In this document: piece after piece, positions 1 to 64,000 of the stretch | How the letters are laid out: every line of letters starts with the position of its first letter | Position numbering within the stretch: the first letter of the stretch is position 1 | NCBI RefSeq assembly: GCF_020423045.1 | Contig: NZ_CP081943.1 | Coordinates: forward strand, 3,100,001-3,164,000 | DNA from: Pseudomonas sp. MM213 | GTDB lineage: Bacteria > Pseudomonadota > Gammaproteobacteria > Pseudomonadales > Pseudomonadaceae | Reading direction: 5' to 3' | Length of the DNA: 64,000 nucleotides | Translations under genes and position numbers: made by a program | Notes under the pieces: model-generated | What the model was told of the DNA's origin: nothing | What the model saw: only the letters and a program-made list of their open reading frames with translations | The model's database searches: none

Positions 1-11
1 TTGATCCGCCG

Positions 12-575
12 ATGAATCAGCAGCAAAAGATCGAAGTTCAGAAAAAAATAGATGCGCAGCTTCTCCTTAAAAGCGGCGGTCAGCAGATCAGCTCTACTCA
101 GGTTGCCTACGACAATGGGAATGCGGTGATTACTTTTCCCGTGCCGGGACAAGTAAATACACCAAACACGACCTGCGACTTTGGTTATGTTTGCTTTTGG
201 GAACACATCAGATACGTGGGGCAAAAACTGGCTCTCAGGAGCACCCCGGCAATTCGTACCGAGAACCTTGCGCAATACGGCATGAGCAATAAAATTTCAT
301 CCTGGAAGCACAACAACAACTTTTTCTATGTGGCCATTGGTGGAGCATCACAACTGAATCTTGGAGGCATAATGGTGATGGCCAATACTTTCGAGTTCGA
401 TATCGGAGGCGAATGCTGTCCATTTGGAGTCGAGCAATCAACCCAACATGCACCGCCTCCGGAGTTTGTATTCAACGAACAGATGGGTTACGACAACCAA
501 ATGGTCAGCGTCGGCTTCTATCCATATCCACAACGTAAGACGGCGTGGTTTACAGGCTTGCACTCACCTTGGTAG
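12..575 (+). CDS. Peptidase inhibitor family I36-like (beta/gamma-crystallin fold) protein, possibly 5'-incomplete
   Basis: The protein is 187 residues from the ATG at 12, but the frame stays open to the window edge, so the true start and any signal peptide may lie upstream. Residues 1-45 resemble the lead segment of I36 proteins (an IDAQL helix, then a QISSTQVAYDNG-type strand ending in PVPG). Then comes the hallmark CDFGYVCFWEH followed by YVGQKLAL, a Greek-key crystallin-like motif as in the Streptomyces metalloprotease inhibitor group. The C-terminal 60 residues, with a CC pair and a Pro-rich stretch, match nothing I know. GC is visibly lower than in all neighbours, which suggests transfer. 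Its 3' end overlaps the convergent binding-protein gene by 26 bp. The family call is moderately sure; an inhibitor role is inference. Confidence 0.6.
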   Translation: MNQQQKIEVQKKIDAQLLLKSGGQQISSTQVAYDNGNAVITFPVPGQVNTPNTTCDFGYVCFWEHIRYVGQKLALRSTPAIRTENLAQYGMSNKISSWKHNNNFFYVAIGGASQLNLGGIMVMANTFEFDIGGECCPFGVEQSTQHAPPPEFVFNEQMGYDNQMVSVGFYPYPQRKTAWFTGLHSPW

Positions 576-1563
576 CCACTTCCCCCGGCACCCACCCTTT
601 CCAGATCTGCGGCTGATTGCGCAAAAACGCTTCCGCCACCTGACGCGGTTGCTGGCGTTTTTCGCTCATCTGCGCCAGCGTCTGGTTCAGCAGATCGATC
701 GGGAAATCGACTTTCTCGAAGAACGACACCAAGTCCGGATACTGCGTCTTGAACGGTGCAGACACGCCGATCGCCAGGCTCGCCGGCATCGAGCGCGTGC
801 CTTTGGGGTTTGGGTTGTTGGCATCGGCCAGGGTCTTCCAGGCCTCGGCGTCGAACGGCGGCTCTTCGAGTTTCACCAGTTTGAAGCGCCCCAATAGCGG
901 CGTCGGCGACCAGTAGTAGAACAACACCGGTTTGCCGCGACGGATCGACGAGGCCACTTCGGCATCCAGCGCCGCGCCGGAGCCGGTGCGGAAGTTGACG
1001 AAGCTGGTGGTCAGGTCGTAGGCCTTGAGTTTCTGACTGTTGACGATCTCCGAAGTCCAGCCGGTCGGGCTGTTGAGGAAGCGTCCGCGACTCGGGTCTT
1101 CGGGGTCGCGGAACACGTCTTTGTAGCGCGCCAGATCGGCGACGGATTTCAGCTCCGGCGCCAACGGTTTGATCCCGCGCTCCGGGTCGCCCTTGATCAC
1201 GTATTCCGGCACCCACCAGCCTTCGGTGGCGCCTTTGACGGTGTCGCCCAGCCCGAACACTTTGCCTTCCGACGCCGCCTTGACCCACGCCGGACTACGC
1301 CCGGCCCACTCTTCGCCGATCACTTGAATGTCGTTCTTGGCCAATGCCGCTTCGAGGCTGACGGTGCTGCCCGGCAAAGTGTCGGTCGGGTAGCCGTAAC
1401 CTTTTTCGACGATCAGCCGCAAGATCTCGGTGATCAGGCTGCCGCTTTCCCAGGTGATGTCACCGAAGTGGATCGGCTTGGTTTGTTCCGCGGCGGGAAC
1501 GTGGGTCGCCACAAGGCTCAGGGCCAGCAGCGAACTGCCGAGCAGGGTTTTGATCGATTTCAT
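550..1563 (-). CDS. ABC transporter substrate-binding protein, glycine betaine/OpuAC type
   Basis: The 337-residue protein starts with a Sec-type signal peptide (MKSIKTLLGSSLLALSLVAT, cleavage near VPAAEQ). The mature part is an OpuAC-like type II periplasmic binding fold: an FGDITWESG segment, a GEEWAGRSPAW loop and a YYWSPTP motif near residue 220. These belong to the ProX/quaternary-amine binding proteins, so a betaine- or choline-like ligand is likely but not proven. No permease or ATPase gene is adjacent, so the protein must borrow a transporter or act as a sensor. Its ATG overlaps the stop of the upstream ECF sigma gene (ATGA), which implies translational coupling to a regulator, unusual for this family. 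Confidence 0.8.
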   Translation of the reverse strand: MKSIKTLLGSSLLALSLVATHVPAAEQTKPIHFGDITWESGSLITEILRLIVEKGYGYPTDTLPGSTVSLEAALAKNDIQVIGEEWAGRSPAWVKAASEGKVFGLGDTVKGATEGWWVPEYVIKGDPERGIKPLAPELKSVADLARYKDVFRDPEDPSRGRFLNSPTGWTSEIVNSQKLKAYDLTTSFVNFRTGSGAALDAEVASSIRRGKPVLFYYWSPTPLLGRFKLVKLEEPPFDAEAWKTLADANNPNPKGTRSMPASLAIGVSAPFKTQYPDLVSFFEKVDFPIDLLNQTLAQMSEKRQQPRQVAEAFLRNQPQIWKGWVPGEVATKVSASL

Positions 1564-2093
1564 GCGGACCTCTGGTGCAAGGGTTCATTGGCGCTGTGCT
1601 GGGCGCACAACGCTTGGGAGCGGGTCATGTAGACGCTGACCGAGCGCTGGGAAATGCCCAGTTCGGCAGCGATTTGCGGGTACGTCAGGCCATCGATGCG
1701 CGACAACAGGAACGTCGCCCGGACTTTGCCCGGCAAACGCTCAAGCGTTCGGTCGAGGCGGTGCAACGCCTGGGTCAGTTGCAGCAATTCCTCGGGCGAA
1801 GACGCTTGGGGCTGATCAAGGTGTTGCAGTTGATCGAGGTGCTGACGCTCCAGATCGCGACGGCGCCAGAGCTGATAAATCAACCGGCGGGCGATGGTGG
1901 TGAGCAAGGCGCGGGGCTCGCGGATCGGGGTCAGACCCGGCGATTCGAGCAGTTGCACGAAGGTCTCGGCGGCGATGTCTTCGACGCTGGAACTGGCCCC
2001 GAGAAACTGGCGCAACCGAGCGCAGAGCCAGGGGTAATGGGCGCGGAACAATCCGCCCACGTCGTTTCGATGGGATACGTCGGTGCCGGACAT
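1560..2093 (-). CDS. ECF-type RNA polymerase sigma factor, FecI-like, without anti-sigma partner
   Basis: The 177-residue protein has a sigma-70 region 2 (about residues 12-75, with SVEDIAAETFVQLLE) and region 4 (about 115-170, with LPGKVRATFLLSRIDGLTYPQIAAELGIS helix-turn-helix). It recruits core RNA polymerase to a small set of promoters. The ATG at 2093 follows GGAG at a suitable distance. FecI-type factors usually sit before a fecR-like gene and a TonB receptor gene; here the next gene, overlapping by 4 bp, encodes a periplasmic binding protein. No FecR is seen within the window on either side. How it is held inactive is therefore open. Region 4 resembles the FecI group, but the target promoter is unknown. 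Confidence 0.85.
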   Translation of the reverse strand: MSGTDVSHRNDVGGLFRAHYPWLCARLRQFLGASSSVEDIAAETFVQLLESPGLTPIREPRALLTTIARRLIYQLWRRRDLERQHLDQLQHLDQPQASSPEELLQLTQALHRLDRTLERLPGKVRATFLLSRIDGLTYPQIAAELGISQRSVSVYMTRSQALCAQHSANEPLHQRSA

Positions 2094-2179
2094 AGAGGCT
2101 CCAAGGGTTAGGGTCGCTGAATGTCCGGTGGTCCGGTGAGGCGAATCCTAGCAAGGAGCCTTATTCTTTAATAATACTT

Positions 2180-2191
2180 AAAATGCATTTT
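2180..2191. promoter_or_regulatory. Perfect 12-bp palindrome upstream of the ECF sigma gene
   Basis: AAAATGCATTTT lies in an AT-rich stretch (about 2160-2215) 87 bp upstream of the sigma gene start. The AT-rich block is the likely promoter region. The palindrome could bind a regulator; no known box is recognised. Confidence 0.3.
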
Positions 2192-2227
2192 TATATTCAT
2201 TTAAGGAATTAAAGTGGAATTTGATGG

Positions 2228-2330
2228 ATCGCCTTCGCGGGCAAGCCTCGCTCCTACAGGTTCCATATCGTTCGCCAATTCCTTGATCGACACAAAACCT
2301 GTAGGAGCGAGGCTTGCCCGCGAAGGCGAT
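2228..2330. repeat. REP inverted pair (GAGCGAGG class)
   Basis: Two REP arms of about 33 bp (core TTCGCGGGCAAGCCTCGCTC and its reverse complement) flank a 35-bp spacer. The element ends just past the 3' end of the PhnD-like gene and can form a long cruciform or mRNA hairpin. Confidence 0.9.
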
Positions 2331-2336
2331 CTCCAG

Positions 2337-3128
2337 TCAACGCAACCGCCCAAACCCCAACGCCTCGGCTTCCTGCTGATAATCGAGAACGATTTGATAG
2401 TCGCTCTCGCTGGCCGGCAACACCTCGTGCAACCCAAGGACTTCGGCGACATCGGGCAATTCCCGCAACGTCTCGTTCATCACCTGCCGCAACGCCTCTA
2501 CCTGTTCATCGGTCGCCGTCGCAGCGGTGATATACGGCAAGGTCGGGCTGAACGCGCTACGCACCACCACGCGTAATCCCGCCACTTCCACTTCGGCGTG
2601 CCGCGCCAGGTAGGCGAAGGTCACGCTGTCGATGGCGGCGAGGTCGGCTTGATCTTCACGCAGCCAGCGCAGGCTCTCGCGGTGGCTGCCGCTGATGCCG
2701 ACGCTGGCGAAGAACTGCCCGTCGCGGTGCAGCGGCGCGAGTCGTTGACGCAGCAGGTTCATGCCGCTGTTGGAGTCTTCGCCGTTGATCACGCCACGGC
2801 TGCCGAAAAACGCGGGCAAGGTCCGGCGTGAATCATCGGCACGGCTGAGCAGCAGGCTGCAATGGTTACCGCCACTGCTGTCCGGCAGTTCGTAACGAGG
2901 CCGGCCGATAACCCGAACCTGGCCGCGCAATGCGGTCATCAGCGGATAGCCGCAGGTTTGGGTCAGCAGCAACTGCGGGGCCAGCCACAGGTCCAACAGC
3001 GACAGCCCATCGGCATTGCGGCGGGTGGCACCCAGACGTGCGAGGATTCGCGTCAGCCAACGCTCGTTGGCCTGGCGGATGGGTTCGGGGGCGACGTACA
3101 TCAGTAATTCGGTGATGTGTTGAGTCAT
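2337..3128 (-). CDS. PhnD-like phosphate/phosphonate-type substrate-binding superfamily protein without signal peptide
   Basis: I chose the ATG at 3128 because the longer frame runs back through a REP element; the product is 263 residues. It resembles PhnD-family binding proteins (type II periplasmic binding fold): GVINGEDSNSGMNLLR near residue 130 matches their ligand-loop style, and GSHRESLRWLREDQADLAAID matches the second lobe signature that reads as a shift from substrate to residue-scale contacts. No signal peptide or lipobox is present in this start, so the protein should be cytoplasmic unless exported otherwise. No transporter genes are adjacent. The ligand is unknown; the family call is fairly safe, and a transport role is doubtful. 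Confidence 0.65.
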   Translation of the reverse strand: MTQHITELLMYVAPEPIRQANERWLTRILARLGATRRNADGLSLLDLWLAPQLLLTQTCGYPLMTALRGQVRVIGRPRYELPDSSGGNHCSLLLSRADDSRRTLPAFFGSRGVINGEDSNSGMNLLRQRLAPLHRDGQFFASVGISGSHRESLRWLREDQADLAAIDSVTFAYLARHAEVEVAGLRVVVRSAFSPTLPYITAATATDEQVEALRQVMNETLRELPDVAEVLGLHEVLPASESDYQIVLDYQQEAEALGFGRLR

Positions 3129-3158
3129 CAAAATTTTCCCATACAACAAAATTCCCCG

Positions 3159-3263
3159 TGTAGGAGCCGGCTTGCTGCGGGCGGCGTTCCGACGATAGCG
3201 GTGTGTCATGTTGCATTGATGGGACTGATACACCGCCATCGCCAGCAAGCCGGCTCCTACAGG
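3159..3263. repeat. REP inverted pair (GAGCCGGC class)
   Basis: The arms TGTAGGAGCCGGCTTGCTG and its reverse complement (CAGCAAGCCGGCTCCTACA) enclose about 60 bp. The element lies between the PhnD-like gene start and the desaturase gene end, both on the minus strand. Confidence 0.9.
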
Positions 3264-3279
3264 GGGGATGCGTTGGCAA

Positions 3280-4221
3280 TCAGTGGAAGGGGTGTTTCGG
3301 GCTGTCGATCGCCTTTATCCCGTTCTCACGCCACAACTGAGCATAACCCTGCACCAGAAAGCCGCCGCTGCGCGCCACCCATTGCTCGCGGCGTGCGTGG
3401 TAGGCGCGGGGCAAGTCGTACCAGGGCAGACCCGGCAAGTCGTGATGCACCAGATGAAAATTCAGGTTCAGGAACAACCAGCGCCATGGCCAGCCGGCTT
3501 CATTGAGCACGGTGCGTTGCTCGGGTTGCGCATGGGGACGGTGCTCATAGTAGGAGCGGATCATTGCAATCGACAGCGCCGGCACGCTGATCAGCAACAG
3601 GTAATGCCACACCGGCACCACGCTGTAATGGGCGATGAACAGCAACATCGACACGGTCAGTGCGCCGTGGGTCAGCCACATCAACCAGGCCTGTCGATCA
3701 CCCGATCTCAGGCGCTGAAGCTCTTCGCGCGCCAGCGCCAGCAAGGCCAGCGGCGCACCGACGATGAAGCGTCCGAGTACGGTTTTGTTCAACCAATGCA
3801 GGCTCTGTTCAAACACGGAACTGCCCTGCCACCGCTCGGCACTCAGGTAACGGCTTTCCGGATCGATGCCCGGCAAGGTCAGGTCTTCGTCGCGGTGATG
3901 CAGCAGATGACTGTCGCGATACAACGTGTAGGGGTACCAGACGGCGAACGGTGCGTAACCGAGGATTTTGTTCAGCGTGGTCCAGCGGGTGGGGTGACCG
4001 TGAAGCAATTCGTGCTGCACCGACAACCACAGCACCACCAGCGGAATCAGCAGCAACGTGCTCCACCAGACGCCCAATCGATTGCTGGCCAGCATGATGC
4101 CGAACCAGCCGCCGTACACGCCGATCAGCAGAAACCAGGTCGGCCACTCGGTGCGAGCGGTCAGGCGCTGGCGCAGGGTTTCGATTTCTTCTCGGTGGGC
4201 ACTATCGAAGTAATGGGGCAT
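3280..4221 (-). CDS. Membrane fatty acid desaturase
   Basis: This is a membrane di-iron fatty acid desaturase of 313 residues from the ATG at 4221; an ATG at 4266 would add 15 residues, and neither start has a strong ribosome site. Histidine boxes are HELLHGH (residues 70-76), HLLHH (105-109) and HLVHHD (256-261), the spacing expected for the family. Hydrophobic spans lie near 28-45, 50-70 and 180-220. It would introduce a double bond into membrane lipid acyl chains using oxygen and an electron donor; position and substrate cannot be read from the sequence. It appears monocistronic between two repeats. The family is certain; a specific name (desA, desB) is not. Confidence 0.88.
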   Translation of the reverse strand: MPHYFDSAHREEIETLRQRLTARTEWPTWFLLIGVYGGWFGIMLASNRLGVWWSTLLLIPLVVLWLSVQHELLHGHPTRWTTLNKILGYAPFAVWYPYTLYRDSHLLHHRDEDLTLPGIDPESRYLSAERWQGSSVFEQSLHWLNKTVLGRFIVGAPLALLALAREELQRLRSGDRQAWLMWLTHGALTVSMLLFIAHYSVVPVWHYLLLISVPALSIAMIRSYYEHRPHAQPEQRTVLNEAGWPWRWLFLNLNFHLVHHDLPGLPWYDLPRAYHARREQWVARSGGFLVQGYAQLWRENGIKAIDSPKHPFH

Positions 4222-4290
4222 GGCGTTGCTCAGATCGGGGACCAGTCCCCTTCTGTGCAATGGCATCGGGAAATCTTGCAGATTATTTGA

Positions 4291-4322
4291 TGATCGTTCC
4301 CGCGCTCACGTGGGAACGATCG
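4291..4322. repeat. Short intergenic inverted repeat (GTTCCC...GGGAAC)
   Basis: ATCGTTCCC (4293-4301) pairs with GGGAACGAT (4312-4320). This hairpin type recurs between Pseudomonas genes. It lies just beyond the 3' end of the Lys-rich miniprotein gene (minus strand) and may end its transcript. Confidence 0.6.
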
Positions 4323-4334
4323 ATTAAAGCGGGA

Positions 4335-4445
4335 TCAATGGCCGAACACACCCACCTTCTTGGCCTTCTTGTCCGCGCGTTTTTCATCGGCGGTTTTCGC
4401 CGGTTTCTTCTTCGCTGCTTTTTTTGAATCCATGCCTTTGGTCAT
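4335..4445 (-). CDS. Lys/Ala-rich miniprotein of unknown function
   Basis: This is a 36-residue protein from the ATG at 4445, which has GTGGAG upstream. A longer in-frame start at 4559 would run over the divergent acetyltransferase gene start and looks wrong. The product is strongly basic (KKAAKKKPAK, then DEKRADKKAKK) and ends VGVFGH. Such composition suggests binding to nucleic acid or another polyanion, but there is no recognisable domain. It is divergent from the GNAT gene with about 100 bp between starts. Codon use fits the host, and a hairpin follows its stop. It could be a chance frame; the clear ribosome site and position argue for a real gene. Confidence 0.55.
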   Translation of the reverse strand: MTKGMDSKKAAKKKPAKTADEKRADKKAKKVGVFGH

Positions 4446-4548
4446 GATACGTACTCCACTCATACGGGATGTGAGATCAGGTATACACCTATCCCCGGCC
4501 GCCCGTTCTTTTATAATCGCCCGCTTTGCGCACACACAGACCCGCCCC

Positions 4549-4965
4549 ATGACCGACACTCAATACACCTTGCTCGCCGAGCCGTTGTGGCCCCTGATGA
4601 ACAAGTTTTATCGCGCTCACAAATCGTCGATGAAAGCGGTCCGCGACGCTCAATTGTGGGTGGCCCGGCGCAACGAGATCATTGCGGCGCTGTGCTTGCG
4701 TCCGGTCTCGGGCGGGCATTGGTTGACCGGTTTGTTTGTCGACCCGGCCTGTCGTGAACAAGGGATCGCAGCGACGCTGATTGCCGAAGCGGTGAACGGT
4801 CTCGACCAACCGGTGTGGCTGTTCTGCCACCCGGACTTGCGGGGTTTTTATGAGCGTCGCGGGTTTACCTTCGATCCGCCCATGCCATACGCGATGGTCG
4901 AACGCTTGAGCCGTTATGCGCGCAGCAAACCGATGATAGCGATGGGCCTGGAGCCGGTTGGATAG
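4549..4965 (+). CDS. GNAT family N-acetyltransferase
   Basis: The protein is 138 residues from the ATG at 4549; the frame extends further upstream but there overlaps the miniprotein. The acetyl-CoA binding strand-loop-helix of GNAT proteins is visible: LTGLFVDPACREQGIAATLI near residues 60-80, where V-x-P-x-x-R-x-x-G-I-A matches motif A. The C-terminal FCHPDLRGFYERRGF is a typical motif B. It transfers an acetyl group to an unknown amine, small molecule or protein. It is flanked by the miniprotein and a REP element and seems to be a single-gene unit. The fold is confident; the substrate is unknown. Confidence 0.85.
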   Translation: MTDTQYTLLAEPLWPLMNKFYRAHKSSMKAVRDAQLWVARRNEIIAALCLRPVSGGHWLTGLFVDPACREQGIAATLIAEAVNGLDQPVWLFCHPDLRGFYERRGFTFDPPMPYAMVERLSRYARSKPMIAMGLEPVG

Positions 4966-4979
4966 GCGTGTGGACCCAA

Positions 4980-5070
4980 TGTGGGAGCGGGCTTGCTCGC
5001 GAATGCGCAGTGTCAGTCAGCATTGATGTAGCCTGACACTGCGCATTCGCGAGCAAGCCCGCTCTCACAG
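4980..5070. repeat. REP inverted pair with unusually long arms
   Basis: The two arms match over about 37 bp with one mismatch by eye, starting TGTGGGAGCGGGCTTGCTCG and extending past the REP core through GAATGCGCAGTGTCAG. Only a short loop separates them. Confidence 0.9.
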
Positions 5071-5085
5071 GGGATTATGGTGATT

Positions 5086-5625
5086 TCAATCGTCGGCGTT
5101 GGGATCTAGATCCGGAAACATCACTTCGGTAAACCCGAATTTGCTGAAGTCGGTAATCCGTGACGGGTACAACCGGCCGATCAGGTGATCACACTCGTGC
5201 TGCACCACTCGGGCGTGAAACCCCGAAGCGATGCGCACGATCGGCTCGCCTTTCGGGTCAAAACCTTCATAGCGAATTTGCTGATACCGACTCACCGCGC
5301 CGCGTAATCCCGGCACCGACAGGCAGCCTTCAAACCCCTCTTCCATCACCGGGCTCAACGGCGTGATCAGCGGATTGATCAGGATCGTCTGCGGCACCGC
5401 TTCAGCGTCCGGATAACGCTCGCTGTGCTCGAAGCCGAAGATCACCAGTTGCAGGTCAACGCCGATCTGCGGCGCGGCCAGGCCCACCCCGCCGACGCTT
5501 TCCATGGTCTGGAACATGTCGTCGATCAGTTGCCACAGCTCGGGGCTGTCGAACATCTCGGCGGGGACCGGCGGCGCAATGCGCAGCAGGCGCTCGTCGC
5601 CCATTTTCAGGATTTCACGGATCAT
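5086..5625 (-). CDS. def: Peptide deformylase
   Basis: The protein is 179 residues, usual for bacterial deformylase. It removes the N-formyl group from nascent proteins with a bound metal, normally Fe(II). All three motifs are intact: GVGLAAPQ (residues 46-53), EGCLSVPG (99-106, metal ligand Cys101) and HECDH (143-147, both His ligands and the catalytic Glu). The gene is not beside fmt, the usual partner of the housekeeping copy, so it is probably a second paralogue. Its ATG overlaps the stop of the upstream membrane-protein gene (ATGA), so the two are translated as a coupled pair. The C-terminal extension ending LDPNADD is acidic. Confidence 0.93.
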
Positions 5626-6584
5626 TTGATGACTTCGTCAGTGGGTGGTTTCACCGAGTGATCCCGGCCCAGTCCGGAAACGTGATGTTTCTCTTCGTGG
5701 ACAGGACCGTGTTCACCGGCGACTTTTTCGCCAGGGTCTTTGCCTTCGCGCGACATGTGTTCGATCACCGCATTCATCTCCGCACCGAGCAACAACACCG
5801 CCGCAGAAATATAGAAGTACAGCAACAGCACAATGATCGCGCCGATACTGCCATACATGGCGTTGTAGTTGGCGAAGGTCTTGACGTAAAACGCAAAGCC
5901 CAACGACGCGATGATCCACACCACCACCGCCAGCACCGAGCCTGGGGTGATGAAACGAAACTCCTGTTTGACGTCGGGCATGACGTAATAGATCAGCGCC
6001 ACGGCAATCATCATCAGGATCACGATGACCGGCCAGCGAGCGATGGTCCAGACCGTGACAATAAAGTCTTCAAGGCCGACCTGCGCGGCGATCCAGCCCA
6101 TCACTTGCGGCCCAAGCACCATCAGCGCGGCGGCAATCAGCAACATCCCGGCAATGCCGATCGTGTAGAAAACCGACAGCGGAAAACGCTTCCAGAACGG
6201 CCGGCCTTCGACCACGTCATACGCGGCGTTCATCGCGCTCATCATCAGTCGCACGCCGGCCGAGGCCGTATACAGCGCGATGACGATACCGACCGAGAGC
6301 AAGCCCCCCTTGGATTGCTGGAGCTGGTCGATCACCGGGTTCACCTGCTCCAGCGCCTGGGGTGGCAAGACCAGTTCCGATTGCAGGCGCAGCCAGGAAA
6401 AGAAGTCCGGCAGGTGCAGGAAACCGATCAGGGCAATCAGAAAAAGAATGAAGGGAAACAACGAAAACAGCATTTGATAGGCCAACGCCGAGGCATAGGT
6501 CGACATCTCGTCGGCGACGAACTCGGTGACCGTGCGCACCATCACGCGATGGAGGGGCACACCTTTCATGTCCGGGAAAATCAT
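5622..6584 (-). CDS. YihY/BrkB family inner-membrane protein
   Basis: The protein is 320 residues from the ATG at 6584, which follows a perfect AGGAG; the longer frame to 6605 lacks one. Six hydrophobic segments are visible. The family core is present, including [20 protein letters not shown] near the N terminus and a later [25 protein letters not shown] stretch with [27 protein letters not shown]. YihY/BrkB proteins (formerly thought to be RNase BN) have no agreed function; transport or envelope roles have been proposed. The C-terminal 40 residues are hydrophilic and rich in His and charged residues. The gene runs into def by a 4-bp overlap. Confidence 0.88.
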
Positions 6585-6819
6585 TAGCGTCTCCTTTCGC
6601 CGCAATGGGGTTGAAGTCGTGGCGACTCAGGGGCCGTTTTCTACATCAAAGTAGCCTACTTGGCGACTTTGAAACAATTTCCGTGTGCAAGTTCAGACTG
6701 ACACAAAAACGACATTTCATCGTTCCGTGCAGGTTGGGCTTTATGTTTGCCGACCAACCCCCGAGAATGCGCAACGTATTCAGGCCACGGCCCTGAAGAT
6801 CCAATCCCGTAGGAATGTT

Positions 6820-7197
6820 ATGAAACTCGATAAAAAGCAGGCCATTGCCCGCAGAAACCAGGAACTCGGCGGTGCTGTGCTTGGCGTCAACAACTGCCAT
6901 TTCGCCGAATTGAACCGTAACCGCAACATCTGGTGGTTCGATCTCCCGGTGGCGCGCCTGGCCATTGGTCAGTACGAATGGATTCACCTGCTGATGCACA
7001 CGCCGGACACCGACGAACTGCTGCACCTGAAAGTGCCGACGGTGTTCCTGCGCGAGAAGCTCGAAGGGCTGGTGGTGCGTAACCAGGGCAAGCGCAAGGC
7101 TGCGCTGAGCCTGGAACTGAGTGCGGACAAGGATTCGTACCTGCAGGACATGCGCCCGGCGGGCACCAACGTCAATTTCGCGCCGTTCCGCCAATAA
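6820..7197 (+). CDS. Conserved-looking protein of unknown function
   Basis: The product is 125 residues from the ATG at 6820, which follows TAGGA; the open frame begins at 6685, but that part reads as non-coding. I recognise no domain. It is soluble, without signal peptide or membrane spans, and mixed in charge. Aromatic and basic patches are visible (HFAELNRNRNIWWFDLP, GQYEWIHLLMHTPD, FLREKLEGLVVRNQGKRKAALSLEL). It is divergent from the BrkB-like gene and followed by a REP element and the fadD1 terminator, so it is a single-gene unit. Base composition fits the host chromosome. It looks like a conserved Pseudomonas orphan rather than a chance frame. Confidence 0.65.
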   Translation: MKLDKKQAIARRNQELGGAVLGVNNCHFAELNRNRNIWWFDLPVARLAIGQYEWIHLLMHTPDTDELLHLKVPTVFLREKLEGLVVRNQGKRKAALSLELSADKDSYLQDMRPAGTNVNFAPFRQ

Positions 7198-7216
7198 CCC
7201 AAAAGAAAATCAAAAG

Positions 7217-7303
7217 CTTCGCGAGCAGGCTCGCTCCCACAGTTGATCGCATTCATCCTGATAGAACGCGGACAAAAATGTGGGAGCGAGCCTGCTCGCG
7301 ATG
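7217..7303. repeat. REP inverted pair (GCGAGCAGGCTCGC class)
   Basis: CTTCGCGAGCAGGCTCGCTC and its reverse complement flank a 36-bp spacer. The element lies downstream of the unknown gene and of the convergent fadD1. Confidence 0.9.
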
Positions 7304-7341
7304 GCAATCGATCAGACAACGAACCTTTCAAGTCAGCCAAC

Positions 7342-7369
7342 AAAAAAGCCCCGCATCTGCGGGGCTTTT
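7342..7369 (-). terminator. Rho-independent terminator of fadD1 (bidirectional shape)
   Basis: An 8-bp GC stem (GCCCCGCA with TGCGGGGC) is flanked by A-run and T-run, six bases beyond the fadD1 stop. It could also end transcripts coming from the plus-strand unknown gene. Confidence 0.85.
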
Positions 7370-7374
7370 GTTTG

Positions 7375-9075
7375 TTACGCGCCTACTTTCTTCGCGTTGA
7401 TCTTCTTCAGCTCTTCATCACGCAATTCCCGACGCAGGATCTTGCCAACGTTGGTCGTCGGCAGCGCATCGCGGAACTCGACGGCTTTCGGCACTTTGTA
7501 GCCGGTGACGTTCGCACGCATGTGCTCCATCACTTGCTCCTTGGTGAGGGTCACGCCCGGTTTGGCGACGATGAAAATCTTGATCGCCTCGCCCGACTTC
7601 TCGTCCGGCACGCCGATGGCCGCGCATTGCAGCACGCCCGGCAGGGTCGCGAGCACGTCTTCGAGCTCATTCGGGTACACGTTGAAACCGGACACCAGGA
7701 TCATGTCTTTCTTGCGATCGACAATGCGCATGTAGCCGTCAGGCTGGATCAGCGCGATGTCACCGGTCTTCAACCAGCCTTCGCTGTCGAGCATTTCGTC
7801 GGTGGCTTCCTGACGCTGCCAGTAGCCCTTCATCACCTGCGGACCTTTCACGCACAGTTCGCCGATTTCGCCCAACGGCTGTTCAACGCCGGCATCGTCG
7901 ATGACTTTGCACAGGGTCGACGGCACCGGAATGCCGATGGTGCCGATCTGGATATTCTGGATCGGGTTCACGGTGGCCACCGGGCTGGTTTCGGTCATGC
8001 CGTAACCTTCGCAAATGGCGCAACCGGTGACCGCTTTCCAGCGTTCGGCCGCGGCCAGTTGCAGGGCCATGCCGCCCGACAGGGTGACTTTCAGCGCCGA
8101 GAAATCCAGCTTGCGGAAGCCTTCGTTGTTGCACAGGGCCACGAACAGCGTGTTCAGGCCGACGAAGCCGCTGAACTTCCACTTCGACAGTTCCTTGACC
8201 ATCGCCGTCAGGTCGCGCGGGTTGCTGATCAGGATGTTGTGGTTGCCGATCAGCATCATCGCCATGCAATGGAAGGTGAAGGCATAGATGTGGTACAGCG
8301 GCAGCGGCGTGATCAGGATCTCGCAACCTTCATTCAGGTTGGAACCCATCAGCGCCTTGCACTGCAACATGTTGGCGACGAGGTTGCGATGGGTCAGCAT
8401 CGCGCCCTTGGCCACGCCGGTGGTGCCGCCGGTGTATTGCAGCACTGCCACGTCGCTGCTGGCCGGGTTGGCTTCAGCCACTGGCTGGCCATGGCCCTTG
8501 CTCAACACGTCGTTGAACTTGATGGCTTTGGGCAAGTGATACGCCGGGACCATCTTCTTCACGTACTTGATGACGCTGTTGATCAGCAGGCGCTTGAGCG
8601 GTGGCAGCAGGTCGGCGACTTCGGTGACGATGACGTGCTTGACGCCGGTTTTCGGCACGACGGCCTCGGCCAGATGCGCCATGTTGGCCAGGCAGACCAG
8701 GGCTTTGGCGCCGGAGTCGTTGAACTGGTGTTCCATTTCCCGCGCGGTGTACAGCGGGTTGGTGTTGACCACGATCAGCCCGGCGCGGATGGCACCGAAC
8801 ACAGCGACCGGGTACTGCAAGACGTTGGGCAGTTGCACGGCGATTCGATCGCCCGGCTGCAAGTCGGTATGCTGTTGCAGGTAAGCGGCAAAGGCACCGG
8901 ACAATTCGTACAGTTCACCGTAGGTGATTGTCTTGCCCAGGTTACTGAATGCCGGCTTGTCGGCGAAGCGTTGGCAGGACTGTTTCAACACTGCCTGAAT
9001 ATTCGGATACTCGTCCGGATTGATGTCGGCAGCAATCCCGGCAGGGTACTTATCCTTCCAGAAGTCTTCGATCAT
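7375..9075 (-). CDS. fadD1: Long-chain fatty acid-CoA ligase FadD1
   Basis: The protein is 566 residues. This adenylate-forming enzyme activates long-chain fatty acids to acyl-CoA at the inner membrane for beta-oxidation. The AMP-binding P-loop YTGGTTGVAKGA sits at residues 214-225, GYGMTET near 360, and the A8 hinge DGYMRIVDRKKDMILVSGFN near 435-455. The catalytic Lys region NVGKILRREL is close to the C terminus. The ATG at 9075 follows GAGGAG. Sequence and position match P. aeruginosa FadD1 (PA3299), with fadD2 immediately upstream. A separate 382-bp upstream region with three palindromes suggests its own promoter and regulator. Confidence 0.95.
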   Translation of the reverse strand: MIEDFWKDKYPAGIAADINPDEYPNIQAVLKQSCQRFADKPAFSNLGKTITYGELYELSGAFAAYLQQHTDLQPGDRIAVQLPNVLQYPVAVFGAIRAGLIVVNTNPLYTAREMEHQFNDSGAKALVCLANMAHLAEAVVPKTGVKHVIVTEVADLLPPLKRLLINSVIKYVKKMVPAYHLPKAIKFNDVLSKGHGQPVAEANPASSDVAVLQYTGGTTGVAKGAMLTHRNLVANMLQCKALMGSNLNEGCEILITPLPLYHIYAFTFHCMAMMLIGNHNILISNPRDLTAMVKELSKWKFSGFVGLNTLFVALCNNEGFRKLDFSALKVTLSGGMALQLAAAERWKAVTGCAICEGYGMTETSPVATVNPIQNIQIGTIGIPVPSTLCKVIDDAGVEQPLGEIGELCVKGPQVMKGYWQRQEATDEMLDSEGWLKTGDIALIQPDGYMRIVDRKKDMILVSGFNVYPNELEDVLATLPGVLQCAAIGVPDEKSGEAIKIFIVAKPGVTLTKEQVMEHMRANVTGYKVPKAVEFRDALPTTNVGKILRRELRDEELKKINAKKVGA

Positions 9076-9102
9076 GGAAGCCCACTCCTCAGCAACGCGA
9101 AT

Positions 9103-9119
9103 TCAAATACCGCATTTGA
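9103..9119. promoter_or_regulatory. Palindrome TCAAAT-N5-ATTTGA before fadD1
   Basis: A perfect 6-bp arm palindrome with 5-bp spacer lies 28 bp upstream of the fadD1 ATG, where a bound repressor would block initiation. It is not an exact match to the PsrA box (GAAAC-N4-GTTTC) that I know from pseudomonad fatty-acid genes. Confidence 0.45.
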
Positions 9120-9243
9120 TGCGATTATTATTGGTGTTTGATTATTGGTGAGTCTGGGCTTTTTACAGAGGCCGAGAGGTCACAAAGCGCGCCGAGAGTA
9201 GCAGCTTTGCCAAGGGCCGACTAGAGCCAAAAGCGGCCTCTAC

Positions 9244-9259
9244 AGTCACATTAGTGACT
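9244..9259. promoter_or_regulatory. Palindrome AGTCAC-N4-GTGACT upstream of fadD1
   Basis: A perfect 6-bp arm palindrome with ATTA spacer. Its centre is 20 bp from the next palindrome at 9264-9280, so the two lie on nearly the same DNA face. Confidence 0.4.
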
Positions 9260-9263
9260 CAAG

Positions 9264-9280
9264 AATGACAAGCGGTCATT
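9264..9280. promoter_or_regulatory. Palindrome AATGAC-N5-GTCATT upstream of fadD1
   Basis: A perfect 6-bp arm palindrome with AAGCG spacer. Its size and shape suit a TetR- or GntR-type dimer. No regulator gene is adjacent. Confidence 0.45.
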
Positions 9281-9310
9281 TTAGAGCAAAAAACCTATAT
9301 GTCGCTGAAA

Positions 9311-9327
9311 GCCCCGAAAATCGGGGC
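9311..9327 (-). terminator. Probable terminator downstream of fadD2
   Basis: The stem GCCCCGA/TCGGGGC is followed on the minus strand by a short T stretch (TTTCAG). It is weaker than the fadD1 terminator because the T-run is brief. Confidence 0.5.
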
Positions 9328-9340
9328 CTCCGCCTTAAAA

Positions 9341-9432
9341 GCTTCGCGGGCAAGCCTCGCTCCTACAGGTTTTGTGTCGTTCATTACCTTATGAACAACA
9401 CTGATCTTGTAGGAGCGAGGCTTGCCCGCGAA
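9341..9432. repeat. REP inverted pair (GAGCGAGG class)
   Basis: GCTTCGCGGGCAAGCCTCGC and its reverse complement are separated by about 35 bp, just downstream of fadD2. Confidence 0.9.
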
Positions 9433-9458
9433 CCGCGCGAAGCGCGGCCATTTATCGG

Positions 9459-11147
9459 TTACGCGATATCCCGCAACTCCCGCCGCAGAATCTTGCCCAC
9501 CGGCGTCATCGGCAACGACTCACGCAACACGATGTGCTTGGGCACTTTGTACGCGGTGAAGTTTTCCTTGCAGTAAGCCTTCAACTCTTCAAGGCTGACC
9601 CCCGACTCACGCGCCACCACAAACAACTTCACCGCCTCGCCCGAACGTTCGTCCGGCACACCGATGACGGCGCAGTTGGCGACTTTCGGGTGAGCCATCA
9701 CCACGTCTTCGATTTCGTTCGGATACACGTTGAAACCCGAGACGATGATCATGTCTTTCTTGCGATCGACAATGCGCACAAAACCGTCCGGGTCGATCAC
9801 CGCGATGTCGCCGGACTTGAACCAGCCTTCGGCATCCAGCACTTCGGCGGTGGCTTCGGGTTTCTGCCAGTAGCCCTTCATGATCTGCGGGCCCTTGATG
9901 CACAGTTCGCCGCGCTCGCCCAACGGTTGCTCGACGCCTTCATCGTTGATGACTTTCAGCGTGGTGCCCGGCACCGGCAGGCCGACCGTGCCGATCCGCG
10001 ATTTGTCGCCGTACGGGTTGGTACACGCCACCGGCGAGGTTTCGGTCAGGCCGTAACCTTCGGTGATGCGGCAACCGGTCAGTTGCTCCCAGCGCTCGGC
10101 GGTGGCCTTGACCAACGCAGTGCCGCCAGAGTTGGTGAGCTTGAGGCTGGAGAAATCCAGGGTCTTGAAGTCCGGATGGTCCATCAACGCGACGAACAGC
10201 GTGTTGAGCCCCAGCAACGCCGAGAACCGCCAGTTTTTCAGCTCCTTGATGAAGCCCTTGATGTCTCGTGGGTTGGTGATCAGCACGTTGTGGTTGCCGG
10301 TCACCATCATGCACATGCAATTCGCCGTGAATGCATAGATGTGGTACAGCGGCAGCGGCGCGATCATCACTTCCTGCCCTTCGCGCAGCAACGGCTGACC
10401 GTCAGCGCCGAACTGGCCGAGGCAGGCGCGTGCCTGCTGCATGTTCGCCACCAGGTTGCCGTGGGTCAGCATCGCGCCCTTGGCCAGCCCGGTGGTGCCG
10501 CCGGTGTATTGCAGCACGGCGATATCGTTGAGGCCGGCGTTCAACGGCTTGATGCCCAGGCCCCGGCCCAGACGCAGCGCGCTCCTGAAGGAGATCGCCT
10601 GCGGCAAGGCGTAGTCCGGGACCATTTTCTTGACCTTGCTGACCAGGGTGTTGACCAGCCAGCCCTTGGCGGCAGGCATCAGGTCGCCCATCTTCGCTTC
10701 GATCAGGTACTGGATGTCGGTGTCGGCCAGCACTTCCTGGACCTTCTGCCCGAATACGTTCAGGTAAACCAGTGCCCGGGCACCGGAGTCCTTGAACTGA
10801 TGACGCATTTCCCGCGCGGTGTACAGCGGGTTGGTGTTTACCACGATCAGCCCGGCGCGCAACGCGCCGAACACGGCAATCGGGTAATGCAGGACGTTGG
10901 GCATCTGCACCGCGATGCGATCGCCGGGCTCCAGGTCGGTGTGGGCTTGCAGGTAACCGGCGAACGCGGCGCTGTAGCGTTCCAGTTCGGCGTAGGTCAG
11001 GGTGACGCCCATGTTGCTGAAGGCCGGGCGGTCAGCAAATTTTTTGCAGGAACGCTCGAACACCTCGATTACCGACTTGTAAGCCCCTTGTTCAATGTCC
11101 AGGGGTACGCCGGCCGGGCGTTTGTCATTCCAGAAATCAGGTTGCAT
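9459..11147 (-). CDS. fadD2: Long-chain fatty acid-CoA ligase FadD2
   Basis: The protein is 562 residues and colinear with FadD1 along its whole length. It has the P-loop YTGGTTGLAKGA near residue 214, the GYGLTET motif near 365, and the hinge DGFVRIVDRKKDMIIVSGFN near 440. In P. aeruginosa, fadD2 (PA3300) sits next to fadD1 and the pair differ in chain-length preference; that is known of the family, not read here. The gene is divergent from the hydrolase/MaoC pair, the same order as PA3299-PA3302. A leader motif AAGAACAA directly touching the ATG suggests Hfq/Crc repression. Confidence 0.94.
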   Translation of the reverse strand: MQPDFWNDKRPAGVPLDIEQGAYKSVIEVFERSCKKFADRPAFSNMGVTLTYAELERYSAAFAGYLQAHTDLEPGDRIAVQMPNVLHYPIAVFGALRAGLIVVNTNPLYTAREMRHQFKDSGARALVYLNVFGQKVQEVLADTDIQYLIEAKMGDLMPAAKGWLVNTLVSKVKKMVPDYALPQAISFRSALRLGRGLGIKPLNAGLNDIAVLQYTGGTTGLAKGAMLTHGNLVANMQQARACLGQFGADGQPLLREGQEVMIAPLPLYHIYAFTANCMCMMVTGNHNVLITNPRDIKGFIKELKNWRFSALLGLNTLFVALMDHPDFKTLDFSSLKLTNSGGTALVKATAERWEQLTGCRITEGYGLTETSPVACTNPYGDKSRIGTVGLPVPGTTLKVINDEGVEQPLGERGELCIKGPQIMKGYWQKPEATAEVLDAEGWFKSGDIAVIDPDGFVRIVDRKKDMIIVSGFNVYPNEIEDVVMAHPKVANCAVIGVPDERSGEAVKLFVVARESGVSLEELKAYCKENFTAYKVPKHIVLRESLPMTPVGKILRRELRDIA

Positions 11148-11154
11148 TGTTCTT
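11147..11154 (-). promoter_or_regulatory. Hfq/Crc-type A-rich motif at fadD2 start
   Basis: On the minus strand the leader reads AAGAACAA running into the ATG, which fits the AAnAAnAA catabolite-repression motif of Pseudomonas. Confidence 0.4.
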
Positions 11155-11362
11155 GTCCTCTTTACCTGAACCTATCCGGGGCCGCTTTTGTGTCACCTTT
11201 GAAAAAGCGGAGCTTCACGGACACTAGCAGCTATGGCGAATCAGGCAAATATGCCAACAACCGTCATTGACCGTGTGAATCTCGGTGCCGTGGTGCGGCC
11301 TGATCAGACGGCAAGCGCAGGATGCGCTATACAATGGGCCGAGCCCATGCAAAGGAATCGCC

Positions 11363-12307
11363 ATGATCCACGACACCTTCTGGCTGACCGCGAGTGACCG
11401 CAGCCGCCTCTTCGTCAACCAGTGGCTGCCCGCTGCACCGTTGAAAGCGGTGATCCTGCTGGCCCACGGCATGGCCGAACACAGCGGTCGCTATGCGCGC
11501 CTGGCAGAAAAGTGCTGCGCACAGGACTACGGTGTGTACGCGCCGGACCTGCGTGGACATGGCAAAACTGCCGAAAACGGGACACTCGGTCATTTCGCCG
11601 ACGACGATGGCTGGTGCAAGGTGGTCGGCGACCTCGCCAGCCTCAATCAGCACATTGGCCAGCATCATCCCGGCGTGCCGATCGTGCTGCTCGGCCACAG
11701 CATGGGCAGCTACATCGCCCAGGCTTATCTGCTGCATCACAGCGCCAGCCTGCACGGCGCGGTGCTCAGCGGTTCGAACTTCCAGCCCGTGGCGCTTTAT
11801 CGTGCGGCGCGGCAGATTGCCCGCCTGGAACGACTGCGCCAAGGGCCGAAGGGCCGCAGCGCGCTGATCGAATGGCTGTCGTTCGGCTCGTTCAACAAGG
11901 CCTTCAAACCGGCCCGCACCCGGTTCGACTGGCTTAGCCGCGACCCGGCGGAGGTCGACCTGTACGCCAACGACCCGCTCTGCGGCTTTCGCTGCACCAA
12001 CCAACTGTGGATCGATTTGCTCGGCGGCTTGCAGCAAATCAGCAAAGCGTCCAATCTCGCTCAGATCGATCCGGGCCTGCCGTTGCTGGTGATTGGCGGT
12101 GAATGTGATCCGGTGAGCGAAGGCAAGCGTCTGAAAGATCTGGCCGATGCGCTACGCGCCGCTGGCAGCCAGAGCCTGCAACTGACGATTTACCCGCAGG
12201 CACGGCACGAACTGTTCAACGAGAGCAACCGCGATGAGGTGACGGCCGATGTGCTGGGCTGGATCGCACAAGCCCTGAGCCACCGCCGCCCGCCCCGATC
12301 CGAATAG
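11363..12307 (+). CDS. Alpha/beta hydrolase (serine aminopeptidase S33 / lysophospholipase-like)
   Basis: The protein is 314 residues from the ATG at 11363 (AAAGGAA upstream). It has the alpha/beta hydrolase fold with nucleophile elbow GHSMG (Ser113), an LLAHGMAEHSGRY oxyanion stretch near residue 32-44, Asp near 251 (GGECDPVSEG) and His near 282 (QARHELFNE). This motif set is typical of monoacylglycerol lipase and lysophospholipase-like enzymes. No signal peptide is seen, so it is intracellular. It is transcribed with the MaoC hydratase gene 40 bp downstream and divergently from fadD2. A role in releasing or trimming acyl chains fits the context but is inference. Confidence 0.85.
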   Translation: MIHDTFWLTASDRSRLFVNQWLPAAPLKAVILLAHGMAEHSGRYARLAEKCCAQDYGVYAPDLRGHGKTAENGTLGHFADDDGWCKVVGDLASLNQHIGQHHPGVPIVLLGHSMGSYIAQAYLLHHSASLHGAVLSGSNFQPVALYRAARQIARLERLRQGPKGRSALIEWLSFGSFNKAFKPARTRFDWLSRDPAEVDLYANDPLCGFRCTNQLWIDLLGGLQQISKASNLAQIDPGLPLLVIGGECDPVSEGKRLKDLADALRAAGSQSLQLTIYPQARHELFNESNRDEVTADVLGWIAQALSHRRPPRSE

Positions 12308-12347
12308 TTTTTTGTGGTTTTTTTATTTGTCACAGGAATTGAAACAG

Positions 12348-12818
12348 ATGACCCAGGTTACCAACACCCCGTACGAAGCCCTCGAAGTCGGCCAGACCGC
12401 CAGCTACAGCAAGACGGTCGAAGAGCGTGACATTCAGCTGTTCGCCGCCATGTCGGGTGACCACAACCCGGTGCATCTGGACGCCGAATTCGCCGCCGGC
12501 ACCATGTTCAAGGAACGCATCGCGCACGGCATGTTCAGTGGCGCGTTGATCAGTGCTGCGGTTGCCTGCGAGTTGCCTGGGCCGGGGACTATTTATATCG
12601 GTCAGCAGATGAGCTTTCAGAAGCCGGTGAAGCTTGGCGACACGCTGACGGTGCGCCTGGAGATTCTGGAGAAGTTGCCGAAATTCCGTGTGCGCATTGC
12701 CACCCGCGTGTTCAACCAGCGCGATGAGTTGGTGGTGGATGGCGAGGCGGAGATTCTGGCGCCGCGTAAGCAGCAGACCGTGACGTTGACTAGTCTGCCG
12801 GCGATCAGCATCGGCTGA
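12348..12818 (+). CDS. MaoC-like (R)-specific enoyl-CoA hydratase
   Basis: The protein is 156 residues from the ATG at 12348. The single hot-dog fold carries the hydratase 2 motif: FAAMSGDHNPVHLD followed by FKERIAHGMFSGALIS, with catalytic Asp and His both present. Enzymes of this type hydrate trans-2-enoyl-CoA to (R)-3-hydroxyacyl-CoA and can feed polyhydroxyalkanoate synthesis. The position matches PA3302 of P. aeruginosa, described as PhaJ3; I do not assign the symbol because substrate range cannot be judged. It forms a small operon with the upstream hydrolase, next to the acyl-CoA ligases. Confidence 0.88.
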   Translation: MTQVTNTPYEALEVGQTASYSKTVEERDIQLFAAMSGDHNPVHLDAEFAAGTMFKERIAHGMFSGALISAAVACELPGPGTIYIGQQMSFQKPVKLGDTLTVRLEILEKLPKFRVRIATRVFNQRDELVVDGEAEILAPRKQQTVTLTSLPAISIG

Positions 12819-12831
12819 GTCCGGCGCTCAA

Positions 12832-12920
12832 CTGTAGGAGCCGGCTTGCTGGCGATGCGTACGCCTCGGTATCTCAGGGAAACCGCGTTGATCCCATCGC
12901 CAGCAAGCCGGCTCCTACAG
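12832..12920. repeat. REP inverted pair (GAGCCGGC class)
   Basis: CTGTAGGAGCCGGCTTGCTG and its reverse complement lie between two convergent transcription units (MaoC hydratase and HlyD). Confidence 0.9.
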
Positions 12921-12939
12921 TGGCTGCGATCTTTTGATC

Positions 12940-13800
12940 TTATGGTCCTTCCTGCACCTGCACACTCGCCGTCATCCCCGAACTCAAATTGATCCCCTCG
13001 GGCACCTTGTCCAGTTTGATTCGCACCGGAATCCGCTGCGCCAGTCTCACCCAGTTGAATGTCGGCTCCACCTCCGCCAACAACTGTCCATCCGGTGTGG
13101 TGTTGCGATCGGTAATCCCGCGACTGATGCTTTCCACCTGCCCTTCCAGCGCCTCGCCCGCGCTCATCAACCAGACCTTCACCGGATCGCCGACGCGAAT
13201 CCGCGGCAGTTTGGTTTCTTCGAAATACGCCTGCACATAAAACGTTGAATCATCGATCAACGCCATCACCGGTTGCCCGGCATTCACGTAATTGCCCTGG
13301 GCCAGACGCAGGTTGGTGATGTGGCCGCTGCGGGGTGCGTGGACCTGACTGCGGGCAAGATTGAGTTCGGCGACCTTGGCTTCGGCCTGGGCTTCACGCA
13401 GTTCGCCACGAGCGATGCCGGCGTTGATTTGCGCATTTTCGCGCAGCTCGGCACTGATCGCTTGCGGCCCGAGGCTGGCGCGACGGCTGGCTTCGCGCTC
13501 GCGCAGGTTGAGTTGCTGTTGACGGGTTTGCACCACCGCTTGCGCCTTCTCCAGCGCCGCTTCGAAACGGTCGCGGTCAATGCTCAACAACAGATCGCCG
13601 GCCTTCACCGGCTGGTTGTCGAAGGCCTTGAGTTCACGCACCCAGCCCGACACATCCGGGGCGATGACCACCACGTCGGCGCGAATCCGCGCGTCTCGGG
13701 TCCACGGCGTGAGCATGTAGTACTGCCACAAATGGAAACCGGCAAAAATCGCCACCGCCACCAGGCACAGGGTTACCGCGACACGCACGGGTGTACGCAT
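12940..13800 (-). CDS. HlyD-family membrane fusion protein of an efflux pump
   Basis: The protein is 286 residues from the ATG at 13800, which follows AAGGAG at ideal spacing; a TTG two codons upstream is ignored. There is one N-terminal membrane anchor (about residues 7-26), then a lipoyl/barrel-sandwich half (VVVIAPDVSGWVRELKAFDNQPVKAGDLL), a coiled-coil hairpin of about 80 residues rich in Gln, Arg and Ala, and the returning half HAPRSGHITNLRLAQGNYV. It links an inner-membrane pump to the outer membrane. It follows the DUF1656 and FUSC genes, the AaeA/AaeX/AaeB pattern of aromatic-acid exporters. The substrate is unknown. Confidence 0.88.
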   Translation of the reverse strand: MRTPVRVAVTLCLVAVAIFAGFHLWQYYMLTPWTRDARIRADVVVIAPDVSGWVRELKAFDNQPVKAGDLLLSIDRDRFEAALEKAQAVVQTRQQQLNLREREASRRASLGPQAISAELRENAQINAGIARGELREAQAEAKVAELNLARSQVHAPRSGHITNLRLAQGNYVNAGQPVMALIDDSTFYVQAYFEETKLPRIRVGDPVKVWLMSAGEALEGQVESISRGITDRNTTPDGQLLAEVEPTFNWVRLAQRIPVRIKLDKVPEGINLSSGMTASVQVQEGP

Positions 13801-13810
13801 GTTCAACTCC

Positions 13811-14017
13811 TTATAAAGGTCCGAGGACGACGGTGATCAGGGTCAATACACAGACGTACAAGGCGCAATCGAATAACGCTTCGTGCCAGATCCAGCGACC
13901 GGCCGGGGTCAGGCGCAGCAGCAGGCGCAAGCCCCCGGTGACCAGCAGCGCCAGCACCACATAAATCAGAAACGGGCTGAGCAGCACGCCGCCCACCGAC
14001 CATTCACGCAAGCCCAT
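13811..14017 (-). CDS. DUF1656 small membrane protein of the efflux operon
   Basis: The protein is 68 residues with two hydrophobic segments (about 12-33 and 47-67) joined by a short GRWIWHEALFD loop. DUF1656 proteins, like AaeX, are regularly placed between FUSC pump and HlyD adaptor genes; their role is not defined. The start overlaps the end of the FUSC gene by 14 bp, and its stop is 10 bp before the HlyD ATG, so the three genes form one tightly packed operon. Confidence 0.85.
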   Translation of the reverse strand: MGLREWSVGGVLLSPFLIYVVLALLVTGGLRLLLRLTPAGRWIWHEALFDCALYVCVLTLITVVLGPL

Positions 14018-16001
14018 GGCTTTGCTCCTGTTGATGGCACCAGGCGCGCCAGCTGTTCTGCAATTGCAGCACCGCGCCCTGGGCCAGTTTCACCGGGTCG
14101 CTGGGTGGCAACGCGTACAAGGTTTTCAGGAATTCTTCGCTGGGTTGTTCCAGCGCATCCGCGCAGTGGCCGGCTGGGCCTTGTTCGAGGATGTTTTCCA
14201 GTTGTTCGAGATAACGCCGCTGCGCGGCATTGACCGGTGCCTGCGCCGCCGCCAGGCTCAAGCGCAAATGCAGCAGCTCGTCGCCAATGTCGAGACCGAG
14301 CAAGCCGTCGTCCCAGCGGCTGCGCGCCGGTTCCGGCAGCTCCGGGTAGTGCCGCGCCAGTTGCAGCAAGCGGTCGGCCATGCGTCCGCCGAACCAGCTT
14401 TCGGCACCGCGCAGGTTGCGCCGGGTCAGGCGCACCAGGTCGTCGAGGGTCGCCGCCAGCAAACGCCGACCGTGCCACGTCGGGTTGCGCAGGATCAGCA
14501 AGTGGAAGGCCAGCACCGCCGCACCGACGCCCACCACCATGGCTTGAGCGCTGTTGAAGAACATCGCGACATCAAACTTCATCGCGTTGAGCGGTGACAC
14601 CAGCACGATGAAATGCAGACAGAACGACGTGGCCGTGGCGCCGATCTGCGGCCTGGCCATGCCCAGCGCACCGAAAAACAACGGTACGCCCATGCCCATG
14701 CAGAGCAGCGCAAAACCACTCCATTGCGGCAGCAGAATCTGCCCGACAAAAAACGCCGCCGGGATCGCCAGAAAAATCCCGCGCATGAAACTCATGCCGA
14801 TTTGCGCGCCGTTTTCGCGACTGGCGAACAGGCTGCACACCACACACGTCAGCACCAATGCGCCCGAAGCGGCGGGCCATGCAGTGGCCAGCCAGAAACA
14901 CGACACCACCAGAAACGCCAAGGCACTGCGCGCGCCGAACACCAGCGCCAACGACAGGTCGCGATGCGGTGTCAGGGTGCGCGGCGGGTCGACCGCTTCC
15001 TTGCCCTCCTCCACCGCCGTCAATGCCGCGCTCGCCGCCATCGCGGTATCCATCAGCAAGGTGAAACGGACCAGACAGTAACTCTGCGCAGAGCTGATCT
15101 GCGGGTCATGGCTGGCGTCGAGCAAGCGCGAGCGCAAGGTTTGCAACATTGCGGTGTCCGGGCTCGCGAGCGCTTGCTGAACCTCGCTCATCCACGGCAT
15201 CAATTGCTCGGCTTCCTGCGGTTCAAGCTGCTTCCACTGCCGGCGCACCGAGCGTGCGATGCGCAGCAACATCAACAGTTTCTGGCTCAATCCGCTGATG
15301 GCCCGCGCACGCTGCCGACCCAGCCCGCCTTCGAACCAGGCATGTTCGCGCTGAGCATCCACCGCGACGATGCGACCGAGGATTTCCAGCAGCCCCTTGC
15401 GCGCCTGACCGTCGCCGGCCAGGGTTGCGCGTGCGGCGTTCATCCCACTCTGCCACGCCGTTCGCGCCTGATCCGCCAGTTGCCGTTCGACGCGCATCGG
15501 CCATAGCAGCGCGCTGGCGGCGGTGGCGCAGAGAATGCCCAGACAGATTTCCGTGCAGCGCGCCACGGCTTGGTCGAACACCGTCAGCGGGTGGCTGATG
15601 GCGGGTAATGCGATGATCGCCACCGTGTAACCGGCCAGCACAAACGAATAGGACCAGGCACTGCGCAGCAGCGTCGAGCTCGCCGTACACAACCCGAGCC
15701 ACAACGCCAATGCCAGCAAAAACAGCCACGGCGTCTGGGCGAACAGGCCCATGAACACCACCGACATGAACGTCCCGATCAGCGTCCCCAGCAGCCGCGC
15801 CAAACCCTTTTGCACCACCATCCCGGACAACGGTTGAGCGACGATGAACGCTGTCATCAACGCCCAGGCCGGTTGCTCCAGGCCCCAGCGCAACGCCAGC
15901 CACAATGCCAGGCCGCCACCGAGTAACGTCTTGATCGCGAACTGCAAGGCGCGGCGGTCAGGCGCGAATAAAGCCTGCAAAGTGATAGGCACGTAAAGCA
16001 C
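14004..16001 (-). CDS. FUSC-family inner-membrane exporter (AaeB-like)
   Basis: The protein is 665 residues. The FUSC/aromatic-acid exporter architecture is clear: two clusters of short membrane helices (about 20-165 and 360-490), each followed by a soluble domain, with the duplicated motif AWALMTAFIVAQPLSGMVVQ near residue 45 and its counterpart GALVLTCVVCSLFASRENG near 385. It probably exports aromatic acids or similar anionic compounds with the HlyD-type adaptor. No outer-membrane component is encoded nearby. The start is a GTG at 16001 without a clear ribosome site; an alternative GTG lies at 15992. Confidence 0.87.
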   Translation of the reverse strand: MLYVPITLQALFAPDRRALQFAIKTLLGGGLALWLALRWGLEQPAWALMTAFIVAQPLSGMVVQKGLARLLGTLIGTFMSVVFMGLFAQTPWLFLLALALWLGLCTASSTLLRSAWSYSFVLAGYTVAIIALPAISHPLTVFDQAVARCTEICLGILCATAASALLWPMRVERQLADQARTAWQSGMNAARATLAGDGQARKGLLEILGRIVAVDAQREHAWFEGGLGRQRARAISGLSQKLLMLLRIARSVRRQWKQLEPQEAEQLMPWMSEVQQALASPDTAMLQTLRSRLLDASHDPQISSAQSYCLVRFTLLMDTAMAASAALTAVEEGKEAVDPPRTLTPHRDLSLALVFGARSALAFLVVSCFWLATAWPAASGALVLTCVVCSLFASRENGAQIGMSFMRGIFLAIPAAFFVGQILLPQWSGFALLCMGMGVPLFFGALGMARPQIGATATSFCLHFIVLVSPLNAMKFDVAMFFNSAQAMVVGVGAAVLAFHLLILRNPTWHGRRLLAATLDDLVRLTRRNLRGAESWFGGRMADRLLQLARHYPELPEPARSRWDDGLLGLDIGDELLHLRLSLAAAQAPVNAAQRRYLEQLENILEQGPAGHCADALEQPSEEFLKTLYALPPSDPVKLAQGAVLQLQNSWRAWCHQQEQSHGLA

Positions 16002-16104
16002 TCTTGAAAGGACGATTTAACGATAGTCGGGTTCATCGAAGTGACCGGTAAATCAAATTATTAGCTGGCTATCTATCAGGCGTCCAGCGCAAAAACCAAG
16101 GCAC

Positions 16105-16133
16105 AAAAAAACGCCAGGCTGGCTGGCGTTTTT
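16105..16133 (-). terminator. Rho-independent terminator of the DUF2383 gene
   Basis: Stem AACGCCAG/CTGGCGTT flanked by A-run and T-run, about 20 bp beyond the stop of the 16150-16617 gene. Confidence 0.85.
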
Positions 16134-16149
16134 GACAGGCTTTACGCGC

Positions 16150-16617
16150 TTACGAGCGTGCGCGAGCCTGGTTGCGCAGGGCTTTCACCTGATCGTGATT
16201 GCGTTGCACGCCGTGATACTGACGTTCAACCAGGTCACGAATGCCCACCAGGTTGTGCTTGTTGATTTTCTCGATGGCTTCTCGGTAAGCCTTCAGTGCA
16301 TGGTCTTCACCGCGTTCGGCTTCATTCAGCACGGCTTCTTCATCCTTGCCAGTGAACACCGCTTTCACGTCGACCCAGCGGCGGTGCAGGTCACCACTGA
16401 CGCTGGTGGAAGTTTCCGGATCGCCGCCCATCGAACGCACCGCAGCCTGCAGTTCGGAAGCCGCAGTGGCGCAGTCGGTCGAGCGAGTGATGAACAGTGT
16501 TTTCAGTTCTGGATGCTTGATGTCTTCAGCGCAAGTCTTGAACCCTTCCTGACCGTCTTTGCTGGTTTCAATCAGGTCGTTGAGTACAGAGATCGCTTCT
16601 TTATTAATGTCGGTCAT
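16150..16617 (-). CDS. PA2169-family four-helix-bundle protein (DUF2383)
   Basis: The protein is 155 residues, and the ATG follows AAGGAA. It is all-helical, ferritin-like in shape, with the family N-terminal signature LNDLIETSKDGQEGFKTCAEDI, then TRSTDCATAASELQAAVRSMGG and a charged middle (RRWVDVKAVFTGKDEEAVLNEAERGEDHALKAYREAI). Carboxylates and His at helix positions could bind metal, but function is unknown; relatives are reported as stress- or stationary-phase-expressed. It is a single-gene unit with an AT-rich 200-bp upstream region and its own terminator. Confidence 0.85.
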   Translation of the reverse strand: MTDINKEAISVLNDLIETSKDGQEGFKTCAEDIKHPELKTLFITRSTDCATAASELQAAVRSMGGDPETSTSVSGDLHRRWVDVKAVFTGKDEEAVLNEAERGEDHALKAYREAIEKINKHNLVGIRDLVERQYHGVQRNHDQVKALRNQARARS

Positions 16618-16821
16618 TTTTCAATTCCTTGCGGGTTGATGAAAGATGCAATAGGTATTGCACCCTGCATGCCAGCCTTGAACTGATAATTTGTTTGTTA
16701 ATTTTCAACAACTTAGTTTTAAAGAGAAAATCTGTATCCGTTTTTTTTGCATGATCTGTCAATTGGCCTGCATGCAGAATGCCTGTATTTTCCAAGGCTG
16801 TTGAATCAAGACGATCGATTG

Positions 16822-17058
16822 ATGAACCCTGAAAAACTCGAACTGCTGATTACCCGCGAAATGCCCTTCGGCAAATACAAGGGCCGCATCATTGCCGACC
16901 TGCCCGGCCCCTACCTGAACTGGTTTGCCCGGGAAGGCTTCCCCCATGGCGAACTGGGCGGACTGCTGGCCCTGATGCAGGAAATCGATCACAACGGCTT
17001 GTCGGAACTGCTTGAACCGCTGCGCGCCAAACACGGCAAACCCGCCCCTCGCCACTGA
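16822..17058 (+). CDS. DUF3820 family protein
   Basis: The protein is 78 residues from the ATG at 16822. The DUF3820 signature MPFGKYKGRIIADLPGPYLNWFAREGFPHGELG occupies residues 15-47. Proteins of this family are small, cytoplasmic and labelled as putative quorum-sensing-regulated virulence factors, a name with little direct support; the motif also resembles a piece found near exonucleases. It ends 9 bp before the aminotransferase-fold gene, so the two are co-transcribed. The C terminus is basic (RAKHGKPAPRH). Confidence 0.83.
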   Translation: MNPEKLELLITREMPFGKYKGRIIADLPGPYLNWFAREGFPHGELGGLLALMQEIDHNGLSELLEPLRAKHGKPAPRH

Positions 17059-17067
17059 GCCGTCCCC

Positions 17068-18249
17068 ATGCCCGATAACACCCGCCGTGCCCGTAATGAA
17101 ATGTTCTGGCAAACCTTTGCCGACCGCTATGCCGTCGAACCCGGCCCGATCAACCTCGAGAACGGTTACTTCGGCCGCATGTCGCGCACGGTGGTCGAGG
17201 AATACCAGCGCAACATCGAACTCATCAATCGCGGCAACTCGGTGCATGTGCGCCAGCGTTTCGAACAGGGCGAAAACCTCGCGATCGTGAAACGTCTCGC
17301 CGACCTGATGGGCGTAACAACCGAATCCGTCGCCTTCACCCGCAACGCCTCGGACGGTTTGCAATCGCTGATCCGCAATTACAATCGCCTGCAACCCGGT
17401 GATCAGGTGCTGATCTGCGACCTGGAATACGACACGGTCAAAGGCGCCATGCGTTGGCTGGCCCGGCATCGCGGCGTAGAAGTGATCGAGATCGAACACG
17501 CTCACCCCGCCAGTTTCGACAGCTTGCTGGCGACTTACCGCGACGCCTTCGTGCGTTACCCAAAGCTCAAATTGATGGCCCTGACCCACGTCACTCACCG
17601 CACCGGCCTGGTGATGCCGGTGCAGGCGATTGCGGCCGCCGCCAGGGAGCACGGGATCGACGTGATCCTCGACGGGGCCCATGCGCTCGGCCAGATCGAG
17701 TTCAGCCTCGATGACCTCGGCATCGCGTTCGCCGGTTTCAACCTGCACAAATGGATCGGTGCGCCGCTGACCCTGGGCTTCATCTACATCGCCCCGGAGC
17801 GCCTTGCCGACATCGACCCGGACATGGGCGAGATGCATTTCCCGATCACCGACATTCGCGCCCGTACGCCGTACAGCACACCCAACATCCCGGCGTTGCT
17901 GACCCTGCCGCTGGTGTTCGAAGAACATCGGGCGATGGGCGGTTCCGCCGCCAAGGGCGCCCGGCTCAATTACCTGCGCAACCGCTGGGTCAACGCCGTA
18001 CGTGACTTGCCGGGCATCGACGTCATGACCCCGGACGATCCGCGACTGTATTGCGGCATCACGTCGATGCGCTTTACCCGGCATGCCGACCAACAAGCAA
18101 TGGCCGGGCGGCTGCTCAAGGACTTCAACCTGTTTACCGTGGTGCGCAGCGGTGCAGCGAGTGGCCCGTGCATCCGCATCACGCCGGGGCTGACCACCAC
18201 TGCAGCAGACATGGATGCGCTGAGCGAGGCACTGAACGAGCTGCGCTGA
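17068..18249 (+). CDS. Class V aminotransferase-fold PLP enzyme (isopenicillin N epimerase-like)
   Basis: The protein is 393 residues. It has the PLP fold type I with class V features: NASDGLQSLI near residue 93, VILDGAHALGQ near 200 (cofactor-binding Asp and His), and FNLHKWIGAP near 225 with the Schiff-base Lys. Relatives include cysteine desulfurases, kynureninase-like and isopenicillin N epimerase-like enzymes; the Cys loop of true desulfurases is not obvious, so an epimerase, lyase or aminotransferase on an unknown amino acid is more likely. It is downstream of the DUF3820 gene with 9 bp between them. There is no signal peptide. Confidence 0.82.
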   Translation: MPDNTRRARNEMFWQTFADRYAVEPGPINLENGYFGRMSRTVVEEYQRNIELINRGNSVHVRQRFEQGENLAIVKRLADLMGVTTESVAFTRNASDGLQSLIRNYNRLQPGDQVLICDLEYDTVKGAMRWLARHRGVEVIEIEHAHPASFDSLLATYRDAFVRYPKLKLMALTHVTHRTGLVMPVQAIAAAAREHGIDVILDGAHALGQIEFSLDDLGIAFAGFNLHKWIGAPLTLGFIYIAPERLADIDPDMGEMHFPITDIRARTPYSTPNIPALLTLPLVFEEHRAMGGSAAKGARLNYLRNRWVNAVRDLPGIDVMTPDDPRLYCGITSMRFTRHADQQAMAGRLLKDFNLFTVVRSGAASGPCIRITPGLTTTAADMDALSEALNELR

Positions 18250-18251
18250 CG

Positions 18252-18977
18252 TCACACGGTGTACTTGTCGAAGTCCTCCGGCTTGAGCTGTGATGAAATC
18301 GCGAACGTGTCGATGCCAATGGTCATCTGCCCGAAAAAACCGTCTTCTTTCGAATCTCGACCGAGGGTGTGAACGTTCAGGGTCGAGGCTTCGCCACCCA
18401 TGCTGGCGTAGAAATAGTCTTCGTCGTTGGTCAGCGCGGTGACGGTTCGGCCGCTGTATTCCCTGGCATTGAGCACCGAGCGCGAGGCCACTTCGGGGAA
18501 GTACAGCTGGCCAACCCAGGCGACGTGGCGCTCTTCGAGATAGTTGTTGCCGGCGGTCACGCGAATCGCGACGTGTATGTGCAGCGCGCGACCGGCATAG
18601 AACCCCGGATAGATCGTGGTGAAACGCACGATGCCCTTCTGGTCGGTGAATTGCCCGCCGCGCAGATACGTGTCGTCGTCGGTACGCGGGATCGCGCCGA
18701 TATCGCCGACATCGACTTCCTTGTCCGGGTTGACCTTGCTCCACCCCGAATAGGCACCGCGGGCATTGCAATGCCAGATATCGACGATGGCCCCGTTGAC
18801 GGGCTCACGGGTCATTGCATCGATGATCGTCAACCGTAGCACCAGCGGAATACCGTCCAGGCCTTCGCTGATGTTTCGCCTGATCAGTTTCGGGTTGCGA
18901 AAATACGGACCGGCGATCTGTTCGGGTGACAACAGGTAAGCCGGTTGTGCGGATGTCACTGAGGTGTTGTCGTCCAT
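18252..18977 (-). CDS. Intradiol ring-cleavage dioxygenase-like protein
   Basis: The protein is 241 residues from the ATG at 18977. The intradiol fold is visible: MTREPVNGAIVDIWHCNARGAYSGW (first Tyr ligand) and PGFYAGRALHIH (second Tyr and both His ligands). So the four non-heme Fe(III) ligands appear present. The spacing from PGFY to HIH is shorter than in protocatechuate 3,4-dioxygenase, and no beta-ketoadipate genes are adjacent. Thus it belongs to the divergent, single-gene branch whose substrate is unknown. No signal peptide is seen with this start. It is convergent with the aminotransferase-fold gene, with 2 bp between stops. Confidence 0.82.
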   Translation of the reverse strand: MDDNTSVTSAQPAYLLSPEQIAGPYFRNPKLIRRNISEGLDGIPLVLRLTIIDAMTREPVNGAIVDIWHCNARGAYSGWSKVNPDKEVDVGDIGAIPRTDDDTYLRGGQFTDQKGIVRFTTIYPGFYAGRALHIHVAIRVTAGNNYLEERHVAWVGQLYFPEVASRSVLNAREYSGRTVTALTNDEDYFYASMGGEASTLNVHTLGRDSKEDGFFGQMTIGIDTFAISSQLKPEDFDKYTV

Positions 18978-19060
18978 GACGTTCTCTCTTCCATAAGATG
19001 AACGCAGGTTAACGCGGGACCGGCGGCGAGATGCGGTAACTATGTATCGCATGATGTCCT

Positions 19061-19151
19061 TGTAGGAGCGAGGCTTGCCCGCGAAGGCGTCGATACAGTC
19101 AGCATCGGATGTGACTGGGCTGACGCCTTCGCAAGCAAGCTTTGCTCCTAC
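19061..19151. repeat. REP inverted pair (GAGCGAGG class, extended arms)
   Basis: TGTAGGAGCGAGGCTTGCCC pairs with a slightly diverged right arm (GCAAGCAAGCTTTGCTCCTA), and the match extends through GAAGGCGTC/GACGCCTTC. Confidence 0.85.
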
Positions 19152-19168
19152 GGGGGCTTTCTTTGGGC

Positions 19169-19201
19169 AAAAAAAAACGGTGCACCGACCAAGCGCACCG
19201 T
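19169..19201 (-). terminator. Rho-independent terminator of the zwf-pgl-eda operon
   Basis: ACGGTGC (19177-19183) pairs with GCACCGT (19195-19201), followed on the minus strand by a run of seven or more T. It lies about 40 bp past the eda stop. Confidence 0.85.
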
Positions 19202-19242
19202 AAAGCCGTAGAACACACAACGAAGTGTTGGGTAAAAGCAGG

Positions 19243-19908
19243 TCAGTCCAGCAGCGCCAAGGCCTCGGCGGTGCATTCCTGAATGCGGGCCCAGTCGCCG
19301 TTCTTGATCCACTCCGGATCAAGCATCCAGCTACCGCCCACGCACATCACGTTTTTCAACGCCATGTAGCTCTTGATATTGGCCGGGCCGACGCCGCCAG
19401 TCGGGCAGAATTTCACTTCGCCAAACGGGCCGCCCAAGGCTTTGATTGCCGCAACGCCGCCGCTGACTTCCGCCGGGAACAGCTTGAAGCGGCGATAGCC
19501 CAGACCGTAGCCTTCCATGATGCCCGAGGCGTTGCTGATGCCTGGCAGCAGTGGAATCGGGCTGGCGACACTGGCTTCGAGCAGGTCACGGGTGATGCCC
19601 GGCGTCACGATGAATTGCGAACCGGCGGCTTCGGCAGCGGCCAGCATCTGGCGATCGAGCACGGTGCCGGCACCGGTCACCAGTTCCGGACGCTGCTCGC
19701 GCAGGATCTGGATGGCCTTGAGGCCGAACTGCGAACGCAGGGTCACTTCCAGGGCTGTAAGACCACCGGCAGCCAGGGCGTCGGCCAATGGCAGCACGTC
19801 CTGTTCGCGAGCGATGGTGATCACCGGCAGAATCCGCGCCTTGGCGCAGAGGCTGTCGATCAGGGCAACTTTGTCCGCCATGGAAACGGTCGGGGATGGG
19901 GTTGTCAT
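19243..19908 (-). CDS. eda: KDPG aldolase (2-dehydro-3-deoxy-phosphogluconate aldolase)
   Basis: The protein is 221 residues from the ATG at 19908 (AAGGA upstream); longer starts would overlap pgl and lack ribosome sites. It is a class I aldolase that splits KDPG into pyruvate and glyceraldehyde 3-phosphate, the last step of the Entner-Doudoroff pathway. Visible are ITIAREQDVLPLADALAAGG, the catalytic Glu in LEVTLRS, the FIVTPG strand, the Schiff-base Lys in FKLFPAE and the phosphate loop PTGGV. It is the last gene of zwf-pgl-eda, with a strong terminator after it. Control is likely through the zwf promoter and HexR. Confidence 0.95.
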   Translation of the reverse strand: MTTPSPTVSMADKVALIDSLCAKARILPVITIAREQDVLPLADALAAGGLTALEVTLRSQFGLKAIQILREQRPELVTGAGTVLDRQMLAAAEAAGSQFIVTPGITRDLLEASVASPIPLLPGISNASGIMEGYGLGYRRFKLFPAEVSGGVAAIKALGGPFGEVKFCPTGGVGPANIKSYMALKNVMCVGGSWMLDPEWIKNGDWARIQECTAEALALLD

Positions 19909-19925
19909 AGCGGCTGTTCCTTGGC

Positions 19926-20639
19926 TCATGGGCACCAGTAAATCTCTAACGTGGGTTGCAGAAACGCGCGGATCGGCATTTCGGCGACATCGTCACCGGC
20001 CAGCGCGAAACTCAGGGTGGTCAGCTTGGACTGACCGGAAATCGACAGAATCTTGTGTTTGGCCGAGGCCAGCAGCGCACGACTCATGGTCAGGCGCTGA
20101 TGCGGCACGGTTGGCGCCAGCATCGGGTAGCAACGACGCTTGCCGTCGGTTTTCAAGGCATCGGCCAGGTTCGGGCTGTTCGGGAACAGCGACGCGGTGT
20201 GGCCGTCGTCGCCCATGCCCAGCACCAACACGTCAATCGTCGGCAGCTCGGCGAGCAGGCGATCAGCCTGTTCGGCCGCTTGCTCCAGGTTCGCGGTGGC
20301 GCTGTACAGGCTCAGGAACTGAGCCTTGGCCGCCGGGCCTTGCAACAGGTAACGCTTGAGCAGACCGGCATTGCTGTCGGCATGTTCAACCGGTACCCAG
20401 CGCTCGTCCGCCAGGCTGACCACCACGTTCGACCAGTCCAGCGTCTGCTTGGCCAGGTGCTGGAAAAACGCCACCGGACTGCGCCCGCCGGACACCACCA
20501 GCGTGGCCGTGCCTCGAGCATCGATCGCCTCGCTCAGTTGCCTGGCCACTTGCAGTGCCAGGCCTTCGGCCAGCAGCACCGGGCTTTTGAACGCATGGGC
20601 GCTGACGCCCTGCGGCAATTGCAAATTAGATATCGCCAT
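19926..20639 (-). CDS. pgl: 6-phosphogluconolactonase
   Basis: The protein is 237 residues. It hydrolyses 6-phosphogluconolactone to 6-phosphogluconate in the cytoplasm. Family motifs are [16 protein letters not shown] near residue 48, the DERWVP loop near 78 with the catalytic-site residues, [12 protein letters not shown] and [14 protein letters not shown] near 140. The gene overlaps the zwf end by 14 bp and is followed by eda 17 bp on, so the three are one operon and translation is probably coupled. Confidence 0.95.
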
Positions 20640-22095
20640 ACCACGACCTCCCGTCCCGCGTGATCAGAGCAATGGAGCTCATTGGTCCCCAGGACCCGGC
20701 CGCGTACGGCTTGGGCGCATCACCGGATTTTTTCCACCCGGCGATCAACTGGTCACACCACTTCCACGCGGCTTCGATTTCATCTTTACGGACAAACAGG
20801 TTCTGATTGCCACGCATCACTTCCAGCAACAACCGCTCGTAGGCATCGGGGATCCGTGCGCTGCGCCAGGTGTCGGAAAAATTCAGCTGCAACGGACCGC
20901 TGCGCAGCTGCATGCCCTTGTCCAGGCCTTGTTCTTTGGTCATCACACGCAAGGAAATGCCTTCGTCCGGTTGCAGGCGGATAATCAGCTTGTTGCTGAT
21001 CTGCAGGCGCTGCTCCGGGGCGAAGATGTAGTGCGACGGTTCCTTGAAGTGGATGACGATCTGCGACAGCTTTTGCGGCATGCGCTTGCCGGTACGCAGG
21101 TAGAACGGCACACCGGCCCAACGCCAGTTGCGGATGTCGGCACGCAGGGCGACGAAGGTTTCGGTGTCGCTCTGGGTGTTGGAATTCGGTTCTTCCAGGT
21201 AGCCGGGAACTGATTTGCCTTCGCTGTAGCCGGCGATGTACTGGCCGCGCACCACTTGCGTGGTCAGGCCTTCCGGGCTGATCGGCGCCAGCGCCTTGAG
21301 CACTTTGACTTTCTCGTCACGGATGCTGTCGGCGGACAGGTCGGCCGGCGGGTCCATGGCGATCAGGCAGAGCAGTTGCAGCAGGTGATTCTGGATCATG
21401 TCCCGCAGCTGACCGGCCTTGTCGAAGTAGCCCCAGCGGCCTTCGATCCCGACCTTCTCGGCCACGGTGATTTCCACGTGGGAAATGTAATTCTGGTTCC
21501 ACTGGGTTTCGAACAGGCTGTTGGCGAAACGCAGGGCGATGAGGTTTTGAACGGTCTCTTTGCCCAGGTAGTGGTCGATGCGGTAGGTGCGGTTCTCCGG
21601 GAAGAACTGCGCCACGGCGTCGTTGACCTTGCGCGAGGATTCGAGGTCCGAACCGATCGGCTTTTCCAGCACTACGCGGGTGTTCTCGGCCAGACCGACC
21701 TTCGCCAGGTTCTCGCAGATCGCACCATAAACGGCGGCCGGCGTGGCGAAATAGGCAATCACCCGCTGGGCGCTGCCGGCCAGTTCGGCCAGGGCGAGGT
21801 AATCGTCAGCCTTGAGGAAATCGACGTGCAGGTAGCTCAAACGAGACAGGAAGCGCTCGACCACCGCCTCGTCCAGCTCTTTGGCACCGACGTAGCGGCG
21901 CAGCTCGGACGCGATGAACGCCAGATGCTCCTGTTCGCTACCGGGCTCACGGGCCAGCGCGATGATGCGCGTGTCCTCATGCAGCAGGCTTGCGCCATCG
22001 AGTTGATAGAGGGCAGGAAACAGCTTGCGCAGGGCCAGATCGCCAAGCGCGCCGAACAAGGCAAAGGTGCACGGTTCAACCGTAATCGAAGGCAT
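20626..22095 (-). CDS. zwf: Glucose-6-phosphate 1-dehydrogenase
   Basis: The protein is 489 residues, normal length. It oxidises glucose 6-phosphate with NADP or [22 protein letters not shown] (residues 10-28) is the nucleotide-binding loop, IDHYLGKE near 173 holds the substrate-binding His and Lys, and the C-terminal domain contains [19 protein letters not shown]. The Pseudomonas chromosome often carries several zwf copies; this is the one with hexR, pgl and eda. The leader has AAGAACAA five bases before the ATG (Crc/Hfq-like) and a HexR-like box 68 bp upstream, matching control by glucose availability. Confidence 0.96.
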
Positions 22096-22100
22096 GATGT

Positions 22101-22108
22101 TTGTTCTT
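22101..22108 (-). promoter_or_regulatory. Hfq/Crc-type A-rich motif at zwf start
   Basis: AAGAACAA on the minus strand, five bases before the ATG, overlapping the expected ribosome-binding area; no good Shine-Dalgarno is otherwise present. Confidence 0.45.
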
Positions 22109-22162
22109 TTATCAAGTTAAGCTACAAATACCTTTTTTCAAGGCATCGCTCAAGAGAAAATG

Positions 22163-22177
22163 TAGTAATAACCACAA
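22163..22177. promoter_or_regulatory. HexR-type operator in the zwf/hexR divergent region
   Basis: TAGT-N7-ACAA fits the P. putida HexR consensus TTGT-N7/8-ACAA with one mismatch, inside the wider imperfect palindrome TGTAGT-N4-ACCACA. It lies between zwf and hexR, where HexR is known to act in relatives. Confidence 0.6.
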
Positions 22178-22328
22178 CATTTTCGCAAAATACAGATTCC
22201 GAGTGGTGGTCGGTTGGAGCCATCAGTAGGATAGGCCACCGCTTGGGGCCCTATCAAAGGCCCAATTTGCATAGCAACACCCTTATTTGCATCGCAGTGC
22301 ACTCGTGTAGGTGCACCAAGGAAATCAT

Positions 22329-23198
22329 ATGGACCGCGTGCGAAATTTACTGGAACAGATCCAGAATCGCCTTGAAGACCTGAACAAGGCGGAACGCAAA
22401 GTCGCCGAAGTGATCCTGCTCAACCCACAGCAGGCCACCCGGTTCAGCATCGCCGCCCTCGCCCAGGCCTCCAAGGTCAGCGAGCCGACGGTCAACCGTT
22501 TCTGCCGTTCGTTCGGCGTCAGCGGCTACCCGGAACTCAAGCTTCAGCTCGCCCAGAGCCTGGCCAGTGGCGCGGCGTATGTCAGCCGCGCGGTCGAGGC
22601 CGACGACAATCCGGAAGCCTATACCAAGAAGATTTTCGGCAGCGCCATCGCGTCGCTGGACAGTGCCTTGCAGGCGCTGGACCCGAACCTGATCAGCCGC
22701 GCCGTTGACTTGCTGATCCAGGCCCGGCAGATCCACTTCTTCGGCCTCGGCGCCTCAGCCCCGGTGGCGCTGGATGCGCAGCACAAATTCTTCCGCTTCA
22801 ACCTGGCCGTCACCGCCCATGCGGACGTGCTGATGCAGCGCATGATTGCCTCGGTGGCCCACACTGGCGAGTTGTTCGTGATCATTTCCTACACCGGCCG
22901 CACCCGCGAGCTGGTGGAAGTGGCGCGTATCGCCCGGGAAAACGGTGCATCGGTGCTCGGCTTGACCGCCGAAGGTTCGCCGCTGGCCAAGGCCAGTACC
23001 TTGAGCCTGAACATTCCGCTGCCGGAAGACACCGACATCTACATGCCGATGACTTCGCGGATCATTCAGCTCACCGTGCTGGACGTGCTGGCGACCGGCA
23101 TGACGTTGCGCCGTGGCGTGGATTTCCAGCCGCATTTGCGCAAGATCAAAGAGAGTTTGAATGCGAGTCGGTATCCGATTGGGGATGAGTTCAATTAA
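22329..23198 (+). CDS. hexR: HexR transcriptional repressor (RpiR family)
   Basis: The protein is 289 residues from the ATG at 22329 (AAGGA upstream). An N-terminal RpiR helix-turn-helix domain (residues 1-77, with [25 protein letters not shown]) is followed by a SIS sugar-phosphate domain (about 125-260, with [20 protein letters not shown] and [22 protein letters not shown]). HexR in pseudomonads represses zwf, edd-glk and gap and is released by KDPG. It is divergent from zwf, and all three expected operator locations in this window contain matching boxes, which supports the call strongly. Confidence 0.95.
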
Positions 23199-23230
23199 TC
23201 AGGTTTGAGTAGTTTGTCGGCTGATAGTCC

Positions 23231-23301
23231 GTCTTCGCGGACAAGCCTCGCTCCTACAGGTTCAGGGTGACCTGTAGGAGCGAGGCTTGCCCGCGAAGAG
23301 G
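23231..23301. repeat. REP inverted pair, compact
   Basis: GTCTTCGCGGACAAGCCTCG and its complement are separated by only about 9 bp, between hexR and the convergent mutarotase gene. Confidence 0.88.
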
Positions 23302-23328
23302 CCCGCCGATCCACCGCAACCCCCTGAG

Positions 23329-24183
23329 CTAAACCCCGACCCGAGCCTGCAAACTCAAATGCGCTTTCTGCCCCGGCGCCAGGCTCAGGCTATCGGTCCC
23401 GCCGCTCGCCGCTTCCACACACACAAACTCGGAAATCTCGTTCCAGCTCACCCCCAGCAATGGACGCGTCCCTGGATGCCAGACCACCGTGTCCGCATCA
23501 TCCCCGGTATCGATGCACAATTGCCGCTGCCAGGCGTGGTCCTTGAGCTGCAATTCGCCGTCATGCTGGAACACCCGCTGACAGCCACCCTCTACCCGCA
23601 ACTCGCCTTCCTGCTGACAAACCTGGCGGTTCAACTGGTCGTAACCTTGCGCCCCGTCGAGCCCAGACAGCGCTATCTCACCGACATCACCAATACGCCA
23701 ATAGGCGTGCAATGCCTGGCTCAATTGGCACGGCAGGCTGTCCTGATGCTCGGTGCTCAGGCGCAACTCCATGCGTTCGCCAAGGTGCGCATGCAGGTCC
23801 ACTTGCCAGTCGCACAACTGCAATTGCCAGTGCAGGCGCACGCCGTCATCGTCGTGACGGCTGTCGAGCAGCTTCCAGTCCAGCAAGCGTGCCCAGCCAT
23901 GGGACGGCCAGGCGTTTTCGCTCGGATGGCGGCCATACCACGGCCAGCACACCGGCACGCCGCCGCGAATCGCACCGACATGCGGCCACTTCGCCGCGCA
24001 CCAGAGCCAGGGCTTCTGGCCCTTGGGCTGAAAGTGCAGCAACTGCGCGCCCTGACGACTGAACACCGCCTGACACAGCGGGTGATCGATCACCAGAACG
24101 TCGCGCATCTGATAGCGCTCCCACGCAAACACCGGACGTTCGCGCAAGGATTTGAAGAAGCGTTGTAGCGGATGCTCATGCAT
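23329..24183 (-). CDS. D-hexose-6-phosphate mutarotase (aldose 1-epimerase family)
   Basis: The protein is 284 residues. The YeaD/galactose-mutarotase-like beta-sandwich is recognisable: HPLCQAVFSRQGAQLLHFQPKGQKPWLW, the RGGVPVCWPWYGRHP motif near residue 75 with substrate Arg, SHGWARLLDW, and the later SQALHAYWRIGD with the catalytic His. It speeds interconversion of glucose-6-phosphate anomers for Zwf. It sits downstream of oprB and a terminator, convergent with hexR, and closes the glucose uptake part of the cluster. Confidence 0.9.
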   Translation of the reverse strand: MHEHPLQRFFKSLRERPVFAWERYQMRDVLVIDHPLCQAVFSRQGAQLLHFQPKGQKPWLWCAAKWPHVGAIRGGVPVCWPWYGRHPSENAWPSHGWARLLDWKLLDSRHDDDGVRLHWQLQLCDWQVDLHAHLGERMELRLSTEHQDSLPCQLSQALHAYWRIGDVGEIALSGLDGAQGYDQLNRQVCQQEGELRVEGGCQRVFQHDGELQLKDHAWQRQLCIDTGDDADTVVWHPGTRPLLGVSWNEISEFVCVEAASGGTDSLSLAPGQKAHLSLQARVGV

Positions 24184-24229
24184 GTGCCACGGTCCTGAAA
24201 ATCAGCTGTCACCGGGGTGCGCCGCCCCC

Positions 24230-24258
24230 AAAAAAAGCGGACAGCCTGGGCTGTCCGC
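24230..24258 (-). terminator. Strong rho-independent terminator after oprB
   Basis: A 10-bp stem GCGGACAGCC/GGCTGTCCGC is followed on the minus strand by seven T. It separates oprB from the mutarotase gene. Confidence 0.9.
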
Positions 24259-24296
24259 AAAAATGCGCACATAGAGAGGAGCTTATCGCAACAGCG

Positions 24297-25643
24297 TTAG
24301 AACACCGACTGAATTTTCAGGCCGGCGACCAGCGCGTTATCGACTTCATCCACACCGCCCGGGTGAGTGATGTATTGCAGGTTGGGACGCACGGTCAGCC
24401 AGTTGGTAACGTGGAAGCCGTAGTTGATCTCGTAGTTGTATTCGGTGGTACGCAGTGGCGAGAACCGTGGATCGTTGTAGTCCGTGACATTGTTGGCGGC
24501 GTTGACCAGTTCGGCGTTTTTCTTCACGTCATCGTTGACATGGATACGCGCGAAACCGATACCGACGTCATCTTTCGGACGAGCATCGAACGGGCCTTTG
24601 TACACAAACATCAACGACTGGTAGTTGTCGACGAAGTTGGTGTCCTTGTCGTGGAACGTGGCGTTGGCCGAAACGGTCAGGCCGCGGCTCTTGTCACCGT
24701 TGTGGTCGGTCAGCTGTTGCTGCGCCACGAACCAGTAGCCGGACTTGCTGCTGTGGCTGCGGTAAGCGTTGCCGCTGGTGGCAGCATCAGCACCGTTGTC
24801 GTCTTCACGAACGTCATCGGCATCGGCCGTGCTTTTGTAGTAACCGACACGGTATTCGCCCGGCAGGTTGTTAGGGTTAGGCAACCAGACCAGCTCCACC
24901 GGCAAAACGGTGCCCTCTGTACCACTGCCGCTGAGCTTGAAGCCGTTACCGTGCTCCAGTTGAGTCGGGTTCTGGTTGTACGCGCCGATCTGCGCATAGA
25001 ACTCAGGCGAGATGTTGTACTTCACGCGGATCGCGGCCTGGCTGATCGGCCAGTTGTACCAGATGTTGGTCGCCCAGTTACCCACTTGGGAACCGCAGAA
25101 CGCCAGGTTCTGGAACTCGCAAGGGAAGGTGTTGAAGTCTTCGCCTTCGCCGAAGTAACCGGCCTTGACGTCCAGTTTGCCGTCGAGGAACTGGTGCTTG
25201 ATCCACAACTGGGTCAGACGGACCATATGGCCGCGACCGTAGACTTCCTGGGAAGAACTCAAGGTGCCGGCACGCGGGTCGCCGACACGGTCATTGGAGA
25301 TGTTTTCGCCGTTACGGTTGGTCAGCTGGATCTTCGCCTGGGTGTTATCCCAGCCCCACAGCTTTTGCAGGTCCAGTGCCACGCCCAAACCAAACTGGTC
25401 GGCATAACGCGCTGTCTTGTCGTCGTTGAAGCCGCCGTGAAGGTTGCTGCCCACTTCACCGACGTAGTCCATTTTGATGTCGATGCCTTGCTCGATCAGC
25501 TTGGTCCGCTCACCACCCCAATCACCGGTCATCCATTCGGAATCGGCGCTGAACGCGTCAGCCGCGTGCACACTACCGGCCAACATCATTGCCGCAATTG
25601 CCGACAACTGGCAGATAAGCTGAGCGTTGTTGTTCTTCTTCAT
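24297..25643 (-). CDS. oprB: Carbohydrate-selective porin OprB
   Basis: The protein is 448 residues. A signal peptide (MKKNNNAQLICQLSAIAAMM... ending VHAADAF) precedes a 16-strand outer-membrane porin. Family features are SEWMTGDWGGERTKLIEQGIDIKMDYVGE at the mature N terminus, alternating aromatic strands, and a C-terminal Phe (IQSVF). It lets glucose and related sugars cross the outer membrane to GtsA. The coding start itself (Met-Lys-Lys-Asn-Asn-Asn) creates an AAGAAGAACAACAA stretch, and a second A-rich element lies in the leader, so it is a prime candidate for Hfq/Crc repression. Confidence 0.95.
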   Translation of the reverse strand: MKKNNNAQLICQLSAIAAMMLAGSVHAADAFSADSEWMTGDWGGERTKLIEQGIDIKMDYVGEVGSNLHGGFNDDKTARYADQFGLGVALDLQKLWGWDNTQAKIQLTNRNGENISNDRVGDPRAGTLSSSQEVYGRGHMVRLTQLWIKHQFLDGKLDVKAGYFGEGEDFNTFPCEFQNLAFCGSQVGNWATNIWYNWPISQAAIRVKYNISPEFYAQIGAYNQNPTQLEHGNGFKLSGSGTEGTVLPVELVWLPNPNNLPGEYRVGYYKSTADADDVREDDNGADAATSGNAYRSHSSKSGYWFVAQQQLTDHNGDKSRGLTVSANATFHDKDTNFVDNYQSLMFVYKGPFDARPKDDVGIGFARIHVNDDVKKNAELVNAANNVTDYNDPRFSPLRTTEYNYEINYGFHVTNWLTVRPNLQYITHPGGVDEVDNALVAGLKIQSVF

Positions 25644-25669
25644 CCCTACATCCTCGTTTTATTGTTATT
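25628..25669 (-). promoter_or_regulatory. Double Hfq/Crc-type A-rich motif at oprB start
   Basis: One block is the first codons (AAGAAGAACAACAA on the minus strand); the other is AATAACAATAAAA at 25657-25669. Together they bracket the ribosome-binding region. Confidence 0.55.
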
Positions 25670-25737
25670 AACTGTTTTTATCTAACGCGGTTACATCAGT
25701 TGCGATGCGCGACAGGCCGCCCACCGCATATCCCCCC

Positions 25738-25806
25738 TGTAGGAGCCAGGCTTGCCGGCGAAGGCGTCACTGAAATCGCTTTCGCCGGCATGCCTGGCTC
25801 CTACAG
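25738..25806. repeat. REP inverted pair (GAGCCAGG class)
   Basis: TGTAGGAGCCAGGCTTGCCG and its complement lie between gtsD and oprB, so the transporter and porin share an operon punctuated by a hairpin. Confidence 0.9.
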
Positions 25807-25816
25807 TTTTTGATCT

Positions 25817-26977
25817 TCAGCGGTTTTTGAACTGGGTGACGTTGGCGCTGTGAACTTCGGTTTTTGGCAGACCGGCCACCCCCAGGCGCTCCCCGGTCTT
25901 GGCATCGAACAGCAGCACTTTCGATGGATCGAATTGCAAGGTCAGGGTCTCGCCCACGGCCGGCGCAACGTCGGGTGCCAGGCGGCAGCAGACTTTGGTG
26001 TCGTTGAGATTGACGAACACCAGCGTGTCCGGACCGGTCGGTTCGGTGACCTGCACTTCGGCGCGAATGGTCGGCAAACCATTCGGCTCGCTGCCCGCCA
26101 GCACGATCTGCTCAGGGCGCATGCCGAGGATCACTTCGCGATCTTCCAGACCGGCGTCCTGCATGCCCAACGGCAATTCGCAGCGCGCCTGACCGCTGTC
26201 GAGCAGCGCCAACAGACGACCGTCCTTGCGCTGCAAGCGCAGGGGAATGAAGTTCATCGGCGGCGAACCGATGAAGCTCGCCACGAACAGGTTGGCCGGG
26301 TTGTTGTAGATGTCTTTCGGCGTGCCGAACTGCTGAATGATCCCGTCCTTCATCACCGCCACTTTGTCGCCCAGCGTCATCGCTTCGATCTGGTCGTGGG
26401 TCACGTAGACCGTGGTGGTTTTCAGGCGCTGGTGCATCAGTTTCATTTCGGTGCGCATCTCGACGCGCAGCTTGGCGTCGAGGTTGGACAGCGGTTCGTC
26501 GAACAGGTAAATCTTCGGCCGCCGCGCCAGGGCACGGCCCATCGCCACACGCTGTTGCTGACCGCCGGAGAGCTGGCCAGGCTTGCGGCTCAGCAGGTGT
26601 TCGATCTGCAACAGCTTGGAGACGCGAGCGACTTCTTCGTCGATTTCCGCGGCGGGCATTTTGCGAATCTTCAGGCCGAAAGCGATGTTGTCGCGCACGC
26701 TCATGGTCGGGTACAGCGCGTAGGACTGGAACACCATGGCGATGTCGCGATCCTTGGGGCTCATGCCGCTGATGTCGGCGTCATCCACCAGGATCGCGCC
26801 GCCGCTGATGGTTTCCAGGCCGGCGATGCAGTTCATCAGCGTGGATTTACCGCAGCCCGACGGGCCGACCAGGATCAGGAATTCCCCGTCATCGATCTTC
26901 AGTTCGATGTTTTTCAGGGTGTCCGGCAAACCGGCGCCGTAGGTCTTGTTGACGTTGCGTAATTCGAGAGTTGCCAT
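25817..26977 (-). CDS. gtsD: Glucose ABC transporter ATP-binding protein GtsD (MalK/UgpC type)
   Basis: The protein is 386 residues. The ATPase domain has Walker A GPSGCGKST (38-46), Q-loop, signature LSGGQQQR near 137, Walker B IYLFDEPL near 157 and the switch His (VYVTHDQIEAM). A C-terminal TOBE/regulatory domain (about 240-386) is typical of MalK-type subunits. It powers import of glucose through GtsBC. It starts 4 bp after the gtsC stop. The name follows the cluster (gltK in P. aeruginosa nomenclature). Confidence 0.94.
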   Translation of the reverse strand: MATLELRNVNKTYGAGLPDTLKNIELKIDDGEFLILVGPSGCGKSTLMNCIAGLETISGGAILVDDADISGMSPKDRDIAMVFQSYALYPTMSVRDNIAFGLKIRKMPAAEIDEEVARVSKLLQIEHLLSRKPGQLSGGQQQRVAMGRALARRPKIYLFDEPLSNLDAKLRVEMRTEMKLMHQRLKTTTVYVTHDQIEAMTLGDKVAVMKDGIIQQFGTPKDIYNNPANLFVASFIGSPPMNFIPLRLQRKDGRLLALLDSGQARCELPLGMQDAGLEDREVILGMRPEQIVLAGSEPNGLPTIRAEVQVTEPTGPDTLVFVNLNDTKVCCRLAPDVAPAVGETLTLQFDPSKVLLFDAKTGERLGVAGLPKTEVHSANVTQFKNR

Positions 26978-26981
26978 GTTT

Positions 26982-27827
26982 CTACCCCTTGACCGCGCCG
27001 GACGTCAGCCCACGCAGGAAATACTTGCCAGCGAATATGTAGACCAGCAGTGTCGGCAGCCCGGCGATCATCGCGGCGGCCATATCAACGTTGTATTCCT
27101 TGGCCCCGGTGCTGGTGTTGACCAGGTTGTTCAGGGCCACGGTAATTGGCTGGGCATCGCCACTGGCGAAGACCACGCCGAACAGGAAGTCATTCCAGAT
27201 CTGGGTGAACTGCCAGATCAGGCAGACCATCACGATCGGGATCGACATCGGCAGCAGGATCTTCCAGAAAATCGTGAAGAAGCCTGCGCCGTCCAGGCGT
27301 GCAGCCTTGACCAGCGCATCCGGAATGCTCACGTAGTAGTTGCGGAAGAACAGCGTGGTGAACGCCAGGCCGTAGACCACGTGCACCAGCACCAGACCGG
27401 TGGTGGTGTTGGCCAGGCCGAACTTGCCGAGGGTGAACGAAGCCGGCAGCAGCACGGTCTGGAACGGCAGGAAGCAGCCGAACAGCAGCAGGCCGAAGAA
27501 CAACTGCGAGCCACGGAAGCGCCACATCGACAGCACGTAGCCGTTCATGGCACCGATGAAGGTCGAGATAAAAACCGCCGGCACGGTGATTTTCACCGAG
27601 TTCCAGAAGTACCCGCCGACCACGTCCCAGGCCTTGATCCAGCCGATGCCGTCAATGACGGTCGGCCAGCTCAGCAGGTTGCCGGTACGGATGTCTTCCG
27701 GGGATTTGAAGCTGGTCAGCAGCATCACGATCAGCGGAATCAGGTACACCGCAGCGGCCAGCAGAAGCGTGGCGTAGATCGCGATGCGGCTGAAACTCAG
27801 CGTCGGTTTTCCGAGTTGATTAGTCAT
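26982..27827 (-). CDS. gtsC: Glucose ABC transporter permease GtsC
   Basis: The protein is 281 residues with six membrane segments. The MalG-type EAA loop with DALVKAARLDGAGFFTIFWKILLPMS is near residue 175-200 and contacts the ATPase. It pairs with GtsB to form the glucose channel. It overlaps gtsB by 8 bp and precedes gtsD by 4 bp, so stoichiometric translation is likely. Confidence 0.94.
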   Translation of the reverse strand: MTNQLGKPTLSFSRIAIYATLLLAAAVYLIPLIVMLLTSFKSPEDIRTGNLLSWPTVIDGIGWIKAWDVVGGYFWNSVKITVPAVFISTFIGAMNGYVLSMWRFRGSQLFFGLLLFGCFLPFQTVLLPASFTLGKFGLANTTTGLVLVHVVYGLAFTTLFFRNYYVSIPDALVKAARLDGAGFFTIFWKILLPMSIPIVMVCLIWQFTQIWNDFLFGVVFASGDAQPITVALNNLVNTSTGAKEYNVDMAAAMIAGLPTLLVYIFAGKYFLRGLTSGAVKG

Positions 27828-28728
27828 GGCGTTTGCCTCGCAGCTCGGAGTACAGGTACGGCACGAGGATGGTCAGCACGGCACCGAGCATCAGCATGGC
27901 GCTGGCCGAACCGATGCCCATCTGGCCACGGCTGAAGGTGAAGGAATACATGAACATCGCCGGCAGGTCGGACGAGTAGCCGGGACCGCCCGCCGTCATC
28001 GCCGCCACCAGGTCGAAGCTCTTGATCGCGATGTGCGCGAGGATCATGAAGGCGCTGAAAAACACCGGGCGCAGGCTCGGCAGGACGATCTTCAAATAGA
28101 TGGTCGGCAGGCTCGCACCGTCGACTTGCGCGGCACGGATGATCGATTGATCGACACCGCGTAGACCGGCCAGGAACATCGCCATCACAAACCCGGAGGC
28201 TTGCCACACGGCAGCGATCACCAGGCAGTACACCACGCGATCCTGATCCACCAGCCAGTCGAGACGGAAGCCTTCCCAGCCCCAGTCACGCAGCATTTTG
28301 TCCAGGCCCAGGCCAGGGTTGAGCAGCCATTTCCAGGCGGTACCGGTGACGATCATCGACAGCGCCATCGGGTACAGGTAAACGGTGCGAATGAAGCCTT
28401 CCTTGCGAATGCGCTGGTCCAGCAGCACCGCGAGGAACACGCCCAATACCAGGCTGATGCCGATGAACATGCCGCCGAAGAGCGCGAGGTTCTTGCTCGC
28501 GACCCACCAGCGATCGTTGTCCATCAGGCGCATGTATTGCTGCAGGCCGACCCATTTGTAGCTCGGCATGAAGCTGGAATTGGTGAAGGACAGTATGAAT
28601 GTCCAAATGATGTAACCGTAGAAACCAACCAACACGATGAGCATGCTTGGCGCGAGTACCAACTTGGGTAACCAGCGTTGCAGCGCATCGAACGGTGAGG
28701 CTTTGCTGAAAACCGCCACAGAGCTCAT
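27820..28728 (-). CDS. gtsB: Glucose ABC transporter permease GtsB
   Basis: The protein is 302 residues with six predicted helices. The MalF-type EAA loop is present (DQSIIRAAQVDGASLPTIYLKIVLPSLRPV near 195-220). It is the second gene of gtsABCD. A REP pair of about 90 bp sits between it and gtsA, a common device for making more binding protein than permease from one transcript. Confidence 0.94.
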   Translation of the reverse strand: MSSVAVFSKASPFDALQRWLPKLVLAPSMLIVLVGFYGYIIWTFILSFTNSSFMPSYKWVGLQQYMRLMDNDRWWVASKNLALFGGMFIGISLVLGVFLAVLLDQRIRKEGFIRTVYLYPMALSMIVTGTAWKWLLNPGLGLDKMLRDWGWEGFRLDWLVDQDRVVYCLVIAAVWQASGFVMAMFLAGLRGVDQSIIRAAQVDGASLPTIYLKIVLPSLRPVFFSAFMILAHIAIKSFDLVAAMTAGGPGYSSDLPAMFMYSFTFSRGQMGIGSASAMLMLGAVLTILVPYLYSELRGKRHD

Positions 28729-28757
28729 CGGGATAATCCATTGGAGAAGTGAGTATC

Positions 28758-28849
28758 TGTAGGAGCGAGGCTTGCCCGCGAAGGCGGCGTAACTGTCGAC
28801 AACTCTGTTGAATGTCAGACTGCTTTCGCGGGCAAGCCTCGCTCCTACA
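28758..28849. repeat. REP inverted pair inside the gts operon
   Basis: GAGCGAGG-class arms lie between gtsA and gtsB. A stable hairpin here would protect gtsA mRNA from 3' decay. Confidence 0.9.
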
Positions 28850-28899
28850 AGGGGAACGGTCCCAGAAAATTGCCGCAGGCGAGCCTGCGGCCTCAGGGA

Positions 28900-30207
28900 T
28901 TACTGGGCGGCTTTGACAGCCGATGCCAGTTGGGCGCTGGCCTTGGCCGGGTCAGCGTCCTTGTCGTTCATGAAGTTGGTGACCACGTCGAAGATCGCGC
29001 CTTGCACGGCCAGGGAAGTGGCCATGTTGTGCGCCATGCTTGGTTGCAGGCCGCCGGTTTTCTCGTCCGCCAGGAAGTCCTTGGCGGCGGTTTGAGCGCA
29101 GGCGTCGAAACCGAGCTTGTCCATCTCGTTCAGCATGTCGGTACGGACCGGGATCGAGCCTTTGTTGATGCTGAAGACTTTCTGGAAGTCGGTACCCAGG
29201 GCGACCTTGGCCAGGTCTTGCTGGGCGGCGATGTCACCCTTGCGATCAGCTTTCAACTTGAATACAGCCATCGAGTCGATGTTGTAGGTGAAGGCTTTTT
29301 CGGTGCCCGGGAACGGCACGCACTGGTAGTCCTTGCCGGCGATTTTCTTCGCCGCCGTCCATTCGCTTTTCGCCCAGTCGCCCATCATCTGCATACCGGC
29401 CTTGCCGTTGATGACCTCGGCGGCAGCGATGTTCCAGTCACGACCGGCGCGGTTCGGGTCCATGTAGCCGGTGAGTTTTTTCAGCTCGGTGAACGACTTG
29501 GTCATTTCCGGCCCGGACAGGGTTTTCTGATCCAGGTCTACCAACGCTTTTTTGTAACCGTCGGCGCCCATGACCGAGAGCACCACGTCTTCAAACACGG
29601 TGCTGTCCTGCCAAGGCTGACCACCGTGGGCGAGCGCGATGAAGCCGGCGGCTTTGAGCTTGTCGCCGGCGGCGTAGAATTCTTCGAGGGTGGTCGGGGC
29701 TTTGTCGATCCCGGCTTTCTTGAACACTTCCGGGTTGATCCACAGCCAGTTCACACGGTGAATGTTCACCGGAACGGCCACGTAGTCGCCTTCGTATTTG
29801 ACGGTGTCGGAGACTTTCTTGATCAGCAGGTTATCCCAGCCTTCGGACTTGGAAACGTCTTTCAGGGTGTCGGTGCTGAGCAGGCCAGTGCTGCCCCACT
29901 CCTGGATGTCCGGACCCTTGATCTGGGCAACGCCCGGCGGGTTACCGGCGACTGCGCGGCTTTTCAGTACGGTCATGGCCGTGGAACCGCCACCACCGGC
30001 GACTGCGCCGTCCTTCCAGGTGAAGCCGTCTTTTTCGACTTGAGCCTTGAGGACATCGACCGCTGCTTTTTCACCACCCGACGTCCACCAGTGAACAACT
30101 TCCACCGAACCTTTGGAATCGGCGGCAAGGCCACTGAGGGGAAATGCACTGAGCGGAAGCAGCGACGCGAGAGAAATGACAGTAGCGAGGCGAGAAATCG
30201 CATTCAT
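28900..30207 (-). CDS. gtsA: Glucose ABC transporter substrate-binding protein GtsA
   Basis: The protein is 435 residues with a Sec signal peptide (cleavage near LSGLAADS). It is a family 1 sugar-binding fold with [20 protein letters not shown] at the mature N terminus and [14 protein letters not shown] and [16 protein letters not shown] motifs. It captures glucose (and possibly mannose or other hexoses) in the periplasm. It is the first gene of the gts operon. The leader AACAACAAGAAAGG combines a Crc/Hfq-type motif with the ribosome site 13 bases before the ATG. Confidence 0.94.
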
Positions 30208-30219
30208 CTAGTAGTACCT

Positions 30220-30230
30220 TTCTTGTTGTT
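30220..30230 (-). promoter_or_regulatory. Hfq/Crc-type A-rich motif at gtsA start
   Basis: AACAACAAGAA on the minus strand, abutting AAGG of the ribosome-binding site. Confidence 0.55.
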
Positions 30231-30324
30231 ATGCATGCAAGTCTGGTGCTTGCGCTGCATAGGATTTTAAACAGGAGTCATCCCCTCGCAGGTAACGAAG
30301 GGACGCGTGAATGTCACCGCATGG

Positions 30325-31584
30325 TTACATAGAACCGCTCTGGGACAGACTCGCCAAGGCACTGGCCATGCTCGGCGCCAGCGGCAGGCGCGGAATCAAC
30401 ACGGCTTGCCAGGCGTGATAGAGATCGGGTTTGCCGGCCCAGATATCGGCGCTCGGACGGTTCTGCGGATCGAGCTCGTGATACCAACTGCCCTCGCAGC
30501 GGTCGATGAAATGACTGTCACAAAATTCCCAGAACAGTCGGTACCAGGCTTCATATTGCTCATCACCCGTGCGTTTAAGCAGCGCGCTGGCGGCGGCGCT
30601 GGCTTCGCAATGGGTCCAGTGCAAGCGATGGCGAACCACCGCGCGATTATCCCAATCGAGGGTGTAGACAATCCCGGGTAGCCCATCGACATCCCAGCCA
30701 TGGCGGCAGTTGTGCTCGAAGAGTTTTTGCGCGTCGGTGGCGAGCCAACCGGGCGTCAGCATCCCGGCCTGTACTCGCGCAGCTTCGAGGTGCAGCAACA
30801 GCCGGGCCCATTCGAAGCCGTGGCCCGGCGTGGTGCCGTAAGGACGAAAACCGTCGGCCGGGTTGTCGTGGTTGTAGTCGCGCAACGGCTGCCAGTCGCG
30901 GTCGAAATGTTCGACCACCAGGTAATCGTTGGCGGCGGCGTGACCATGAATCACGCGCTCGACGATCCGTTGCGCGCGGCACAACCAGCGATTGTCTTGC
31001 GTGACATCGGCCAGCGCGAGGAAGGCTTCGGTGGCGTGCATGTTGCTGTTGGCGCCGCGATAACTTTCCTCTTCACGCCAGTCGCGATTGAAGGATTCGC
31101 GCATTGCGCCCTCCTCCTCGCACCAGAAATACGTGTCGATGATGTGGATCGCGTCATCGAGCAAGGCCTGTGCGCCGGGACGCCGCGCCACCACGGCGGA
31201 ACTGGCGGCCAGGGCAACGAAGGCGTGCAGGTAAGCGGCCTTGCCGGTGTTGTCGTCAAGGGGATGCGCGGTGGCGAACCAGCCGCCATGCTCGGCATCG
31301 CGCAACGGCCCGCGAAGGGCTTTGATGCCGTGATCCACCAGCTCGGCGAAACCCGGCAGGCCCTGGATGTGCGCCATGGCGAAGCTGTGGGTCATGCGCG
31401 CGGTGTTCATGGTTTCGGCATGGGCGTTGGCCGGCAGACAGCCCTTTTCGTCGAGATTGCCGAAGCCCTCGGTGAGCTTCGAAGCCTTGGCGAATGCCAG
31501 CAGGCGCAGGCCTTCGGTGGCAAGCCATTGCTGATGGGCCGGTGCGTTCAGCCAACTGCTGAAAGCGGGTTGGAAGGTGTCCAT
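30325..31584 (-). CDS. AGE-family sugar epimerase/isomerase
   Basis: The protein is 419 residues. It is an (alpha/alpha)6-barrel enzyme of the N-acylglucosamine 2-epimerase family: MNTARMTHSFAMAHIQG near residue 60, HDNPADGFRPYGTTPGHGFEW near 240 with the catalytic His, and LHWTHCEASAAASALLK near 335. Family members isomerise mannose to fructose or epimerise glucose, mannose or cellobiose units. Lying between gtsA and the sensor kinase gene, it probably makes another hexose enter the glucose route; mannose is my guess. Its leader repeats the gtsA A-rich motif, so it shares post-transcriptional control. Confidence 0.87.
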   Translation of the reverse strand: MDTFQPAFSSWLNAPAHQQWLATEGLRLLAFAKASKLTEGFGNLDEKGCLPANAHAETMNTARMTHSFAMAHIQGLPGFAELVDHGIKALRGPLRDAEHGGWFATAHPLDDNTGKAAYLHAFVALAASSAVVARRPGAQALLDDAIHIIDTYFWCEEEGAMRESFNRDWREEESYRGANSNMHATEAFLALADVTQDNRWLCRAQRIVERVIHGHAAANDYLVVEHFDRDWQPLRDYNHDNPADGFRPYGTTPGHGFEWARLLLHLEAARVQAGMLTPGWLATDAQKLFEHNCRHGWDVDGLPGIVYTLDWDNRAVVRHRLHWTHCEASAAASALLKRTGDEQYEAWYRLFWEFCDSHFIDRCEGSWYHELDPQNRPSADIWAGKPDLYHAWQAVLIPRLPLAPSMASALASLSQSGSM

Positions 31585-31592
31585 GGGGTGCC

Positions 31593-31605
31593 TTTTTTGT
31601 TGTTA
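31593..31605 (-). promoter_or_regulatory. Hfq/Crc-type A-rich motif at the AGE epimerase start
   Basis: TAACAACAAAAAA on the minus strand, nearly the same as the gtsA leader, 9-21 bases before the ATG. Confidence 0.5.
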
Positions 31606-31713
31606 TGACTGCGGGCAGTCTAAACAACGGGCGGTGGCGGGCTTGTAACGAAGGGGGCGCGTTATGTCACCAGCTTGTGACATTTGACCCGAGGAATTTG
31701 TTTAATGGTCTGA

Positions 31714-31796
31714 CGCCTTCGCGAGCAAGCTCGGCTCCTACAGGGTTATGCGCCGTACGCAAATCAACTGTAGGAGCAAAGCTTGCTCGCGAAGAA
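31714..31796. repeat. REP inverted pair, diverged arms
   Basis: GCCTTCGCGAGCAAGCTCGG faces an imperfect partner (GTAGGAGCAAAGCTTGCTCG) around a 30-bp spacer, just past the gtrS stop. Confidence 0.85.
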
Positions 31797-31812
31797 CGAT
31801 TACGCGGTTTTA

Positions 31813-33297
31813 CTAATCAACACTACGAGGCAACTGCAACGTCACCCGTAATCCACCTTCACGCAAGTTTTGCAGGCTGACTTCCCCGCCATGGCTATGG
31901 GCAATGTTGCGCGCAATGCCCAACCCCAACCCATAACCCTGCTGCTGCCCGGCCAGGCGAAAGTGCGGCTCGAACACCTGCTCCAGCCGCTGCTCCGGCA
32001 CACCCGGCCCTTCGTCATCGACATGCAGGACAAACGCGTTCTCGTCGTCATCGATGTGCAGGTGCGCGTTCTGACCGTACTTCAAGGCGTTGTCGATCAG
32101 GTTGCCGATGCAGCGCTTGAGCGCCAGCGGTTTACCCGGATACGCCGCCAGCGCCCGACCCTGCTGGGTCACGCGACCATTGCCGTTAGGCGCCAGATAC
32201 GGCTCCACCAGGCAATCGAGCACATGGTTGAGGTCCACCTGCTCGATGTTTTCGTGGATGTCGGTGTCTTTCACGCATTGCAGCGCGCCTTTGACCAGCA
32301 GCTCCAATTCATCGAGATCACGACCGAATTTGGCTTGCAGCTTTTCGTCCTCAAGCAATTCCACCCGCAGGCGCAAACGGGTAATCGGCGTGCGCAAATC
32401 ATGGGAAATCGCGCTGAACAACTGGCTGCGTTCAGTCAGGTAACGGCTGATACGTTCGCGCATCGCATTGAAGGCGCGCCCCACTTCAACCACTTCGCTG
32501 CCGCCGCCCTCCGCCACCGGCTCGACTTCCGCCCCGAGGGACATGTCCCGCGCCGCCCGTGCCAAACGCTTGAGCGGCCGGCTCTGCCAGTGCACCAGCA
32601 GGCCGATGAACAACAGCAAAAAGCCGCTGGTGAGAACGATGAACCAGACTTGCTGCGCCGGCAGGCCTTGCTCTTCAAGGCTGGTGTAGGGCTCGGGCAA
32701 CAGCGAGGCGATGTACAGCCACTCGCCCGGCGCCATCTGGATTTGCGTGACCAGCACTGGCGGATTCACCGGTTCCAGAGTCAGTGCGTAATGCGCCCAG
32801 GAACGCGGCAGCTCATCCAGTTTCAGGCCACCGTTGAAGATCCGCAGGTCTTCGGGGCTGACAAAAGTCACCGAGATATCGGTGTCCTGGCCGAGCGACT
32901 GGCGCAGCACTTCGTCCACGGCTTTGAGCACCGCCTCTTTGCGCGGGGTGATCGGCAGCACTTCCATGCCAAGCGGTTTGTCGTTGAGGGTCACCACAAA
33001 ACGGGTGCCGCCCATGCTGCGCAACTGGTCGAGCACCAGCGGCCTGAACGCCACCGGCAACGAGCGAAAATAACTGACACTGGCGGTCATCGAATGGGCA
33101 AGGCTGCGGGCGCTGGTGACCAGGCCTTCCAACTGCGTGGCGCGCAATTGCGAGACCCAGATCACGCTCGACAACGTCTGCGCAAACAACACGGCCAGCA
33201 AGGTCAGCAGCAACATCCGCCCGAGCAGCGAACGCGGGACCGGAATCTTTGCCGCGAGCTTGCGCAACACCTCAGTGACCATTGCTGGCAACCACAT
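31813..33297 (-). CDS. gtrS: Sensor histidine kinase of the glucose two-component system (GtrS/GltS)
   Basis: The protein is 494 residues (or 489 from the ATG at 33282). Two membrane helices (about 23-45 and 215-240) bracket a periplasmic sensor of about 165 residues. HAMP follows, then the phosphoacceptor SAISHDLRTPITRLR (His near 295), the N box IGNLIDNALKYG and the G boxes DDEGPGVPE and GYGLGLGIARNI. GtrS homologues sense 2-ketogluconate or 6-phosphogluconate-related signals and control oprB and gts. The start lies inside gltR (26-bp overlap), so the pair is co-translated. Confidence 0.92.
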   Translation of the reverse strand: MWLPAMVTEVLRKLAAKIPVPRSLLGRMLLLTLLAVLFAQTLSSVIWVSQLRATQLEGLVTSARSLAHSMTASVSYFRSLPVAFRPLVLDQLRSMGGTRFVVTLNDKPLGMEVLPITPRKEAVLKAVDEVLRQSLGQDTDISVTFVSPEDLRIFNGGLKLDELPRSWAHYALTLEPVNPPVLVTQIQMAPGEWLYIASLLPEPYTSLEEQGLPAQQVWFIVLTSGFLLLFIGLLVHWQSRPLKRLARAARDMSLGAEVEPVAEGGGSEVVEVGRAFNAMRERISRYLTERSQLFSAISHDLRTPITRLRLRVELLEDEKLQAKFGRDLDELELLVKGALQCVKDTDIHENIEQVDLNHVLDCLVEPYLAPNGNGRVTQQGRALAAYPGKPLALKRCIGNLIDNALKYGQNAHLHIDDDENAFVLHVDDEGPGVPEQRLEQVFEPHFRLAGQQQGYGLGLGIARNIAHSHGGEVSLQNLREGGLRVTLQLPRSVD

Positions 33298-34003
33298 TGG
33301 CTGCCAACTGATAACCGCTGCCGCGCACGGTGCGAATCAGTCGCGGCGGTTTTTCGGTATCGCGCAGGCGTTGGCGTAAACGGCTGACCGCCATGTCGAC
33401 GATCCGGTCCAGCGGCATCAGGTCGCGGCCACGGGTGGCGTTGCCGATGGTGTCGCGGTCGAGGATTTCCTGGGGGTGATCGAGGAACAGTTTCAGCAGG
33501 GCGAAATCAGCGCCGGAGAGAATCACTTCTTCGCCATCGATGTGGAACAGCCGATGGCTGACCATGTCCAGTCGCCAGTCATCAAAGGCCAGCACTTCAC
33601 TGCCGGAACGTTCCTGGCCGAATTGCGCACGACGCAACAAGGCTTTGATCCGCGCCTGCAATTCACGAGGGCTGAAGGGTTTGCCAAGGTAGTCGTCGGC
33701 GCCCAGTTCCAGGCCGATGACGCGGTCGGCTTCGTCGGAGCTGGCGGTGAGCATGATGATCGGCACTTGCGCCTGCCGCGGGTGCTGGCGGATCCAGCGG
33801 CAGAGGCTGAAACCGTCTTCGTCGGGCAGCATCACGTCGAGGATCACCAGATCGCTCGGCGCATCGTTCAACGCCTGGCGGAAACCGGCGCCGTCGGGCG
33901 TGGTACGTACCTGGAAACCCGCACGGGTCAGGTAGGTGTCCAGCAACTCGCGTATCTCTTGATCGTCATCGACCAACAAAATCGACTTGTTGACTGAGCT
34001 CAC
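33272..34003 (-). CDS. gltR: OmpR-family response regulator GltR
   Basis: The protein is 243 residues. The receiver domain (residues 7-120) has acidic pocket VDDDQE, phosphoacceptor Asp in LVILDVMLPDEDG and the GKPFSP Lys. A winged-helix DNA-binding domain (about 145-235) ends RLIRTVRGSGYQL. It controls glucose transport genes in pseudomonads together with GtrS. The start is a GTG after AAGGACGCCCC, with AACAACAA a little further upstream. Gene order edd-glk-gltR-gtrS suggests one long transcript from the HexR-controlled edd promoter. Confidence 0.93.
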   Translation of the reverse strand: MSSVNKSILLVDDDQEIRELLDTYLTRAGFQVRTTPDGAGFRQALNDAPSDLVILDVMLPDEDGFSLCRWIRQHPRQAQVPIIMLTASSDEADRVIGLELGADDYLGKPFSPRELQARIKALLRRAQFGQERSGSEVLAFDDWRLDMVSHRLFHIDGEEVILSGADFALLKLFLDHPQEILDRDTIGNATRGRDLMPLDRIVDMAVSRLRQRLRDTEKPPRLIRTVRGSGYQLAANVVASNGH

Positions 34004-34015
34004 GGGGCGGCGTCC

Positions 34016-34023
34016 TTGTTGTT
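34016..34023 (-). promoter_or_regulatory. Hfq/Crc-type A-rich motif at gltR start
   Basis: AACAACAA directly followed by GGACG on the minus strand, 13 bases from the GTG. Confidence 0.45.
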
Positions 34024-34076
34024 TGAATTGGAGGATTATGCCTGATCGATCATAAATCTATGTGTCTGTTCCGGCC

Positions 34077-34163
34077 TCTTCGCGGGCAAGCCTCGCTCCT
34101 ACAGGTTGCACCGATGCTTCTGTAGGAGCGAGCGGTGCGGCGTCCGACTTGCCCGCGAAGAGA
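34077..34163. repeat. REP inverted pair with inserted segment in one arm
   Basis: The left arm is standard; the right arm reads TGTAGGAGCGA, then an extra GCGGTGCGGCGTCCGAC block, then TTGCCCGCG. The same kind of insert occurs in the REP at 46755. Confidence 0.85.
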
Positions 34164-34175
34164 ACGACACAGTCG

Positions 34176-35126
34176 TTATGTCTGGTCGAGCGCCACACCC
34201 GCACCCACCAGCCCGGAATACGGCGCCGTCACCAGCCACACCGGAATCCCCTTGAAGTAATCGCTCATGCAACCCTTGTCGGCAAAGCACCGTGCAAAAC
34301 CGCTTTCGAGGAAGAAATCGGCAAACCGTGGGATCACCCCACCGACGATAAACACACCACCGCGCGCGCCCGTGGTGAGCACGTTGTTGCCCGCCACGCG
34401 ACCGAGCCAGCAACAGAACTGTTCCAGCACTTCCAGCGCAATCGGATCACCCGCCAGGCCGGCGGCGGTGATCGCTTCCGGCGTTTCGAGCACAGGCGTG
34501 TGCCCGTCCACCGCGCAAATCGCCCGATAGACGCGCGGCAAGCCGCTGCCACTCAACGCCGTTTCCGCGCTGACATGCCCAATCTCGTTGAAGATGTGCT
34601 GCCACAACTGAGTTTCACGCGGGCTGCTCAACGGCAAATCGACGTGGCCACCCTCGCCCGGCAATGCAGCGAAACGTCCTTCGCCCAAGTCGAGCAAAGT
34701 ACCGACGCCCAACCCCGTGCCCGGGCCAATCACCACCGCCGGGCGCAACGGTTCCGGCGTGCCTTCGCAAACCACGCGGAATTCGCCTGGCTGCAAACGG
34801 GTCATGCCCAGCGCCATCGCCGAGAAGTCGTTGACCAGCAGCAGTTGCTCCACTTGCAGGGTCTGGCAGAACGCCTTGCGGCTGAGGCGCCAGTGATTGT
34901 TGGTGAACTTGAATTCATCACCGCTTACCGGGCCGGCCACTGACAGACACACGGAACCAATCGAACCCGGCGCCAGCCCCTGCCCGTTCAGATAGACGCT
35001 GATCGCCTCTTCCGGGCTGGGAAAATCTGCCGTTGCCAGCACCTGGACCGATTCCAGCTGCTGGTTTTTCCACAACGCAAAACGTGCGTTGGTCCCACCG
35101 ATGTCACCGACCAAAGCCAGTTTCAA
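34176..35126 (-). CDS. glk: Glucokinase
   Basis: The protein is 316 residues. It phosphorylates glucose with ATP. Motifs are [15 protein letters not shown] at the N terminus (phosphate 1), [13 protein letters not shown] with the catalytic Asp near 100, [13 protein letters not shown] near 132 and GEGGHVDLP. It overlaps the upstream edd gene by 4 bp and is followed by gltR after a REP. It supplies glucose 6-phosphate to Zwf, complementing the periplasmic gluconate route used by many pseudomonads. Confidence 0.95.
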
Positions 35127-36949
35127 TTAAGCGTCTCCAGGGCAGAAGTAAAGGCGCTGGCGCCCTGCTCTGCGGAGCTGAAGGCCATGCGCATGAAACC
35201 AAACAGCTCGCGACCGGTGCCAATGTTGTTGCCCAACAGGCCCTTGGCCGGCGTGCGCGCTGCGAATTCTTCGGCGTCCACCTTAAGCTCCAGGGTGCCT
35301 TTGACGCCATCGACGCGGATGATATCGCCCTCTTGGACTCGCGCCAAAGCGCCGCCCACGTAAGCTTCGGGGCTGACGTGAATCGCCGCCGGGATTTTCC
35401 CCGAGGCGCCGGACATGCGTCCGTCGGTGACCAGCGCGACTTTGAAGCCGCGATCCTGCAGCACGCCGAGGAACGGCGTCATCTTGTGCAGTTCCGGCAT
35501 GCCGTTGGAGCGCGGGCCCTGGAAGCGCATCACCGCGACAAAGTCCTTCTCCAGCAAACCGGCCTTGAACGCATCGGCCAGATCCTGTTGATCCTGGAAC
35601 ACCATTGCCGGTGCTTCGACGATCTGGTTTTCCAAGGCGACTGCGGAGACTTTCATCACGCCACGACCGAGGTTGCCTTCCATCACGCGCAAGCCGCCCT
35701 CGGGCGAAAACGCACGCGCCACCGGGCGCAGGATGGTTTCATCGAGGCTGTCGGTGACGCCTTCGCGCCATACCAGCTCACCGTTATCGAGGAACGGTTC
35801 CTTGGTGTAGCGGCTCAGGCCGTGGCCCAGAACCGTGTTGACGTTTTCGTGGAGCAGGCCGGCCTCCAGCAGTTCGCGGATCAGGAACGACATGCCGCCC
35901 GCCGCCTGGAAGTGGTTGATGTCGGCTTTGCCGTTCGGGTAGACGTGGCTCAGGGTCGGCACGACTTCGGAGAGGTCGGCCATGTCCTGCCAGGTCAGTT
36001 GAATGCCCGCCGCCATGGCAATCGCCGGCATGTGCAAAGTGTGGTTGGTCGAACCGCCGGTGGCGTGCAGCGCCACGATGGAGTTGACCAGCGAACGCTC
36101 ATCGACGATTTCGCCGATCGGCATGAAGTTGCCATTCTGCTTGGTCAGGCGCGTGACCTGATGCGCCGCTTCGCGAGTCAGGGCATCGCGCAACGGCGTG
36201 TTCGGGTTGACGAAAGAGGCGCCCGGCAAGTGCAGGCCCATGACTTCCATCAGCAACTGGTTGGTGTTGGCGGTGCCGTAGAAAGTGCAGGTGCCAGGAC
36301 TGTGGTAGGAGTTCATTTCCGATTCCAGCAGCTCTTCGCGCGAGGCCTTGCCTTCGGCATAGCGCTGGCGCACATCGGCTTTCTGCTTGTTGGAAATGCC
36401 CGAGACCATCGGCCCGCCCGGTACGAAAATCATCGGCAGATGACCGAAGCGCAACGCGCCCATCATCAGGCCCGGCACGATCTTGTCGCAGATGCCGAGC
36501 ATCAGCGCGCCATCGAACATGTTGTGGGAAAGGGCAACAGCGGTGGACAGCGCGATCACTTCACGGCTTGGCAGGCTCAGCTCCATGCCCGGCTCGCCTT
36601 GGGTCACGCCATCGCACATCGCCGGGGTGCCGCCGGCGAACTGGCCGACGGAGCCGATTTCGCGCAGGGCTTTTTTGATCAGTTCAGGAAAGACTTCGTA
36701 CGGCTGATGCGCCGAGAGCATGTCGTTATATGACGAAACAATCGCGATGTTCGCGGAGTTCATCATTCGCAGGCTGTTCTTGTCTTCGGTGCCGCAACCG
36801 GCCACGCCATGGGCGAAGTTGGCGCATTGCAGCTTGCCGCGCATCGGACCGTCGCTGGCCGCACCGCGAATGAGCGCAAGGTAAGCCTCGCGGGTTGCGC
36901 GGCTGCGGGCGATAAGCCGTTCGGTGACCTCAAGGACGCGGGGATGCAT
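35123..36949 (-). CDS. edd: 6-phosphogluconate dehydratase
   Basis: The protein is 608 residues, full length. It turns 6-phosphogluconate into KDPG. It is an IlvD/Edd-family Fe-S enzyme: motifs include [15 protein letters not shown], the cluster Cys in [35 protein letters not shown], and C-terminal [27 protein letters not shown] precedes the ATG. It is the first gene of edd-glk-gltR-gtrS and is divergent from gap; a perfect HexR box lies between them. Confidence 0.96.
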
Positions 36950-37069
36950 GTGTAGAACTCCAGGCTAACGGATGTGGCGACCTGATTGTCTATGCTGAAC
37001 AAGAGCCGTTGTTGATGGGATGACAAACGGCTTTCTTGATCATTCGGACCAGTTGATTCAGGTCACTCG

Positions 37070-37084
37070 TTGTAGATTGAACAA
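37070..37084. promoter_or_regulatory. HexR operator, edd/gap region (edd-proximal)
   Basis: TTGT-AGATTGA-ACAA is an exact match to TTGT-N7-ACAA, 121 bp upstream of the edd start. Confidence 0.75.
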
Positions 37085-37131
37085 AATATTGCCACTAAAA
37101 AGGCTTGTTTTCTATTTTTATGCGAATAATC

Positions 37132-37146
37132 TTGTAATTCCAACAA
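37132..37146. promoter_or_regulatory. HexR operator, edd/gap region (gap-proximal)
   Basis: TTGT-AATTCCA-ACAA is a second exact match, 24 bp before the gap ATG. With the first box it lets HexR repress both divergent promoters. Confidence 0.75.
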
Positions 37147-37149
37147 CAA
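37142..37149 (+). promoter_or_regulatory. Hfq/Crc-type A-rich motif upstream of gap
   Basis: AACAACAA, 20 bases before the ATG and overlapping the HexR box by five bases; its role depends on where transcription starts. Confidence 0.3.
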
Positions 37150-37169
37150 AACGACGGCGGCCCTGTTAA

Positions 37170-38171
37170 ATGACTCTTCGAATCGCAATCAATGGTTTTG
37201 GCCGTATCGGCCGCAACGTCCTTCGCGCACTGTATACCCAAGGCTACCGTCAGGATTTGCAGATCGTTGCAATCAATGACCTGGGCGACAGCGCGATGAA
37301 CGCTCATCTGCTCAAGTACGACACTGTTCACGGCACGTTCGACGCCGATGTCCAGCATGATCAGGAAAGCCTGACCGTCAATGGCGACCGGATTTCCGTC
37401 AGCGCCATTCGTAACCCGGCCGAGCTGCCCTGGGCTGCGGAAAAGATTGATGTCGTGTTCGAATGCACCGGTTTGTTCACCGACCGGGCCAAAGCCGCCG
37501 CGCATATTACGGCCGGCGCGCGCAAAGTGATCATCTCTGCACCGGCCAAAGGCGCCGACGCCACCGTGGTGTATGGGGTGAACCACGACATTCTGCGCCA
37601 ATCGCACCAGATTATTTCCAACGCGTCGTGCACCACCAACTGCCTGGCCCCGGTGGCCCAGGTGCTGCACCGCGAGCTGGGCATCGAAAGTGGTTTGATG
37701 ACCACCATCCACGCCTACACCAACGATCAAAACCTGACCGACGTCTACCACACCGACCCGTACCGCGCGCGTTCGGCCACCCAGAACATGATCCCGAGCA
37801 AGACCGGTGCGGCCGAAGCGGTCGGCCTGGTGCTGCCGGAACTGGCGGGCAAACTGACCGGCATGGCCGTGCGTGTGCCGGTGATCAACGTGTCGCTGGT
37901 GGACTTGACCGTGCAACTGAAGCGCGAGGCGTCGGCCGATGAAGTGAATGCACTGCTCAAGGAAGCCAGCCAGCATTCGAAGATTCTGGGCTACAACACG
38001 TTGCCGCTGGTCTCGAGTGACTTCAACCACAACCCGCTGTCGTCGATCTTCGACGCCAACCACACCAAGTCCAGCGGCAAGCTGCTCAAGGTTCTGGCCT
38101 GGTACGACAACGAATGGGGCTTCTCCAACCGCATGCTCGATAACTGCCTGGCGCTGTGCAACGCTGAGTAA
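37170..38171 (+). CDS. gap: Type I glyceraldehyde-3-phosphate dehydrogenase
   Basis: The protein is 333 residues. It oxidises glyceraldehyde 3-phosphate with [17 protein letters not shown] is the dinucleotide fold, ASCTTNC holds the catalytic Cys (about residue 154), [11 protein letters not shown] is the His region and [12 protein letters not shown] the C-terminal signature. In P. putida this copy (gap-1) belongs to the HexR regulon and works in glucose catabolism. The ATG at 37170 has no strong ribosome site (GGCGG 11 bases upstream). Confidence 0.96.
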
Positions 38172-38200
38172 CTCTGTGCCTGTTGCGCCGTACCCGACTC

Positions 38201-38292
38201 TGTAGGAGCCAGGCTTACCGGCGAAGAACGATGACGCGGTCTAACAGATACATCGCGCCGCTCGGTTCGCGGGCAAGCCTCGCTCCTACAGG
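38201..38292. repeat. Mixed REP pair
   Basis: The left arm is of the GAGCCAGG class and the right arm of the GAGCGAGG class, so the arms pair imperfectly. It looks like two REP halves of different subfamilies. Confidence 0.82.
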
Positions 38293-38339
38293 CGATGGCG
38301 TACTCAACCATCGTCGGTAACCTGCCTACGGAATACCCC

Positions 38340-38804
38340 ATGATCGGTATCAGCTTCACGCAAAAAACCGTCGCCGCGCGCAAACGCATCGCCCTGGTCG
38401 CCCATGACCACTGCAAGGTGTTCCTGCTGGACTGGGCCGAGCGGCACAAAGACAAACTCGCGCTACATGAACTGGTCGCCACCGGCACCACGGGTTTGTT
38501 ATTGCAACAACGCCTCGACCTGCCCGTGGAAAGCATGATCAGCGGCCCCTTGGGCGGCGACCAGCAACTCGGCGCGCAAATCGCCGAACAGCGGGTCGAC
38601 ATGCTGGTGTTCTTCTGGGACCCGTTCGAACCGCAACCCCATGACCCGGACATCAAGGCATTGCTGCGGGTCGCGGCAGTCTGGAACATTCCCGTCGCCT
38701 GCAATGAATGCAGCGCCGACTACCTGCTCAGCAGCCCGTTGATGGATCAGGCGCATTCACATCGCATCCCCGATTACGCGACCTATTTGCTGGGCCGCGC
38801 ATAA
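38340..38804 (+). CDS. mgsA: Methylglyoxal synthase
   Basis: The protein is 154 residues from the ATG at 38340. It converts dihydroxyacetone phosphate to methylglyoxal and phosphate, a bypass that frees phosphate when sugar phosphates build up. Motifs are IALVAHDHCK near residue 16, the phosphate loop VATGTTGLLL near 46, SGPLGGDQQLGAQIAE with the catalytic Asp near 72, and FFWDPFEPQPHDPD. It lies beside gap on the same strand with a REP in between, which suits a role in relieving triose-phosphate stress. Confidence 0.93.
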   Translation: MIGISFTQKTVAARKRIALVAHDHCKVFLLDWAERHKDKLALHELVATGTTGLLLQQRLDLPVESMISGPLGGDQQLGAQIAEQRVDMLVFFWDPFEPQPHDPDIKALLRVAAVWNIPVACNECSADYLLSSPLMDQAHSHRIPDYATYLLGRA

Positions 38805-38836
38805 ACCTTCACAAATCAGGACTTGACCATTGCAGC

Positions 38837-38858
38837 GGATGATAAGCATTATCATTTG
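38837..38858. promoter_or_regulatory. Fur box before the heme ECF sigma gene
   Basis: The palindrome TGATAA-GCA-TTATCA (38840-38854) with flanking GGA and TTTG resembles the Fur consensus, 27 bp upstream of the GTG start. Iron starvation should turn the sigma gene on. Confidence 0.7.
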
Positions 38859-38881
38859 ATCGAAATGGATCAGGTCCTCCC

Positions 38882-39400
38882 GTGAGTCAATCGCGCTTCA
38901 ATCACGTCTTCATCGCCCAGCGCGTCTCTCTGCTGCGCACGCTGGAGCGGATGGTCAACAATCACAGCACCGCCGAAGACCTCTTGCAGGAGACCTACCT
39001 GCGCGTGACCCGTGCGCTCAGCGAACGGGCCATCGACCACCTTGAACCCTTTGTTTTCCAGACCGCCCGCAACCTGGCGCTGGACCATTTGCGTGCGCGG
39101 CGCATTCAGTCACGGACGATGCTCGACGACGTGCCGATGGACGTGGTGGAAAGTATTGCCGCGCCGGCCAGCAGTGCCGAGGACGCCGCCCATGCCAAAC
39201 AATTGCTGGAGCGTTTGAACGTGAGCCTCAGTGAACTCAGCGCCCGTCAGCAGCAGATTTTCATTCTCAGCCGCTTGCACGGGCACAGCTATCTGGAGAT
39301 TTCCGAGACGCTCGGCGTGTCATTGAGCACGGTGCAAAAGGAGTTGAAGCTGATCATGGCTATCTGCATCGGTGTCGCCGAACGGTTAAACGGCGACTGA
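38882..39400 (+). CDS. hxuI: Heme-responsive ECF sigma factor (HxuI-like)
   Basis: The protein is 172 residues, starting with GTG. It has FecI-type sigma region 2 (NNHSTAEDLLQETYLRVTRAL) and region 4 (LSARQQQIFILSRLHGHSYLEISETLGVSLSTVQKELKLIM). It is followed by a FecR-type gene and a TonB receptor gene with a signalling domain, then heme oxygenase; the order matches hxuI-hxuR-hxuA of P. aeruginosa (PA1300-PA1302). A Fur box overlaps its likely promoter. I infer it drives hxuA and hemO through a shared element. The symbol is by synteny and family; the ligand being heme is supported by hemO. Confidence 0.87.
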   Translation: MSQSRFNHVFIAQRVSLLRTLERMVNNHSTAEDLLQETYLRVTRALSERAIDHLEPFVFQTARNLALDHLRARRIQSRTMLDDVPMDVVESIAAPASSAEDAAHAKQLLERLNVSLSELSARQQQIFILSRLHGHSYLEISETLGVSLSTVQKELKLIMAICIGVAERLNGD

Positions 39401-39481
39401 GCAAGCAAGGCTTTGCTACCCTTGCCCACTTTCAAGCTCCACTAAAAAACAGCCGTGCACAGACACTGCCGAGGAAACACC

Positions 39482-40447
39482 GTGACGGACACCCACCGCT
39501 CCCCTCCGCCCTCCCCGGCGCGGGACTCCGCAAGTGCGATGGACCAGGCCCTGGACTGGCTGATCGTGCTGGGCAGTCCGAGCGAAGAACAGTCTCGCCA
39601 GTTCCAGGCATGGCTGGACGCCGACCCTTTGCATGCGCAAGCGTTCGCCAAGGCCCAGGCTATCTGGGACGGCCCGCAAGTCGTGCAATGCGCGCAACAT
39701 CTGGCCGCGCAACCACCCAAAGTCACCGTGTTGTCGCGCCTGCGCCCGCACTGGAAACCGTTGGCCACTGCTGCCGTGTTGATCCTCGGCCTGTTCAGTT
39801 TCAGCAACCTGCCCCTGCGTCTCCAGGCCGATCACCTGACGGTGGTCGGTGAGCGTCAGCGCCTGCAACTGGAGGACGGTTCGAAAGTCCTGCTCAATAC
39901 CAATTCGGCGTTTTCCAGCACCATCAACGATCAGCAGCGCGTCGCCCGTCTTTATCAGGGCGAAGCGTTTTTCGAAGTGCCGGCCCATCGCGGCCAGCCG
40001 CTGGAAATCGACGCCGGACCGGTGAAGGCCAGCGTGCACGACACGGCATTTGCAGTGCGCTACCTCGATGGCGTGACGCAGGTTCAAGTGCAGCGTGGCG
40101 ATGTCGACTTGCGGGCGACCCGCGACGACGCACGGATTCGCCTGTCTGCCGGCGAAAGCATCCGCATCGGCCCCAACGGTTTCGACCGGCCGGCCAGGCT
40201 CGACGCCGCGACTGACCTGGCCTGGGTCCAGGGCCGACTGGTGTTCGAGAACTGCCCGATGAGCCAGGTGCTGGCGGAACTGCGTCGCTACTATCCAGGC
40301 TGGATCATCAACAACAACGAGCAATTGGCCGACGTCGCCGTGACCGGCAATTACCGTCTCGACCAGCCGCTGGACGTGGTCCGCTCGCTGGCGCACATCA
40401 CCTCGGCGCGGCTCCAGGAATATCCGGCGCTGGTGATCCTGAACTAA
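39482..40447 (+). CDS. hxuR: FecR-type anti-sigma/signal relay protein (HxuR-like)
   Basis: The protein is 321 residues from a GTG at 39482 after GAGGA. The cytoplasmic N-terminal anti-sigma part (about 15-75, with MDQALDWLIVLGSPSEEQSRQFQAWLDADPLHAQAFAKAQAIW) is followed by one membrane helix (about 93-112, PLATAAVLILGLFSF). The periplasmic FecR domain then has LEDGSKVLLNTNSAFS, GEAFFEVP and a C-terminal STN-like lobe (LVFENCPMSQVLAELRRY). It binds the receptor's signalling domain and passes the ligand signal to the sigma factor. Confidence 0.9.
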   Translation: MTDTHRSPPPSPARDSASAMDQALDWLIVLGSPSEEQSRQFQAWLDADPLHAQAFAKAQAIWDGPQVVQCAQHLAAQPPKVTVLSRLRPHWKPLATAAVLILGLFSFSNLPLRLQADHLTVVGERQRLQLEDGSKVLLNTNSAFSSTINDQQRVARLYQGEAFFEVPAHRGQPLEIDAGPVKASVHDTAFAVRYLDGVTQVQVQRGDVDLRATRDDARIRLSAGESIRIGPNGFDRPARLDAATDLAWVQGRLVFENCPMSQVLAELRRYYPGWIINNNEQLADVAVTGNYRLDQPLDVVRSLAHITSARLQEYPALVILN

Positions 40448-40464
40448 ATGAGAATTATTTTTAC
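40446..40464. promoter_or_regulatory. Fur-like box before hxuA
   Basis: AAATGAGAATTATTTTTAC resembles a Fur site (AATGATAATTATT-like) but the match is partial. It overlaps the left part of the proposed ECF promoter, so Fur bound here would block it. Confidence 0.45.
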
Positions 40465-40493
40465 TCGATAGCTGAAGCTCGTACGTCTCGTTA
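40458..40493 (+). promoter_or_regulatory. Proposed HxuI-dependent promoter of hxuA
   Basis: TTTTTACT-N18-CGTCTCGTTA, ending 76 bp before the ATG. The identical two blocks with identical spacing precede hemO. The CGTC core resembles the -10 of ECF (FecI-group) promoters. Confidence 0.6.
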
Positions 40494-40569
40494 TAGCCAA
40501 TGCAATTGATTCGCATCTTCATATGCCAATCAGCACCTATAAAGATTCGTGCGACTCGGAGCGCTATCG

Positions 40570-43161
40570 ATGTCCTCTCGCCTTACCCGCCACTCCTCTT
40601 CACCGTCCCGCGTGCTCTCGCTGTTGACCGCCGCCATCCTCATGGCTGGTAGCGCGCCGCTGATGGCCGCCACCGCCGCCGAGCAACCGACGCGCAACAT
40701 GGGCGATTACGCGTTTGCGATCCCGCAACAGTCGCTGGTCTCGGCACTCAATGCCTTTACCGCGGTGACGGGCTGGCAGGTCGGCTTGCCGGCAGAACTT
40801 GGGCAAGGCGTGGCCTCGCCGGGTGTGCGCGGGTCCTTGTCGCCGGAGAAAGCCCTGGATCGCCTGTTGGTGGGGACCAACCTGAGCTATCGCAAACTGG
40901 GCAACAACAACATCGTCCTGGAAAAGCGCCCGAGCAGCGGCGCGCTCAATCTGCAACAGGTGACCATCAGCGCCACCCGCCAGGAACAAACCGTGGAAAG
41001 CGTGCCGGGCACCGTCACCGTTCACACCCGCGAAGAGCTGGACCGCAACAACGTCAACACCATCAAGAACCTCGTGCGTTACGAACCGGGCGTTTCGGTC
41101 GGTGGTGCGGGCCAGCGCGGCGGGATCAGCGGCTACAACATCCGCGGCATCGACGGCGACCGGATCCTGACCCAGGTCGACGGCGTCGAAGTGCCGAACG
41201 ACTTCTTCAACGGCCCTTACGCCAAGACCCAGCGCAACTACGTCGACCCGGAGATCATCAAACGCGTCGAAATCCTCCGTGGGCCGGCCTCGGTGCTGTA
41301 CGGCAGCAACGCCATCGGCGGCGCGGTCAGTTATTTCACCCTCGACCCGGACGACATCATCAAACCCGGCAAAGACGTCGGCGCCCGCCTGAAAACCGGC
41401 TACAGCTCCGCCGACGAGAGCTGGTTGAAGTCCGCGACTGTGGCTGGCCGCGCCGATCAGTTCGATGGCTTGCTGCATTACAGCCAGCGCGACGGTCATG
41501 AAACCGAATCCTACGGCAACAACAACGGCACCGGCCTGGCGCGCACTGCGGCCAACCCGGAGGACGTGCGTACCTACAACGTATTGGCCAAGATCGGCTG
41601 GAACTACAACGAAGATTCGCGCCTGGGCCTGACGTATGAAAAGTACAAGGACGACCGCGACACCGATCAGAAAAGTGCCTACGGCGGTCCGTTCGACAAA
41701 GGCCAGCCGGCGATTCCGGCCAGCGTCCTGCCGGGCGGCATGTACCAGTGGCGCACCGGTAACGACACCGTCACCCGCGAGCGTTTCGGCCTGGAACACA
41801 GCTTCGCCCTCGACAGTCTGCTGGCAGACAACGTCAAGTGGAGCCTGAACCATCAGGTCGCCAAGACCGACCAGAGTACCGAAGAGTTCTACTACCCGAT
41901 CTCACGCAAAGTGCTGCGCACCCGCGAAACCCTTTATGAAGAAAAGCAGTGGGTGTTTGACGCGCAACTGGACAAGGCTTTCAGTCTTGCCGACACCGAG
42001 CACCTGCTGACCTACGGCACCACGATCAAGCAGCAGAAAGTCACCGGTTCGCGCAGCGGCAACGGCACCTGCCTCGCGGTCTTTGGCTCCTGCCGAACCC
42101 TCGGCGCCGTCAGCACCGCAGACGTGCTGAAAAAATCCAGCGACTTCCCCGATCCGACCGTCAACACCTACAGTTTGTTCGCCCAGGATCAGATCAGCTG
42201 GGACAAATGGACCTTCCTGCCGGGGCTGCGCTACGACTACACCGAGCTCAAGCCGCACATTACCCAGGAGTTCTTGAACACCGTGGCGGCCGATGGCCGC
42301 GGCACCGTCAGCAACGACTCCAAAACCTGGCATCGCGTGTCGCCGAAATTCGGCCTGACCTACGCCCTGACCGACCAGTACACCTGGTATGGCCAGTACG
42401 CCGAAGGTTTCCGCACACCGACCGCCAAGGCGTTGTACGGGCGCTTCGAGAACACCACCACCGGTTATCGCGTGGAGCCCAACCCGAACCTCGACCCGGA
42501 AACCAGCAAAGGTTTTGAAACCGGTCTGCGCGGTCAATTCGAATCGGGCTCCTTCGATGTGGCCGTGTTCTACAACAAGTACCGCGACTTCATCGAAGAG
42601 GATGCCATCTCCCCCGGTTACAACGAGCTGACCTTCCAGAGCGCCAACATCAAGCGCGCCACGATCAAGGGCGCAGAGGTCAAGGGACGTCTGAACCTCG
42701 ACGTCTTCGGCGCGCCACAAGGTCTGTACACCCAGGGCTCGGTGGCCTACGCCTACGGTCGCAACAATGACAACGGCGAACCGATCAACAGCGTCAACCC
42801 GCTGACCGGCGTGTTCGGCCTCGGTTACGACCAGGACAACTACGGTGGTTTGCTCAGCTGGACGCTGGTGAAAAAGAAGGATCGTGTCGACGACACCAAA
42901 TTCAAGTCGCCGGACGGCGTCAGCAGCCAGTTCAAATCGCCGGGCTTCGGCGTGCTGGACCTGACCGGTTTCTACAAAGTGACGGACGACGTGACCGTCA
43001 GCGCCGGGGTCTACAACCTGACCGACAAAAAGTACTGGCTGTGGGATGACGTGCGCGGTTACGACGGCGTCGGCGAGGCGTCGGTCCTCAGCCCGGCCAA
43101 CCTTGATCGCCTGACTCAGCCGGGTCGCAACTTCGCGGTCAATCTGGTCTGGGACATCTGA
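40570..43161 (+). CDS. hxuA: TonB-dependent heme receptor with signalling domain (HxuA-like)
   Basis: The protein is 863 residues from the ATG at 40570 (GGAG upstream). A long signal peptide ends near PLMAATAAEQ. An STN signalling domain follows (about 45-115, FAIPQQSLVSALNAFTAVTGWQVG), then a TonB box region (LQQVTISATRQEQ), plug (VPGTVTVHTREELDRNNVNTIKNLVRYEPGV; VEILRGPASVLYGSNAIGGAVSYFT) and a 22-strand barrel ending NFAVNLVWDI. The plug and barrel motifs (GYNIRGIDGDRILTQVDGVE) are those of hemoglobin/heme receptors. It imports heme and reports it to HxuR. Confidence 0.9.
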   Translation: MSSRLTRHSSSPSRVLSLLTAAILMAGSAPLMAATAAEQPTRNMGDYAFAIPQQSLVSALNAFTAVTGWQVGLPAELGQGVASPGVRGSLSPEKALDRLLVGTNLSYRKLGNNNIVLEKRPSSGALNLQQVTISATRQEQTVESVPGTVTVHTREELDRNNVNTIKNLVRYEPGVSVGGAGQRGGISGYNIRGIDGDRILTQVDGVEVPNDFFNGPYAKTQRNYVDPEIIKRVEILRGPASVLYGSNAIGGAVSYFTLDPDDIIKPGKDVGARLKTGYSSADESWLKSATVAGRADQFDGLLHYSQRDGHETESYGNNNGTGLARTAANPEDVRTYNVLAKIGWNYNEDSRLGLTYEKYKDDRDTDQKSAYGGPFDKGQPAIPASVLPGGMYQWRTGNDTVTRERFGLEHSFALDSLLADNVKWSLNHQVAKTDQSTEEFYYPISRKVLRTRETLYEEKQWVFDAQLDKAFSLADTEHLLTYGTTIKQQKVTGSRSGNGTCLAVFGSCRTLGAVSTADVLKKSSDFPDPTVNTYSLFAQDQISWDKWTFLPGLRYDYTELKPHITQEFLNTVAADGRGTVSNDSKTWHRVSPKFGLTYALTDQYTWYGQYAEGFRTPTAKALYGRFENTTTGYRVEPNPNLDPETSKGFETGLRGQFESGSFDVAVFYNKYRDFIEEDAISPGYNELTFQSANIKRATIKGAEVKGRLNLDVFGAPQGLYTQGSVAYAYGRNNDNGEPINSVNPLTGVFGLGYDQDNYGGLLSWTLVKKKDRVDDTKFKSPDGVSSQFKSPGFGVLDLTGFYKVTDDVTVSAGVYNLTDKKYWLWDDVRGYDGVGEASVLSPANLDRLTQPGRNFAVNLVWDI

Positions 43162-43170
43162 TCCTGCACG

Positions 43171-43215
43171 CTCACTGCGCGGCTTTTTATAGCGCCGCAC
43201 AGTGAGGTTTTTTTA
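43171..43215 (+). terminator. Terminator between hxuA and hemO
   Basis: CTCACTG-CGCGGC pairs with GCCGC-A-CAGTGAG and is followed by a seven-T run. The T-run also forms the left block of the proposed hemO promoter. Confidence 0.85.
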
Positions 43216-43245
43216 CTGTCAGGCGTCTTCTTGTTCGTCTCGTTA
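43210..43245 (+). promoter_or_regulatory. Proposed HxuI-dependent promoter of hemO
   Basis: TTTTTACT-N18-CGTCTCGTTA, same blocks and spacing as upstream of hxuA, ending 30 bp before the hemO ATG and immediately after a terminator, so hemO needs a promoter here. Confidence 0.6.
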
Positions 43246-43275
43246 CCAAGCGCCTCTTTTCTTCAAGGATTTCTC

Positions 43276-43884
43276 ATGACTAACCAGGACACTGCTCAAC
43301 GCCCGGCTTTGCGCTCGCAACGCTTGAACCAGATCACCCATGAACCCCACACCAAACTCGATGCGCTGGTCAAAGCCCACGCGCCGTTCGAAACCCAGGC
43401 CAATTTCGCCCGTTTCGTGGTGGCGCAGTATCTGTTCCAGTCGGAGCTGGTGGCGCTGTACAACGATGCCGAACTGATCGCCATCGTTCCCGATCTGGCA
43501 GCGCGCTGCCGTGCCGAAGCGGCCAAGGCTGACCTGGCCGATCTGGACACCGAAGTGCCGGCGCCTGTCGCGGGCGCAGTGAACAACCCGAGCAAAGCCG
43601 AAGCGCTGGGTTGGTTGTTTGTGTCCGAAGGCTCGAAGCTCGGTGCAGCGTTCCTGATCAAACGGGCTGTCGGCCTGGGCCTGAGCGAGACCTTCGGCGC
43701 CCGTCACCTCGGCGAACCGGCCGGTGGCCGCGCCGAAGGCTGGAAAAGCTTCGTCAAGACGCTGGACGGTCTGGCACTCACCGAACAGGAAGAAGCCGAG
43801 CTGGATAAAGGCGCAATTAATGCGTTCAACCGCTTCACCGTGTTGCTGGAACACGCCTACGCCACCACTCCCGAACTCGCCTGA
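43276..43884 (+). CDS. hemO: Heme oxygenase (HemO/PigA type)
   Basis: The protein is 202 residues from the ATG at 43276 (AAGGA upstream). It opens heme to biliverdin and releases iron. It aligns well with P. aeruginosa PigA/HemO from memory: NLRSQRLN-type lead then EPH with the proximal His (His25), the NFARFVVAQYLFQSELVALY helix, EALGWLFVSEGSKLGAAFLIKRA with distal-helix glycines, and FGARHLGEPAGGRAEGWKSFV. It is separated from hxuA by a terminator but preceded by a copy of the same promoter element, so uptake and degradation are likely induced together. Confidence 0.94.
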   Translation: MTNQDTAQRPALRSQRLNQITHEPHTKLDALVKAHAPFETQANFARFVVAQYLFQSELVALYNDAELIAIVPDLAARCRAEAAKADLADLDTEVPAPVAGAVNNPSKAEALGWLFVSEGSKLGAAFLIKRAVGLGLSETFGARHLGEPAGGRAEGWKSFVKTLDGLALTEQEEAELDKGAINAFNRFTVLLEHAYATTPELA

Positions 43885-43896
43885 TAACCCCGCCCT

Positions 43897-43987
43897 TGTA
43901 GGAGCGAGGCTTGCCCGCGAAGAACGATAACGCGGTCTATCTGAAAAACCGCGGCGCATTCTTCGCGGGCAAGCCTCGCTCCTACAG
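43897..43987. repeat. REP inverted pair (GAGCGAGG class)
   Basis: TGTAGGAGCGAGGCTTGCCC and its complement, with the family spacer type GCGGTCT...ACCGC, between hemO and the YbaN gene. Confidence 0.9.
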
Positions 43988-44003
43988 GTCATAAATCGAT
44001 CTT

Positions 44004-44396
44004 ATGACTCGCTCCTCCTCAAAACTCGCCCGTTTCCTGTTCGGTCTCTTGGCCTACATCAGCCTAGCCATCGGCCTGATCGCCATCGTCGTGCCTGGCC
44101 TGCCGACCACCGAGTTCGTCCTGCTCGCCGCCTGGGCCGCGACCAAGAGTTCGCCGCGCCTGAGTGCCTGGCTGGAAAACCATCGGCTGTTCGGTCCGAT
44201 CCTCTGCAACTGGCGCAACGGTAAAATCGTTGCGCGTCGAGCCAAGGTCAGTGCCACCGTGAGCATGCTGCTGTGCGCCGGGTTGATGCTGGTCATGCTC
44301 GATCACGGTTGGCCGGTTTACCTCGCCATCGCCGGCATGAGCCTGGGCAATCTGTGGATCTGGTCACGACCGGAATCACTGCCGCAAACCACCTGA
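44004..44396 (+). CDS. YbaN family (DUF454) inner-membrane protein
   Basis: The protein is 130 residues with three hydrophobic segments (about 10-30, 32-50 and 85-115). The DUF454 motif VPGLPTTEFVLLAAWAATKSSPRLSAWLENHRLFGPIL is at residues 30-68. Function is unknown. A REP lies between it and hemO; the two may still share a transcript. Related genes are often found beside heme or iron genes in pseudomonads to my memory, but I cannot check this here. Confidence 0.87.
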   Translation: MTRSSSKLARFLFGLLAYISLAIGLIAIVVPGLPTTEFVLLAAWAATKSSPRLSAWLENHRLFGPILCNWRNGKIVARRAKVSATVSMLLCAGLMLVMLDHGWPVYLAIAGMSLGNLWIWSRPESLPQTT

Positions 44397-44597
44397 CACA
44401 CTCCGCGATTTATCCCCGTTTTAAAGCACTTTTCGGCACTTTTTCCCGCGCAAACGTTCAACCATGACCGTTCGTCGGGGTCACCTTCATGCATCCTCGC
44501 ACCACGCCGATGCGCAGAGATTGGCGCTGAATGGATTTGGCGAACCGGGTCGGCCTCGACTCGCAGCCAACACTTCATCCCTTCGCGAGTTCGTCCT

Positions 44598-46736
44598 ATG
44601 TTCGACTCTCTGTCCATCCGCCTGAAAATCGTTCTGCTCTCCGGTCTATGCCTGTTGGGCGTGGTCGTCCTGATCGTCAGCATGAACTTCTACCAGACCA
44701 ACCAGAACGATGAGCTGGTCAGCGCCTCCAGCAGCAAAATGCTCACCGACAGCGTGCAAGACCTGCTTCAGGCCAAGGCCGCCGAGCAAGCTGTGCGGGT
44801 GCAGAAAACCTTTGGCGAAAGCCTGCTGGTGGTGACCGCCCTGGCGGACCAGATCAAGGACATGCGCACCCTGGCCGCCAAGCGCTCGCTCGAGGCCGGC
44901 GCCCTGCGTGAAGAGTTGAACCAGAGCCTGAAAACCGCCTTCGAGCGCAACAGCAAAGTGCTGGGGATCTGGCTGGCGTTCGAACCCAACGGTCTGGACG
45001 GCAAGGACAGCGAGTTCGCCAATGACGCGGCTCGCCAGTCCAACGAAGCCGGTCGTTTCGCCAGTTACTGGAGCCGCGCCGGTGGTACCGCGCTCAACAC
45101 GATCATGGTCGAAGACGACATGACCAAAACCACCTTGAGCCTCAGCGGCACGCCTTACAACAGCTGGTACACCTGCCCTCGCGACAACAAGCGCACCTGC
45201 CTGCTGGACCCGTACGCCGACACCGTCGGCGGCAAGGAAATGCTGATGACCACCATTTCCGTACCGCTGCTGGTGGACGGCAAATCCATCGGCGTAGTCG
45301 GTGTGGACATCGCCCTCGACGCCCTTCAGGCAGCGGCTGTCGATTCCCAGCGTGATCTGTTCAACAGCGCCGGGCACATGCTGATTGTCTCTGGCAGCGG
45401 CGTGCTCGCCGCTTACAGTGTCGATGCGAGCAAGGTCGGTAAAAGCATCGGTGAGACCCTGGGCGCAGAAGGCAAGGATGTCCTGCAATTGCTCAGCGGC
45501 GGCGCACCGAAAATCCTCGAACAAGGTGATTTGATTCGTGCGGTGTACCCGGTCAGCCCGATCAGCGATTCCAATGCCTGGGGCGTGGTGATCGACCTGC
45601 CCAAGCAAGTGCTGCTGGCCGATTCGGTGAAGCTGCAAACGGTGCTCGATGATGCCCAGCAAAGCGGCACGATCAAAGCCGTGCTGGTGGCGGTCGCTGC
45701 CGGCCTCGTCGGCCTGCTGCTGATCTGGCTCACCGCGTCGGGCGTGACCCGGCCGATCAACAGCGTCGCCGAGATGCTCAAGGCCATTGCCAGCGGCGAC
45801 GGCGACCTGACCCAGCGCCTGCATTACAGCAAGCAGGACGAACTGGGCGAACTGGTGAGTTGGTTCAACCGCTTCCTCGACAAGCTGCAACCGACCATCG
45901 CGCAGATCAAACAGAGCATCACCGATGCCCGTGGCACCGCCGACCAGTCTTCAGAAATCGCCCGCCAGACCAGCGAAGGCATGCAGGTGCAGTTCCGCGA
46001 AATCGACCAGGTCGCCACCGCGTCCAACGAAATGAGCGCCACGGCCCATGACGTCGCCAACAGTGCGTCGAACGCGGCAAACGCGGCCAAGGGCGCTGAC
46101 CAGTCGGCTCGCGATGGCATGTCGATCATCGAACGCAGCACCCGCGACATCAATCAACTGGCCGACGAAGTCAGCAAGGCGGTGACCGAAGTCGAAGCGC
46201 TGGCGGTCAACAGCGAGCAGATCGGTTCGGTGCTGGAAGTCATTCGCAGCATCGCCGAGCAGACCAACCTGCTGGCGCTCAACGCCGCCATCGAAGCCGC
46301 CCGTGCCGGCGAGAGCGGTCGCGGTTTTGCGGTGGTGGCCGATGAAGTGCGCAACCTGGCCAAACGCACGCAGGATTCGGTGGAAGAGATCCGCATCGTC
46401 ATAGAACGCATCCAGACCGGCACCCGCGGCGTAGTCGCTACCATGCATTCGAGCCAGACCCAGGCGCACAGCAACGCCGGGCAGATTCAACAAGCGGTGC
46501 AAGCCTTGAGCAAAATCAGCGACGCGGTCACGGTGATCAGCGACATGAACCTGCAAATCGCCAGCGCCGCCGAACAACAAAGCGCCGTGGCCGAAGAGGT
46601 CAACCGCAACGTCTCGGCGATCCGCACCGTCACCGAAACCCTGACCGGCCAGGCCACCGAATCGGCGCAGATCAGCAGCCAACTCAACTCCCTGACCACC
46701 CACCAGATGAAATTGATGGATCAGTTCCGCGTGTAA
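44598..46736 (+). CDS. Methyl-accepting chemotaxis protein with dCache-type sensor
   Basis: The protein is 712 residues. Membrane helix 1 is at about 10-32 and helix 2 at about 361-380, enclosing a large periplasmic sensor (about 33-355) of double-Cache style ([52 protein letters not shown]). HAMP follows ([30 protein letters not shown]), then a long signalling coiled coil with the conserved tip [35 protein letters not shown] (about 553-590). No methylation-site pentapeptide tether is seen at the C terminus. It directs swimming towards or away from an unknown ligand; it has an unusual Cys pair in the sensor ([10 protein letters not shown]). Confidence 0.92.
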
Positions 46737-46754
46737 AGCCACACCGCAAATCCC

Positions 46755-46861
46755 TGTAGGAGCGAGCGATGCGGCGATCCGACTTGCCCGCGAATGTGTC
46801 GACGCGGTGTGTCAGGCAGACCGCGTTATCGTTCTTCGCGGGCAAGCCTCGCTCCTACAGG
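46755..46861. repeat. REP inverted pair with inserted segment in one arm
   Basis: The left arm carries an insert (GAGCGA then GCGATGCGGCGATCCGAC then TTGCCCGCG); the right arm is standard. Compare the REP at 34077. Confidence 0.85.
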
Positions 46862-46921
46862 TTTCACCCGCATCATCAGCTGTTTGATCTATGCTCGGCC
46901 TCTCGTTCCGGAGGGCCTTCG

Positions 46922-48253
46922 ATGACTGATTTACTCACGTCCATTCAAGCCGCACTCGGCTTGCCCCACACCCCGATGCCGTTCACTTCGAAGGGCGCCC
47001 TGCCCTCGGCGTTCGCCGTCACTGACCTGGCGAGCGCCAGCATTGCCGCTGCCGGCCAGGCGGTCAGCGAGTTACTGCACCAGCACACCGGTCGTTTGCC
47101 CAACCTTGAAGTCGACCGTCGCCTCGCCTCTTTCTGGTTCGCGACGTCGATCCGTCCCGTCGGCTGGAGCGTTCCTCCACTCTGGGACCCGGTGGCCGGA
47201 GACTACCCGACCAGCGACGGCTGGATCCGCCTGCACACCAACGCGCCTCATCACCGTGCGGCGGCCGAAAAAGTGCTCGGCGCCTGTGCCGATCGCGCCG
47301 CCGTGGCGAGCAAGGTTGCGCAATGGGCGAAAACCGATCTGGAACACGCCGTGGTCGAGGCCGGTGGCTGTGCCGCCGAAATGCGCAGTTGGGCGCAATG
47401 GCAGGCGCATCCCCAGGGTCAGGCGGTGAATTCTGAACCACTGATTCAGTTCAGCGCCGGCAACCCTGAACTGCCGCCATCGTGGCAAGGATCGGTGGCG
47501 CGACCGCTGGCCGGGATCAAGGTGCTGGATTTGACCCGCGTGCTTGCCGGCCCGGTCGCCAGTCGCTTTCTTGCCGGCCTCGGCGCCGACGTTTTGCGCA
47601 TCGACCCACCGACCTGGAACGAGCCCGGCGTGGTGCCGGAAGTCACCTTGGGCAAACGCTGCGCACGCCTGGACTTGCATGACCCGGCAGATCGCATCCT
47701 GTTCGAAAGCCTGCTCAAGGACGCCGACATTCTGCTCCACGGCTACCGCGCCGATGCGCTGGAACGGCTGGGTTACGGCGTCGCCGAACGACAGGCACTC
47801 GCGCCCGGCCTGATCGACGTTTGCCTGAACGCCTACGGCTGGAGCGGACCATGGCAGAACCGCCGCGGCTTCGACAGCCTGGTGCAGATGAGCAGCGGGA
47901 TTGCCGAAGCGGGGATGCAATGGAAGAAGGCGGACAAGCCGACGCCGTTGCCGGTTCAGGCGCTGGATCATGCCACCGGGTATTTGATGGCGGCTGCGGC
48001 GATCACGTTGTTGGGACGGGGTGGGTCGGCACGGTTGTCGCTGGCGCGGACGGCGAAGTTGTTGATTGAACAGGGTGCGGGGACGAGTGAGCTGCTGCGG
48101 GCAGAGGATGAAAACGACCAGGACTTGCTGGTTGAACAGACGCCCTGGGGGCCGGCGCATCGGCTTCATGTGCCATTGAAGATCACCGGGACGCCGTTGC
48201 AGTGGGCGATACCGGCCTCCGAATTGGGTTCACATCGCGCGCAGTGGTGGTGA
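46922..48253 (+). CDS. CaiB/BaiF-type CoA-transferase family protein with rearranged halves
   Basis: The protein is 443 residues from the ATG at 46922 (GGAG upstream). The recognisable CaiB/BaiF part starts near residue 195 (RPLAGIKVLDLTRVLAGPVASRFLAGLGADVLRIDPP) and continues through LLHGYRADALERLGYG and GWSGPWQNRRGFDSLVQMSSGIAEAG, whose Asp fits the catalytic acid. The first 190 residues (SDGWIRLHTNAPHHRAAAEKVLGA, WAKTDLEHAVVEAGGCAAEM) look like the small domain that is normally C-terminal. So the order is swapped relative to standard family III CoA-transferases. CoA donor and acceptor are unknown. Confidence 0.82.
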   Translation: MTDLLTSIQAALGLPHTPMPFTSKGALPSAFAVTDLASASIAAAGQAVSELLHQHTGRLPNLEVDRRLASFWFATSIRPVGWSVPPLWDPVAGDYPTSDGWIRLHTNAPHHRAAAEKVLGACADRAAVASKVAQWAKTDLEHAVVEAGGCAAEMRSWAQWQAHPQGQAVNSEPLIQFSAGNPELPPSWQGSVARPLAGIKVLDLTRVLAGPVASRFLAGLGADVLRIDPPTWNEPGVVPEVTLGKRCARLDLHDPADRILFESLLKDADILLHGYRADALERLGYGVAERQALAPGLIDVCLNAYGWSGPWQNRRGFDSLVQMSSGIAEAGMQWKKADKPTPLPVQALDHATGYLMAAAAITLLGRGGSARLSLARTAKLLIEQGAGTSELLRAEDENDQDLLVEQTPWGPAHRLHVPLKITGTPLQWAIPASELGSHRAQWW

Positions 48254-48262
48254 TCTTGAAAT

Positions 48263-48343
48263 AGCTTCGCTGGCAAGCCAGCTCCTACAGGGGATCAGCG
48301 TCGATCACAAAACCTGTGGGAGCGAGACCGGCTTGCCGGCGAT
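48263..48343. repeat. Mixed REP pair
   Basis: GCTTCGCTGGCAAGCCAGCTCCTACAG faces TGTGGGAGCGAGACCGGCTTGCCGGCG; arms from different subclasses, with a short insert (AC) in the right arm. Confidence 0.8.
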
Positions 48344-48378
48344 AGCGGTCGAACAGTCACTAAAAATCCCGGATCAGC

Positions 48379-49242
48379 TCAGTCCGCCCGACTCAGTGAT
48401 GTCCACAAAAGCTGCGCCGCATACCCTCTACAAGGTCGCCAACCCTCGGCCCGCGCCAACAACTCCCGAGCCGTCACCCGCTCCCCCTCAAGCGCCGACA
48501 ACGCATTGATCAACCCCACATCCCCATTCGGAAACGCATCCATCTCGCGCAATTGTCGCAAGGCAATGTACTGCGCCGTCCAGTCGCCAATCCCGTGCAA
48601 CGCCAGCAACCGAGCCACACCACCCTCACGCCCCGGTTCAAACAACAACGGATCATCAAGCAACGCCTGGGCCACACCCGACAACGTCCGGCCCCGGCTT
48701 TTCGGCATGCCCAGCGCCGCCAGATCCGCCTGCGCCAATACGCCAGCCGCCGGGAACACCTGCGTGATACCGGGCAAAACCGACGCCAAAGGCGGCCCAT
48801 ATTGCACCACCAGTTTCCCCGCCAACCTGATCGCCGCAACCACGCTGATCTGCTGCCCCAACACCGCACGAATCGCCAGTTCCAGACCGTCCCACGTCCC
48901 CGGAACCCGCAATCCCGGCCGCTCGGCAATCAGCCGCGCCATCAACGGGTCAGCCTTCAGCGACCGATGAATCGCCGCTAAATCCGCATCCAGATCAAAC
49001 ATCCGTCGCAACCGCGCAACGATCTCCGGCACCGCCGCCGGGTCAGGAAAATCCAGCGTCACTTCCAGCGCATCGCCCGCCACCGGCCTTATCGAAAACG
49101 TGCCGTGAGCGCCGTCCAGGCCGATGCTGCGCGAATACACGCCATCCACCACCGTTTCCATACCCGCCACGGCCCGCGCCGACAAGAAGCCCAGCATCGC
49201 CGGCCAGTCATAGGGCGGCTGATAGGCCAGCCGCAACCTCAC
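48379..49242 (-). CDS. alkA: DNA-3-methyladenine glycosylase II (AlkA)
   Basis: The protein is 287 residues. It removes alkylated bases in base-excision repair. The N-terminal AlkA domain (LAYQPPYDWPAMLGFLSARAVAGMETV) aligns with E. coli AlkA residues 5-30, which supports the GTG start at 49242. The HhH-GPD core has ELAIRAVLGQQISV, LGMPKSRGRTL, LHGIGDWTAQYIALR (hairpin) and FPNGDVGLINAL with the catalytic Asp. No Ada domain is fused. Its GTG overlaps the stop of the upstream antiporter (GTGA), so DNA repair and amino-acid antiport are on one transcript, an odd coupling. Confidence 0.92.
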   Translation of the reverse strand: MRLRLAYQPPYDWPAMLGFLSARAVAGMETVVDGVYSRSIGLDGAHGTFSIRPVAGDALEVTLDFPDPAAVPEIVARLRRMFDLDADLAAIHRSLKADPLMARLIAERPGLRVPGTWDGLELAIRAVLGQQISVVAAIRLAGKLVVQYGPPLASVLPGITQVFPAAGVLAQADLAALGMPKSRGRTLSGVAQALLDDPLLFEPGREGGVARLLALHGIGDWTAQYIALRQLREMDAFPNGDVGLINALSALEGERVTARELLARAEGWRPCRGYAAQLLWTSLSRAD

Positions 49243-50666
49243 AACGACAGAAATCCGCTGTACAAACCGTACGCCGCCAACCCGGCGCCGCTGATGACCG
49301 CGGTAAATATCCCTTTCTCGATCGCTGTAAACAGCGGCTCACCCTGCTCACGTTTGGCCTTGGCGAACAGAATCACCCCCGGCGCATACAACAACGCCGA
49401 CAGCAGCAAATACTTGACCCCACCGGCGTACAACAGCCACACCGCATAACTCAGCGCGATGCCGCCGATCAGCAAGTCCTTGGTGCGTTCCGCCGACGCG
49501 TGCTCGTACGTTTCGCCGCGCCCGCTCAGCAACACCGCATACGCTGCCGACCACAGATACGGCACCAGAATCATCGACGACGCGAGGTAGATCAGGCTGG
49601 TGTAAGTCCCAGAGGAAAACAGTGTGATCAGCAGGAAAAGCTGGATCATCACGTTGGTCAGCCACAGCGCATTGACCGGCACATGGTTGGCGTTTTCCTT
49701 TTTCAGGAAGGCCGGCATGGTCTTGTCCTTGGCCGTGGCAAAGAGGATTTCGGCGCAAAGCAGCGCCCAGGAGAGCAACGCGCCGAGCAGCGAAATCGCC
49801 AGGCCAATGCTGATCAACAACGCGCCCCAGGGCCCGACGATGTGTTCCAGCACCGCCGCCAGTGACGGGTTCTGCAGGTTGGCCAGTTCCGGCTGGCTCA
49901 TGATCCCCAGCGACAACACATTCACCAGCACCAACAGCGCCAGCACGCCAATAAAACCGATGACCGTCGCCCGGCCGACATCCGAACGTTTTTCCGCCCG
50001 CGCCGAATACACACTGGCGCCCTCGATGCCGATGAACACAAACACGGTGACCAGCATCATGTTGCGCACCTGATCCATCACGCCGCCGAAATTCGGGTTG
50101 CTGCGGCCCCAGATGTCACGGGTAAAGATGTCAGCCTTGAACGCCACGGCGGCGATGACGATGAACATGATCAGCGGCACGATCTTGGCCACGGTGGTCA
50201 ACTGATTGATGAACGTCGCCTCCTTGATCCCGCGCAGCACCAGAAAATGCACGGCCCACAGCAGGACCGAGGCGCAACCGATGGCGATGGGCGTGTTGCC
50301 CTGGCCAAACACCGGAAAGAAGTAACCGAGGGTGCTGAACAGCAGAACGAAGTAACCGACGTTGCCCAGCCAGGCGCTGATCCAGTACCCCCACGCGGAC
50401 GAGAACCCCATGTAGTCGCCGAACCCTGCCTTCGCGTAGGCGTACACCCCGGAATCCAGCTCGGGTTTGCGATTGGCCAGCGTCTGGAACACAAAGGCCA
50501 GCGTCAGCATTCCGACGGCGGTGATGGCCCAACCGATCAATATCGCGCCGGCATCGGCACGGGCGGCCATGTTCTGCGGCAAGGAAAAGATCCCGCCGCC
50601 AATCATCGATCCAACCACCAGCGCGATCAGTGCGCTCAGGCGAAGTTTTTGCGTCGGTTGCGACAT
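49239..50666 (-). CDS. ArcD-type arginine/ornithine antiporter, second copy
   Basis: The protein is 475 residues from the ATG at 50666 (GGAG upstream). It is an APC-superfamily transporter with about 12 membrane segments. It is the same length as the ArcD encoded head-to-head at 51125 and colinear without visible gaps; most residues agree ([13 protein letters not shown] near residue 25, [53 protein letters not shown]). It is therefore a duplicate exchanger, probably of arginine with ornithine or a related pair. It is transcribed away from arcDABC and coupled to alkA. Confidence 0.88.
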   Translation of the reverse strand: MSQPTQKLRLSALIALVVGSMIGGGIFSLPQNMAARADAGAILIGWAITAVGMLTLAFVFQTLANRKPELDSGVYAYAKAGFGDYMGFSSAWGYWISAWLGNVGYFVLLFSTLGYFFPVFGQGNTPIAIGCASVLLWAVHFLVLRGIKEATFINQLTTVAKIVPLIMFIVIAAVAFKADIFTRDIWGRSNPNFGGVMDQVRNMMLVTVFVFIGIEGASVYSARAEKRSDVGRATVIGFIGVLALLVLVNVLSLGIMSQPELANLQNPSLAAVLEHIVGPWGALLISIGLAISLLGALLSWALLCAEILFATAKDKTMPAFLKKENANHVPVNALWLTNVMIQLFLLITLFSSGTYTSLIYLASSMILVPYLWSAAYAVLLSGRGETYEHASAERTKDLLIGGIALSYAVWLLYAGGVKYLLLSALLYAPGVILFAKAKREQGEPLFTAIEKGIFTAVISGAGLAAYGLYSGFLSL

Positions 50667-50788
50667 GCCTGCGTCTCCATTTTTCCCGATGTGACCGGGG
50701 AATGACCACGGCCGGGAAACCGTCACATGGTTGGTTTTAACTAAATAGGTACAGCGTAATAACGTTTATTAGAAAACGCCAAGTCATG

Positions 50789-50806
50789 TCCGTTATTTAT
50801 AGCGGA
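50789..50806. promoter_or_regulatory. Imperfect palindrome TCCGTTAT-N2-ATAGCGGA
   Basis: 8-bp arms with one mismatch, 123 bp upstream of the second arcD copy on the minus strand. The protein binding it is unknown. Confidence 0.3.
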
Positions 50807-50977
50807 TGATTCTATTAGCGTCTTGGCAAAGAGCGAATTTGTGGGTCAATCTTAATTAATCGATTCCATACCTGAAACCGGCGTCAAAAATTTGCGGAAC
50901 GCAGAAAACGAACTAGCGTAAAAGTTCCAAGCAATTGGAGTTATTCCTTTTGTATGAGTCGAGGCCTCTGGACCGGG

Positions 50978-51009
50978 CTTTTCCGGAAATACCGTTATGC
51001 CCGGAAAAG
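50978..51009. promoter_or_regulatory. Inverted repeat CTTTTCCGG-N14-CCGGAAAAG
   Basis: Perfect 9-bp arms, 41 bp upstream of the ANR-like box. It could be a regulator site or a leader hairpin for the divergent transcript. Confidence 0.35.
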
Positions 51010-51049
51010 GTTCATAAGTCTTTCATTAACAATGGAATGTAGCCATGCA

Positions 51050-51063
51050 CTGATCTAAGTCAG
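51050..51063 (+). promoter_or_regulatory. ANR (FNR-type) box of the arc operon
   Basis: CTGAT-CTAA-GTCAG matches the TTGAT-N4-ATCAA consensus at the key core bases, 61 bp before arcD. ANR is the known low-oxygen activator of arcDABC in P. aeruginosa. Confidence 0.6.
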
Positions 51064-51124
51064 CTGACTGAATTGCTAACAGAACTACTCTGTTGTCTCT
51101 CTTCTCCTGCATTGGAGTCATGCA

Positions 51125-52552
51125 ATGTCTGAATCCCCCGGAAAACTGAAACTCGGTGCACTTGTTGCGTTGGTTGTCGGCTCTATGATCGGTGGCGGGA
51201 TCTTTTCTTTGCCCCAGAACATGGCCGCCAGTGCCGACGTCGGCGCGGTGCTGATCGGTTGGGCCATCACTGCCGTAGGCATGCTGACACTCGCCTTCGT
51301 GTTCCAGACACTCGCCAATCGCAAACCTGACTTGGACGGCGGGGTCTACGCCTACGCCAAGGCCGGATTCGGCGACTACATGGGTTTCTCCTCCGCGTGG
51401 GGTTACTGGATCAGTGCCTGGCTCGGTAACGTCGGTTACTTCGTCCTGCTGTTCAGCACCCTCGGCTACTTCTTCCCGATCTTCGGCGAAGGCAACACCG
51501 TTGCCGCTGTGATTGGTGCGTCGCTGCTGCTCTGGGGCGTGCACTTCCTCGTGCTGCGCGGGATCAAGGAAGCGGCGTTCATCAACCTGGTGACCACCGT
51601 CGCCAAGGTCGTGCCGCTGCTGCTGTTTGTGCTGATCGCGATCTTCGCCTTCAAGCTCGACATCTTCACCGCTGACATCTGGGGCGTGAAAAACCCCGAC
51701 CTGGGCAGCGTGATGAACCAGGTGCGCAAAATGATGCTGGTCACCGTCTGGGTGTTCATCGGCATCGAAGGCGCGAGCATCTTCTCGGCGCGGGCGGAAA
51801 AGCGCAGCGACGTCGGTAAAGCCACCGTGATCGGCTTCATCACCGTGCTGTTGTTCCTGGTGCTGGTGAACGTGCTGTCGCTGGGCATCATGACCCAACC
51901 GGAACTGGCAAAACTGCAGAACCCGTCGATGGCCGCGGTGCTGGAGCACGTGGTCGGTCACTGGGGCGCGGTGCTGATCAGCGTCGGCCTGATCATTTCC
52001 CTGCTCGGTGCGTTGCTGTCATGGGTGCTGTTGTGTGCGGAGATCATGTTCGCCGCCGCCAAGGACCACACCATGCCGGAATTCCTGCGCAAGGAGAACG
52101 CCAACCATGTGCCGGTCAATGCCTTGTGGCTGACCAACGCGATGGTGCAGCTGTTCCTGATCATCACGTTGTTTTCCGCCAGTACTTACCTGTCGCTGAT
52201 CTACCTCGCCACTTCAATGATTCTGGTGCCGTATCTGTGGTCCGCGGCTTATGCACTGCTGCTGGCGGTGCGCGGCGAGAGTTATGAAAACGACTCGGGC
52301 GAACGCTCGAAGGATTTGCTCATCGGTGCCATCGCGGTGATCTACGCGGTCTGGCTGGTCTACGCAGGGGGCACCAAATACTTGCTGTTGTCTGCCCTGC
52401 TCTATGCGCCCGGGGTCATCCTGTTCGCCAAGGCCAAGCGAGAACTCGGCAAACCGATTTTCACCAACGTCGAGAAGCTGATTTTTGCAGCCGTCATCGT
52501 GGGCGCCCTGGTGGCAGCTTACGGGCTGTATGACGGCTTCCTGACTCTGTAA
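51125..52552 (+). CDS. arcD: Arginine/ornithine antiporter ArcD
   Basis: The protein is 475 residues with about 12 membrane segments and APC-type start [23 protein letters not shown]. It exchanges extracellular arginine for ornithine made by the deiminase pathway. The ATG follows GGAG. It is the first gene of arcDABC, with 35 bp to arcA. An ANR-like box upstream fits anaerobic induction. The divergent paralogue at 49239-50666 is a close copy. Confidence 0.94.
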
Positions 52553-52587
52553 TACCCGATTGTTTTGTCATCTGGAGGATCACTGTA

Positions 52588-53844
52588 ATGACCACGGAAA
52601 AAGTTAAGTACGGCGTACATTCCGAAGCCGGCAAACTGCGCAAAGTCATGGTTTGCTCCCCCGGCCTGGCCCACCAGCGGCTGACCCCGAACAACTGCGA
52701 CGAACTGCTTTTCGATGATGTGCTGTGGGTCGCCCAGGCCAAGCGTGACCATTTCGATTTCGTCACCAAGATGCGTGAACGCGGGGTCGACGTGCTGGAA
52801 ATGCACAACCTGCTGACCGACATCGTCGCGATTCCTGAAGCCCTCGACTGGATTCTGGAACGCAAGGTCACCGCCAATTCGGTCGGTTTGGGGTTGATCG
52901 ATGAAACGAAGTCATGGCTGCGCAGCCTGGAGCCGCGCAAGATCGCTGAATTCCTGATCGGCGGCGTCTCCGCCGATGACCTGCCGGACAGTTTCGGCGG
53001 CAAGACCATCCAGATGTTCCGCGATTTCCTCGGCCACTCCAGCTTCATTCTGCCGCCGCTGCCCAACACCCAGTTCACCCGCGACACCACGTGCTGGATC
53101 TACGGCGGCGTGACGCTGAACCCGATGTACTGGCCGGCGCGCCGTCAGGAAACCTTGCTGACCACCGCCATCTACAAATTCCACCCGCAGTTCACCAACG
53201 CCGACTTCGAAATCTGGTACGGCGATCCGGACCAGGAACACGGCAGTTCCACCCTTGAAGGCGGCGACGTCATGCCGATCGGCAACGGCGTGGTGTTGAT
53301 CGGCATGGGCGAACGCTCATCCCGTCAGGCCATCGGCTTGTTGGCCCTGAACCTGTTCAAGAACAAGGCCGTGGAAAAAGTCATCGTCGCCGGCCTGCCG
53401 AAGTCCCGTGCGGCCATGCACCTGGACACCGTGTTCAGCTTCTGCGACCGCGACCTGGTGACGATTTTCCCGGAAGTGGTGAACCAGATCGTCGGCTTCA
53501 CCCTGCGTCCGGATGAAGGCAAACAAGGGGGCATCGACATCCGTCGCGAAGAAGGCAACTTCCTCGACGTGGTGGCCAAGGCATTGAACCTCAAAGCGTT
53601 GCGCGTGGTGGAAACCGGCGGCAACAGCTTCGCCGCCGAACGCGAGCAGTGGGACGACGGCAACAACGTGGTGGCCGTGGAACCCGGCGTGGTCATTGGT
53701 TATGACCGCAACACCTACACCAACACCCTGCTGCGCAAGGCCGGTGTGGAAGTCATCACCATCAGCGCCGGTGAACTGGGGCGCGGCCGTGGCGGCGGCC
53801 ACTGCATGACCTGCCCGATCATCCGCGACCCTATCGACTACTAA
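52588..53844 (+). CDS. arcA: Arginine deiminase
   Basis: The protein is 418 residues, the same as P. aeruginosa ArcA. It hydrolyses arginine to citrulline and ammonia. The catalytic Cys406 is in GGGHCMTCP at the C terminus; [17 protein letters not shown] near residue 158 carries substrate Asp and Arg, [10 protein letters not shown] near 224 the catalytic Glu, and [11 protein letters not shown] near 278 the His. GGAGG precedes the ATG. It is cytosolic and is followed by arcB after a 69-bp gap containing a stable hairpin. Confidence 0.97.
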
Positions 53845-53855
53845 ACGACCATCCC

Positions 53856-53885
53856 CCCGGCCGCACTGACCCGGTAGCGGCCGGG
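53856..53885 (+). other. Intercistronic hairpin between arcA and arcB
   Basis: CCCGGCCGC pairs with GCGGCCGGG around a 12-nt loop without a T-run. It probably stabilises or punctuates the mRNA and is not a terminator. Confidence 0.55.
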
Positions 53886-53913
53886 CCGATTACCGAACTC
53901 AAGGAGAATCATC

Positions 53914-54924
53914 ATGGCGTTCAACATCCACAACCGTAACCTGCTCAGCCTGGAGCACCACACGCCCCGTGAGCTGCGTTACCTGCTCGACCTGTCCCGT
54001 GACCTCAAACGCGCGAAGTACACCGGCACCGAGCAACAACACCTCAAAGGCAACAACATCGCGCTGATCTTCGAAAAAACCTCGACCCGCACCCGTTGCG
54101 CCTTCGAAGTCGCGGCCTATGATCAGGGCGCCAACGTCACCTACATCGACCCGAATTCCTCGCAAATCGGCCACAAGGAAAGCATGAAGGACACCGCCCG
54201 AGTACTGGGGCGCATGTACGACGCTATCGAATACCGTGGCTTCAAGCAGGAAATCGTCGAGGAACTGGCCAAGTTCGCCGGCGTGCCGGTGTTCAACGGG
54301 CTGACCGACGAGTACCACCCGACGCAAATGATCGCCGACGTGCTGACCATGCGTGAACACGCGGACAAGCCGATCCACGAAATCAGCTACGCCTACCTGG
54401 GCGACGCGCGCAACAACATGGGCAACTCGCTGCTGCTGATCGGCGCCAAGCTGGGCATGGACGTGCGCATCTGCGCGCCAAAAGCCCTGTGGCCCCTTGA
54501 TGATCTGGTCTCGCGCTGCAAGAAATACGCGGAAGAAAGCGGCGCCCGCATCACCTTGACCGAAGACCCGAAAGCGGCGGTCAAGGGCGTGGACTTCATC
54601 CACACCGACGTTTGGGTGTCGATGGGCGAGCCGGTCGAAGCCTGGGCTGAACGCATCCAGCAACTGTTGCCCTACCAGGTCAACGCGGAACTGATGAAAG
54701 CCACCGGCAACCCGCGCACCAAGTTCATGCACTGTCTGCCGGCGTTCCATAACAGCGACACCAAGGTCGGCAAACAGATTGCCGAGCAGTATCCGCACCT
54801 GTCCAACGGCATCGAGGTCACCGATGACGTGTTCGAGTCGCCAGCGTGCATCGCCTTCGAGCAAGCGGAAAACCGCATGCACACGATCAAGGCGATCCTG
54901 GTGTCGACCCTGGCTGACCTGTAA
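53914..54924 (+). CDS. arcB: Catabolic ornithine carbamoyltransferase
   Basis: The protein is 336 residues. It splits citrulline with phosphate into ornithine and carbamoyl phosphate. The carbamoyl-phosphate loop STRTRCAF is near residue 58, and [17 protein letters not shown] and the ornithine-site HCLPAF (about 273) are intact. It is longer than anabolic ArgF and lies in arcDABC, so it is the catabolic enzyme. AAGGAG precedes the ATG. Confidence 0.96.
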
Positions 54925-54941
54925 CGGCTGACCCGGCCTCC

Positions 54942-55029
54942 TGTAGGAGCCGGCTTGCTGGCGATGGCATCACCGCGGTGCATCTGACAGACCGAGCAGA
55001 TGCCATCGCCAGCAAGCCGGCTCCTACAA
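54942..55029. repeat. REP inverted pair (GAGCCGGC class)
   Basis: Perfect arms of about 30 bp between arcB and arcC. Nearly identical, spacer included, to the REP at 56398. Confidence 0.92.
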
Positions 55030-55078
55030 GGGTCCGCTCCGGGTCGCTCGCCATTTCTTTGTTTAGAAGGACTGAATC

Positions 55079-56008
55079 ATGCGTATCGTCGTTGCTCTGG
55101 GCGGTAACGCCCTGCTCCGCCGTGGTGAACCCATGACCGCGGACAACCAACGCGCCAACATCCGGATCGCCACCGAACAGATCGCCAAGATCCATGCCGG
55201 CAACGAACTGGTCATCGCCCACGGCAACGGCCCGCAGGTCGGCCTGCTGTCGTTGCAGGCGGCGGCCTACACCTCGGTGTCGCCTTACCCGCTGGACGTG
55301 CTCGGCGCCGAAACCGAAGGCATGATCGGCTACATCATCGAACAGGAACTGGGCAACCTGCTGGACTTCGAAGTGCCCTTCGCCACGCTCCTGACCCAGG
55401 TCGAAGTCGACGCCAACGACCCGGCCTTCCAGAACCCGACCAAACCCATCGGCCCGGTGTATGCCAAGGCCGAAGCAGAAAAACTCGCCGCCGAAAAAGG
55501 CTGGGCGATTGCCCCGGACGGCGACAAATTCCGCCGCGTGGTGGCCAGCCCGAGACCGAAACGCATCTTCGAAATCCGCCCCATCAAGTGGCTGCTGGAA
55601 AAAGGCAGCATCGTGATTTGCGCCGGCGGTGGCGGCATTCCGACCATGTACGGCGCCCACGGCAAGCTGCAAGGCGTGGAAGCGGTGATCGACAAAGACC
55701 TGTGCTCGGCGTTGCTGGCCGAACAGCTGGACAGCGATTTGCTGGTGATTGCCACCGACGTCAGCGCGGCCTTCATCGACTACGGTAAACCCACGCAAAA
55801 GGCCATCGGCCAGGCGCACCCGGACGAAATGGAAAAACTCGGCTTCGCCGCCGGCTCCATGGGACCCAAGGTTCAGGCAGCCTGCGAGTTCGCGCGCCAT
55901 ACTGGAAAAGTCGCGGTGATCGGTTCACTCTCGGACATCGAGGCGATCGTCCAGGGCACGGCCGGCACCCGCATCAGCACGGCAAAACCTGGCATTACTT
56001 ATTTATAA
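55079..56008 (+). CDS. arcC: Carbamate kinase
   Basis: The protein is 309 residues. It makes ATP from carbamoyl phosphate and ADP, the energy-yielding step of the pathway. Amino-acid-kinase motifs: [15 protein letters not shown] at the N terminus, [13 protein letters not shown] near residue 45, [13 protein letters not shown] near 180, and [32 protein letters not shown] lies before the ATG. It is separated from arcB by a REP. The small DUF5064-like gene follows by 12 bp. Confidence 0.96.
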
Positions 56009-56020
56009 GGAGAACCGTCA

Positions 56021-56383
56021 ATGGCACAGTTCGAGCCCGGTCACCTGCACATTGAGCGCCATGCACTGACACCGGACGATGTCAGCTACAACGTGCACCT
56101 CGACTATGAAGTCAGCAAGAATCCCAAGGGGGAGAAAGGGATTCAGTTCACCCTGCATGGCAGTATTCAAGGAAAGGACGTGAAGGAGCCCTTCTTTCTG
56201 CGTAAGGAGGAAGCCTACAACTTCGCCAACAACGTAACGAAAATCGCCGAGAAGTACGGGATTCCGAAGACCCACAGCCAGATCGGCTCGGTCCACAAGC
56301 ATTACGATCTGATGTTCGAAGACATCAGGAAGCAGTTGGATATGAAATCCGGCGACCCGGTGAACATCGAACACTTCGAATAA
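56021..56383 (+). CDS. DUF5064-like small protein at the end of the arc operon
   Basis: The protein is 120 residues and the ATG follows AAGGAG, 12 bp after arcC, so it belongs to the arc transcript. It is soluble, with charged segments (HLHIERHALTPDDVSYNVHLDYEVSKNPKGEKGIQF) suggesting a small beta-sheet, then FFLRKEEAYNFANNVTKIAEKYG helix. I believe it is the DUF5064 family of Pseudomonas but am not certain. Codon use is somewhat less GC-rich than in the arc genes. Its function is unknown; the position suggests a link with arginine catabolism or low oxygen. Confidence 0.72.
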   Translation: MAQFEPGHLHIERHALTPDDVSYNVHLDYEVSKNPKGEKGIQFTLHGSIQGKDVKEPFFLRKEEAYNFANNVTKIAEKYGIPKTHSQIGSVHKHYDLMFEDIRKQLDMKSGDPVNIEHFE

Positions 56384-56397
56384 CCCCTCACAAAACC

Positions 56398-56487
56398 TGT
56401 AGGAGCCGGCTTGCTGGCGATGGCATCACCTCGGTGTATCTGACAGACCGCAGAGATGCCATCGCCAGCAAGCCGGCTCCTACAGGT
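56398..56487. repeat. REP inverted pair (GAGCCGGC class)
   Basis: Arms of about 30 bp; almost the same sequence as the REP at 54942, differing at few positions in the spacer. Confidence 0.92.
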
Positions 56488-56572
56488 GGCGTGCGCATCA
56501 GCGGATTTCACCTGAACCCCTCCTCCAAGGCATACTTGCCACCCTCCGCACGTCAGATAAAAAAACCGCCCC

Positions 56573-58081
56573 ATGCGTATCCACGTCAGCTTCATCGACC
56601 GCGTCGGCATCACCCAGGAAGTCCTGGCCCTGCTCGGTGGGCGCAATCTCAATCTGGATGCGGTGGAAATGGTTCCGCCCAACGTCTACATCGACGCCCC
56701 GACCCTGAGCCCGGACGTGCTCGAAGAGCTGCACGACGCCTTGCTCAGCGTGCGCGGCGTGCAAGCGATGACGGTGGTCGACATCCTTCCCGGCCAACGT
56801 CGGCACTTGCAACTCGATGCGCTGCTCGCGGCCATGACCGACCCGGTACTGGCCCTGGACAGCGCCGGCAAGGTGCTGCTGGCCAACCCGGCATTGATTG
56901 CCTTGTACGGTCGCGAACCGGCCGGTGAAAGTGTCGCTGACCTGTTTGCCGATCCCGCATTGCTCGACGCCCTGCTGGAACACGGCTTTCGCCTGCCGCT
57001 GCGGGAGATCACCGTCAACGGCCAGACTTTGTTGCTGGACGCCACGCCGATCACCGACGCCGGCGCCCTGCTGACGCTGTATCAACCGAACCGCATCGGC
57101 GAACGCCTCTCGGCGCTGCACCACGACCATGCCGAAGGGTTCGATGCGCTGCTCGGCGAATCCCCGGCGATTCGTACGCTCAAGGCCCGCGCGCAGCGGG
57201 TTGCAGCCCTCGATGCGCCGCTGTTGATCCAGGGCGAAACCGGCACCGGCAAAGAACTCGTCGCCCGGGCCTGTCACGCCATCAGCGCGCGGCACAGTTC
57301 ACCGTTCCTGGCACTGAACTGCGCGGCATTGCCAGAGAACCTCGCCGAAAGCGAACTGTTCGGCTACGCCCCCGGCGCCTTCACCGGTGCACAACGGGGC
57401 GGCAAACCGGGGCTGATGGAATTGGCCAACCAGGGCACGGTGTTTCTCGATGAGATCGGCGAGATGTCGCCGTACTTGCAGGCGAAACTGCTGCGCTTCC
57501 TTAACGACGGCAGTTTCCGTCGGGTGGGCGGTGATCGTGAAGTGAAGGTCAACGTGCGGATCCTCAGCGCCACGCACCGCGACCTGGAAAAAATGGTCAG
57601 CGAGGGCTCGTTCCGCGAAGACCTGTTCTATCGCCTCAACGTGCTCAACGTCGAAGTCCCGCCACTGCGCGAACGCGGCCAGGACATTCTGCTGCTGGCG
57701 CGCTATTTCATGCAGCAGGCCTGCGCGCAGATTCAGCGACCGGTGTGTCGCCTGGCACCGGGCACTTACCCGGCGTTGCTGGGCAACCGCTGGCCGGGCA
57801 ACGTGCGGCAATTGCAGAACGTGATCTTTCGCGCCGCGGCGATTTGCGAAAGCAGCCTGGTGGACATCGGCGACCTCGACATCGCCGGCACCTCCGTGGC
57901 GCGCCAGAGCGACACAGAAGTCGACAGCCTGGAGCAGGCGATGGAAGAGTTCGAAAAGACCCTGCTGGAAAAACTCTACGTCAGCTACCCCTCGACGCGG
58001 CAACTGGCCAGCCGCCTGCAAACCTCCCACACCGCAATTGCCCATCGGTTGCGCAAGTACGGCATCCCCAACAAGCCGTAA
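56573..58081 (+). CDS. gcsR: Sigma-54-dependent TyrR-like regulator GcsR
   Basis: The protein is 502 residues. It has an N-terminal ACT domain (residues 1-75, MRIHVSFIDRVGITQEVLALLGGRNLNLDAVEM), a PAS domain (about 80-150), AAA+ (about 190-420) with Walker A GETGTGKE (about 220), the sigma-54-contact loop GAFTGA (about 268) and GNRWPGNVRQLQN, and a TyrR-type helix-turn-helix (STRQLASRLQTSHTAIAHRLRKYGI). In P. aeruginosa, GcsR (PA2449) activates the second glycine cleavage operon in response to glycine. Here it directly precedes that operon, with matching binding palindromes and a sigma-54 promoter. No clear ribosome site is present before the ATG. Confidence 0.93.
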   Translation: MRIHVSFIDRVGITQEVLALLGGRNLNLDAVEMVPPNVYIDAPTLSPDVLEELHDALLSVRGVQAMTVVDILPGQRRHLQLDALLAAMTDPVLALDSAGKVLLANPALIALYGREPAGESVADLFADPALLDALLEHGFRLPLREITVNGQTLLLDATPITDAGALLTLYQPNRIGERLSALHHDHAEGFDALLGESPAIRTLKARAQRVAALDAPLLIQGETGTGKELVARACHAISARHSSPFLALNCAALPENLAESELFGYAPGAFTGAQRGGKPGLMELANQGTVFLDEIGEMSPYLQAKLLRFLNDGSFRRVGGDREVKVNVRILSATHRDLEKMVSEGSFREDLFYRLNVLNVEVPPLRERGQDILLLARYFMQQACAQIQRPVCRLAPGTYPALLGNRWPGNVRQLQNVIFRAAAICESSLVDIGDLDIAGTSVARQSDTEVDSLEQAMEEFEKTLLEKLYVSYPSTRQLASRLQTSHTAIAHRLRKYGIPNKP

Positions 58082-58122
58082 TAGCTGTTGGTTCGAACGG
58101 ATTCTTTCGATAAACCTCGACC

Positions 58123-58190
58123 TGTAGGAGCCGGCTTGCTGGCGATGGCGATGCTGAAGACGCCATCGCCAGCAAGCCGGCTCCTACAGG
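58123..58190. repeat. REP inverted pair (GAGCCGGC class), compact
   Basis: Arms of about 30 bp with an 8-bp spacer, between gcsR and the activator sites. Confidence 0.92.
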
Positions 58191-58233
58191 TCGGTGTGCA
58201 TCCTCGGGAATAGCGTCTGAAAACGACCTCCAT

Positions 58234-58253
58234 CTGTACTGAAAGCGCTACAG
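58234..58253. promoter_or_regulatory. GcsR site 1 (CTGTACTG-N4-CGCTACAG)
   Basis: A dyad with mismatch in the inner two positions, same length and spacing as site 2, starting exactly 100 bp upstream of it. Resembles the TyrR-like TGTAACG-N4-CGTT pattern of GcsR. Confidence 0.6.
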
Positions 58254-58333
58254 CGGAACGATATCGATACACCCGCTTCGGATCACCGCTGCACAAGGCT
58301 TTGATCCACCTATACTTTTTTGTTCGCACTCGA

Positions 58334-58353
58334 CTGTAGCGATTTCGCTACAG
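58334..58353. promoter_or_regulatory. GcsR site 2 (CTGTAGCG-N4-CGCTACAG)
   Basis: A perfect 8-bp arm palindrome with 4-bp spacer, 64 bp upstream of the sigma-54 promoter; suits enhancer binding by GcsR. Confidence 0.68.
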
Positions 58354-58416
58354 CGGTCAAACAGCCACGCCCGCAACAACTCTCTAACCAATTGATTTAT
58401 AACAATAAAATCAAAC

Positions 58417-58432
58417 TGGCCGCGAAATTGCT
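58417..58432 (+). promoter_or_regulatory. Sigma-54 promoter of the glycine cleavage operon
   Basis: TGGCCGCGAAATTGCT keeps the invariant GG at -24 and GC at -12 with correct spacing (consensus TGGCACG-N4-TTGCA). Transcription would start near 58443, giving a leader of about 70 nt. Confidence 0.8.
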
Positions 58433-58514
58433 TAGTAACCACTCATAAATCAGGGCTTACGCCCAAGCATTCAATCGCGTCCACCAGACGAGTCTGGCCC
58501 CCTTAGGAGTTTCC

Positions 58515-58898
58515 ATGAGCGAGTTGCGTTTTACTGAAGATCACGAATGGCTGCGTACCGAAGCTGATGGCTCTGTCACCGTCGGCATCACCGCTTTCGC
58601 GCAGAACGCTTTGGGCGACGTGGTTTTCGTACAACTGCCTGAGCTGCAGTCCTACGACAAAGGCGCAGAAGCCGCCACCGTGGAATCGGTAAAAGCCGCC
58701 AGCGGCGTGTACATGCCACTCGACGGTGAAGTGCTGGAAGTGAACCCGGCGCTGGACAGCAGCCCGGAACTGGTCAACGAAGATCCGCTGGGCGAAGGCT
58801 GGTTCTTCCGCTTCCAGCCAACTGACGCCTCGGCTGTCGCCAAACTGCTGGATCAGGACGCCTACGACCGTCTGATCAAAGCCAACGCCGAAGCCTGA
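58515..58898 (+). CDS. gcvH: Glycine cleavage system H protein
   Basis: The protein is 127 residues. It is the lipoyl carrier of the glycine cleavage complex. The lipoylated Lys60 is in VESVKAASG, with the EDHEWLRTE start and the [13 protein letters not shown] hairpin typical of the family. AGGAG precedes the ATG. It is the first gene of the GcsR-controlled operon (gcvH2 in P. aeruginosa naming), 11 bp before gcvP. Confidence 0.96.
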
Positions 58899-58909
58899 GG
58901 AGCACGCAC

Positions 58910-61762
58910 ATGACTCAAATCAATCTGAGCACTGCCAACGAATTCATCGCGCGCCACATCGGCCCGCGTTCCGGCGATGAGCAAGCGATGCTCAACAGCC
59001 TCGGTTTCGACTCGCTGGAAGCCCTGAGCGCCAGCGTCATTCCGGACAGCATCAAAGGCACCAGCGTGCTCGGCCTCGAAGACGGCCTGAGCGAAGCCGA
59101 CGCCCTGGCGTTGATCAAAGGCATCGCGGCCAAGAACCAGCTGTTCAAGACTTACATCGGCCAGGGCTACTACGGCACCCACACACCGTCGCCGATCCTG
59201 CGCAACCTGCTGGAAAACCCGGCCTGGTACACCGCCTACACCCCGTACCAGCCAGAAATCTCCCAGGGCCGTCTCGAAGCGCTGTTGAACTTCCAGACCC
59301 TGATCAGCGACCTGACCGGTTTGCCGATCGCCAACGCCTCGCTGCTCGACGAAGCCACTGCCGCCGCCGAAGCCATGACCTTCTGCAAGCGCCTGAGCAA
59401 GAACAAAGGCAGCCACGCGTTCTTCGCCTCTGTGCATTGCCACCCGCAAACCCTCGACGTGCTGCGCACCCGTGCCGAGCCATTGGGCATCGACGTGGTT
59501 GTCGGCGACGAGCTTGAACTGACTGACGTGACGCCGTTCTTCGGCGCCCTGCTGCAATACCCGGCCAGCAACGGTGACGTCTTCGACTACCGTGCACTGA
59601 CCGAGCGTTTCCACGCTGCCAACGCACTGGTTGCCGTCGCTGCCGACCTGCTGGCCCTGACCGTGCTGACCCCGCCGGGCGAGTTCGGTGCCGACGTCGC
59701 CATCGGCAGCGCACAACGCTTCGGCGTGCCGCTGGGCTTCGGTGGCCCGCACGCGGCTTACTTCTCTACCAAAGATGCGTTCAAGCGCGACATGCCGGGC
59801 CGTCTGGTCGGTGTCTCCGTGGACCGTTTCGGCAAGCCGGCCCTGCGCCTGGCCATGCAGACCCGCGAGCAACATATCCGCCGCGAGAAGGCCACCAGCA
59901 ACATCTGCACCGCGCAGGTTCTGCTGGCCAACATCGCCAGCATGTACGCCGTGTATCACGGCCCGAAAGGCCTGACGCAGATTGCCAACCGCATTCATCA
60001 CCTGACCGCGATCCTCGCCAAGGGCTTGAGCGCACTGGGCCTGACCGTCGAGCAAGCCAGCTTCTTCGACACCCTGACCCTGAACACCGGCGCCAACACC
60101 GCCAAACTGCATGACAAGGCGCGTGCGCAGCAGATCAACCTGCGCGTAGTCGATGGCGAGCGTCTGGGCCTGTCCCTCGACGAAACCACTTCGCAAGCTG
60201 ACGTCGAAACCCTGTGGGCCTTGTTTGCCGACGGTAAGGCGCTGCCAGACTTCGCCGCCCTCGCCGCTTCCGTGCAAAGCACCATCCCGGCTGCGCTGGT
60301 TCGCCAATCGCCGATCCTCAGCCACCCGGTGTTCAACCGTTATCACTCGGAAACCGAGCTGATGCGCTACCTGCGCAAGCTCGCCGACAAGGACCTGGCC
60401 CTGGATCGCACCATGATCCCGCTGGGTTCGTGCACCATGAAACTCAACGCCGCCAGCGAAATGATCCCGGTGACCTGGGCTGAGTTCGGTGCCCTGCACC
60501 CGTTCGCCCCAGCCGAGCAAAGCGCCGGCTACCAGCAACTGACCGACGAACTGGAAGCGATGCTCTGCGCCGCCACCGGTTACGACTCGATCTCGCTGCA
60601 ACCGAACGCCGGCTCCCAAGGTGAATACGCCGGTCTGCTGGCCATTCGTGCTTACCACCAGAGCCGTGGCGAAGACCGTCGCGACATCTGCCTGATCCCG
60701 TCGTCCGCCCACGGCACCAACCCGGCTACCGCCAACATGGCTGGCATGCGCGTGGTCGTGACCGCCTGCGACGCCCGTGGCAACGTCGACATCGAAGACC
60801 TGCGCGCCAAGGCCATCGAGCACCGCGAACACCTCGCTGCGCTGATGATCACTTACCCGTCGACCCACGGCGTGTTCGAAGAAGGCATCCGCGAAATCTG
60901 CGGCATCATTCATGACAACGGCGGCCAGGTGTACATCGACGGCGCCAACATGAACGCGATGGTCGGCCTCTGCGCGCCGGGCAAGTTCGGCGGCGACGTG
61001 TCCCACCTGAACCTGCACAAAACCTTCTGCATTCCTCACGGTGGTGGCGGCCCGGGCGTCGGCCCGATCGGCGTGAAATCGCACCTGACCCCGTTCCTGC
61101 CGGGCCACGCCCAGATGGATCGCAAGGAAGGCGCGGTCTGCGCAGCACCGTTCGGCAGCGCGAGCATTCTGCCGATCACCTGGATGTACATTCGCATGAT
61201 GGGTGGCGCGGGTCTCAAGCGTGCATCGCAGTTGGCGATCCTCAATGCCAACTACATCTCCCGTCGCCTCGAAGAGCACTATCCAGTGCTGTACACCGGC
61301 AGCAACGGCCTGGTTGCGCACGAATGCATCCTCGACTTGCGTCCGTTGAAAGACAGCAGCGGCATCAGCGTCGATGACGTTGCCAAGCGCCTGATCGACT
61401 TCGGCTTCCACGCCCCGACCATGTCGTTCCCGGTCGCCGGCACGCTGATGATCGAGCCGACCGAAAGCGAATCCAAGGAAGAACTGGACCGCTTCTGCGA
61501 CGCCATGATCCGCATCCGCGAAGAAATCCGCGCAGTGGAAAACGGCACTCTGGACAAGGACGACAACCCGCTGAAAAACGCCCCGCACACTGCAGCGGAA
61601 CTGGTCGGCGAGTGGTCCCATCCGTACAGCCGTGAGCAAGCGGTGTACCCGGTCGCGTCGTTGATCGAAGGCAAATACTGGCCGCCGGTCGGTCGCGTCG
61701 ACAACGTCTTCGGTGATCGCAACCTGGTTTGCGCTTGCCCGTCGATCGAAAGCTACGCTTGA
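58910..61762 (+). CDS. gcvP: Glycine dehydrogenase (aminomethyl-transferring), P protein
   Basis: The protein is 950 residues, a fused two-half P protein. It decarboxylates glycine and hands the aminomethyl group to Gcv[18 protein letters not shown] is the N-terminal motif, [43 protein letters not shown] follows, and the PLP Lys is about residue 704 in [41 protein letters not shown] starts the catalytic half. A second copy probably exists elsewhere in the genome, as in P. aeruginosa. Confidence 0.97.
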
Positions 61763-61806
61763 TCTATAGGGGGCGGACTCTCTCGCCCCACTAGGACGCC
61801 ACAAAA

Positions 61807-61887
61807 CCCCGTAGGAGCGAGGCTTGCCCGCGAAGAGGCCATCAAGGTCGCCAAAAGCTTCGCGGGCAAGCCTCGCTCCTACGGGGT
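61807..61887. repeat. REP inverted pair inside the gcv operon
   Basis: CCCGTAGGAGCGAGGCTTGC and its complement lie between gcvP and sdaA; a possible mRNA-stabilising hairpin. Confidence 0.9.
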
Positions 61888-61902
61888 CGCGGTGCTCCTC
61901 AT

Positions 61903-61910
61903 AACAAGAA
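61903..61910 (+). promoter_or_regulatory. Hfq/Crc-type A-rich motif at sdaA start
   Basis: AACAAGAA lies 15-22 bases before the ATG, just before CCGGAG. Confidence 0.4.
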
Positions 61911-61924
61911 ACCGGAGAACAACC

Positions 61925-63301
<1,377 letters not shown>

Positions 63302-63342
63302 TGCGCGCTCACTGCATCTGCACACTTTTTCAGGAGCTGGAT

Positions 63343-64000
63343 ATGTCCACCGAACAACTGTTGAAAACCCCGTTGCACGCACTGCACATCGAACTCGGCG
63401 CCCGCATGGTGCCGTTTGCCGGCTATGACATGCCGGTGCAGTACCCGCTGGGCGTCATGAAGGAACACCAACACACCCGTGATCAGGCCGGGCTGTTCGA
63501 TGTTTCGCACATGGGCCAGATCCGCCTGACCGGCGCCAATGCCGCCAAGGCCCTGGAAACCCTGGTGCCGGTGGACATTATCGACCTGCCGGTGGGCATG
63601 CAGCGCTACGCCATGTTCACTAACGGGACGGGCGGCATCCTCGATGACCTGATGGTCGCCAACCTCGGTAACGACGAACTGTTCCTGGTGGTCAACGCGG
63701 CCTGCAAGGATCAGGACCTCGCGCACCTGCGCAAACACATCGGCGACCAATGCACCATCGAGCCGCTGTTCGAAGAACGCGCACTGCTGGCTCTGCAAGG
63801 TCCGGCCGCCGTCACGGTGCTCGCGCGCCTGGCGCCGGAAGTGGCGAAAATGACGTTCATGCAGTTCGCCCGCGTGAAGTTGCTGGGCGTGGACTGCTTT
63901 GTCAGCCGCTCGGGTTACACCGGCGAAGACGGCTTCGAAATCTCCGTGCCGGCAGCCAATGCCGAAGCGTTGGCCCGCGCCCTGCTGGCCGAACCGGAAG
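63343..64000 (+). CDS. gcvT: Glycine cleavage system T protein (aminomethyltransferase), truncated by the window end
   Basis: The first 219 residues are visible. The ATG at 63343 follows AGGAG. Folate-binding/aminomethyltransferase motifs: TPLHALHIELGARMVPFAGYDMPVQYPLG, GLFDVSHMGQIRLTG, and FVSRSGYTGEDGFEI near residue 185-205. It transfers the methylene group to tetrahydrofolate and frees ammonia. The rest lies beyond position 64000, where the frame is open. Confidence 0.95.
   Translation, partial: MSTEQLLKTPLHALHIELGARMVPFAGYDMPVQYPLGVMKEHQHTRDQAGLFDVSHMGQIRLTGANAAKALETLVPVDIIDLPVGMQRYAMFTNGTGGILDDLMVANLGNDELFLVVNAACKDQDLAHLRKHIGDQCTIEPLFEERALLALQGPAAVTVLARLAPEVAKMTFMQFARVKLLGVDCFVSRSGYTGEDGFEISVPAANAEALARALLAEPE

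Follow-up and report, generated by a model that had tools for sequence, protein, structure and literature searches.

A heme-receptor locus of Pseudomonas sp. MM213 raises the question of whether the ECF sigma factor encoded at its start directs expression of the receptor gene or also of the heme oxygenase gene that follows it. In the window (the whole 64,000-nucleotide stretch of DNA analysed here), the order is sugar-metabolism genes (probably glk, edd and gap, as named by reading the open reading frames), methylglyoxal synthase, an ECF sigma factor, a FecR-type gene, the receptor, heme oxygenase and a DUF454 gene. The names hxuI, hxuR and hxuA are given by resemblance. The sigma factor gene (hxuI-like; 38882–39400, forward strand, as are the other genes described) encodes a FecI-type protein, for which Pfam found Sigma70_r2 and Sigma70_r4_2/r4 and did not list region 3, and TIGR02937 scored over its cut-off. 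As in cell-surface signalling systems, the adjoining hxuR-like gene (39482–40447) encodes a FecR-type anti-sigma factor/sensor with FecR, DUF4880 and FecR_C over cut-off (FecR domain, 63.6 bits versus a cut-off of 24), and the adjoining hxuA-like gene (40570–43161) encodes a TonB-dependent heme receptor (TIGR01786 and TIGR01785 over cut-off; STN, Plug and barrel domains) with an N-terminal STN signalling domain at residues 70–119. The heme oxygenase gene hemO (43276–43884; PF01126 over cut-off) is the sole PF01126 match in the whole genome; one match exceeds the TIGR01785 heme-receptor cut-off genome-wide, and a HemS-family profile search of the genome gave no match. REP-like sequences (TAGGAGC...GGCTTGCCCGCGAA) lie at 38203–38288, at 43899–43984 and at other places in the window (nine on the forward and eight on the reverse strand), and several form inverted pairs.

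The same 36-bp element, TTTTTACT-N18-CGTCTCGTTA, stands on the forward strand before the receptor gene (40458–40493) and before hemO (43210–43245). As the original prediction had claimed, the two copies are exact, with 0 mismatches and a spacing of 18 in both, and their spacers differ, agreeing at just 6 of 18 positions. The element ends 76 bases before the receptor start codon and 30 bases before that of hemO. Judging from the match between the two sites and its conservation, both elements are very probably the −35/−10 promoters that the FecI-type ECF sigma factor of this locus (38882–39400) recognises, and transcription is predicted to start a few bases 3′ of CGTCT. The ∼20 bases 3′ of the receptor element (40494–40513; TAGCCAATGCAATTGATTCGC) are strongly conserved in relatives, unlike those 3′ of the hemO element, which show no such strong conservation. 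They are possibly a second operator; their Fur-like score is within that of shuffles.

Searching related genomes, a check proposed together with the element, showed that both blocks are kept before this pair of genes. Of 149 genomes of the genus, 122 had a heme oxygenase match; from these, 80 loci, one per genome, were sampled in order of decreasing identity as far as 54%. The window's own genome, other genomes at various ranks and matches below 50% were not included. Allowing up to three mismatches to the 18 letters, the receptor element was found at 72 of the 76 loci in which the receptor was located and the hemO element at 60 of 80, whereas 1 of 468 shuffled regions reached this level. Two of the receptor misses, L100 and L110 (8 mismatches), came from a wrongly extrapolated start, and the element is present in both. 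For column statistics, rows with a spacing of 18 and at most five mismatches (72 receptor, 68 hemO) were thinned to <85% identity. TTTTTAC was invariant in these rows (34/34 receptor and 59/59 hemO); CGTCT was invariant in the hemO rows and had three changes in the receptor rows, and much of the spacer varied freely. The core pattern used in searches was TTTTTAC[T/G]-N18-CGTCT (TTTTTACK-N18-CGTCT). Among named relatives (the best 80 of 402), the exact core preceded the receptor in 80/80; hemO is seen in 78 of them, with the exact core before it in 76 and near-copies in the remaining two. L183 and L211, considered as loci lacking the hemO element, were ruled out as such, since near-copies are present in their sequence.

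Conservation extends to other genera of the family, where at most two mismatches were found in the receptor element at 23 of 24 sigma loci (counting L281, in which the receptor is cut short and the element was placed 3′ of the FecR gene) and in the hemO element at all 16 loci with hemO; here the hemO spacer is 17 nt in 15 of 16. In the class as a whole, sparsely sampled by 274 genomes of which few belong to the order, the sigma factor was found at E 1e-35 in the window's own genome only. One genome of another genus (G268) has two more distant sigma copies (L291 and L292; 55% and 48% identity) separated by ∼8 kb; with each of them, an element with one mismatch precedes a TonB receptor of 27% identity to the receptor described here. 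At eight loci (L175, L177, L181, L104, L106, L107, L109 and L113), hemO falls into several groups and has 54–57% identity to that of the window while the rest of the cluster is much closer, and the element is kept before each hemO, as though the enzyme had been replaced under an unchanged switch.

The core also follows the sigma gene from genome to genome. Exact cores occur in 109 of the 149 genus genomes (two in 90, one in 12 and three in 7), giving 213 in total versus 36 for the reversed pattern; their positions are given among the matches listed, not for each pair. The sigma gene was detected (E 1e-40) in 112 of these genomes, of which 108 have both sigma gene and core and 4 the sigma gene only; one has the core only and 36 have neither (Fisher p 7e-29, kinship ignored). 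Each of the sigma-only genomes (G008, G013, G054 and G146) has element variants before the receptor, and the core-only case (G076) is a 4612-base contig that breaks off inside the FecR gene. In three genomes without the sigma gene at E 1e-40 (G113, G120 and G129, the last with a partial hemO), no element was found at hemO. The element also stays with hemO genes that lie elsewhere: in G009 and G085, hemO and its element are on another contig than the cluster, and the 4.6 kb upstream of hemO contain none of the cluster genes (in the G085 element, the first T is replaced by C and the spacer is 17 nt long); in G063, the element is kept before a hemO gene divergent from the cluster. In L157 (G068), a hemO remnant of which two ends only were matched (1514–1859) still has a 17-spaced element in front.

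Individual loci depart from this pattern. L056, L064, L071 and L072, which are of one kind, have the cluster and receptor element intact and the hemO element absent; by reading, the gap before hemO in the first three is filled by a REP-like inverted repeat, so that hemO there may depend on read-through. Before hemO, L097 and L100–L102 have a 17-nt spacer or a broken T-run. L111 has a degenerate receptor element and no other. L110 has the receptor element and none before hemO; matches to FecR and to the STN part of the receptor are also lacking there. In L100 (G020) and L110 (G023), the FecR gene is absent or shrunk to a short match and the match to the receptor begins past its STN part, with the sigma gene and receptor element still present.

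The junction between the receptor gene and hemO holds a further feature. A hairpin of −20.8 kcal/mol followed by a T-run (43208–43214) forms a putative receptor-gene terminator on the forward strand (43172–43214), and the T-run is also the −35 block of the hemO promoter. The terminator was folded directly, as the automatic scan with its loop limit of 8 did not list it; for 200 dinucleotide shuffles, the mean was −6.0 and the best value −20.6 kcal/mol. A hairpin of at most −15 kcal/mol lies just 5′ of the T-run at 48 of 72 hemO elements (≤5 mismatches) versus 16 of 216 shuffles. The contrast is weak at a threshold of −8 kcal/mol (55/72 versus 88/216), at which 1 of 74 receptor elements is preceded by a hairpin. 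In 41 aligned genus loci, chosen for having at most three mismatches, the stem has compensatory changes, with one pair being C-G in 16, T-A in 13 and G-C in 5. At seven loci (L077, L078, L087–L089, L093 and L096) no hairpin was found and TTTTTAC is still present, indicating that promoter function and termination both maintain the T-run. The proposal that the T-run of the receptor terminator doubles as the left block of the hemO element is thus borne out by the hairpin and its compensatory changes, with some relatives lacking the hairpin: within the genus, the terminator U-tract commonly, though not universally, provides the hemO −35.

These data bear on whether read-through from the receptor gene is the main control of hemO, with the second element of little weight. 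Such an arrangement would fit the four loci that have the cluster without a hemO element, and the transcript data for a locus of the same gene order in P. syringae B728a (Thakur et al. 2013, PMC3597554) do not, as reported in the accessible part of that article, separate the two promoters. However, a strong hairpin and T-run separate the two genes at most of the loci scored above, and hemO genes outside the cluster keep the element, so we regard read-through as very unlikely to be the main control. With its promoter built into the receptor terminator, hemO would have its own start and need not depend on read-through. A relay is also conceivable, albeit unlikely, in which polymerase, having terminated the receptor transcript at the U-tract, remains bound to DNA and restarts at the hemO promoter with the same sigma factor; hemO output would then track receptor transcription. 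PMC6978380 and PMC7957599 deal with the recycling of polymerase after intrinsic termination; the bearing of such recycling on this junction is speculation.

Could the two blocks instead be the site of another regulator, Fur or a heme-responsive activator, rather than a sigma-factor promoter? A Fur-like box does lie before the sigma gene (38835–38859, no strand assigned), matching a Fur consensus at 15 of 19 positions at 38835–38853, with overlapping matches to 38859. In 500 shuffles the 95% level was 12 and the best score 14; the box reached at least 15/19 in 80/80 named relatives (the best 80 of 402), and a weak sigma-70-type promoter match (38823–38852) overlaps it. Fur binding here is predicted, and Fur would most likely control the sigma gene. 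This box and the strong conservation just 3′ of the receptor element are what another regulator would account for. Against it, the best Fur-like match before hemO is 9/19 here and 9 to 11 in 78 relatives, none of which counts as a box, and the best before the receptor (12/19) equals the 95% level of its own shuffles; Fur was rejected as the common factor on these grounds. Furthermore, two blocks at a fixed spacing of 17–18 with a free spacer suit −35/−10 contacts, and genomes with the core are nearly always those with the sigma gene. Another regulator at these blocks is therefore highly improbable, and without a Fur-like box before hemO, iron control of this gene would be indirect.

Within MM213, the element is confined to the two sites. 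Up to three mismatches to TTTTTACT-N18-CGTCTCGTTA gave two sites in the window and none beyond (shuffle mean 0.03), and 0 of 100 shuffles of the window contained two copies. In the whole genome, TTTACT-N18-CGTCTCGTTA with up to two mismatches had three matches, two exact and one with two mismatches, and its reversed-pattern control had two. The exact core occurs in the 6.75-Mb genome at these two sites only, even though the genome has 14 FecR-domain matches; it is thus not a generic promoter of all such systems. With one mismatch allowed, the core had 11 matches and the reversed control 13. The nine further one-mismatch matches would fit chance, or a generic FecI-type promoter before many receptors, but they do not exceed the control, exact cores are limited to two sites and recur at the same two genes in relatives, and the probability of this explanation is negligible. 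A third target in the genome was likewise rejected, because one-mismatch matches do not exceed the reversed control and three exact cores occur in just 7 of 149 genus genomes.

Taking both elements as promoters of the adjoining sigma factor, we infer for MM213 a scheme that includes recognition by the sigma factor, the start sites, Fur control and a heme signal. Low iron would relieve the sigma and anti-sigma genes of Fur repression; signalling from the receptor, via its STN domain and FecR, would release the sigma factor; and RNA polymerase with the freed sigma factor would start the receptor gene and hemO. As no third strong site was seen, the regulon would essentially comprise heme uptake and heme breakdown. 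With one heme oxygenase, one TIGR01785 match and no HemS match, this two-gene regulon may govern most of the recognisable heme-iron route. The analysis thus provides a precise, family-wide promoter definition for a heme-locus FecI-type sigma factor of Pseudomonas, with two targets that span heme uptake and breakdown, and a conserved natural example in which a terminator U-tract doubles as a −35 block.

The closest known system is Ecf7 of B728a (Psyr_1107) and PSPTO_1286 of DC3000, in which the order sigma, FecR, receptor, hemO (Psyr_1107–1104, as described) is the same as here. We liken the systems by gene order; the accessible part of PMC3597554 gives no promoter element. In that study, deletion of ecf7 in low iron decreased hemO 220-fold and the receptor 166-fold, and low iron increased hemO 427-fold and the receptor 154-fold. 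Expression of hemO also fell 6.7-fold without ecf5, 7.9-fold without ecf6 and 3-fold without gacS. ChIP-seq in DC3000 (Markel et al. 2013, as cited in PMC3597554) placed heme oxygenase and the receptor in the PSPTO_1286 regulon. The conclusion that the adjoining sigma factor uses one ECF-type promoter at both genes is supported by conservation, co-occurrence, relocation and the deletion data from the same-order locus. The original prediction further held that the oxygenase is made in full only when heme is sensed outside. This clause is not supported: the 427-fold rise of B728a hemO occurred by iron limitation alone, in medium without added iron, and was ecf7-dependent; neither heme addition nor the word hemin was found in the accessible part of PMC3597554. 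The shared ECF-type promoter and the overlap of terminator and −35 block stand.

In P. fluorescens Pf-5, PFL_4625 and PFL_4628, the sigma factor and hemO, both increased in iron limitation (PMC3377617), and Thakur et al. (PMC3597554) describe them as orthologues of ecf7 and hemO; neither a deletion of the sigma gene nor an analysis of the promoters was seen in the accessible part of PMC3377617. HxuIRA of P. aeruginosa likewise combines an ECF sigma factor, a FecR-type anti-sigma factor and a TonB heme receptor. Overexpression of HxuI raised hxuA 66-fold (PMC8768829), and the MEME motif proposed there differs, as judged by eye, from the element described here; PA0672 and 'heme oxygenase' do not occur in the main text of that article, as far as it was accessible. 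HemI-HemR-HemAD of Stenotrophomonas maltophilia is similarly FecIRA-like, serves hemin use and has a predicted Fur box, but the reported target of HemI is an operon for an inner-membrane transporter (hemU) (PMC12772443), and heme oxygenase has 0 occurrences in the accessible main text. No earlier statement of the element was found in the literature searched, which hardly reached subscription papers (Markel et al. 2013 among them). Sigma control of both genes is already published for the same-order locus of B728a; what is new here is the element itself, its limitation to two sites, its spread and its fusion with the terminator.
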